From: Chitinophagaceae bacterium | Lineage (GTDB): Bacteria; Bacteroidota; Bacteroidia; Chitinophagales; Chitinophagaceae | Direction of reading: 5' to 3' | Length of the DNA: 36,646 bases | Assembly: GCA_947380605.1 (NCBI GenBank) | Contig: CANCRO010000021.1 | Coordinates: forward strand, 1 to 36,646 | Part shown: piece by piece, positions 1 through 36,646 of the stretch | Numbering within the stretch: the stretch's first letter is position 1 | Layout of the letters: each line of letters starts with the position of its first letter | Program-made: the position numbers and the translations under genes | Notes under the pieces: generated by a model | What the model was told of the DNA's origin: nothing | Databases searched by the model: none | Seen by the model: only the letters and a program-made list of their open reading frames with translations

Positions 1-91
1 CCCTTTGCCCAAAACTCTGCTTAGATTAAAATACTTTATTTAAAACATTCTGAAGCTGAAATTGTTTACTACTTTAATTAAATAGCAATAA

Positions 92-1588
92 ATGTTAACT
101 CAAGTATCCATCATATTTCCCCATCAATTATACAAGGAACAGCCTGCAATTAGTTCTGATAGACCTGTCTATTTGGTGGAGGAATGGCATTTTTTTAATC
201 AATACCAATTTCACAAAGAAAAGCTTGTCCTGCATAGGGCTAGTATGAAATTTTATGAACAGTTTCTAAAAGAGCAGGGGGTTGTGGTACATTATATTGA
301 ATCAATTGAAGCACAAAACAGATGCGAATTACTTGTCGAAAAGCTTCATGCCAATGCTATCAAACACATACATATTGTAGATCCAGTAGATAACTGGTTG
401 TTACGGAAAATTAAATCTAGTTGCAAACTATTAGAGATTGAACTAACCATTTATGATAGTCCTAATTTTTTAAATACTTTAAATCAAGTAGATACTTTTT
501 TTTCTAAAAAGAAAACCTATTTTCAAACGGATTTTTACACCTGGCAAAGAAAGTCGAGAAATATTTTACTTGAAAAAGACGGTAAACCATTGGGCGGAAA
601 ATGGACTTATGATGCAGATAACCGATCTAAATTTCCTAAAAAAGAACTAGCCCCTAAAATACCATCTGCCCCGCTAAACAATTATATAAATGAAGCGGCA
701 ATTTATGTACAGAATAATTATACGAATAATTATGGATCAGTAAATAAAGATCATTTATTTGTCATCAATTTTGTTGATACTGAAAAATGGCTTGAAGAAT
801 TTTTACAAGACCGATTTGAAAAATTTGGGGTATATGAAGATGCAATTGTAGCAAAAGAATCCGTTTTGCATCATTCTCTTCTCTCTCCAATGCTTAATAT
901 TGGTTTAATAACTCCTCAACAAATTATAGACCGTGCAATAGCCTTTTCAATTAAAAATACTATTCCATTAAATTCTTTAGAAGGCTTTATTAGACAAATA
1001 GTAGGTTGGCGAGAATTTATCAGAATTGTATATGAGCAGGAAGGTTCAAAACAAAGAACTACTAATTACTGGAAATTTACTAGAAAAATTCCGGCAAGTT
1101 TTTGGAACGGTACCACAGGTATTGCGCCTATTGATATTACCATAAAAAAGGTATTAGCCACTGGATATTGTCATCATATTGAAAGGCTTATGGTGCTAGG
1201 TAATTTTATGCTCTTATGCGAATTTGATCCAAATGAAGTTTATAAGTGGTTCATGGAAATGTTTATTGATGCGTATGATTGGGTAATGGTGCCCAATGTT
1301 TACGGCATGACACAGTTTGCAGATGGAGGATTAATGACCACTAAGCCCTACATAAGTGGAAGCAATTATTTAATGAAGATGAGTGACTATGAAAAAGGTG
1401 AATGGCAAGAAATTTGGGATGGTTTATTTTGGCGATTTATGCATGAGCATAGGTCCTTTTTCTTAAGCAATCCAAGAATTGGGATGCTTGTACATACTTT
1501 TGATAAGATGAATGCTGATAAAAAAGCATTCCATTTATTCAATGCTGAAAAATTTTTAAAGGAATTAGATAATCAAAATAACAGATAA
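92..1588 (+). CDS. Cryptochrome/photolyase of the FeS-BCP (DPRP) type, lacking Fe-S cysteines
   Basis: Flavin-dependent blue-light photolyase/cryptochrome of the prokaryotic FeS-BCP group, whose studied members repair (6-4) photoproducts. Residues about 5-180 form the DPRP alpha/beta antenna domain, ending in a GGKWTYDADNR block (168-178). Residues about 220-498 are the helical FAD domain, with QIVGWREFI (302-310), the HHIERLMVLGNF block carrying the conserved His pair (361-362), and DAYDWVMVPNVYGM (393-406). The 498-residue length is normal for the group. The protein has only four cysteines (78, 111, 360, 376). None sits where the group's 4Fe-4S ligands lie: the TGMxC position reads TGIAP (343-346), and the segment after MSDY (430-433) is EKGEWQEIWDG with no Cys. 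It is probably cluster-free. The next gene starts 25 nt downstream, so the two are likely co-transcribed. Family is secure; lesion specificity is inferred. Confidence 0.9.
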   Translation: MLTQVSIIFPHQLYKEQPAISSDRPVYLVEEWHFFNQYQFHKEKLVLHRASMKFYEQFLKEQGVVVHYIESIEAQNRCELLVEKLHANAIKHIHIVDPVDNWLLRKIKSSCKLLEIELTIYDSPNFLNTLNQVDTFFSKKKTYFQTDFYTWQRKSRNILLEKDGKPLGGKWTYDADNRSKFPKKELAPKIPSAPLNNYINEAAIYVQNNYTNNYGSVNKDHLFVINFVDTEKWLEEFLQDRFEKFGVYEDAIVAKESVLHHSLLSPMLNIGLITPQQIIDRAIAFSIKNTIPLNSLEGFIRQIVGWREFIRIVYEQEGSKQRTTNYWKFTRKIPASFWNGTTGIAPIDITIKKVLATGYCHHIERLMVLGNFMLLCEFDPNEVYKWFMEMFIDAYDWVMVPNVYGMTQFADGGLMTTKPYISGSNYLMKMSDYEKGEWQEIWDGLFWRFMHEHRSFFLSNPRIGMLVHTFDKMNADKKAFHLFNAEKFLKELDNQNNR

Positions 1589-1613
1589 AAATAGAAATAA
1601 TAGCACCTGCCTT

Positions 1614-2738
1614 ATGCAAGAGTATACTAATTTTTTTTCTACCGATTACGACTCTATTATTGATAAAATAAATGCAATTCATCCTGAGAAATATTCTAAA
1701 ACAAGAAATTTCTTGAATGGAGAGGTAACTTATTTATCGCCTTATATTTCAAGAGGTGTGCTATCGACAAAGCAGGTAATGGACATGGTTTTAAACAATG
1801 GCTTTACTTTCTTTCAAAGTGAAAAATTAATTCAAGAGCTTGCATGGCGTGAATATTATCAAAGGGTATGGCAAGTTAAAAAAGAACAAATTTGGGATGA
1901 TTTAAAACAAGTACAACCAGCTGTTGATCATTATGAAATGTTGGCCTCTTTATTAAACTGTACTACAGGTATTCAAGTAATTGATGAACATATTCAGCGC
2001 TTATATCAAACAGGTTATATACATAATCATATAAGAATGTATTTAGCTTCAATTACCTGTAATATTGGAAAGGCACATTGGAAAATACCTGCTAAATGGA
2101 TGTACTATCATTTGTTGGATGGGGATATAGCAAGTAATAATTGCAGTTGGCAATGGGTGGGTGGATCATTTTCTTCAAAAAAATATTATTGCAATCAAGA
2201 TAATATTAATAAGTACACTCATTCACATCAAACGGGTACTTTTCTAGATGCTTCTTATGAGCAAATTACCGATATAAAAGTACCTGATACTTTATCAGTT
2301 TCAACTTCATTGAAACTACACACTATTTTACCTGACACAAAACTTCCTATACTAGATTTGAGTAAACCTACACTCTTATACAACTCATACAACCTAGACC
2401 CAAATTGGCGAGCAAAAGAAAATGTCAATAGGGTATTAATTTTAGAGCCATCTCATTTTAATGAAAACCCTGTTAGCGAAAAGGTTTTATATTTCATCCT
2501 TGAGCTTTCGAAAAATATTCCAGACATACAAGTATTTGTCGGAGAAATAGCAGCAATTGTAAAGCTTTATAATGAAAACCATATTGAAACAACGAAAGTA
2601 ATTATTTCAAAAGAACATCCAGCATTTGAATACTACCCCGGTATTAAAGATCAGCGCGATTGGTTATTCCCATCAGTTTCGGGATACCATTCTTCCTTTT
2701 TTAATTTTTGGAAAAAATGTGCTCAATCAATTCAATAA
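1614..2738 (+). CDS. Photolyase/cryptochrome with N-terminal FAD domain and apparent C-terminal alpha/beta domain (possible circular permutation)
   Basis: Photolyase-superfamily flavoprotein. The FAD-binding domain begins almost at residue 1 instead of after a ~200-residue antenna domain. LSPYISRGVLS (41-51), QELAWREYY (74-82), TTGIQVIDEHIQRLYQTGYI with following HNHIRM (117-142) and DGDIASNNCSWQW (169-181) match the family's FAD- and substrate-binding blocks, and the ASNN motif and the Trp of the electron-transfer chain are kept. After about residue 245 comes a ~130-residue tail with alternating strands and helices: TLLYNSYNLDPNW (253-265), NRVLILEP (272-279), helix 286-300, IQVFVGE (305-311), TKVIISKEHP (327-336). 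This resembles the normally N-terminal Rossmann-like domain, moved to the end. The family call comes from motifs. The permutation is inference from order and secondary-structure pattern. It lies in the same operon as the preceding photolyase. Confidence 0.85.
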   Translation: MQEYTNFFSTDYDSIIDKINAIHPEKYSKTRNFLNGEVTYLSPYISRGVLSTKQVMDMVLNNGFTFFQSEKLIQELAWREYYQRVWQVKKEQIWDDLKQVQPAVDHYEMLASLLNCTTGIQVIDEHIQRLYQTGYIHNHIRMYLASITCNIGKAHWKIPAKWMYYHLLDGDIASNNCSWQWVGGSFSSKKYYCNQDNINKYTHSHQTGTFLDASYEQITDIKVPDTLSVSTSLKLHTILPDTKLPILDLSKPTLLYNSYNLDPNWRAKENVNRVLILEPSHFNENPVSEKVLYFILELSKNIPDIQVFVGEIAAIVKLYNENHIETTKVIISKEHPAFEYYPGIKDQRDWLFPSVSGYHSSFFNFWKKCAQSIQ

Positions 2739-2874
2739 GTACATAGTTGATAAATGTTCGAAAAGTTTTTACTTATTAAAAGTGGTAATGATTCTATTAA
2801 AAATATTTTTACAGTTTTGATTTTTTAATAAAAAGCTCAAATAAAATCATATCGATTCATTCCGTCTGTTCCCT

Positions 2875-3507
2875 CTATTTTTCAGATATGGCAATGTACT
2901 TTTTCAATTCAGTTTGATTTTCTGCTTGTTTTATTAAAAAGTCTGCTACGTCTGCTCTATTGATTCCGCCTATATTAATTCCTTTGAATAATTTATTTTC
3001 AACACGGTATTTTTCTGTCAATTCCTTGTCCAATAGCCTTCCTGGCCTAACAACTGTCCAATTCAAGTCTGAATGAGTGATAATTTCTTCCATTTGAGTT
3101 TTATCAGCGTACGCGTCTTTTAATAAGTATTTTAAGAACATCTTTATTAACCAAGAAACATAATTTTTACTTTCTCCGGCTCCAAATCCGGTAACAAAAA
3201 TAAATGGAATCGTTATTTTTCTCTCTCTATTGATTTCCAGTATTGACTTTGCAAAATCTGAAAAAAGGGTAGTAGGTTTCATATTCCTACGAGTCCCCAA
3301 TGTTACAATTAGTGCCTCTGCGTTTTGGATTGCATTTAATAAATCAGCTTTATTCCTTGCATCACCAAGTATTACATTTAACGATTTGGTTTCTTCTATA
3401 TCAATTTTAGATCGAGAAAGGGTTGTTATGGAATGATTTCTATTTAATCCTCTTTTTACTGTTTCTAGTCCTATTCCGGCCGAGGCTCCTATGATAGTTA
3501 TATTCAT
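2875..3507 (-). CDS. NAD(P)-binding Rossmann-fold protein (atypical SDR, NAD(P)H-binding family)
   Basis: Predicted cytoplasmic NAD(P)-dependent oxidoreductase or dinucleotide sensor of the atypical short-chain dehydrogenase family (NmrA/SDR_a5-like, 210 residues). The N-terminus MNITIIGASAGIG gives the GxxxxIG dinucleotide-binding loop. NVILGDARNKADL (about 48-60) is the usual acidic D-A/V-R motif that contacts the adenine. ALIVTLGTRRN and the later FIFVTGFGAGESKNY and NWTVVRPGRLLD blocks are typical of this family, where VRPG marks the strand after the substrate pocket. There is no classical YxxxK pair at the expected spacing, so a sensor or a narrow reductase is as likely as a true dehydrogenase. 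It is convergent with the photolyase pair and has no obvious operon partner. Substrate is unknown. Confidence 0.85.
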   Translation of the reverse strand: MNITIIGASAGIGLETVKRGLNRNHSITTLSRSKIDIEETKSLNVILGDARNKADLLNAIQNAEALIVTLGTRRNMKPTTLFSDFAKSILEINRERKITIPFIFVTGFGAGESKNYVSWLIKMFLKYLLKDAYADKTQMEEIITHSDLNWTVVRPGRLLDKELTEKYRVENKLFKGINIGGINRADVADFLIKQAENQTELKKYIAISEK

Positions 3508-3670
3508 TTTTGTTTACTGAATTTGGTTTTGGAATATATCAAATAGGCCAACAAAAATTAGTGTAAAGATTTTTTTGTTAAGGCCTATCATCAAGTCTAT
3601 TAAAAAGTTTCTTTTCTAAATATAAGATTATTATAAGAGATCTTCTCGCTGGAATATGATTTAAACCATT

Positions 3671-3746
3671 TTTATCAGTCTCCAATTATTTCATCTCTTC
3701 ATCTTCATTCGTCCCCTGTTTTTTCTTTTAAACTAAAACTAGGCCG
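3671..3746. repeat. Degenerate direct repeat, copy A
   Basis: A roughly 76-base stretch with the words CAATTAT, CATC, CATTC, CCCCTGTTTT and GGCC in the same order and spacing as copy B at 4932-5009; identity is about three quarters by eye. The two copies bracket the propeller gene at 3771-4859. This copy lies between that gene's stop codon and the start of the Rossmann-fold gene. Confidence 0.5.
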
Positions 3747-3770
3747 TTATTTAATAGAATACGATTATAA

Positions 3771-4859
3771 TTAAGGTGCAGAGAATTTAATAAAGCTTTT
3801 GCCATCGAATTTATATAGTTCTGTATTTCTTGAACCAATCCATATATTTCCTTTTTTATCTTCCAGCATACTCCAAACAAAATATTTGCTCATACCATTT
3901 TTGTCATTATAATTTTTAAACGACTTGCCATTGTATACCCAAATACCTTCTTCGCTATCAAACCTATTAAGCATTTCTTCCCCATTAAACCAAATATTTC
4001 CTGATTTGTCAACCAATACCGGATTGCCGATTTTAGCTTTTTCTGTAAAAATTTTAAACGCATTCCCATCATAAATAAAATTTCCATGTATCCGCCCCCC
4101 AAACCAAAGGATTCCTTTTTCATCTTCTCTTATATAACGTATCCAACTATCACCATTTGGTTTAAAACTTTTAATTGATTTGCCATCATATAAGCATACG
4201 CCTTCATCTCCAGGAGGTACCCCAGAAGCAAACCAGATATTGCCAGCCTTATCCTGTAACATGTTATCAATCAAAGTAAGTTTTAAATTTTCTTTATTTA
4301 TTACACCATCATTTTGTAAAAAGCGAGTAAATGTTTTACCATCATAAAAATAAACTCCGTCACCTGTACCCACCCAAATTTTGCCGCTCTTATCTTGTAA
4401 CAAACTCCAAACTGTATTTTTTGTTGATTGATTTGAGTAATAATTATTATTTGTATTTAGAGAGAAAGTAAAATTTTTAACTGATACTTTTTCAAGTTTA
4501 CCATTTACAAATTTACACAGGCCCTCAGAAGTTCCCATCCAAATAATACCCTTATTGTCTTCTAATAAAGAATAAACACAATTGCTTTGCAGACCTTCTA
4601 ATTTTGTTATTTGAGTGAAAGTATTTCCATCGTATTTATAAACCCCCTCACCAGTTGTTCCAAACCATATATTCCCGCTTTTATCTTCCAGCATACAAAA
4701 TATATTGTCTGCCTGAGTTGATTCTTGTGTTTTTTTAAGTGTAAAAAATGATTTATTGGTTTTCGATTCAGGTTGCTTTAAGTCATATTTTGGATTACTC
4801 TGACCATTACTCACTATGTAGATTAATATAAATGCTAGCAAACAGATTGATTTTTTCAT
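3771..4859 (-). CDS. Secreted seven-bladed Reg_prop beta-propeller protein
   Basis: Exported protein made almost entirely of two-component-regulator propeller (Reg_prop, PF07494) repeats. The first ~19 residues are a signal peptide (MKKSICLLAFILIY core). The mature part carries seven copies of the blade signature G-x-I/L-W-x-G or close variants: GNIWFGT, GIIWMGT, GKIWVGT, GNIWFAS, GILWFGG, GNIWFNG, GNIWIGS. Most are followed by a YDGK(S/T)F-type loop, which fits a closed seven-bladed propeller. In hybrid sensor kinases this domain senses polysaccharide fragments outside the cell. Here no kinase, Y_Y_Y domain or transmembrane segment follows, so it is a free periplasmic or surface propeller of unknown ligand. 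It is monocistronic as far as can be seen, and direct repeats lie on both sides. Confidence 0.85.
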   Translation of the reverse strand: MKKSICLLAFILIYIVSNGQSNPKYDLKQPESKTNKSFFTLKKTQESTQADNIFCMLEDKSGNIWFGTTGEGVYKYDGNTFTQITKLEGLQSNCVYSLLEDNKGIIWMGTSEGLCKFVNGKLEKVSVKNFTFSLNTNNNYYSNQSTKNTVWSLLQDKSGKIWVGTGDGVYFYDGKTFTRFLQNDGVINKENLKLTLIDNMLQDKAGNIWFASGVPPGDEGVCLYDGKSIKSFKPNGDSWIRYIREDEKGILWFGGRIHGNFIYDGNAFKIFTEKAKIGNPVLVDKSGNIWFNGEEMLNRFDSEEGIWVYNGKSFKNYNDKNGMSKYFVWSMLEDKKGNIWIGSRNTELYKFDGKSFIKFSAP

Positions 4860-4931
4860 AATACTTGTTGAAATAATAATATTTTGAAGGTATTTAATTT
4901 TTGACCGCCGCTATTGATGGCATTCTTAATC

Positions 4932-5009
4932 TTTCTTCAGTTTACAATTATCCCATCCCTTCGCCTCCATTCACCCCTGTTTTCCCTTTAAAAACACAAA
5001 ACCTGGCCA
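4932..5009. repeat. Degenerate direct repeat, copy B
   Basis: Partner of the repeat at 3671-3746, in the same orientation. It lies about 70 nt upstream of the propeller gene start and ends just before the tRNA terminator. It could be a remnant of a duplication or insertion involving the propeller gene, or a conserved leader element. Confidence 0.5.
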
Positions 5010-5035
5010 GAACTTGGCCGAGACTTAACCCAAAT

Positions 5036-5070
5036 AAAAAGGGTCTACACTTTTAACAGCATAAACCCTT
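5036..5070 (-). terminator. Rho-independent terminator of the tRNA gene
   Basis: Read on the minus strand, AAGGGTTTA and TAGACCCTT form a 9-bp stem (one G-T pair) around a 14-nt loop, followed by TTTTT. It begins about 20 nt past the tRNA 3' end, so it fits termination of the tRNA transcript. Confidence 0.7.
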
Positions 5071-5091
5071 GAAAAGGATGCCTTTCGGCTG

Positions 5092-5165
5092 TGGGCCCAC
5101 CTGGGCTCGAACCAGGGACCACCTGATTATGAGTCAGGTGCTCTAACCAACTGAGCTATAGGCCC
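5092..5165 (-). tRNA. tRNA with CAT anticodon (tRNA-Ile2 or elongator tRNA-Met)
   Basis: A 74-nt tRNA on the minus strand. The acceptor stem GGGCCTA pairs with TGGGCCC (one T-G wobble) and the discriminator is A. The D-arm contains AGCTCAGTTGGTTAGAGC, the anticodon arm is CCTGA-CTCATAA-TCAGG, and the T-arm has the canonical GGTTCGAGCC. The anticodon CAT is read in the loop CTCATAA. CCA is not encoded. CAT tRNAs may be initiator Met, elongator Met or lysidine-modified Ile2. The acceptor does not have the initiator-type unpaired 1-72 position (here G1-C72), so initiator is excluded. The choice between Ile2 and Met cannot be settled by eye; the GC-rich GGGCC acceptor leans to Ile2. Confidence 0.95.
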
Positions 5166-5195
5166 TTTCTTCAATTATTTTGAAGATTTAGGATG

Positions 5196-5203
5196 CAAAT
5201 ATA
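5196..5203 (-). promoter_or_regulatory. Candidate -7 box (TATATTTG) for the tRNA gene
   Basis: On the minus strand TATATTTG matches the Bacteroidota -7 consensus TAnnTTTG and lies about 30 nt before the tRNA 5' end. No well-spaced TTG -33 element is seen: the nearest TTG is only 12 nt upstream. Confidence 0.35.
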
Positions 5204-5271
5204 CTCAAAGACGATCAATTTAACGCTTCATTAAATTTATTTGACGTTATTTTGCAGCTTCAAGTTTATTT

Positions 5272-5991
5272 ATGAAACAAACATTTTTATTAGTTCTAGC
5301 AGTTACTTTATTAGGTACTGCCTTTGGCCAAACAAAAAAAGACTGGAGTAAAGTGGTGACCTCGGGTGCTGGCGATCATTTTATGATTTCTATCTCCAAA
5401 GATGGATGGAATGGAACGCCAGATAGTATCGACAAAAGAATGAGTGGTTTTTCGCGTGGCCTTAACATCGCCTTCATGCTCAATAAACCTTTCAAAAGCG
5501 ATGCTCGTTGGAGCGTAGCATTTGGATTAGGCATTAGCCATAGTAGTATATTTTTTAAGAAAACCGATGTAGCCTTAAGATCATCGGCTACCCTTTTACC
5601 ATTTACAAATCTTGACTCTGCTAATCATTTTAAAAAATACAAATTAGCCACCACTTTTCTTGAGGCGCCAGTAGAAATTCGCTATACCGCTGATCCAGTG
5701 AATGAAAAAAGAAGCTGGAAATATGCGCTTGGTGTTAAAGTAGGTACGATGGTCAATGCACATACAAAAGGAAAAACGCTCGAAAGCAAAACAAGCAGTA
5801 CTTTGAACACTTATACCGAAAAGGAAAGTAAAACTTCATTTTTTAATGGTACCCGACTAGCAGCAACTGCAAGGATTGGTTTAGGTAACTTCTCTGTTTT
5901 TGGAACTTATTCTATTACCCCACTGCTTAAAGACTTTGCTGGACCTTCTTTTCGGCCTTACCAACTTGGACTTTGTATTAGCGGACTCTAA
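5272..5991 (+). CDS. PorT-like outer-membrane beta-barrel protein
   Basis: Small outer-membrane barrel of the PorT/OMP_b-brl family. A clear signal peptide covers about residues 1-19 (MKQTFLLVLAVTLLGTAFG, cleaved before QTKKDW). The mature part alternates amphipathic strands with short turns: RGLNIAFMLNKPF, WSVAFGLGISHSSIFF, TTFLEAPVEIRYTAD, WKYALGVKVGTMVNAH, LAATARIGLGNFSVFGTYSITPL. It ends in YQLGLCISGL. TFLEAPVEIRY matches the 'Y-L-E-I/V-P-L' strand common in these proteins. At 239 residues it fits an eight- to ten-stranded barrel. It is bounded by a strong terminator and is probably monocistronic. The ligand or role is not visible from sequence. Confidence 0.8.
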   Translation: MKQTFLLVLAVTLLGTAFGQTKKDWSKVVTSGAGDHFMISISKDGWNGTPDSIDKRMSGFSRGLNIAFMLNKPFKSDARWSVAFGLGISHSSIFFKKTDVALRSSATLLPFTNLDSANHFKKYKLATTFLEAPVEIRYTADPVNEKRSWKYALGVKVGTMVNAHTKGKTLESKTSSTLNTYTEKESKTSFFNGTRLAATARIGLGNFSVFGTYSITPLLKDFAGPSFRPYQLGLCISGL

Positions 5992-6011
5992 TAATAAAAA
6001 TTTAAATATTT

Positions 6012-6037
6012 AATCCCGGCCATTAGCCGGGATTTTT
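6012..6037 (+). terminator. Rho-independent terminator after the barrel protein
   Basis: ATCCCGGC and GCCGGGAT form a perfect 8-bp GC-rich stem around the loop CATTA, followed by TTTT. It lies 20 nt after the stop codon at 5991 and separates this gene from the PurF-like gene. Confidence 0.9.
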
Positions 6038-6075
6038 AGTTTACAATGCTTTAACTTTGAGACTTATTTTACTAC

Positions 6076-7923
6076 ATGAGCGACGAAATTAAACACGAAT
6101 GTGGGCTTGCTTTCATTCGACTTCGCAAACCTTTTAGTTATTACCAGCAAAAATATGGATCGGTAATGTATGGCCTTAACAAGCTGTATTTATTGATGGA
6201 GAAGCAACACAACCGTGGTCAAGATGGCGCTGGTGTTGCTACAGTAAAGCTAAATGTAGAGCCTGGCTACCCTTTTTTACATCGACTAAGAAGTAGTGCC
6301 AATCAGCCGATCGCTGATCTTTTTTCTCGCATCGGTCAAGAAATAGAAGAGATAGAAAAATATCAACCGGATATTAAAAATCATCCTGGCCTGATGAAGG
6401 GTCATATCAATTACTTGGGCGAATTATTATTAGGCCATCTGCGATATGGCACCCAAGGAAAAAATAATGTAGAGTTTTGCCACCCCTTTATCAAAAGAGA
6501 TACAATCCCCTCTAGAAACTTAGCCCTAGCTGGAAACTTCAATTTAGTTAATACCGAAGAATTATTTAGCCAAATTGGAATGGAACCGGGTGTTTTTCAA
6601 AAACAAAGTGACTTGGCTGCCATGATGGAAGTAATCCACCATTTTATGGTTAAAGCAGATGAAGCTTTTCCTGGCAAACTAGATATCAGTAAAGTGTTGC
6701 AAAAAGCAGTACCCCTATTTGATGGCGGATTTAATTTTTGCGGACTAGTAGGTAACGGTAGCGCTTTTGTAGTAAGAGATGCTCATGGTATTCGTCCTTC
6801 TTATTATTATATCAATGATGATGTAATTGTTGCCGCTAGTGAAAGGGCTGCTATCAGAACCGCTTTCAATGTGGGAGAAAATGAAGTGATGGAACTAATG
6901 CCTGGATTTGGTTTACTAGTAGATGCTGACGGCAATTATAAAGTTGAACAAATAATGGAAGCTAAGGAAAGAAAAGCCTGTAGCTTCGAACGTATTTATT
7001 TTAGTCGCGGTAGTGATGAAAAAATTTATAAAGAAAGAAAAGCTCTAGGACGTTATTTAAGTGAACCCGTTTTAAAGGCAGTGGACTACGATCTTAGAAA
7101 CACCATCTTCTCTTTCATCCCTAACACTGCCGAGACTGCCTTTTATGGTCTAATAAAAGGTGCGGACGACTATCTCAAAAAAATAAAAGTAGAACGAATT
7201 TTAAGTTGGGGCAATGATTTTGATGAGGCTAAACTAACTGAAATGGTTAGTCGCAAAATCAGATTCGAAAAAATTGCTATCAAAGATGTAAAACTGCGCA
7301 CCTTTATTACCGAAGATAGCAGTAGAAATGAAATGGTACAGCATGTGTACGACATCACCTATGGTACGGTTAGAAAGGATATTGATACCCTAGTGGTCAT
7401 TGATGACTCCATTGTTAGAGGTACTACTTTAAAACAAAGTATCATCCGAATGTTGGCTAGGCTATCACCAAAAAAAATTATCGTAGTTTCTTCTGCTCCT
7501 CAAATACGCTATCCAGATTGTTATGGAATTGACATGAGTAAAATGGGAGACTTTATTGCCTTTAGAGCGGCCATCGAATTAATCTACGAAAGCAAACAAG
7601 AGAGCTTATTAGGAGAACTACTATCTCAATGTAAAGAATTAGAGAAGCAAGGTCAATTACACGCTGAAAATGTAGTTCGAAAATTATACAAACCTTTTAC
7701 AGTAGAACAAGTATCCGATAAAATTGCTCAACTGATTACTCCAAAAGATATTACCATACCCGTAAGTCTGATCTATCAAACTATTGAAACCCTTCATCTT
7801 GCCTGTCCGACCAACACCGGAGACTGGTATTTTACTGGCAACTATCCTACTCCAGGCGGAAACCGTGTTTGCAATAAAGCCTTCATGAATTATATGGAAG
7901 GAAAAAATGTAAGAGGATATTAA
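6076..7923 (+). CDS. Long PurF-like amidotransferase/phosphoribosyltransferase paralogue
   Basis: Homologue of glutamine PRPP amidotransferase, the first enzyme of purine synthesis. The N-terminal Ntn glutamine-amidotransferase domain starts at Cys9 (ECGLAF) after an 8-residue propeptide, as in self-processed PurF enzymes. It has QHNRGQDGAG (44-53), GHLRYGT (120-126) and SD (178-179). The C-terminal phosphoribosyltransferase domain carries the PRPP loop VVIDDSIVRGTT (440-451) and SSAPQIRYPDCYGID. Two things are odd. It is 615 residues against about 470-510 for ordinary PurF, with extra sequence around 60-118 and at the C-terminus. The oxyanion-hole block AHNGN reads AGNFN (152-156), replacing the Gly with Phe. 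It may therefore be a divergent paralogue, not the biosynthetic PurF, and no other purine gene is nearby. A histidine phosphatase follows 66 nt downstream. Confidence 0.85.
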   Translation: MSDEIKHECGLAFIRLRKPFSYYQQKYGSVMYGLNKLYLLMEKQHNRGQDGAGVATVKLNVEPGYPFLHRLRSSANQPIADLFSRIGQEIEEIEKYQPDIKNHPGLMKGHINYLGELLLGHLRYGTQGKNNVEFCHPFIKRDTIPSRNLALAGNFNLVNTEELFSQIGMEPGVFQKQSDLAAMMEVIHHFMVKADEAFPGKLDISKVLQKAVPLFDGGFNFCGLVGNGSAFVVRDAHGIRPSYYYINDDVIVAASERAAIRTAFNVGENEVMELMPGFGLLVDADGNYKVEQIMEAKERKACSFERIYFSRGSDEKIYKERKALGRYLSEPVLKAVDYDLRNTIFSFIPNTAETAFYGLIKGADDYLKKIKVERILSWGNDFDEAKLTEMVSRKIRFEKIAIKDVKLRTFITEDSSRNEMVQHVYDITYGTVRKDIDTLVVIDDSIVRGTTLKQSIIRMLARLSPKKIIVVSSAPQIRYPDCYGIDMSKMGDFIAFRAAIELIYESKQESLLGELLSQCKELEKQGQLHAENVVRKLYKPFTVEQVSDKIAQLITPKDITIPVSLIYQTIETLHLACPTNTGDWYFTGNYPTPGGNRVCNKAFMNYMEGKNVRGY

Positions 7924-7989
7924 TAAGGATCAGCAGAAATTAATTATTGAAAAATTGTTGGATGAAATGCAGCATTTATCCTTGAAAAA

Positions 7990-8526
7990 ATGCCTTATAA
8001 AAAAAATAATTCCATCGATACAAATGAAAGCAAAATCTTGCTAATTATCCGACATGCAAAAAGCAGTTGGGAAGTGGGGTCCTTGAGCGACTTTGATCGT
8101 CCGCTGAATGATAGAGGTAAAAAAGATGCCCCCATGATGGCTAAAAGATTACTCGATAAAAAAATAAAAATAGATGCCTTTGTTTCGAGTCCTGCTAAAA
8201 GAGCAAAAAAAACAGCTGAACTTTTTTGTGAAGAATACAGCCAATCAATTGATTCAATTGAATTCATTGCATCCTTGTACCATGCGGGAGTAGATGATTT
8301 TTATGCAGTGGCAGAACAGCTCGATGATCGCTTTGATACCGTAGCTATTTTCTCTCATAACCCTGGAATTACTTATTTTGTAAACACACTTTCTGATCAA
8401 CTGCAAATAGACGATATGCCCACCTGTAGCGTATTTGCTATTAAAGTACAAACAAAAAAATGGGGAGAATTTAAACAGGCGAAAAAAGAATTTATATTTT
8501 TTGATTACCCAAAAAAAACAGGCTAA
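7990..8526 (+). CDS. SixA-like histidine phosphatase
   Basis: Small branch-2-type histidine phosphatase of the SixA family, 178 residues. LLIIRHAKSSW (17-27) holds the RHG-like motif, in which His22 would be the phosphorylated nucleophile. DFDRPLNDRGKKDA (34-47) and VSSPAKRAKKTAE (65-77) are the usual following blocks, and FSHNPGI (121-127) gives the second catalytic His123. SixA removes phosphate from phosphohistidine of phosphotransfer proteins; other members act on small phosphoesters, and the substrate here is not determined by sequence. No signal peptide is present, so it is cytoplasmic. It lies 66 nt after the PurF-like gene on the same strand with no terminator between, so co-transcription is possible. 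Confidence 0.88.
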   Translation: MPYKKNNSIDTNESKILLIIRHAKSSWEVGSLSDFDRPLNDRGKKDAPMMAKRLLDKKIKIDAFVSSPAKRAKKTAELFCEEYSQSIDSIEFIASLYHAGVDDFYAVAEQLDDRFDTVAIFSHNPGITYFVNTLSDQLQIDDMPTCSVFAIKVQTKKWGEFKQAKKEFIFFDYPKKTG

Positions 8527-8694
8527 TCTGAATGTTGAAATACCAACTCAAATGGCTATAAAATAGTAATATGTCACTAAATCTTTACCATCATTCCAAT
8601 CATTTAACAATTTGGTAATATTAAAAACACATTTATTATACATTTATTTCAAAAACTTTGCGCTTTAATTAATCAACACCAAAACCTACAATAT

Positions 8695-11600
8695 ATGATG
8701 AAAAAGTTTAACATGATAACAGTTTTCTTTCTGTTATTAGCCCTATTGGGAAAGGCTCAAGAAACAACTTCCGAAATTCAAGGGATTGTTACTGACAGTA
8801 AAGGTGCTCCACTAGCGGGCGCAACAATTGTTGCCGAGCATACTCCAACTGGCACAAAGTATACCACCACTAGTAGAAATGATGGTCGCTACAACTTGGC
8901 TAACCTTCGTGTTGGTGGTCCATATGTAATTACTGAAAATTATGTAGGTTTTACTAAACAACAAATTGATAATGTTACGCTTTCATTAGGTATCGTATTT
9001 AAAGCTGATTTTGTTACCACTTCTGTTACTGCCGAGCTAGCCAACGTAGTAATAAGTGCTACAAGACAAAATAAAGTTTTCAATAATGGACGTACTGGTC
9101 AGCAAGAAATCATTACGCGTAATCAAATTGAAAGATTACCTACTATCAATCGTAGTTTACAAGATTTTACAAAATTAGAACCAACTTCAAATGGTCTTAG
9201 TTTTGGTGGCCGTAGCAGTCAATACAATAATGTTACGGTAGATGGTGCAAATTTCAATAACTCATTTGGTCTTGCAGGTACCCTTGGTGGTCAGACAAAA
9301 TCTGAGCCTATTAGCTTGGATGCAATTGAGCAAATTCAGGTAAACGTTTCTCCTTATGATGTTCGTCAAGGTGGTTTTACTGGTGCAGGTATCAACTCTG
9401 TAACAAGGAGTGGAACCAATCAATTAAAAGGATCGGTTTATTCTTACACTAAAAATGAAAATACACAAGGCTACAAAGTTGGTAATGCTGAAGTAGTAAA
9501 AACTCCGATAAAATATAAATTACAAGGATTTTCAATTGGAGGAGCGATTGTTAAAAACAAAATTTTCTTCTTTGTTAGTGGAGAACAAGTTCGCCAAGAG
9601 TTACCTGCTACAAGTTATATCGCTTCGGATGCAAACCATCCTGTTACCGCTGGTAGTGTATCATTAGCAAATGCTGATACTTTAAAAAAGTTGTCTGATT
9701 TTTTACAATCTAAATATGGTTACGCTACAGGAGAATTCCAAGGGTACAATCAAAAAACACAAAGTGATAAAATCACTGCTAAAATTGATTGGAACATCAA
9801 TGATAAAAATACCATTACCCTTAAATATAATTACCTAAAATCTTCTACTGATCAGTTTCCTAGTACCAGTAGAAATGGATTTTCTGGTTTTGTATCAGGT
9901 CAGAACCCAGGTAATTTAGCAATGCCTTTTCAAAATAGTGGTTATGTAATCAATAACAACTTCAATATTTTGATTGCAGAATTAAACACTCGTATTAGCA
10001 ATAAAGCAAACAACAAATTCCAAGTTGGTTTTACTCAGCTAAAAGATTATCGTACCCCACAAGGAAATACCAATATGCCATTGGTTGATATTTTATTTAA
10101 CAATAATATTTATACTTCTTTTGGCTATGAGCCGTTTACCTACAACAACAAATTAAACTCAGATGTATTTCAATTTTCTGACAACCTAACCATGTACAAA
10201 GGAAGTCATGAAATTACTGTTGGAACACAAAACTATTTCAGAAAATATTTAAATGGTTTTGCTCCTGCTTACCAAGGTTTATATCAATTTAATAGCTTAA
10301 CTGATTTTTATAATAGTGCTAATGGGGTAAGTGGTGCAAATGCTAAAAACTATGCGGTTCAATACTCTGCTTTAGCTGACGGATCTTTTCCTTACGCAAA
10401 AGCAGGTGTGAACGAATTAGGTTTATATGGACAAGATAAATGGAGAGTTACTAATAACTTCACTTTCACTTATGGCTTAAGAATCGACTATTCTAATTAT
10501 ACTGGAACCTTTGATCAAAATCCAAACTTTGCTGCTTTAAGTTTTGCTGAAGGAGCAAAATATGATGTGGGTAAAAAACCAAAGAGTGTTCCACTTGTTT
10601 CACCAAGAATTGGATTTAACTGGGATGTGAAAGGAGATAAAACTATTCAATTACGTGGTGGTGCTGGGATTTTCGCTGGTCCTCCTCCATTTGTTTGGAT
10701 TAGTAACCAAGCAAGTAATAATGGTGTTCAATTTGGATCTGTTATTTATTCTGGTGCAACTGCTAAACCTTTCAATACTAATCCTGATGCTTACAAGCCA
10801 ACAGCTGGTTCAGCAAATACCGCTTATGGTATTGCAGTTTCTGATTACAATTTTAAATATCCAAGTGTAATTAAATCAGGCTTGGCAGTAGATAAAAAAT
10901 TCGCAAATGATCTAGTAGTTACTTTAGAAGGAACTTACACAAAAGATGTAAATGCAGTTTACTATTCCAATATCAACTTGAATCAAGATAGAACTCAAGC
11001 TATTGATTTGATCATGTGGAAAGATAGAGTTCGTTATGCTGGAACTTCAGGAAGTAACAATAAAATTTATTCTGGAGCTGGAGGAGCATCTGCTACTAAC
11101 CCAAATATTTCTAATGCAATATTAATGAAGAATACCGATCTAGGATTTTCATATACTACTACTGGAAGAATTCAAAAAAGTATTGGAAACTTATTCTTGA
11201 GTGCCGCTTATACTTATTCGAAATCTAAAAATGCAGCAGAAGGTGGAAGTACTGCAGGTGGATTATGGAGTGGAAGACCTGTACAAGGAGATCCAAACAC
11301 TGCTAATATTGCGAACGCATCATGGTTTCAGCCACACAGAATTGTGGGATTTGCTTCTTATAAATTTGAATATGGAAAACATTATTCTACTAGCATCGGT
11401 ATCTACTACGAAGCAGCACCTGTTGGCGTTACCTCTTATGTTTACAATGGCGACTTAAATAATGATGGAAATACTGGAAATGATCTTATTTATATTCCAA
11501 GAGCTGCAAAAGAAATTGTATTAGTTAAATCTGGTTCAGGTGGATTAGGTACTGGTTCAGGTGGTAGTTCAGACCCTCGCACATCTGCTCAAATTTGGTC

Positions 11601-12003
11601 ACAATTAAACAACTTTATCAGCCAAGATAAATATCTTGCTGCGCATAGAGGAGAAGTTGCGGTTGCCAATTCAGTTGTTTTACCTTTCTTCAAAAAGATG
11701 GATGTAAATGTTACTCAAGACATTTCTGTAAAAACTGGAAAAGAAAGACATACCCTTCGTCTAACATTAGATATTTTGAATGTGGGTAATTTATTAAATA
11801 AACAGTGGGGAATAATTAAGTCAACTGTTTCAAATAACTTCTTAAGATATGAAGGTCTTGCTGCAGATGGAAGAACACCTGCCTTTTCATTCACTTATCA
11901 AGATGCTGCTGCCCAATTACCTTTAGTAAATAGTTTTTCAAATAGTACAGGTATTGGTTCTCGCTGGCAAATGCAGTTGGGCGTTAGATACATCTTCAAC
12001 TAA
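8695..12003 (+). CDS. Oar-like TonB-dependent outer-membrane receptor with carboxypeptidase-regulatory-like domain
   Basis: Large TonB-dependent receptor of 1102 residues. The signal peptide is about residues 1-21 (MMKKFNMITVFFLLLALLGK, cleaved near AQ). Residues about 24-110 are a CarboxypepD_reg-like Ig fold (IQGIVTDSKGAPLAGATIV). The plug follows (about 115-235), with VVISATRQ, NRSLQDFTKLEP, FGGRSSQYNNVTVDGANFNN and IEQIQVNVSPYDVRQGGFTG. The rest is a 22-strand-type barrel ending in WQMQLGVRYIFN, with the terminal aromatic/Asn expected for BAM insertion. The plug motifs match the Oar-like group, not SusC: no SusD partner lies next to it, so this is not a canonical Sus pair. The substrate is unknown. 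It has its own terminator immediately downstream and 168 nt of upstream region, so it is probably monocistronic. Confidence 0.92.
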   Translation: MMKKFNMITVFFLLLALLGKAQETTSEIQGIVTDSKGAPLAGATIVAEHTPTGTKYTTTSRNDGRYNLANLRVGGPYVITENYVGFTKQQIDNVTLSLGIVFKADFVTTSVTAELANVVISATRQNKVFNNGRTGQQEIITRNQIERLPTINRSLQDFTKLEPTSNGLSFGGRSSQYNNVTVDGANFNNSFGLAGTLGGQTKSEPISLDAIEQIQVNVSPYDVRQGGFTGAGINSVTRSGTNQLKGSVYSYTKNENTQGYKVGNAEVVKTPIKYKLQGFSIGGAIVKNKIFFFVSGEQVRQELPATSYIASDANHPVTAGSVSLANADTLKKLSDFLQSKYGYATGEFQGYNQKTQSDKITAKIDWNINDKNTITLKYNYLKSSTDQFPSTSRNGFSGFVSGQNPGNLAMPFQNSGYVINNNFNILIAELNTRISNKANNKFQVGFTQLKDYRTPQGNTNMPLVDILFNNNIYTSFGYEPFTYNNKLNSDVFQFSDNLTMYKGSHEITVGTQNYFRKYLNGFAPAYQGLYQFNSLTDFYNSANGVSGANAKNYAVQYSALADGSFPYAKAGVNELGLYGQDKWRVTNNFTFTYGLRIDYSNYTGTFDQNPNFAALSFAEGAKYDVGKKPKSVPLVSPRIGFNWDVKGDKTIQLRGGAGIFAGPPPFVWISNQASNNGVQFGSVIYSGATAKPFNTNPDAYKPTAGSANTAYGIAVSDYNFKYPSVIKSGLAVDKKFANDLVVTLEGTYTKDVNAVYYSNINLNQDRTQAIDLIMWKDRVRYAGTSGSNNKIYSGAGGASATNPNISNAILMKNTDLGFSYTTTGRIQKSIGNLFLSAAYTYSKSKNAAEGGSTAGGLWSGRPVQGDPNTANIANASWFQPHRIVGFASYKFEYGKHYSTSIGIYYEAAPVGVTSYVYNGDLNNDGNTGNDLIYIPRAAKEIVLVKSGSGGLGTGSGGSSDPRTSAQIWSQLNNFISQDKYLAAHRGEVAVANSVVLPFFKKMDVNVTQDISVKTGKERHTLRLTLDILNVGNLLNKQWGIIKSTVSNNFLRYEGLAADGRTPAFSFTYQDAAAQLPLVNSFSNSTGIGSRWQMQLGVRYIFN

Positions 12004-12025
12004 GTTTATAATAATTTCTCTTAAT

Positions 12026-12057
12026 AAAAATGTCATGGCTAACACCATGACATTTTT
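12026..12057 (+). terminator. Rho-independent terminator after the TonB receptor
   Basis: AAAAATGTCATGG and CCATGACATTTTT form a perfect 13-bp inverted repeat around the loop CTAACA, with the 3' arm ending in a T run. It starts 23 nt after the receptor stop codon. The A/T symmetry means it could also work on the minus strand. Confidence 0.92.
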
Positions 12058-12398
12058 ATTTTTACGAAAACCTACGTTGAACTCACTAAAGATTTCCTGC
12101 AAACTTCTTCCAATAATTTTACTTCAATCAACGAAGATTTCGGCATAGTTAATTACCCGTTAAAAAAGAAATCAAGAAAAAATGGATATTAATAAAAAAA
12201 TACTGGAGTTTCAATATAATAAACTTAAAATTAAAACAAACTTTACCTCAGTAGTTCGGCCTCGAAAAAAATGCGTTAAGAAAATTGATTGTATAGCGTT
12301 AAAAAATGAAATCATGTTACCACAGCTGAGGTATTTACTTAGCTCGTAAGTCGCACCAAAGACAAGCTATATTCAACTGTTCGAACTACTTTCATTTT

Positions 12399-12414
12399 AT
12401 CCGCCGCGGCGGAT
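12399..12414. repeat. Perfect 16-bp GC palindrome
   Basis: ATCCGCCGCGGCGGAT is identical to its own reverse complement and is strikingly GC-rich inside an AT-rich spacer. It sits 12 bases before a 12-bp hairpin, which suggests one composite intergenic element. Confidence 0.8.
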
Positions 12415-12425
12415 TGATTTTTTTG

Positions 12426-12455
12426 TTTCTTTTTTGCATCAAGGCAAAAAAGAAA
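12426..12455. repeat. 12-bp perfect hairpin (TTTCTTTTTTGC / GCAAAAAAGAAA)
   Basis: The two 12-base arms are exact reverse complements around the loop ATCAAG. There is no clean T run after either arm, so it is not a textbook terminator, though it might help end transcription from the oxidoreductase gene on the minus strand. With the adjacent palindrome it resembles a dispersed intergenic repeat. Confidence 0.65.
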
Positions 12456-12595
12456 ATGAACGTTTTTCCAAAAGGAATTTCAACCAATAAATTGTTACCT
12501 TCATTTTGACCAACCGATTTGGCGAATAGCCGCTTACTACATGTTAAAAGCCATCTAGTTTAACTACTAATAACTTAACAAGTATAATAATTCCA

Positions 12596-13705
12596 TCAAT
12601 CAGAAAAAGTAAATTCAGGCATCGCCATTTTAACTCCACCATTAAGCGCAGACTCATGAGCTAAAATTCCTACACAAGTTATATTAGCAGATTGTTTAGC
12701 ATTAGGAAAAGGTGGTCTCTTTTCTGCTAATGCACTCAAAAACTCATGCACCAAATGCGGATGTGAACCTCCATGACCAGATCCTTGTATGAATGATAAA
12801 TGCTGATTATTGTCTCCATCATAAACACCACCAGTAGTAAAAGATTGTATAGATTCTGGCAACAAGTGTGCATAATCCGGAATAGTCACGCGTTCAGGAA
12901 CTTCACCTGTATGTACTACGGATTGTTCGTGCTCTACCAATGTCCATTCAAAACTTTTTTTAGAACCATATACATCAAAACTTTCACGATACTGTCGCGC
13001 AGTATTAAATAAAGAACGGGTTACTTCTGCTGATAAATCGGAATCACGAAATTGAATATGACAACTTTCTATAGCAAAAGGAGAGCCGTATTTAGGAATT
13101 AGATGCTCATCAATTCTGCCTGAGCCTACACAAGAAACTGCTCCCGCATCTTTACCAGCAAGCGCAACCACAGGACCAACGCAGTGTGTAGCATAATGCA
13201 TAGGAGGTAAGCCTTCCCAGTATCCAGGCCAGCCGGCCATTTCCTGCTGATGAGAAGCACGCAAAAATTGAAGTCTGCCCATATCGCCTCTTTGATACAT
13301 TTCCTTTACAAAAAGAAACTCTCGACTATACACTACTGTTTCCATCATCATATACATACAGCCAGTTTCCTTCACCGCTTCTACAATCAAACGACAATCT
13401 TCTACTGAAGTAGCCATCGGAACCGTACAAGCTACATGCTTGCCAGCACGCAAAGCTTTCAATGATTGCTCCGCATGATTTTGAATCGGTGTATTAATAT
13501 GCACTATATCAACTAAAGGGTCTTTTAATAGCTCATCATAATCAGTATAGGCTTTTTCAATTTTAAAAGCAGCTGCTACCAATTGTAATTTTTCTTCATT
13601 GCGTTGACAAATAGCATACATATTTGCTAATGGATGGCGCTGATAAATTGGAATAAATTCTGCCCCAAATCCAAGACCAATGATGGCTACATTAAATGGT
13701 TTCAT
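12596..13705 (-). CDS. Gfo/Idh/MocA-family oxidoreductase with altered EKP motif
   Basis: NAD(P)-dependent sugar oxidoreductase of the Gfo/Idh/MocA family, 369 residues, cytoplasmic (no signal peptide). The N-terminal Rossmann domain has VAIIGLGFGAEF (6-17), YDELLKDPLVDIVHINTP (56-73) and NHAEQSLKALRAGKHV (77-91). The C-terminal alpha/beta domain includes HYATHCVGP (170-178), in the usual substrate/catalytic region. The family's nearly invariant E-K-P after GKHVxx is here T-V-P (94-96), so the conserved Lys that contacts cofactor and substrate is lost. Either this is a subfamily with altered chemistry or another residue compensates. It is last in a three-gene minus-strand set after the cupredoxin fusion and the epimerase (91-nt gap). 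Family certain; substrate unknown, probably a keto-sugar or glycoside given the neighbours. Confidence 0.9.
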   Translation of the reverse strand: MKPFNVAIIGLGFGAEFIPIYQRHPLANMYAICQRNEEKLQLVAAAFKIEKAYTDYDELLKDPLVDIVHINTPIQNHAEQSLKALRAGKHVACTVPMATSVEDCRLIVEAVKETGCMYMMMETVVYSREFLFVKEMYQRGDMGRLQFLRASHQQEMAGWPGYWEGLPPMHYATHCVGPVVALAGKDAGAVSCVGSGRIDEHLIPKYGSPFAIESCHIQFRDSDLSAEVTRSLFNTARQYRESFDVYGSKKSFEWTLVEHEQSVVHTGEVPERVTIPDYAHLLPESIQSFTTGGVYDGDNNQHLSFIQGSGHGGSHPHLVHEFLSALAEKRPPFPNAKQSANITCVGILAHESALNGGVKMAMPEFTFSD

Positions 13706-13796
13706 GTAAGTTTTATTAATTTTTAATGACTATAATTTGAACATTTTTTAAAATGAAGTTGCTGATTTTATTGAAGCAATAAAAAAATCGTTCGTT

Positions 13797-14663
13797 CTAT
13801 TCATTCGTAAATAAATGCTGCATGAACTTAAGTCCACTCCTAGCAAATTCATCCTGACTATCAGCGAATGGATGCCAGATACAAACAGCTTCTGCCAGTT
13901 CCTGATTATTGGGTGTAAAACTCTCTATACTAATTACCCCTTTATAATTAATTGCGTTTAACCCTCTTCGATAGTCTGTCCAAGGCGTAGTGCCTGAACC
14001 AGGTATACCTCGATGATTTTCAGAAATTTGAAAATGAATTAATCGATCTCCCGCATCTACAATTGCTTGATAAGGATCAACCTCTTCGATATTCATATGG
14101 AAACTATCGAGCATTATCTTTGCTGCTGGATGATTAATATCGTCCACCATTCGACACACATCTTTGGATGTATTCACTAAGTCAGATTCAAAACGATTCA
14201 ATGGTTCTAAAGCAAGATAGCAATCATATTGCGCTGCCATTTCACAAGCTTTACGAAGATTCTTAACCGCTAGTTCCCACTCTGCTTTTCTTTTTTCTGG
14301 TGGCAACATTCTCGTTTTACCTACAGCAGAATACATCGGACCTGCAACAAATTTGGCACCCCAAGCTTTACAACATTGCAAACAGGCTTCTATGTATCGA
14401 AGGCAATGCTCATGAACGGCAGGGTCTTCATGAGTAAGGTCGCGCGTGCTTCCAAAAGCCGCACATACAATAGGCGTTAAATTATATTTATCTAACCCTT
14501 TTTTTATTGCTGCATTATCTATTATAGTAGGATCTTCCACCGCAATCTCTATTGCAGTGAAGCCCAAGTCCGCTACTTTTTTAAATAGCAAGTCTATTGA
14601 ATCCGTTTTAAAAGGTGAAGTCCATAACCAAGTACTCACACCATATTGCCTATTCATTGCCAT
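13797..14663 (-). CDS. TIM-barrel sugar epimerase/isomerase (D-psicose/tagatose 3-epimerase-like)
   Basis: Metal-dependent TIM-barrel protein of the sugar phosphate isomerase/epimerase (AP-endonuclease-2-like) family, 288 residues from the chosen ATG. A TTG one codon earlier is less likely, and another ATG lies two codons in. Aligned by motif to Agrobacterium D-psicose 3-epimerase, a constant offset of three gives Glu153 (ALEPLNRFE), Asp186 and His189 (MLDSFHM), Arg218 (SENHRGIPGSG) and Glu247 (VISIESF) at metal and substrate positions. The metal-ligand His209 of the reference enzyme falls on Gln212 (HFQISE). No signal peptide is present. The start lies 12 nt after the stop of the ThuA/cupredoxin gene, so translation is probably coupled. 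Related clusters epimerise or cleave keto-sugars; the exact substrate here is unknown. Confidence 0.88.
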   Translation of the reverse strand: MAMNRQYGVSTWLWTSPFKTDSIDLLFKKVADLGFTAIEIAVEDPTIIDNAAIKKGLDKYNLTPIVCAAFGSTRDLTHEDPAVHEHCLRYIEACLQCCKAWGAKFVAGPMYSAVGKTRMLPPEKRKAEWELAVKNLRKACEMAAQYDCYLALEPLNRFESDLVNTSKDVCRMVDDINHPAAKIMLDSFHMNIEEVDPYQAIVDAGDRLIHFQISENHRGIPGSGTTPWTDYRRGLNAINYKGVISIESFTPNNQELAEAVCIWHPFADSQDEFARSGLKFMQHLFTNE

Positions 14664-14675
14664 CAATCAATTAAT

Positions 14676-17591
14676 TTATTTTGAAACTACTTTCATCACA
14701 CCATTCATGATACGCCAATGACCTGGAAAAGTACATATATAGGGATAATCGCCGGCTATAGCAGGTACCTTAAAAGTAATGGTATAACTTTTTTGTGGAT
14801 TTATTAATGGCATTGAGAAAAGTACTTGCCCCGTTTTTGGAATATACTGAAGGTCTGCTCCATTTTTTTCTGTAGCTAATTTATCAGCAGCAGCACCTAC
14901 TCTTTCCATACTTCCAGGTTGAAGAATCAACAAATTATGTTGCATAAAATCTGGATTAGTTAAGGTAAGTCGTACAATAGTTCCAGCCTTTACTGTGAAC
15001 TGTTGCATACTATATTTCATCTGCTCTTTTACCACACTTAGGTTAATTACCTGATCTGCTTTTGTAGTATTACTAATTTTATCTTCTTTAGATACAATGG
15101 TGGTAATACCCATCGCAGCATTTAATGCTTTGCTAATCCAATGGTCTTGTTTGTTTTCTTGTTTGCTACTCATTTCAGTTAAAGCAGCCATACCTTCTGC
15201 AGAGGCTTTGCTATCGGCTATTGCAATTACCACTGCTAGTCTAACACGAAGATCTTTATCATTTAAAACTTTTGCTGCTTTATACAATTGCAACGCATTG
15301 CTATTATTTTTCAACACCTCCACTGCAGCTCGCCTCACTCCTGCAGCAGAATGGGTAAGCGCTTTCTCCGCAACCTTTGTAGCTTCAGGATGACTGCCAT
15401 CCAAAAGTCCTAATCCATGTAAAGTCCAAAGCGCATGAATAGCGGGAGCATTAATGCCCACTTCATCTAATTTTTGATTGAGAATAATTGGATACAATTG
15501 AGCGGCTATAGACGCATCTCCCAATTCAACTAGTAAGCGCTGAGCAGTGGTGCGCCAAAACATATTGTTATTGGATAAGGCAGCAATTAAACCTGCTTTA
15601 TCATTTTTATTCAGCGATATTTTTTTTGCAGGTGTTGCATTTTTATAAACAATCCTATAAATTCTTCCACGCTCATGATCTCTTAAAGGATTAACATGCG
15701 CATTTCCTTTTCCTGTTTCATAACCAGTTGGTGTTGGGTTATGTTGAATAATAAAATCATACCAATCAGTTACCCACACGTTTCCATCGGGTCCTACTTC
15801 TGCCTGAATAGGTGCACACCATTCATCAGCACTCGCTAACAAATTTCTTCCATCCCCAATTTCTTTGAAACCAGCACCGCTTTGTTTCAAGTTAACAGTA
15901 TGAATCAATCGGCCTGTTGGCTCAGTAACAAAAGCTGTCTTATTCCAAAAAGAAGGAGGGTATTGTCGAGCAGTATATAAACTGTGGCCTGCAGCAGCTG
16001 TAAAACCTCCAAACACATCTACCTGTCGTAAATTTTTTGTTACCACATGCATTGGATAATGCGAATCTATTTTTTCTGTTCCTGGATCATCTTTATTTAC
16101 TTTACTTAATAATCTTTTAGGCACTCCAAAAAATACACTGTGGGTATTATTAGCGGTGGAAGCAAATACATCAAACTCTTCTGAAAAACCTAGCCCCCAA
16201 GTATTGTTACTCGTTCCTCCTAAAAATTCAAATTGATTTACATTTTTTGTAGCTGATTTAAAATGATAAATCCCTTGACTAAATTTTTTAACCTCGTTAC
16301 CAATAGTTCCAGAAAATCCTGAATACCCTACTGTTCCCCAAATATTATTATCTACTCCATATCTTAGATTAGAAGGCCCTGCATGCGTATCACTTATTCC
16401 CCAACCCTTCATGATCGTATCTTTTACATCCGCACGATCATCTCCATTTTCATCTTTTAGAAAAAGAAAATACGGTGCTTGAGAAACGATGATTCCTCCA
16501 TTTGAAAAAGTAAAGCTGGTAGGAATATTTAACTTGTCTGCAAATAGGGTGAATTTATCTGCTTTCCCATCTCCATCGGTATCTTCTAAAATACGGATAC
16601 GATCATCTCCTTGTTCTTTATCGTCTCTTACGGTATTCGGATAATCAATTGTTTCAATCACCCATAAACGTCCTCGTTCATCCCAATTCATATAAATTGG
16701 ATTAATGATATCCGGTTCGGATGCAAACAACTTCAATTCAAATCCAGCTGGAATTTGTATTTGAGACATAGATTCTGCAGGAGATAGGGGCGCCTGTAAT
16801 TTTGGAGCAGGGTCTCTCTTTTCATAGTTGGGAATTTTAGCATCGCTATAAGATGGATTAGCTAAGGTTAAAGCAGCTAAATCCTCTGCAGCCTTATCGC
16901 CTACAGCCCAAAGAATTCCATTTTTAACCAAGTTCAAAAATTGAGGATTTTTAAAAGTAATTTCATCATGGCCATAAGCAGTATAAAAAACCCTACCCTT
17001 TCCAAATTCCTGTACCCAAGTATAAGGCTCCCTGCGATTGCCTTCTTGACGTTCAGAAAGCACTTGTATTTTTTTACTCAGCTTGCTATGAATATACGTT
17101 TCATCATTTGTTATAAATCCATCTTCAATTCCCTTCATTACCGGATGATTTTTTTGTACAATCATGGCAGGAAAAGAATCGTATCCATGACGAAGAAATT
17201 GCCCGCCAATTAATTCTACCACTTCTTTTGAATTTCGAAAACACCAAGACGCACAATGAATAGGAATAAACCCTTTTCCTTCTTTTACAAAACTTAGCAA
17301 TGCTTTTTCTTGAGCAGCAGTTATAGAATCATAATTAGCATACAATACTAATCCGTCATATAGCTTTAGGGTTTTTTCATTTAAGTCATCCACCCGAGTT
17401 GTATAGGTAATATTTATGCCTGACTTAAAATATTCTTTCGCCATAATGTCTACCAACTGGTCAGCATTATGATGAGTGCCGACATGACCTAAAAAAAGAA
17501 TTTCTACTCTCCTCGGATTTGGTGAATAGTCATTAGCAGTCAACATGAAGGCTGCCATGCAGCAAAGCAATAATTTAGAAATGGATAGCAT
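14676..17591 (-). CDS. Secreted ThuA / PVC-type dehydrogenase / HEAT / cupredoxin fusion protein
   Basis: Multidomain periplasmic protein of 971 residues from the ATG at 17591; a TTG two codons upstream is in frame but less likely. A signal peptide covers about 1-19 (MLSISKLLLCCMAAFMLTA). Residues about 28-235 are a ThuA-like class-I-amidotransferase fold (VEILFLGHVGTHHN, GFIPIHCASWCF). About 260-635 is the PVC-type/TIGR02604 sugar-dehydrogenase propeller (IPAGFELKLFASEP, DERGRLWVIETIDYPN, DTDGDGKADKFTLFADKLN, VTDWYDFIIQHNPTP). About 650-800 has HEAT-type helices. The last ~130 residues are a type-1 copper domain with ligands His885, Cys953, His958 and Met962 (CTFPGHWRIM). Many relatives end in a cytochrome c domain, but no CxxCH is present here, so copper probably accepts the electrons. 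It heads a three-gene set with the epimerase and the Gfo/Idh/MocA enzyme. Domain calls are firm; the sugar substrate is inferred. Confidence 0.88.
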   Translation of the reverse strand: MLSISKLLLCCMAAFMLTANDYSPNPRRVEILFLGHVGTHHNADQLVDIMAKEYFKSGINITYTTRVDDLNEKTLKLYDGLVLYANYDSITAAQEKALLSFVKEGKGFIPIHCASWCFRNSKEVVELIGGQFLRHGYDSFPAMIVQKNHPVMKGIEDGFITNDETYIHSKLSKKIQVLSERQEGNRREPYTWVQEFGKGRVFYTAYGHDEITFKNPQFLNLVKNGILWAVGDKAAEDLAALTLANPSYSDAKIPNYEKRDPAPKLQAPLSPAESMSQIQIPAGFELKLFASEPDIINPIYMNWDERGRLWVIETIDYPNTVRDDKEQGDDRIRILEDTDGDGKADKFTLFADKLNIPTSFTFSNGGIIVSQAPYFLFLKDENGDDRADVKDTIMKGWGISDTHAGPSNLRYGVDNNIWGTVGYSGFSGTIGNEVKKFSQGIYHFKSATKNVNQFEFLGGTSNNTWGLGFSEEFDVFASTANNTHSVFFGVPKRLLSKVNKDDPGTEKIDSHYPMHVVTKNLRQVDVFGGFTAAAGHSLYTARQYPPSFWNKTAFVTEPTGRLIHTVNLKQSGAGFKEIGDGRNLLASADEWCAPIQAEVGPDGNVWVTDWYDFIIQHNPTPTGYETGKGNAHVNPLRDHERGRIYRIVYKNATPAKKISLNKNDKAGLIAALSNNNMFWRTTAQRLLVELGDASIAAQLYPIILNQKLDEVGINAPAIHALWTLHGLGLLDGSHPEATKVAEKALTHSAAGVRRAAVEVLKNNSNALQLYKAAKVLNDKDLRVRLAVVIAIADSKASAEGMAALTEMSSKQENKQDHWISKALNAAMGITTIVSKEDKISNTTKADQVINLSVVKEQMKYSMQQFTVKAGTIVRLTLTNPDFMQHNLLILQPGSMERVGAAADKLATEKNGADLQYIPKTGQVLFSMPLINPQKSYTITFKVPAIAGDYPYICTFPGHWRIMNGVMKVVSK

Positions 17592-17648
17592 AAACAAAAG
17601 TTAAGTTTAGTAAAGTTGATAAAATGTAAACACATTTCAACAAAAAAT

Positions 17649-18656
17649 TTAAAAGAAGGGACAAGGAATAACTTCCTTTTTAAGAAGACTTCCCCAAGGC
17701 TGATAACCGAAAGAAAACTCCATACTGTTTTTATTGTAAGCTCCTGTTTTGATGGAGGAGGTATTAATATCATAACTAAATGCAGCTTGAACACCGTTCC
17801 ATTGTAAACCAATATAAGGTATTAAGGCATCTTTTACTCTTGCCCAACTACCTAATAATAATTTTTTACCGCCGCCATTTTCTATTAAATCAAAACTACC
17901 CACTGCCCCAAACAATACTTCACTAGCTCCCTGCTGCAAACAAACAATACTACTGAAATGTAAGTTGGTGCTTTCATTCATTGGAATGGTAGCGCCAGAT
18001 TGAATATTCCAACGAATCGGTTCTATAAAAGTAGCGTCCAATAAATTTGATTTCGCCTGATTGGCGTTATAAGCAGCTAACCCAAAATATACTTGTCTGC
18101 CTTCCAAAGATTTTACATTTAACAACAAGCCTGCGTTAAAAGAAGTATAAGACATAGTGGAAGCTTTTGACATCTCAGGGGTAGCCATTCCTGTATTAAA
18201 TCCACCTGATCCAAATTGACTTTCAAAAGTTAAATTATAGGGATTGATTCTTCTTTGATTATACTGCCCTTGAAACCCAGCACCTAATTCTACATTTCCT
18301 TCACCATCTAATTCCATATTATAAGCGGCTGAAAGCGCTGCTCTCTTTACTGAAAAAGCATCCATATTTGAATTGTCAGAACTAGCCAACAAACCGATAC
18401 CTAACTTTCCGCTAGATGAACTTTCCAACAAAGCTTTTTCAAAAGAAACACCTAAAGATCTAAATGGATTTCCATCCTCTGCCCACTGACTTCTAGTGAT
18501 AGAGGAAAATCGATAGCTTCCTTCAAAATGTCCTGTCAGTGCGGGATTAATAGATAAAGGATTGGCAAAATATTGGGAATATAAATATTGCTGGCCATAG
18601 CTAAAATGGCCCTTTAAACAGATACAAAGAATCAATATGAATACATTCCTTTTCAT
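17649..18656 (-). CDS. PorP/SprF-family type IX secretion-associated outer-membrane protein
   Basis: Outer-membrane barrel of the PorP/SprF family (TIGR03519), which partners CHU_C-type adhesins in type IX secretion and gliding motility. A signal peptide covers about residues 1-21 and is followed by the family hallmark QQYLYSQYFANPLSINPALTG. Later blocks are also typical: YRFSSITRSQWA, LGVSFEKAL, GKLGIGLLASSDNS, ALSAAYNMEL, LGAGFQGQYNQRRINP, FNAGLLLNVKS and a C-terminus closing in CPFF. The 335-residue length is normal. Its start lies 8 nt after the stop of the giant adhesin gene, the usual SprB-SprF-like gene order, so the two are co-transcribed and this protein most likely helps export or anchor that adhesin. 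Confidence 0.93.
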   Translation of the reverse strand: MKRNVFILILCICLKGHFSYGQQYLYSQYFANPLSINPALTGHFEGSYRFSSITRSQWAEDGNPFRSLGVSFEKALLESSSSGKLGIGLLASSDNSNMDAFSVKRAALSAAYNMELDGEGNVELGAGFQGQYNQRRINPYNLTFESQFGSGGFNTGMATPEMSKASTMSYTSFNAGLLLNVKSLEGRQVYFGLAAYNANQAKSNLLDATFIEPIRWNIQSGATIPMNESTNLHFSSIVCLQQGASEVLFGAVGSFDLIENGGGKKLLLGSWARVKDALIPYIGLQWNGVQAAFSYDINTSSIKTGAYNKNSMEFSFGYQPWGSLLKKEVIPCPFF

Positions 18657-18664
18657 AATATAAT

Positions 18665-21600
18665 TTAACGAATCAAAGTGGTCTTACCTGTTTTAAGAAT
18701 ATTTTTTCCATCTTGATCAATTGCTTCTACTACCCAAACATAGGTTTCAGAAATTTGTAGCTTACCATTATACGTTCCATTCCAGCCTGCATTTTTATCA
18801 CTGGTTTGATATAATAATTGGCCCCAACGATTATAAACTCTAAAGTTTTTCAACTCCTTTATTCCTGCTAATAACGGATTCAATTTATCATTAATTCCAT
18901 CCCCATCAGGAGAAAAACCAGATGGAACAAAAACAGTATATTCATTAAATACTCTTACCTGAATAGAATCATTGGTAACGCAGCCTGCAGCATTCGTAAT
19001 ACGAATAGTATAGAATTGCTGACTCGTTAATGTAGTAGTTGGATTAGGAATAGTTGAACTGCTTAAACCTGTTGATGGACTCCATAAATAATTGTTTCCA
19101 ATATCTCTTGCTTTCAATGAAAAAGGTACTTTGGATTTGGCATCTACGATACCATAATTAATCCCCTTTGTAGGCGCTTCGATAGCAATCATTTTTTTGA
19201 CAGTGTCTGCCAATTGCGGACAATTGGAAGGTGTGGCAGAAAGGGTAACTGTATAATTTCCTGGAACCTGATAAGCATATTGACCTTCTTTTAAGTTTGC
19301 AATATCTCCGTTACCAAAATACCACTTCCATAATACGTTTCCAGAATTGGCAAAATTACTTGTATTGATAAACTTAATAGGCGTGTTTAAACACCTATTA
19401 TCAAAAGTAAAATTGGGAATAGGTTTTTCAATTAACTGAATCGTTTTGGTATTACTTGAATTATTTACACAGCCAAATTGATTGGTCATCATAAATGAAT
19501 AAGTGCCTCCTACTGTTGCCGAATAATTATTAGCGGTTGCTCCTGTAATGGGCAATCCATTATTTAACCATTGATAGGTATAACTATTGGAAGCATTTAA
19601 AAGCATTGTACTTCCGTTACAAATAAAATTTTGTGGTGGAGGTAAAATAGAATCTATCGGTAAAGGATTAATAGTCACCACCAAAGAGGCTCTTGGACTT
19701 TCACATCCATAAATAGTTGTTTGAGTTACATAGAAAGTGTCTTTACCGGCCAATGAAGTAACAGGAGTTGGCCTTGCTATTGCCACTCCTCCTGATGCTT
19801 GATGATACCAATTGATGCTATTGGAATTAACAGAGGTTGCCTGCAATGAACTTGATAAATCATTTTGACAATACGCAATATTACTAACCACTGGTTTAGC
19901 CGGTATTGGATACACGGTTATAGTGGCGGTTTTAGAACCAGTACAACCATTCACATCCATTCCATTTACAGTATAGGTGGTAGTTTGAATGGGCACAAAA
20001 GGGACTCCATTAACAACACCTCCACTCCAAAAATATACTGCTGCGCCTGTTGCAGTAAGCGTAGCAGAAAAACCTGCACACAATGCTGCACTGTCTGGAA
20101 GGGTAGCAATTGAAATGACAGGCAACAAATTAACGGTAACCAGTTTTGCAATACTAGGAGCACTGGTACATCCATTTAAAGTAGTTACTACAGTATAGCT
20201 TCCAGAATCTGTAACAGTAATTTTTGGACCAGTCGCTGAATTAATCGGCACCTCATTTTTAAACCACTGGTTTCCACTTGCATAACTGCTAGTAAATTCT
20301 ACATTTCCTCCTATACAAAATGTGGTAAATCCTGAAGCTATAATAACGGGTGTTGTAGGAATTGGTTGCACTAAAACAGTCAATCTAAAACTATTTCCAA
20401 CACAAGCCGCTGCTGATGGAGAAACTGTATAAATAGCTGTTTGAGATAAATTACTTGTACTAATTAAGCTGCCGCTAATAGTGGAAGAGTTTGTGCCTGC
20501 TGCCCCTCCTGTAACCAGACTCGTTACGGTAGGATTTCCCCAACTATAAGTTGTACCTGTTGGTACAATATCTCCATTTAATCCATTGCTAGGATTGTAA
20601 ATAAATGAACTACCAGTACAAGTACTGATGGTAACATTCGCAATTTCTGGAAGCGGTTTAACTGTAACCGATAAGCTTTGAGAACAACCTAAAGAATTGG
20701 TATAAGTGATGGTGGATGATCCAGCTAAAATTCCTGTCACCAACCCTGTGCTACTAACCGTAGCCGTTGTTAAACTTGAGCTGATCCATGGATTTAAAGT
20801 TGCCGCAGTAGGTGATCCAGTCAATTGGATTTGAGAACCCTTACAAACTGACGGCACCCCTGTAATAGTAGGAAGCGCTTTCACCGTAATCACTGCATTT
20901 TGAGAACAACCAAAAGAATTAGTATACGTAATCATACTTGTTCCCGAAGAAATTCCTGTTACCCAACCTGTATTACTAATCGTTGCTATCGCTGTATTAT
21001 CGCTAACCCAAGGATTGTTAGTAGCTGCGGTACCTGAGCCAGTTAATTGTATTTGAGATTCACTACAAACAGATAGTACTCCTGAAATAGTTGGAATGGC
21101 ATTCACGGTAATCACTGCGGTAGTAGCACATCCTACTGAATTGGTATAAGTAATGGTAGATATTCCTGCTGAAACTCCTGTTACCAAACCGGTATTACTA
21201 ACTATTGCTTTGGATGTGCTAGAACTTATCCATGCATTGCTAAGGGCAGGCGTACCTGAACCGGTTAATTGGGTTTGAAATCCATTACAAACTGAAAGCA
21301 CTCCAGAAATAGAAGGAAATACATTTACAGTAAACCCAACACTAACAGAACAACCGTTTGAATTAGTATAGGTAATCGTAGTAGTGCCAGCTACAATGCC
21401 TGTTACTAATCCAAAACTACTAACCGATGCGATTGCGGTGTTAGAACTCGTCCAGGCATTACTAGTAGCGGCAGTTCCTGTCCCTGTTAATTGGGTTTGA
21501 AATCCATTACACACATTAGTTGTGCCAGAAATAATAGGAAGCGCATTTACAGTAACCACCGATGTGGTTGAACATCCTAGCGTATTGGAATAGGTAATAT

Positions 21601-23830
21601 TAGTGGTACCCGGCGAAATTCCTGTTACCAAACCGGTATTACTAACGGTGGCTTTGGCAATGCTAGAGCTTACCCATGGGTTATTAGCTATAGGCGTACC
21701 TGATCCAGTTAATTGTGTCTGAGATCCAACACAAACAGAGGTGGTACCCGAAATCGGCAATATGGTATTCACTACTCCAGTAACTTCTGTACTCTGACAA
21801 TTGGTAGTAGTGCTCGTTATATACACTTTATAATTACCTGCGGTAGATGTTGAAAAATTGGCTACATCCCCTGGAGGAGTTGCTCCAGTTGGAACAGTCC
21901 AATGATACGTATAGCTTCCAGCAGGAGACGCTGTAGCATTTAGTGTAGCAGTTGCTCCAGTACAAAAACTAGTATTGCCTAAAGAGACTGTTGGTAATGC
22001 ATTGACTGTTATGGTAGCATTTTGTGTAGCCGAACATCCCAATCCATCTGTCCCAGTTACGGTATAGGTGGTAGTAGTGAGAGGTGATTTATTGATGGAG
22101 GCGGTTGATTCAGAACTATTCCATAAATAGGTAGTAGCTCCACTGGCTGTTAGGGTAGCAACTGATCCTACGCAAATAATTCCATCATTATTTGTAGTAC
22201 CACTATTATCAGTTTTTGCAATATTGATAACCGGTAGAGTGCTGACAGTAACGGTATAATTGACCGTACTGATGCAATTAGTTGCATCCATTCCAACTAC
22301 AGAATAAATAGTAGTAACAGATGGATATTTTTTAATAGATGCGGTTGACTCTCCTGTAACCCATGAATAATTAGTTCCTCCGCTCGCTGTTAAAGTAACG
22401 GCACCTCCAATACAAAGCTTGGAATCATTGGATGTACTTCCACTATTATCCGCTTCAGATATTATAATATTTGGTAGGGGCTTTACGATGATTGTTTTAG
22501 TTCTAGTAGCAGTACATCCGCTGGTGGCATCCGAAACAGTTACCGAATAGGTAGTGGTAGTGCCAGGAGATGTAGTAATAGCCGTAGTGGTTTCTGAAGT
22601 ATTCCAAATCAAAGTAGTTCCTGCGGCAGCTCCATTAACGGTTAAGGTAACTGGCGTCCCATTACAAATGGTTGTATCCAAAGGATTAGTTACAATTGAA
22701 ATATTTACTGGATTAACTACATTAATAGCAGACACTCTAACTGTTTCATAGGCCCCATTTGCAGGGTCAGTTACTCTTACTTTTACATTGGCAGTTGAAA
22801 CGTTTTTTAAAATAAAAGTAGCACGCCCATTATTATCGGTTGTAACCACATTAGTAGAAAAAGTAGCGGTGCCAGAATCTAAGGAAATATTAAGCGGTGT
22901 ATTGATAACTGGAATATTATTTTGATCGGTTGCTAAAAGGGAAATGGTGCTAGTGGGGCTAAAGCAGTTATCAATATTATTGCTAGAAGTAAGGTTAATA
23001 AAAGCGGTTCCTTGTTTAAATACAGTAGTATCACTTATTGGATCATACTTGCTGTTCGCATAAGCTGAATAAATAAAATGATTTTCATTGACGCTACCAG
23101 TTGCAGCAGTAAATCCAAAAAAGACGTCGGAATTAGAAAAATTACTAGATAAATTTAAATTAGGAATACTCAATGCAGTGGCCGTAGGTCTTGAGGCGGT
23201 ATTAGAAATTCTTACTTCTAATGTACCTGTAAGGCCGTTATAATCAATCCAAGAATACTTTAAATTACCATCTCTTAAGGTTAATGCCGTACCTGTATTT
23301 CCATCTAAAAGAGTTGAATTAACATTAGGAGATCCATTTTGAAAAGGATAACCATTACCCGTATTATGCAAAAATCCATTATAGTCTAAAGCAATATGGT
23401 CATTATTTTCATTTTGATTTTGCCAAGTGTCATATTCGATCGCTAAGGACTTGCCCGAAAGAAATTCATAACCAACTCCACCGCCAGAACTACCCGCAGT
23501 ATTAGATGCTTGTTGTATGCAAAATGTAAGGCCGTCTGCACCCACATTAGTTATTTTAAAAGAAAAGAAAAAACTAAACGAAAAATCAGAAGCCAAGGCT
23601 ACTTTTTGCTTCCAAAATGCGCTTCCTTTTTTTTCGTTAATATTAGGTGTCAACCTCATTACATTGGGACTAATAAAAACCGCATCATTATTTATTTGCC
23701 AGCCATTTTGATAAGTAGAAGAAAAGTCAGGACAGTATATAGAAATCCCTGTTTTTTGGGCAACTAATTGTTTTGATTGACAGATGAAAACCAAAACAAA
23801 AAGAATAAATATTTTAAGAAGATATTTCAT
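18665..23830 (-). CDS. Giant T9SS surface adhesin: lectin, Ig-like repeats, PKD and CHU_C C-terminal domain
   Basis: A 1721-residue cell-surface protein exported by the type IX system. Signal peptide about 1-24. Residues about 28-265 look like an L-type (legume-like) lectin domain (GSAFWKQKVAL, DGLTFCIQQAS, LAIEYDTWQN, DHIALDYNG). An invasin-like Ig domain follows (about 267-375), then several Ig/PKD-like modules of the form C-x-G-x-x-x-T-L-T-A-S-G. Five near-identical 74-residue Big_2-like repeats lie at about 691-1059, then more Ig-like modules. A PKD domain is at about 1468-1547 (WKWYFGNGD). The C-terminus 1628-1721 is the gliding-motility CHU_C/type B sorting domain (VFVPSGFSPDGDGIND, FRVYNRWGQLLY). 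It probably binds glycans and acts in adhesion or gliding. The PorP/SprF gene follows at 8 nt. Repeat number may vary between strains. Confidence 0.93.
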   Translation of the reverse strand: MKYLLKIFILFVLVFICQSKQLVAQKTGISIYCPDFSSTYQNGWQINNDAVFISPNVMRLTPNINEKKGSAFWKQKVALASDFSFSFFFSFKITNVGADGLTFCIQQASNTAGSSGGGVGYEFLSGKSLAIEYDTWQNQNENNDHIALDYNGFLHNTGNGYPFQNGSPNVNSTLLDGNTGTALTLRDGNLKYSWIDYNGLTGTLEVRISNTASRPTATALSIPNLNLSSNFSNSDVFFGFTAATGSVNENHFIYSAYANSKYDPISDTTVFKQGTAFINLTSSNNIDNCFSPTSTISLLATDQNNIPVINTPLNISLDSGTATFSTNVVTTDNNGRATFILKNVSTANVKVRVTDPANGAYETVRVSAINVVNPVNISIVTNPLDTTICNGTPVTLTVNGAAAGTTLIWNTSETTTAITTSPGTTTTYSVTVSDATSGCTATRTKTIIVKPLPNIIISEADNSGSTSNDSKLCIGGAVTLTASGGTNYSWVTGESTASIKKYPSVTTIYSVVGMDATNCISTVNYTVTVSTLPVINIAKTDNSGTTNNDGIICVGSVATLTASGATTYLWNSSESTASINKSPLTTTTYTVTGTDGLGCSATQNATITVNALPTVSLGNTSFCTGATATLNATASPAGSYTYHWTVPTGATPPGDVANFSTSTAGNYKVYITSTTTNCQSTEVTGVVNTILPISGTTSVCVGSQTQLTGSGTPIANNPWVSSSIAKATVSNTGLVTGISPGTTNITYSNTLGCSTTSVVTVNALPIISGTTNVCNGFQTQLTGTGTAATSNAWTSSNTAIASVSSFGLVTGIVAGTTTITYTNSNGCSVSVGFTVNVFPSISGVLSVCNGFQTQLTGSGTPALSNAWISSSTSKAIVSNTGLVTGVSAGISTITYTNSVGCATTAVITVNAIPTISGVLSVCSESQIQLTGSGTAATNNPWVSDNTAIATISNTGWVTGISSGTSMITYTNSFGCSQNAVITVKALPTITGVPSVCKGSQIQLTGSPTAATLNPWISSSLTTATVSSTGLVTGILAGSSTITYTNSLGCSQSLSVTVKPLPEIANVTISTCTGSSFIYNPSNGLNGDIVPTGTTYSWGNPTVTSLVTGGAAGTNSSTISGSLISTSNLSQTAIYTVSPSAAACVGNSFRLTVLVQPIPTTPVIIASGFTTFCIGGNVEFTSSYASGNQWFKNEVPINSATGPKITVTDSGSYTVVTTLNGCTSAPSIAKLVTVNLLPVISIATLPDSAALCAGFSATLTATGAAVYFWSGGVVNGVPFVPIQTTTYTVNGMDVNGCTGSKTATITVYPIPAKPVVSNIAYCQNDLSSSLQATSVNSNSINWYHQASGGVAIARPTPVTSLAGKDTFYVTQTTIYGCESPRASLVVTINPLPIDSILPPPQNFICNGSTMLLNASNSYTYQWLNNGLPITGATANNYSATVGGTYSFMMTNQFGCVNNSSNTKTIQLIEKPIPNFTFDNRCLNTPIKFINTSNFANSGNVLWKWYFGNGDIANLKEGQYAYQVPGNYTVTLSATPSNCPQLADTVKKMIAIEAPTKGINYGIVDAKSKVPFSLKARDIGNNYLWSPSTGLSSSTIPNPTTTLTSQQFYTIRITNAAGCVTNDSIQVRVFNEYTVFVPSGFSPDGDGINDKLNPLLAGIKELKNFRVYNRWGQLLYQTSDKNAGWNGTYNGKLQISETYVWVVEAIDQDGKNILKTGKTTLIR
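20650..21758 (-). repeat. Five tandem ~222-bp coding repeats within the adhesin
   Basis: Five consecutive units of about 74 codons. Each follows the pattern ISG-x-x-x-VC-x-x-x-Q-x-QLTG, then W-x-S-x-x-x-x-A, then G-L/W-VTGI/V-x-x-G, then ITYTNS-x-GC, then V-x-V-x-x-x-P. DNA similarity between units is high enough to allow slippage or unequal recombination in frame. Confidence 0.85.
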
Positions 23831-23935
23831 TAGAAATGTTGACTATTTCAATTCGTATTATTCAAAAAGAATTTCATTTTAGTTAAAAATCAATTGTTTA
23901 CAAATCGAAAAAAGATAATTGGCTTGTATTATTAT

Positions 23936-23969
23936 CAAATATACCAATTTTATTAATTGCTAAACTCAA
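23936..23969 (-). promoter_or_regulatory. Candidate promoter of the adhesin-PorP/SprF operon
   Basis: On the minus strand TTG (23969-23967) is followed after 23 nt by TATATTTG (23943-23936). This matches the Bacteroidota TTG / TAnnTTTG pattern, and the -7 box is about 106 nt before the adhesin start codon. Confidence 0.5.
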
Positions 23970-23984
23970 CCTGAACATAGGAAA

Positions 23985-23999
23985 TCACCTCTTTGGTGA
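23985..23999 (-). terminator. Weak hairpin after the GNAT gene
   Basis: On the minus strand TCACC and GGTGA form a 5-bp stem around AAAGA, followed by TTTCC, 7 nt past the stop codon of the acetyltransferase. The stem and T run are short, so it is only a possible terminator. Confidence 0.35.
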
Positions 24000-24005
24000 A
24001 AAATA

Positions 24006-24488
24006 TCAACTTCGAAAAAAAGAAGCTACGTCTATCTCAAAATAAACCGCCGTGCTAATCGGATTGGAATAATAGGGTGGTATTTCATAAAACCCTGCCT
24101 GTTGATATAAATGAATAGCAGGGCTCATATAATTAAGTGTATCTAATTTTACCTTTTCATAATTACAATCCCTTGCTAATAATAATGCCCTTTGCAATAA
24201 AGTTTTTCCAAAGCCACTATTTTGATATTCATGAGCTACATACATTCTTTTCAATTCCCCTTCGCTTTCATTGATTCTTCGAATAGCCACACACCCAAAC
24301 ACCAATTCATGATCTCTTGCTAATATAATTCCTCCATGAGGTGGCGAATACATTTTTGGTAAATCAGTCAACTCCTCCTCAAAATTTTGAAAATCTAAAT
24401 TAATGTTGATGGTCTTTGCATAGGCCCTAAACATGTCCTGCGCAGCTGCATAATCACTTGTGGTAGTGGCAAGACTAAAACTACTCAT
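24006..24488 (-). CDS. GNAT-family N-acetyltransferase
   Basis: Acetyl-CoA-dependent N-acetyltransferase, 160 residues from the chosen ATG (MSSFSLATT). This ATG overlaps the last codons of the EamA gene by 8 nt; the frame stays open further upstream to a GTG, but that would give an unrelated hydrophobic N-terminus. LVFGCVAIRRI and GELKRMYVAHEYQNSGFGKTLLQRAL form strands 4-5 and the pyrophosphate-binding loop (Q-N-S-G-F-G, the Q/R-x-x-G-x-G/A motif). LDTLNYMSPAIHLYQQAGFYEIPPYY is the conserved C-terminal block of this family. The acceptor is unknown. It is the last gene of an operon with the transporter and glycosyltransferase. The protein is cytoplasmic. Confidence 0.88.
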   Translation of the reverse strand: MSSFSLATTTSDYAAAQDMFRAYAKTININLDFQNFEEELTDLPKMYSPPHGGIILARDHELVFGCVAIRRINESEGELKRMYVAHEYQNSGFGKTLLQRALLLARDCNYEKVKLDTLNYMSPAIHLYQQAGFYEIPPYYSNPISTAVYFEIDVASFFRS

Positions 24489-25374
24489 GCTTGAGTTTTT
24501 TATTGGAAAGATATACCCCTGTAAAAATGAATGCACCCGCGATCACTTTGTACCATCCTAAACTTTCGTTTAAAAAAACCATCGCAATTATAGCTGCAAA
24601 TATCGGCTGCAAATAAATATAGGCTCCGGTAATGGATGCCCCCAAAATTTTAATTCCATATAAATTGAATAGATAGGCTAAAAATGTTCCACCCAATACG
24701 ATCAATCCCAAACAACCATATTCCATCCATCCAAAATCTGTCCAGTTAATGGCGGTAAATTCATTCCATCCAAAAGGCAGCACACCAAAAAAACCAATCG
24801 TAAAAATCATTCTTGTAACTTGAATGGGGTTGTATTTCAACATCAATGGTTTTACCATAATAAAATAAATGGTATAGGATAATGCATTAATCAATATTAA
24901 GGTGTCGCCCAATAATACATTGTCTCCACTGCCAGAATTTTTTCCCATAGAAATCAATATTACTGCACCGCAAACACCAAGGCCCAAACCAACGATCTGA
25001 ATACCTGAAATTCGTTCCTTTAAAAAAATCGCAGCAAAAACGGTAATAAAAATTGGTGCAGACAATATCAATAATACTGCATGAATAGAGTAGGTGAGTG
25101 AAAGCCCTTTTAAAAAAAGCATCTGATTAATAGCGATGCCAGTGAATGCACATATAATAAACCTCGGTAAGTCTGCACGATCAATAGTGCTTTTTACTGG
25201 CTTAGCTAAATATAGCATCCAAAATAAAATGGTCGATACCGCCACTCGAATCAGATTAATGCCAAAACTTTGCACAAAATGATTCGAAGTCAAGTATTTA
25301 ACTGCACTCAAATTAATGGAGAAGAAAATATTAGCACTTAGTAAACCTAAATGCGCTTTTGTTTTTAATTGCAC
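24481..25374 (-). CDS. EamA-family (DMT) transporter
   Basis: Integral membrane exporter of the drug/metabolite transporter superfamily, 297 residues. Ten hydrophobic segments form two EamA repeats: the first has HLGLLSANIFFSINLSAVKYL and the second has LLGDTLILINALSYTIYFIMV. Motifs such as INQMLFLKGLSLTYSIHAVLLILSAPIF (split over two helices), LKERISGIQIVGLGLGVCGAVILI and GASITGAYIYLQPIFAAI, ending in FLNESLGWYKVIAGAFIFTGVYL, are typical. The start is a GTG, since no in-frame ATG lies between it and the upstream gene; it is 29 nt after the glycosyltransferase stop. Substrates of these carriers range from amino acids to nucleotide sugars and cannot be read from sequence. The short C-terminal tail KKLKHE is encoded over the start of the next gene. 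Confidence 0.9.
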   Translation of the reverse strand: MQLKTKAHLGLLSANIFFSINLSAVKYLTSNHFVQSFGINLIRVAVSTILFWMLYLAKPVKSTIDRADLPRFIICAFTGIAINQMLFLKGLSLTYSIHAVLLILSAPIFITVFAAIFLKERISGIQIVGLGLGVCGAVILISMGKNSGSGDNVLLGDTLILINALSYTIYFIMVKPLMLKYNPIQVTRMIFTIGFFGVLPFGWNEFTAINWTDFGWMEYGCLGLIVLGGTFLAYLFNLYGIKILGASITGAYIYLQPIFAAIIAMVFLNESLGWYKVIAGAFIFTGVYLSNKKLKHE

Positions 25375-25403
25375 ATCAATAATTGTAAGGTAAAGTTCCG
25401 ACT

Positions 25404-26525
25404 TTAAACTGATTGCACAAATTGATTTACCCTTTTTTTATATTGATCCATGTCAAAGTTCGGAATCTCAAAATTAAAATCAGCGGCTACCTTCAACGAA
25501 TGAGATAAAATAAAATTATGCTGTGCAACCGAATAAAAAATATTATTATTCATTAAATGATGAGCAAGATACTCTTGCTCTGTTTGTCCTGGCGTAGGCA
25601 CTAGAATTGCTTTTTTTCTAACTTTAATTAAATCCATAATAGTAGTATACCCACTTCTGCAAATGACTAGGTCTGATTGCTGAATGACTTCATTTAATTG
25701 CGCTGCGGTAAGATGATTTTCAATAGTTAATAAAGAAGAGGTAGTAGAATCAGGTCTTTTATTTTTTTCATTTTCGAAACCCTGAGGAAGCCCCCTCACC
25801 AACATTACCTTGCCATCAAAATTTTTTAACTGTGACAATAATAATTTTTCAAAAATAGTTCGCTGGGGCTCTGGTCCTGATAAAAGTAACAACAGATCAA
25901 ATTTCTTTATTGGATCAGTAATCAATGAAAGTCTTGATAAACAACCTACATATTGAACATTCTTTGGCACCACAGTTGGGTGAGAAAGTTCGCCTGCAAT
26001 ATTTTCCTTTCCTTCAAAATCAGGAACCCAACAATGCGTATATTTTTTTATTACCCAGCCATGAATTTTTTGCAGTATTTTTTCGGAAAATCGATCTCCT
26101 GTTTTGATAAGCAACTGGTGCGTAATGTAAACAGAAGGAATAGTAGAGTGAAACAATCCAAACCGATTATCAGCAATTACTGCATGAATAGAAAATTCAT
26201 TCACTACTTTTTTTAACCAGCGATGTTCTTGAAAGCAACGAAGTAATATGCTAGGTAATTGAAGCGCTATTTTAATTGAAAACCAAAATTTTTGCCGACT
26301 ATAACGAATTCGATAGCCTTTTAATGGAAGAAACTTGCATTGCGGAAACTCATTTTCTAATAAAAATCTGGTGCCTTTTTCTGCTGCAATGTATACCTGG
26401 CAATTGTTTTCTAATAAAGATTGAATAATGGGTATGCAACGGGTTGCATGTCCTAATCCCCAGTCGAGCGGTACGACTAAAATGTTATTTTTTTTTAAAA
26501 AATGGTTATCTTGCTTATCATTCAT
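25404..26525 (-). CDS. MurG/GT28-like glycosyltransferase
   Basis: GT-B-fold glycosyltransferase resembling MurG/family 28, 373 residues, soluble or peripheral at the inner membrane. The N-terminal domain has NILVVPLDWGLGHATRCIPI (14-33), the glycine-rich acceptor/membrane-facing loop of MurG-like enzymes, then VYIAAEKGTRFLL and HAVIADNRFGL. The C-terminal domain has LLLLLSGPEPQR and LNEVIQQSDLVICRSGYTTIMDL, followed by RKKAILVPTPGQTEQEYLAHHL. The SGYTT and GQTEQ blocks form the nucleotide-sugar binding site. It is the first gene of an operon with an EamA exporter and a GNAT enzyme, so the product may be a modified glycan or glycolipid, but the donor and acceptor are not known. A small lipoprotein gene starts 54 nt away on the other strand. 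Confidence 0.85.
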   Translation of the reverse strand: MNDKQDNHFLKKNNILVVPLDWGLGHATRCIPIIQSLLENNCQVYIAAEKGTRFLLENEFPQCKFLPLKGYRIRYSRQKFWFSIKIALQLPSILLRCFQEHRWLKKVVNEFSIHAVIADNRFGLFHSTIPSVYITHQLLIKTGDRFSEKILQKIHGWVIKKYTHCWVPDFEGKENIAGELSHPTVVPKNVQYVGCLSRLSLITDPIKKFDLLLLLSGPEPQRTIFEKLLLSQLKNFDGKVMLVRGLPQGFENEKNKRPDSTTSSLLTIENHLTAAQLNEVIQQSDLVICRSGYTTIMDLIKVRKKAILVPTPGQTEQEYLAHHLMNNNIFYSVAQHNFILSHSLKVAADFNFEIPNFDMDQYKKRVNQFVQSV

Positions 26526-26579
26526 GCTACTAACACAATAAATATTGGTGAAAATAGTTTAATTTGATAAATTAGGAAT

Positions 26580-26708
26580 ATGAAACATTATTGTAGCGTT
26601 GCGTTTTTCGGAATTTTGATGGTTTCGGTTTTGATGTCATCCTGCTTTCTTGTTAAAAAAAATAGCCGATGTGGCTGTCCAGCTAAAAGAGGGTTTGTAG
26701 GATACTAG
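26580..26708 (+). CDS. 42-residue CGCP-motif lipoprotein
   Basis: Very short but convincing gene. ATG is preceded by TTAGGAAT (an AGGA-type ribosome site at good distance). The product starts with a basic residue and a hydrophobic stretch (VAFFGILMVSVLM), then the lipobox LMSSC with Cys22 as the lipidated residue. That leaves a mature peptide of only 21 residues: CFLVKKNSRCGCPAKRGFVG plus a final Tyr. The mature part is basic with a CGCP motif (31-34). Small lipoproteins with such Cys-Gly-Cys-Pro tails occur in Bacteroidota and have no known function. The two extra cysteines could form a disulfide or bind metal. It is divergent from the glycosyltransferase gene and lies 32 nt before the 82-residue ORF. 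Confidence 0.7.
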   Translation: MKHYCSVAFFGILMVSVLMSSCFLVKKNSRCGCPAKRGFVGY

Positions 26709-26740
26709 GTGTTAAATAACAGCAGTTTAAAAATATTTTC

Positions 26741-26989
26741 ATGAACAAAACAAATAGAGATTTATTGGTATTGTTTAAACAAGAACTGCTTAGTCCCCAA
26801 GCAATTGAAGAAACGGTGGACTGGCTGCATGAAATACTTCAAACTACCGAGCGACTTAATAATCTAGTAATTGCTCATGAAATCTTGGACCTTAATAAAT
26901 ACAAGGTAATTCATAACCCGCTTGCGCTTCGCAATACCCTTCGCAAAGCCCCATTGAAGCCATTCATATTTTTGAATTGCAAAAATTAA
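26741..26989 (+). CDS. Small protein of unknown function (82 aa)
   Basis: Open frame of 82 residues with no recognised domain. The sequence is soluble and predicted helical: residues 1-45 (NRDLLVLFKQELLSPQAIEETVDWLHEI and on to LNNLVIAHEIL) read as two or three amphipathic helices. The C-terminal half (LRNTLRKAPLKPFIFL) is basic. There is no signal peptide or membrane segment. It follows the tiny lipoprotein by 32 nt on the same strand and may share its transcript. A weak AT hairpin lies just downstream. It is kept because it is intact, in an otherwise unoccupied spacer, and its composition looks protein-like; a chance ORF is possible. Confidence 0.55.
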   Translation: MNKTNRDLLVLFKQELLSPQAIEETVDWLHEILQTTERLNNLVIAHEILDLNKYKVIHNPLALRNTLRKAPLKPFIFLNCKN

Positions 26990-26999
26990 TACGCTCCTG

Positions 27000-27021
27000 T
27001 AAAAAGTGAAATTACTTTTTT
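27000..27021. terminator. Possible bidirectional AT hairpin terminator
   Basis: AAAAAGT and ACTTTTT pair around the loop GAAATT, with T-rich ends on both strands. It lies between two convergent genes (ends at 26989 and 27039). The stem is AT-rich and weak. Confidence 0.4.
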
Positions 27022-27038
27022 ACTGATTATTCTTTTTA

Positions 27039-30000
27039 CTACAATTCTTTAAAATCTTTGAAAATTTTCATCGGAGTAGCATCCGCTTTTTGTTGGTACT
27101 GCTTCCATTGACTATTAAAAAACGAATTGGATTTTTGTACCGCTTCTACAACTACTTTTTCTGCCATTTCAATTAATGTAAATTCCTGAACATCTGGTAT
27201 TTTATTTTTAGCTAGTATTTCTCCCTTAGCATCATATAAACGACCATTCACAGTAACTTCGTAAGGTCCTCCATAGCCCTGCTTTTCATGAGGAGTGCCA
27301 AAAATAAAATTGCGAATCTTTTTTATTGAATCGGCCATTCCCTTTCCAAGTTTTAATAAGCTATCTGCTTCAGCGCCTTCTATATTCTTTAATTGAGCTT
27401 CCACCTTTGCAATGATTTCATCTGCCTCTGTTAAACGATCAGCAATTTCTACCACCTTGCTCGTGCTTTTTTCAAGCCTATTTAATGCAGCTACTTTTGA
27501 ATCATATACTTGTTTTGATATCGGTTGCCCTGGAGCTGATTGTACAACAATCATCGTAGAGTCTGCTTCTTTTCCTAATGAGATAACCATTTTATAGGTA
27601 CCTGGAAAAACTGACATATCTCCTAGTGGCTCTGCAGAACTAGCCGTTGGTTTTGGAGAACCTGGCCTGCGAAGACCTTTTGTTTCAAAACCCCAATAAT
27701 TTCTATTAAACCCTGTATCTGCTTTTATTTGCATCGTTCTTATCAATTCATTTTGTGGATTATAAATTTTCACCCAAACTGAATCTGTCTTAGAAGATTT
27801 GGCTGTATCTTTTTTAGCAGAAGGTTGAATGTAAAATGAATAGGAGGCACCGCGACTTTTATTTTTACCATCATACAATCCCCAAGTGCTATAATCATAA
27901 CCCAATTTATTTTTAAACTGAACTTCATAGGCAGTTGGCGCTTCAAAAACTACTAGTTTCTTTTTAGGAGCACCTCCTCCATTTGCTGCAAATTTTCTTA
28001 AAGGCCGAATGTCATCCATAACATAAATTGCTCTTCCAAAAGTGGCAATACAAAGATCTGCCTCCCTTTCTTGAATCGCCAAGTCATAAGTAGAAACTGA
28101 GGGATAACCATTTTTCCACTGTTCAAAACTTGTTCCTTTATCAAAGCTTACCCAAAGCCCTTTTTCGGTTCCAACAAAAATTAAATTAGGCTGAACGGGA
28201 TCTTGCAGAACACAAAGCGCATATCCTTGTACGGTAGTACTTTCTAATATTTGCTCCCATGATTGTCCAAAATTAGTTGTCCTAAAAATATACGGTTTAA
28301 AATCTCCTCTTCTATAATCATTGCACACTACCATTGCCTCACCTTCCTGATATCGACTAGCCCTTATTTGCGGAATCCATGACCCCACCGGCATTCCTGG
28401 AATTTTACCACGAAAGTTAGTCCAAGTTTTTCCTCCATCTTTTGTTAACTGCACATTACCATCATCTGTACCCACCCAAATAATATTTTTATCTTTAGTA
28501 GAAGGCTCAATACATAAAATAGTATTATAATTTTCAGCACCGGTAATATCTAAAGACAATCCTCCATTCTCATCCTGCTTTTGCTGCGCCGGATTATTGG
28601 TCGTTAAATCTGGAGAAATAGTTTGCCATGTATTTCCTTTGTTAGTGCTTTTGTGTACAAACTGACTTCCATAATAAACAGTTGCTGCATCATCTGGAGC
28701 CTGCGCAAAAGCAGCATTCCAATTAAAACGAAGTCTAGTTTTAGCATCCAAGGCTGGTGGTTGAAGACTATTTTGTTCTCCAGTTGCTATATTGTATCTA
28801 CCCAATCCACCCATTTGCGACATGGCATATACCCAGTTAGCGTCTTGAGGATCAGGCGACATATCAAAACCGTCACCACCCCAAATATTATCCCAAAAGA
28901 AATTTTTAATTCCACCCTCCATCCAGGTATAAGCAGGCCCACGCCAGCTTCCATTATCTTGCATACCACCCATTAAATGATAAGGCAATTCATTGTCTAC
29001 ACTAATATGATAAAATTGACCAACTGGTAATTGCTCATCAAATTTCCAAGTGCGCCCACGATCTCGACTCACACCAATTCCTCCATCATTTCCATCAATA
29101 ATAAAATTAGGATTGGTGGGATGAATCCAAAAAGCATGATGATCGGGATGAATGCCTGCATAAGGAATCACATTTTGAAATGTTTTACCCCCATCCTCAC
29201 TCATGCTAATCATTTGATTAATATTATACAAACGATTTTCATTCAAAGGATCTACCCGAATATCTTGAAAATAAAATGGTCGATTGGTAACATCAACAGC
29301 ATTGCTATTCACCAACTCCCATTTAAATCCTCCATCATCTGTTCTATACAATCCATTTTTAGTAGCTTCTACTAAAGCATAAATCCTCTTGGGCTGATTG
29401 CTAGATATCGTAATGCCTATTCTACCATAATCACCGGCTGGTAAACCTTGTTTTTTACCTAATTTTTCCCAAGTTTTTCCTCCATCATAGGTCATATATA
29501 AACCACTTCCTGGACCGCCACTTTTAAAACTATACGGAGTACGACGATGCTGCCACATATTTGCAATCAACTTATTTGGATTGCTTGGATCCATTACTAA
29601 TTCAGCACAGCCGCTAGTATCATTGGTATGCAAAATTAATTTCCAACTATTTCCACCATCAGTAGTCTTATAAACGCCTCTCTGCGGATGTTCTGCATAA
29701 GGATTTCCAATTGCTGCTACATAAACCGTATTGGGCTCTGTAGGATCAATGATTACTCTATGAATATTGCTCGTTTTTTCTAGGCCTTTCAATTGCCAAG
29801 TTTTTCCTCCATCTAAACTTTTATAAATGCCACCACCTAAGTTTAAAGAATTCCTAGGATTTCCCTCTCCAGTGCCCACCCACAAAACAGAAGGGTTAGA
29901 TTGCTGAATAGCCACTGCCCCAATATTTAAAATAGGTTGATCGTCAAAAATTGGGAGCCAACTACTTCCGCCATTTTCAGTTTTCCATACGCCTCCTGAT

Positions 30001-30185
30001 GCGGTACCCAAATAAATTATATCAGGATTGCTATGCAACGCATCAATAGAAGTAACCCTACCACTCATTCCGGCAGGACCAATGCTTCGCGGTTTCAAGT
30101 TGCTAAATTGACTGGTAGTAATTTTCTGCGCAGATAAATAATTGGCAACAATTAGTAATGCCATGATGATAATCGACTTTCTCAT
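27039..30185 (-). CDS. Secreted sortilin/VPS10-like BNR-repeat protein (glycosyl hydrolase-like)
   Basis: Exported beta-propeller protein of 1048 residues, of the type often named 'glycosyl hydrolase' or VPS10/sortilin-like in Bacteroidota. Signal peptide about 1-19 (MRKSIIIMALLIVANYLSA). The family's opening block follows: LKPRSIGPAGMSGRVTSIDA (30-49). At least eight BNR/Asp-box motifs (S/T-x-D/N-x-G-x-T/S-W) are spread over residues about 70-640, e.g. TENGGSSW, SLDGGKTW, TTDGGNSW, TYDGGKTW, TDDGGFKW, STNKGNTW, TKDGGKTW and TTNFGQSW. GTASGGVWKT and WVGTGEGNPRNS are also typical. The C-terminal third (about 740-1048) is a separate region with a coiled-coil-like helix (about 900-960). Enzymatic activity has not been shown for most members, so the glycosidase name is uncertain. 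MsrB lies 94 nt upstream on the same strand. Confidence 0.9.
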   Translation of the reverse strand: MRKSIIIMALLIVANYLSAQKITTSQFSNLKPRSIGPAGMSGRVTSIDALHSNPDIIYLGTASGGVWKTENGGSSWLPIFDDQPILNIGAVAIQQSNPSVLWVGTGEGNPRNSLNLGGGIYKSLDGGKTWQLKGLEKTSNIHRVIIDPTEPNTVYVAAIGNPYAEHPQRGVYKTTDGGNSWKLILHTNDTSGCAELVMDPSNPNKLIANMWQHRRTPYSFKSGGPGSGLYMTYDGGKTWEKLGKKQGLPAGDYGRIGITISSNQPKRIYALVEATKNGLYRTDDGGFKWELVNSNAVDVTNRPFYFQDIRVDPLNENRLYNINQMISMSEDGGKTFQNVIPYAGIHPDHHAFWIHPTNPNFIIDGNDGGIGVSRDRGRTWKFDEQLPVGQFYHISVDNELPYHLMGGMQDNGSWRGPAYTWMEGGIKNFFWDNIWGGDGFDMSPDPQDANWVYAMSQMGGLGRYNIATGEQNSLQPPALDAKTRLRFNWNAAFAQAPDDAATVYYGSQFVHKSTNKGNTWQTISPDLTTNNPAQQKQDENGGLSLDITGAENYNTILCIEPSTKDKNIIWVGTDDGNVQLTKDGGKTWTNFRGKIPGMPVGSWIPQIRASRYQEGEAMVVCNDYRRGDFKPYIFRTTNFGQSWEQILESTTVQGYALCVLQDPVQPNLIFVGTEKGLWVSFDKGTSFEQWKNGYPSVSTYDLAIQEREADLCIATFGRAIYVMDDIRPLRKFAANGGGAPKKKLVVFEAPTAYEVQFKNKLGYDYSTWGLYDGKNKSRGASYSFYIQPSAKKDTAKSSKTDSVWVKIYNPQNELIRTMQIKADTGFNRNYWGFETKGLRRPGSPKPTASSAEPLGDMSVFPGTYKMVISLGKEADSTMIVVQSAPGQPISKQVYDSKVAALNRLEKSTSKVVEIADRLTEADEIIAKVEAQLKNIEGAEADSLLKLGKGMADSIKKIRNFIFGTPHEKQGYGGPYEVTVNGRLYDAKGEILAKNKIPDVQEFTLIEMAEKVVVEAVQKSNSFFNSQWKQYQQKADATPMKIFKDFKEL

Positions 30186-30279
30186 GAAGCTATATTTAGA
30201 CTATGAAGTTGCGTAATATAGAGGAACTGACCAAACTAAAAGTCCAGTTAATAATCTTTACATTATACGCGTGTGATTT

Positions 30280-30846
30280 TTATTTAGTAAAATTTTTTTC
30301 AGCTTTTTTTGCAGCGCTAAAATCTAATATCACTGAATTAATACAATACCTGAGACCAGTTGGTGGAGGCCCATCATCAAAAACATGACCAAGGTGAGAT
30401 TTACACCTACCGCACATTACTTCTGTGCGCTTCATCCCATAAGAATTGTCAGGAGCATAAAGGATACTTCCTTTAGTGATAGGTTCAAAAAAACTAGGCC
30501 AACCGCAATTGCTTTCAAACTTTCCATTGCTGGTAAACAAAGGGTGGCCGCATGCTGCGCAGTAATAAGTACCTACTTCCTTATGCTCATAATACTTACC
30601 AGTAAAGGCCCTTTCAGTCCCCTTTTCTCTGGCAATGGCATACACGTCTGCAGGTAAAATCTTTTTCCATTCCTCATTATTTAGAGGGAGCTTAGTAGTA
30701 TCCGAATCGGAATGGAAATCACTGGTTGTTTGGTTGTTATCCACGGTAGAGGCAATTTTATTGTTGAATGAGCAATTACATCCTATCACTAAGAATATAA
30801 TTACAGTTAAAATATAAATTGAATTTTTCATATGCTTTTTCATCAT
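30280..30846 (-). CDS. msrB: Peptide-methionine (R)-S-oxide reductase, lipoprotein form
   Basis: Reduces methionine-R-sulfoxide in oxidised proteins. It is exported as a lipoprotein: a hydrophobic stretch (YILTVIIFLVIG) leads to lipobox LVIGC with Cys23, then a ~30-residue Ser/Asp/Asn-rich linker, so the enzyme works in the periplasm or at a membrane face. The MsrB domain (about 57-180) has FTGKYYEHKEVGTYYCAACG with zinc ligands Cys96 and Cys99. FESNCGWPSF (110-119) and MCGRCKSHLGHVF follow, with zinc ligands Cys145 and Cys148, then the catalytic Cys168 in LRYCINS. Its 188-residue length reflects the signal and linker. The start is an ATG-ATG pair; the first is annotated. A periplasmic role fits defence of surface proteins against oxidants. 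Confidence 0.95.
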   Translation of the reverse strand: MMKKHMKNSIYILTVIIFLVIGCNCSFNNKIASTVDNNQTTSDFHSDSDTTKLPLNNEEWKKILPADVYAIAREKGTERAFTGKYYEHKEVGTYYCAACGHPLFTSNGKFESNCGWPSFFEPITKGSILYAPDNSYGMKRTEVMCGRCKSHLGHVFDDGPPPTGLRYCINSVILDFSAAKKAEKNFTK

Positions 30847-31019
30847 TGGTTAGGATCTTGGTAAGTTAACAGTTTGATTTGTAAAAAGTTGAAAAATGCA
30901 TCATTTAATCTATAATTTGATGGTGGTCATGGAATCGATAATGAATTAATAGTACAAAGTTGATGAAAAAAATTCAGCTAATAAATATAAATGTTAAACG
31001 GTTTATAAGGTTCATCATT

Positions 31020-31027
31020 TATCTTTG
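31020..31027 (+). promoter_or_regulatory. Candidate -7 box (TATCTTTG) of adk
   Basis: Exact match to TAnnTTTG, 26 nt upstream of the adk start codon. No clear TTG -33 partner is seen at the usual spacing, so only the -7 element is supported. Confidence 0.4.
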
Positions 31028-31053
31028 TTTTTTATCAACCGTAGCAACTATAT

Positions 31054-31629
31054 ATGTTAAATCTAATACTCTTCGGACCTCCGGGCAGCGGAAAAGGAAC
31101 TCAAAGTGAAAAGCTAATTATAAAATATGGTTTAAAGCACCTTAGCACCGGTGATTTACTGCGGTCAGAAATAGCCCAACAAACCACGCTAGGAATGGAA
31201 GCTAAAAATTTTATGGACAAAGGTCAGTTAGTGCCAGATGCTGTAGTGATAGGAATGATTCGTTCTGCCATAGAAAATAATCCAGCGGTGAAAGGTTTTT
31301 TATTTGATGGATTTCCTAGAACCTCTGCACAGGCGGCTGCACTAGATCAGTTGATGGAGTTAAAAAACACTTCTATCAAAATGATGCTTGCCATGGAAGT
31401 GGGAGAGAAAGAATTGATGAGCCGTTTATTAAAGCGAGGCGAAACAAGTGGAAGAAGTGACGACACCAATGAAGAGGTAGTAAAGGCAAGAATTGTTGAA
31501 TATCATAATAAAACTGCAGCAGTGGCTGATTATTACAGCCAATTTAATAAAGTAGTTACTATAAAAGGAGAAGGAAGTGTTGAAGATATTTTTAATGCTT
31601 TGTGTAATGAAATTGATCAAAAAATTTAA
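31054..31629 (+). CDS. adk: Adenylate kinase, short-LID form
   Basis: Converts ATP + AMP to two ADP in the cytoplasm. The P-loop GPPGSGKGT is at residues 8-16. The AMP-binding segment LKHLSTGDLLRSEI follows at about 28-41. FLFDGFPRTSAQAAALDQL is the second conserved block (GFPR), and LLKRGETSGRSDDTNEEVVKARI holds the conserved R-x-D-D arginine region. At 191 residues the LID is the short type, without the zinc-binding insert found in some Gram-positive enzymes. A -7 promoter box lies just upstream. A small open frame without ATG follows 53 nt downstream. No unusual residues were seen. Confidence 0.97.
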   Translation: MLNLILFGPPGSGKGTQSEKLIIKYGLKHLSTGDLLRSEIAQQTTLGMEAKNFMDKGQLVPDAVVIGMIRSAIENNPAVKGFLFDGFPRTSAQAAALDQLMELKNTSIKMMLAMEVGEKELMSRLLKRGETSGRSDDTNEEVVKARIVEYHNKTAAVADYYSQFNKVVTIKGEGSVEDIFNALCNEIDQKI

Positions 31630-31682
31630 AAACTAACAAAAAATTAACGAAACAATTTAATCCCTCTCTTTATCTTCACATC

Positions 31683-32003
31683 CTGAAAAAGCTAATTATC
31701 ATATTTTTATTTCTTACTATTTGTCTTAACCACTTAAATATTGTTGAGACGATTATTGATTATTGTAACAATTACAATAAAGAAAATGTCAAGTATTCTA
31801 GCTCTTTATCAGATGAAGAAAATTCCGAAAAAGAATCGAAAGAAAAAAATCAAATAGAGGACGAAAAATATTTTTCTAAAGGCTCCTTTGGTTTAATTAA
31901 CTATTTTGAATTATCAGACAGAGAAAAATTCTTCTGTTTTAACACTCAACTAAACCTCCATCCGCATCAGGATCAAGAGTTACAGCCTCCCAAAGCATTA
32001 TAA
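31683..32003 (+). CDS. Small exported-looking ORF with no ATG (CTG start or lost start codon)
   Basis: A 106-codon open frame that reads like a gene but lacks an ATG; its apparent first codons are CTG AAA AAG, where MKK would be expected. The N-terminus KKLIIIFLFLTICLNHL is a signal-peptide-like or membrane stretch. The middle is strongly charged (SDEENSEKESKEKNQIEDEKY), and the C-terminus is aromatic then His/Pro-rich (FFCFNTQLNLHPHQDQELQPPKAL, split at FFCFNTQL). This layout is seen in small uncharacterised exported proteins of Bacteroidota. No good ribosome site is visible. Either CTG is used as a rare start, or a point change has destroyed the ATG and this is a very young pseudogene. Function unknown. 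Confidence 0.45.
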   Translation: MKKLIIIFLFLTICLNHLNIVETIIDYCNNYNKENVKYSSSLSDEENSEKESKEKNQIEDEKYFSKGSFGLINYFELSDREKFFCFNTQLNLHPHQDQELQPPKAL

Positions 32004-32234
32004 AGTTTTTTCACATTACATTTGTCATACTCAACGCAGCTAATTCAACGCAGTGAATGGTTAGGTGGGTGGCATCAATGAAAGATTCGAGTTCAGTCAA
32101 GATTAAATATTTTGAGTTCTAAATAATTGAAATCAAGAGAAATAATGTATTCAAAATAACCAGAATTAATTTTAAAACAAATCAATTTTTCTAATCGCAT
32201 TTATAATCAATTAATAATATTTAAAATCAACAAG

Positions 32235-32873
32235 ATGAAATCAACATACGAAAAATTATTTGAAGGGAATAGAAAATGGGTTAATGATACACTTGAAAAA
32301 GATCCCGATTTTTTTGAAAAATTATCAAGAGGGCAAAAACCTCCTGTTCTTTGGATTGGATGTAGCGATAGCAGAGTTCCTGCAAATGAAATTACCGGTA
32401 CATTACCAGGAGAAATTTTTGTACATCGTAACATTGCCAATATGGTCATTCATACCGACATGAGTATGTTAAGTGTCTTAGATTATTCAGTGAACATATT
32501 AGAGGTAACCGATATCATTGTTTGTGGCCATTATGGTTGCGGCGGTGTTTTAGCCGCAATGGAAAATAAACCATTAGGAATCGTAGAAAATTGGCTTCGG
32601 CATATCAAAGATGTTTACCGACTTCACCAACGCGAGCTTGATGCCATTAAAAGTGAAGAGCTGAGAGCCAATCGACTGGTAGAACTCAATGTAATTGAAC
32701 AGGTATTTGACCTTACTAAAACTTCTATTGTACAAAATGCATGGCTGAATAAGAAAAAATTAGCTGTACACGGATTAGTGTACGATGTAAAAAACGGAAT
32801 ATTAAATGACTTGGATGCTACGGTAAACGATAGTTCTGAACTACCAAAATATTATCTGGTAGAAAAAAAATAA
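32235..32873 (+). CDS. Beta-carbonic anhydrase (Can type)
   Basis: Zinc enzyme interconverting CO2 and bicarbonate, 212 residues, cytoplasmic. WIGCSDSRVPA (40-50) supplies Cys43, Asp45 and Arg47. VHRNIAN (63-69) is the second hallmark, and VCGHYGCGGVLAA (96-108) gives His99 and Cys102. Together Cys43/His99/Cys102 coordinate zinc, with Asp45-Arg47 as the catalytic dyad. The sequence is of the Escherichia coli Can-like clade: NWLRHIKDVYRLH is the typical following helix. It opens a four-gene plus-strand set: the SulP transporter begins 69 nt later, then a DUF2490 outer-membrane protein and a second, different beta-carbonic anhydrase. The context points to supplying bicarbonate for carboxylation or pH balance. 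Confidence 0.96.
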   Translation: MKSTYEKLFEGNRKWVNDTLEKDPDFFEKLSRGQKPPVLWIGCSDSRVPANEITGTLPGEIFVHRNIANMVIHTDMSMLSVLDYSVNILEVTDIIVCGHYGCGGVLAAMENKPLGIVENWLRHIKDVYRLHQRELDAIKSEELRANRLVELNVIEQVFDLTKTSIVQNAWLNKKKLAVHGLVYDVKNGILNDLDATVNDSSELPKYYLVEKK

Positions 32874-32942
32874 ATCCGGCTTTATTACAGTAGAAAAGAC
32901 TAATTGATCAAAAAAATTAAATAATTATTATAACGATATATC

Positions 32943-34493
32943 ATGAATGAAATGAACTTATTTAAAAACTTTAAAAACGACTTCCCTGCAAGCATTGTGG
33001 TCTTTTTTGTTGCTGTTCCACTATGTCTTGGAATCGCTCTAGCATCAGGCGCCCCTCTATTTGCAGGTATAATTGCAGGTATTGTAGGAGGTATTGTTGT
33101 GGGTGTTGCTAGTGGCTCTCCTTTGGGAGTAAGCGGACCCGCAGCTGGATTAGCTGTAATCGTCTTAACCGCTATAGCAACACTAGGTGGATCTTGGCCA
33201 GCATTTTTAACAGCAGTATTTCTTGCTGGGGTATTTCAATTGATTTTAGGATTTGCAAAAGCAGGGTTCATCGCCTATTTTTTTCCTTCCTCTGTCATCA
33301 AAGGAATGCTCACAGGTATTGGCCTCCTTATCATTCTAAAACAAATTCCCCATGCAGTAGGTTGGGATAAAGATGCATTTGGTGATGATGAATTTTTTCA
33401 GGCAGATGGACAAAATACCTTTTCTGAAATTTCTAAAGCATTCGATTTCATTACACCTGGCGCCTTACTCATTGGTTTAATTTCACTGGCAATTCTTATT
33501 TTATGGGATCAAGTATTAAGTAAAAAAAGTAAAGTTTTCAATATCATCAATGGCCCCCTTGTAGTGGTCGTGGTCGGTATTGTTCTATTTAATTTATTCA
33601 AAAAGGGAATTCTTGACTTTAGCTTAAATGCAAAACAAGTTGTTGCGGTGCCTGTTCCAGATTCAATTGCAGCTTTCTTCGGCCAATTTACTTTTCCCGA
33701 TTTTTCAGCCCTTGCAAATTTTGAAGTTTGGAAAATCGCCATTGTAATAGCAATCGTAGCAAGTTTAGAAACACTACTTTGTGTGGAGGCAACCGATAAA
33801 CTTGACCCCGATAGAAGAATTACACCTACCAATAGAGAGCTAAAAGCTCAAGGTCTCGGGAATATTGTTTCGGGATTAATAGGTGGTCTGCCGGTTACCC
33901 AAGTCATTGTTCGGAGCACAGCAAATATTTCCTTTGGCGGCAAAACAAAATTATCTGCAATACTTCATGGTGTTTTTTTATTACTAAGCGCTATCACTAT
34001 TGCGAGTATTTTAAATATGATTCCATTAGCCAGTCTAGCAGCCATCCTTTTAATGGTAGGTTACAAATTAGCTAAACCAAGTCTTTTTAAAGAAATGTAT
34101 ACATTAGGATGGGAACAATTTATTCCTTTTACAGCTACTGTCATTGCAATATTAGCGACCGACTTATTAAAAGGAATTACTGTAGGATTACTTTTTGGTA
34201 TATTCTATACCCTTCGACATAGCTATCGTAATTCACACCATTTAAAAGACACAGAAAAAACTGAAAATGGTCAAGAAGTCCATCATATAGAACTTGCACA
34301 AGAAGTCTCTTTTTTTAACAAGGCCAGTGTAATGAATGTATTAGATGCTATTCCTGCCAATTCAAAAGTAATTATTGATTGCTCTATGTCTAAATCTATT
34401 GCTTATGATGTAATTGAATTGATAAAAAACTATGAAATAAATGCAAAGACAAAAAATATAACGGTGGAAAAAATAAATTTTATTGCGCCCTAA
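32943..34493 (+). CDS. SulP-family anion transporter, probable bicarbonate importer
   Basis: Inner-membrane SLC26/SulP transporter of 516 residues with about 12 hydrophobic segments. Hallmarks are FPASIVVFFVAVPLCLGIALASG (14-36, spanning TM1), SPLGVSGPAAGLAVIV (anion-site region between TM2 and TM3), FPSSVIKGMLTGIGLLIILKQIP (split over TM5) and KAQGLGNIVSGLIGGLPVTQVIVRS (TM8-9 region). The C-terminal ~80 residues (VHHIELAQEVSFFNKASVM to VIIDCSMSK) are a short STAS-like cytosolic domain. SulP proteins carry sulfate, bicarbonate or other anions. Flanking carbonic anhydrases on both sides make bicarbonate the likely substrate (inference from context, as for BicA-type carriers). The next gene begins one base after its stop codon. 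Confidence 0.93.
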   Translation: MNEMNLFKNFKNDFPASIVVFFVAVPLCLGIALASGAPLFAGIIAGIVGGIVVGVASGSPLGVSGPAAGLAVIVLTAIATLGGSWPAFLTAVFLAGVFQLILGFAKAGFIAYFFPSSVIKGMLTGIGLLIILKQIPHAVGWDKDAFGDDEFFQADGQNTFSEISKAFDFITPGALLIGLISLAILILWDQVLSKKSKVFNIINGPLVVVVVGIVLFNLFKKGILDFSLNAKQVVAVPVPDSIAAFFGQFTFPDFSALANFEVWKIAIVIAIVASLETLLCVEATDKLDPDRRITPTNRELKAQGLGNIVSGLIGGLPVTQVIVRSTANISFGGKTKLSAILHGVFLLLSAITIASILNMIPLASLAAILLMVGYKLAKPSLFKEMYTLGWEQFIPFTATVIAILATDLLKGITVGLLFGIFYTLRHSYRNSHHLKDTEKTENGQEVHHIELAQEVSFFNKASVMNVLDAIPANSKVIIDCSMSKSIAYDVIELIKNYEINAKTKNITVEKINFIAP

Positions 34494-34494
34494 T

Positions 34495-35181
34495 ATGAAG
34501 CCCAAAAAAGCTTATTTCACTTTAACGATATTTTTTCTTTTGTTAACCGTTACAATCAGTGCCCAAAAAAACAATGTAGGTAACTGGCTTATTTATTTTG
34601 GTAATCAAAAAATAAATAACAAATGGAATTGGCACAATGAATTGCAGTACCGAAACTTTAATTTTTTAGGGGATGTGAATCAACTGATTGTAAGAACAGG
34701 CATTGGTTATAACCTTACGGAAAATAATAATAATATTTTATTAGGCTATGGGTTTATCAATTCACAAAAGTATATATCCAATTCAAATGAAAAAGTGGGG
34801 ACTAACGAACACCGAATATATCAGCAGTTTATAACTAAACAAAGTTTTACTAAAGTGTTTCTACAACACAGATATAGAATAGAGGAACGTTTTTTACCCA
34901 AGGATTTTCAAATGCGATTTAGATATTTTTTAGGAATTAATATTCCTATTAATAAACCGAAAATTGAAAAAAATGCTTTTTACTTATCCGCCTATAATGA
35001 AATTTTCATCAACGCTCAACAGAATATTTTCGATAGAAATCGTTTATATGGAGCAATAGGATATGTTTTTAATAAAAACATAAAAATGGAGGGTGGATAT
35101 ATGGCACAAACGCTAGCAACAAGCAACAGTAATCAATTTCAAATAGTAGTATTCAATAACATTCCATTTAATAACAATTAA
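34495..35181 (+). CDS. DUF2490-family outer-membrane beta-barrel protein
   Basis: Predicted outer-membrane barrel, 228 residues from the ATG at 34495, one base after the SulP stop. An in-frame TTG at 34483 inside the SulP gene is less likely. Signal peptide about 1-23 (core FTLTIFFLLLTVTIS, cleaved near AQ). NVGNWLIYFGNQKINNKWNWHNELQYRN is the DUF2490 opening (split at INNKW), followed by strands such as LIVRTGIGYNL, NNILLGYGFIN, FLQHRYRIEERF, MRFRYFLGINIPI and FYLSAYNEIFIN. NRLYGAIGYVFNKNIKMEGGYM and FQIVVFNNIPF close the barrel. DUF2490 proteins have no assigned role; here tight linkage to a SulP carrier and two carbonic anhydrases suggests a channel or accessory for the same anion system. 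Confidence 0.85.
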   Translation: MKPKKAYFTLTIFFLLLTVTISAQKNNVGNWLIYFGNQKINNKWNWHNELQYRNFNFLGDVNQLIVRTGIGYNLTENNNNILLGYGFINSQKYISNSNEKVGTNEHRIYQQFITKQSFTKVFLQHRYRIEERFLPKDFQMRFRYFLGINIPINKPKIEKNAFYLSAYNEIFINAQQNIFDRNRLYGAIGYVFNKNIKMEGGYMAQTLATSNSNQFQIVVFNNIPFNNN

Positions 35182-35191
35182 AAGTAAATAA

Positions 35192-35836
35192 ATGAAAACG
35201 CTAACTAAAGAAATGCAAACCGCTATTACTCCTTTAATGGCTTTGGAATTATTAAAAGATGGTAACAAAAGATTTGTAAATAACTTAAAAGTAAATCGTA
35301 ATCTATTACAACAAGCGAATGACACTTCAGACGGTCAACATCCCTTCGCAGTAATACTCAGTTGTATAGATAGTCGAACTTCTGCTGAATTAATTTTTGA
35401 TCAGGGGCTAGGCGATATTTTCAGTGTTCGTATTGCTGGCAATATTATTAACGAAGATATTTTAGGTAGCATGGAATTTGGATGCAAAGTCGCTGGATCA
35501 AAAATTATAGTAGTGTTAGGACATACCAAATGTGGTGCTGTAAAAGGAGCCTGCGACCATGTTGAAATGGGCAACCTCACCTCCTTGCTCTCTAAGATTC
35601 GTCCAGCAGTTGATGATGAATTAACAACAGCAGAAAATAGAAACTCAAGCAACAATGAATTTGTAGAAAAAGTAGCGGTCATAAACGTTCAGCGAACAGT
35701 TAAATCAATTTTACAACGTAGCCCTATTTTAAAAGAAATGATTGAAAAAGGTGAAATAGGAATTGTCGGTGGAACCCATGACATCACAACTGGTCAAGTA
35801 ACTTTTTTTGATGATATCATTATTTCAAATGCTTAA
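35192..35836 (+). CDS. Second beta-carbonic anhydrase
   Basis: A distinct beta-carbonic anhydrase, 214 residues, from a different clade than the first. AVILSCIDSRTSAE (53-66) provides Cys58, Asp60 and Arg62. FSVRIAGNIIN (77-87) corresponds to the V-R-x-A-G-N block of the cyanobacterial/plant-type clade. VLGHTKCGAVKGA (108-120) provides His111 and Cys114. Zinc ligands and the catalytic dyad are complete. No signal peptide is seen, so it should be cytoplasmic. It starts 10 nt after the DUF2490 gene and ends just before a strong terminator, closing the operon. Having two clades in one operon suggests different kinetics or partners, not simple redundancy; this is inference. Confidence 0.95.
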   Translation: MKTLTKEMQTAITPLMALELLKDGNKRFVNNLKVNRNLLQQANDTSDGQHPFAVILSCIDSRTSAELIFDQGLGDIFSVRIAGNIINEDILGSMEFGCKVAGSKIIVVLGHTKCGAVKGACDHVEMGNLTSLLSKIRPAVDDELTTAENRNSSNNEFVEKVAVINVQRTVKSILQRSPILKEMIEKGEIGIVGGTHDITTGQVTFFDDIIISNA

Positions 35837-35841
35837 ATAAT

Positions 35842-35873
35842 AAAAGCCGCCAACTAATCTGTTGGCGGCTTTT
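35842..35873. terminator. Bidirectional Rho-independent terminator
   Basis: AAAAGCCGCCAAC and GTTGGCGGCTTTT form a perfect 13-bp stem around TAATCT, with T runs on both strands. It lies between the convergent carbonic anhydrase and fabG genes and can end both transcripts. Confidence 0.93.
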
Positions 35874-35890
35874 CCATAATAATCAAAAAA

Positions 35891-36646
35891 TTAAATATTC
35901 AATCCGCCACAAGCACTGATCACTTGACCGGTAACATAACTGCTCATTTCACTTGCTAAAAACAAAGTAACATTAGCAATATCCTCCGCAGTGCCAAATC
36001 TTCCAAGCGGAATGCCTGTCTTGTATTTGTCTGCCCCTTCTCCTTCTTTTAAATAAGCTGTCATATCTGTTTCTACAAATCCAGGAGCAATTGCATTACA
36101 ACGAATATTACGACTGCCTATTTCTTTTGCAATGCTTTTAGTAAAGCCTATTACCCCCGCTTTACTTGCAGCATAACTACTTTGTCCTGCATTACCCATT
36201 TCGCCAATTACACTGCTCATATTGATAATACTCCCTGATTTGGCTTTCATCATAGGTCGAATTACTTGCTTAGTCATATTAAATACGCTTTTCAAATTGG
36301 TTTGCATCACATCATCCCATTGCTCAGGTGTCATGCGCAATAACAAATTGTCTTTAGAAATTCCTGCATTGTTTACACAGATATCAATTTGACCAAACTC
36401 TTTTACTACCTCGTTGACAAAGTTTTCACAAGCTGCAAAATCGCCTGCATTACTTTGATAAGCTTTGGCCTTTACTCCCATTGCTATTAATTTATCTTCT
36501 AGCGCTTTTGCTTTAACTGCGCTACTATCACTTACATACGTGAAGGCAATATTAGCCCCTTGTTCTGCAAATTTTAATGCAATCCCTTCCCCAATTCCTC
36601 TGGCAGCGCCTGTAATAATCGCGACTTTATCTTGTAATAATTTCAT
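35891..36646 (-). CDS. fabG: 3-oxoacyl-ACP reductase
   Basis: NADPH-dependent beta-ketoacyl-ACP reductase of type II fatty acid synthesis, a classical short-chain dehydrogenase of 251 residues. The cofactor loop is TGAARGIGEG (12-21). NNAG is at 92-95 and Asn117 lies in QTNLKS. The catalytic residues are Ser145 (INMSSVIG), Tyr158 and Lys162 (SSYAASKAG). The C-terminal PGFVETDM, IPLGRFGTAEDIANVTLFLAS and SSYVTGQVISACGGLNI blocks are typical of FabG, including the closing G-G-L/M. The start codon occupies the last three bases of the window, so the gene is complete but its upstream region is not seen. It converges on the carbonic anhydrase operon across a shared terminator. Confidence 0.93.
   Translation of the reverse strand: MKLLQDKVAIITGAARGIGEGIALKFAEQGANIAFTYVSDSSAVKAKALEDKLIAMGVKAKAYQSNAGDFAACENFVNEVVKEFGQIDICVNNAGISKDNLLLRMTPEQWDDVMQTNLKSVFNMTKQVIRPMMKAKSGSIINMSSVIGEMGNAGQSSYAASKAGVIGFTKSIAKEIGSRNIRCNAIAPGFVETDMTAYLKEGEGADKYKTGIPLGRFGTAEDIANVTLFLASEMSSYVTGQVISACGGLNI

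Follow-up and report, generated by a model that had tools for sequence, protein, structure and literature searches.

Inverted domain order in a probable photolyase gene of Bacteroidota

A gene near the start of the window (the whole 36,646-nucleotide stretch of Chitinophagaceae DNA analyzed here) poses the question of whether a photolyase can carry its two domains in the reverse of the canonical order, or whether a short photolyase has instead been joined to some other C-terminal domain. The open reading frame check of the window gave a complete forward-strand frame with an ATG start, and the features relevant to this question are as follows:

92..1588, + strand: DPRP (PF04244) photolyase-related protein of the prokaryotic (6-4) photolyase type (Pfam 1.5e-55), upstream of the gene with a 25-base gap
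1614..2738, + strand: complete gene, probably an inverted-topology photolyase (NewPHL/SPL class), 374 aa plus stop
1614..2300, + strand: N-terminal helical FAD/catalytic domain, aa 1-229; solved photolyases match at Z about 17 (model residues 1-229)
1830..2204, + strand: FAD_binding_7 core, aa 73-197 (Pfam E 5.6e-21), with E75, W78, N138, H139, R141, M142, W156, D169, D171, N175, W179 and W181 mapped by alignment
2229..2369, + strand: interdomain linker, aa 206-252, the least conserved part of the protein
2370..2735, + strand: C-terminal alpha/beta domain, aa 253-374 (model pLDDT 95.3; top 13 VIA-align rows; bridging profiles)

The first-pass annotation placed all photolyase FAD motifs in the first ~205 residues, and they were indeed found within residues 27-197, with the Pfam match to FAD_binding_7 (PF03441) at 73-197 and positions equivalent to class I functional residues spanning E75 to W181 in the alignment. 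The Pfam scan of the 374-aa protein gave no significant match C-terminal of residue 197. The full-length AlphaFold2 model, built with 78 homologues, reached a pLDDT of 96.6 and a pTM of 0.93, and its FAD domain matched 1dnp_A at Z 17.6. PDB 7pub_Ff, a component of a Trypanosoma brucei mitoribosomal small-subunit assembly intermediate, also gave a photolyase FAD domain match (Z 16.5).

The proposed beta-alpha-beta units after residue 245 correspond to an ordered beta-alpha domain in the model, although the domain proper starts near residue 253. Its strands lie at 253-257, 272-277, 305-309, 330-333 and 344-346, separated by helices, and the final helix spans 362-373. The disordered tail that the annotation had named as a contrary outcome is not seen, identity is at least 90% at 27 of its 122 columns in an alignment of 78 sequences, and every sampled relative possesses it. 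The C-terminal part is ordered and conserved, the product neither of disorder nor of chance. Near-invariant residues of this domain (window aa 258-341) favor sites just after strands (11/32 versus 16/90 positions, p 0.048), which is where Rossmann-like folds bind their ligands; this is a weak hint that a pocket has been kept. The domain is poorly covered by annotation: no significant match to it came from the curated libraries searched, and PGAP names the relatives merely "FAD-binding domain-containing protein".

Identity of the C-terminal domain

The C-terminal domain was modelled by itself (pLDDT 95.3) and compared with the PDB by VIA-align and Foldseek, and the two comparisons differed in outcome. 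Rows 1-13 from VIA-align all held photolyase/cryptochrome N-terminal domains, aligned collinearly, including 3zxs_A (Z 6.9, 122 residues aligned, chain 1-159) and 1dnp_A (Z 6.3, chain 1-165), while Foldseek returned no match below E 0.001. Taken alone, a Z of 6.9 is a value that common alpha/beta folds also reach.

The check proposed in the annotation was a direct match between PF00875, the N-terminal antenna domain of canonical photolyases, and residues 245-374; at the sequence level it was not significant. In direct profile comparison (hhalign) of the Bacteroidota C-terminal domain with class I N-terminal domains, 57 of 150 shuffles were equally good; the direct comparison with alphaproteobacterial C-terminal domains was likewise not significant, and a Pfam scan of 76 C-terminal domains found no family common to more than one member. 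Linking the domain to PF00875 requires either structure or intermediates.

Such intermediates occur in Deinococcus. "FAD-binding domain-containing proteins" of this genus have a PF00875 match after the FAD domain (E 7e-4 and 1e-3), as does a separately encoded alpha/beta protein of Deinococcus sp. QL22 (E 2.3e-4), and a phmmer search of the PDB with a Deinococcus C-terminal domain gave no significant match. The window-type domain matched the domains of QL22 and of a two-gene locus in the window's own phylum (L139, described below) at E 2.3e-5, and Deinococcus-type domains matched class I N-terminal domains at E 6.7e-6; in each of these profile comparisons, 0 of 150 column shuffles scored as well. 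In BLASTP, the window protein and a Deinococcus protein align in one piece from the FAD domain on into the alpha/beta region (aa 3-338, E 7e-42). The sequence tie to PF00875 is indirect, running through the Deinococcus intermediates. Together, the fold match and the bridging profiles support the equivalence of the C-terminal domain to the antenna domain, as the annotation had suspected from its resemblance, and favor a natural permutant in the sense of the order of two whole domains.

Catalytic residues and class membership

Functional positions were assigned in E. coli numbering via Klebsiella PhrB as a proxy together with an E. coli alignment, and 22 inverted proteins were compared. Residues E75, W78, N138 and R141 of the window protein correspond to E274, W277, N341 and R344; M142, D169, D171 and N175 to M345, D372, D374 and N378; and W156, W179 and W181 to W359, W382 and W384. 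The combination of N138 and M142 at positions 341 and 345 is of the CPD type; animal (6-4) photolyases have His at both. At the R342 position, the window protein and nearly all the inverted proteins carry His. Trp is absent from the W306 position in all 22 inverted proteins (0/22 exceptions), which leaves a Trp dyad (W179, W156), and a Trp dyad is also known from the D. shibae NewPHL (PMC8948257). N175 supplies the Asn at FAD N5, a residue reported to be conserved in NewPHL (PMC12083526).

These traits can be set against several described groups. NewPHLs/SPLs are described as repairing CPDs in single-stranded DNA and as having inverted domain topology (PMC13274461, citing Emmerich et al. 2020, NAR gkaa1147). 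Prochlorococcus Phr7 consists of a FAD domain followed by a short C-terminal "Z-domain" (PMC9426592), and the window protein resembles NewPHL and Phr7 in having its FAD domain first and a short alpha/beta domain of this kind last, no Fe-S cysteines, a Trp dyad and the flavin Asn. It differs in belonging to a Bacteroidota branch; its identity to the Ruegeria relative (P0006) is 32%, over the FAD domain only, and no direct match was obtained between the C-terminal domains of these two branches. SPLs, as PMC9649867 relates the account of Xu et al. (2021, MBE msab191), are short photolyase-like proteins said to lack an antenna domain, with a FAD domain close to class I/III. The window protein is also short and near class I/III in its FAD domain, but its C-terminus carries an alpha/beta domain, and hence for this protein "lacks" becomes "moved". 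In Synechococcus and Cyanobium, the FAD and photolyase domains are inverted either as two adjacent genes (phr4+phr5) or fused with the FAD domain first (Cyanobium phr6), as published in 2022 (PMC9426592); the window gene is of the fused form. The CxxC...C Fe-S cysteines found after the FAD domain in Deinococcus relatives (P0002, P0003, P0005 and P0007) are missing from the window protein. This absence excludes only the Phr4/Phr6-type sub-branch, since Phr7 and NewPHL also lack them (PMC9426592).

Other classes fit less well. Class I CPD photolyases of the E. coli PhrB type share the FAD domain fold and the lesion-binding residues but carry PF00875 before the FAD domain, whereas the window protein begins with the FAD domain, lacks the third Trp and has His for R342. 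The score against the DASH cryptochrome model (TIGR02765) was 73.6 bits, compared with a curated cut-off of 317. The DPRP (PF04244) N-terminal domain of FeS-BCP/prokaryotic (6-4) photolyases is absent from the window protein and present in its neighbor at 92-1588.

We conclude that the window gene very probably (at a probability of roughly 0.87) encodes a CPD photolyase of the NewPHL/SPL class, with the FAD domain first and the antenna-equivalent alpha/beta domain last. In such a protein, FAD would be bound in the N-terminal domain and reduced under blue light through the two-Trp chain W179 and W156. The CPD would be held by E75, W78, N138 and M142 and split by an electron from excited FADH-. 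By analogy with the activity reported for NewPHL, the probable substrate is single-stranded DNA. The C-terminal domain may close or support the FAD site.

Relatives and genomic context

Full-length or near full-length relatives were found in 18 of 59 related genomes, and relatives with the same domain order in 17 of 296 genomes of the phylum. The best 80 loci kept from the genome_contigs collection, which include named isolates, nearly all carry Bacteroidota labels, a few having other or unspecific ones, and are mostly 46-60% identical. A viral contig collection contained no relative. One copy, near a contig end (L020, G009:C107), matches aa 36-320 and then, in a region containing a TAA stop, 337-372; it may be a broken gene or reflect a sequence error. 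A Bacteroidota-type copy lies in a MAG labelled Rhodobacteraceae (L057, CALSPC010000007.1), through misbinning or horizontal transfer. In a 409-aa member (L156, G239), extra residues lie both in the linker and ahead of the KEHP motif.

In a tree built from the FAD domains of 43 proteins, one branch sets the 22 inverted ones apart from the others (88% of bootstrap trees) with support of 91/80, a value below the usual threshold and not decisive, in a set composed without the sequence of any biochemically tested NewPHL. The Bacteroidota inverted proteins form their own group (99/99).

In 42 of 81 loci, a DPRP homologue is found close to the gene. Flavin reductase-like proteins (PF01613) are recurrent neighbors in loci L023-L102 (for example L089:4679-5569(-) and L068:2267-2815(+)). 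Of the phylum genomes that carry the gene, 1 of 17 also has a DASH cryptochrome; among those lacking it the figure is 70 of 279 (p 0.055, one-sided, the genomes not being independent). NewPHL has been regarded as a substitute for DASH; the scarce co-occurrence fits this substitution and is no proof of it.

Alternative explanations

The same architecture could belong to a blue-light sensor with a cryptochrome-like function rather than to a repair enzyme, and the presence of a class I photolyase elsewhere in the genome, with the DPRP photolyase next door, would leave room for such a role. We consider this unlikely: the window protein retains the flavin Asn as well as the counterparts of the CPD-binding residues E274, W277, N341 and M345, it has no C-terminal signalling extension, and characterised NewPHLs repair CPDs (PMC13274461, PMC9426592).

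It is more improbable still that a short photolyase acquired an unrelated Rossmann-like domain of the UspA/HUP type at its C-terminus, with no swap of domain order. Such an origin would agree with the missing direct Pfam match of the Bacteroidota domain, with the first unrelated VIA-align row, a universal stress protein (UspA) at Z 5.4, and with the universal stress proteins and PPAT among the weak Foldseek matches. However, the photolyase N-terminal domains rank above UspA and cover the entire domain, last helix included; in a scan of all Pfam, the Deinococcus intermediates match PF00875 and not UspA; and the bridge alignments are better than every shuffle. The fold match and the PF00875 bridges also weigh against the photolyase with a different C-terminal domain that the first-pass annotation had offered as its second option. 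Finally, the idea that misassembly or a frameshift fused two genes in the wrong order had nothing found in its favor and is refuted by the relatives, since ones with this order throughout occur in 17 of the 296 phylum genomes and among the best 80 loci. The inverted photolyase described above remains our reading of this gene.

Two-gene forms and their implications

Two loci encode the FAD and alpha/beta domains separately, as marine Synechococcus does with phr4+phr5 (PMC9426592):

L169:2896-3669, Deinococcus sp. QL22 plasmid: FAD-only protein, 257 aa, with CxxC..C
L169:3666-4187, Deinococcus sp. QL22 plasmid: separate alpha/beta protein, 173 aa, annotated as hypothetical
L139:1486-2277, - strand, genome G367 of the window's phylum: FAD protein, 263 aa
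L139:1043-1489, - strand, genome G367: alpha/beta ORF, 148 aa, overlapping the preceding FAD gene

The overlapping adjacent genes of Deinococcus sp. QL22 are a split inverted photolyase. The small protein of L139 had no Pfam match at E 0.01, and it aligns with the Deinococcus domains in profile comparison. Among 98 genomes of the class to which G367 belongs, no more two-gene cases were found. We tentatively raise the possibility, which we hold to be doubtful, that SPL/NewPHL always kept the alpha/beta domain and that the ancestor of the photolyase/cryptochrome family consisted of two genes (FAD, then alpha/beta) whose fusion took opposite orders in separate lineages.

The annotation called the arrangement unusual, and this holds in part: it departs from the canonical order, but an inverted class has already been published (PMC13274461, PMC9426592). 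Since that class has been described since 2020, the window gene is a Bacteroidota member of it. Set against NewPHL/SPL as the citing papers describe them, our additions are modest: the Bacteroidota branch, the stepwise bridge by which its C-terminal domain is tied to the antenna domain, and two more examples of the two-gene form. The gene independently confirms a natural, widespread photolyase class with its two domains in inverted order. The antenna-domain identity of the Bacteroidota C-terminal domain is also relevant to the argument that the absence of that domain makes short photolyases ancestral, and a two-gene ancestor, if true, would undercut it.
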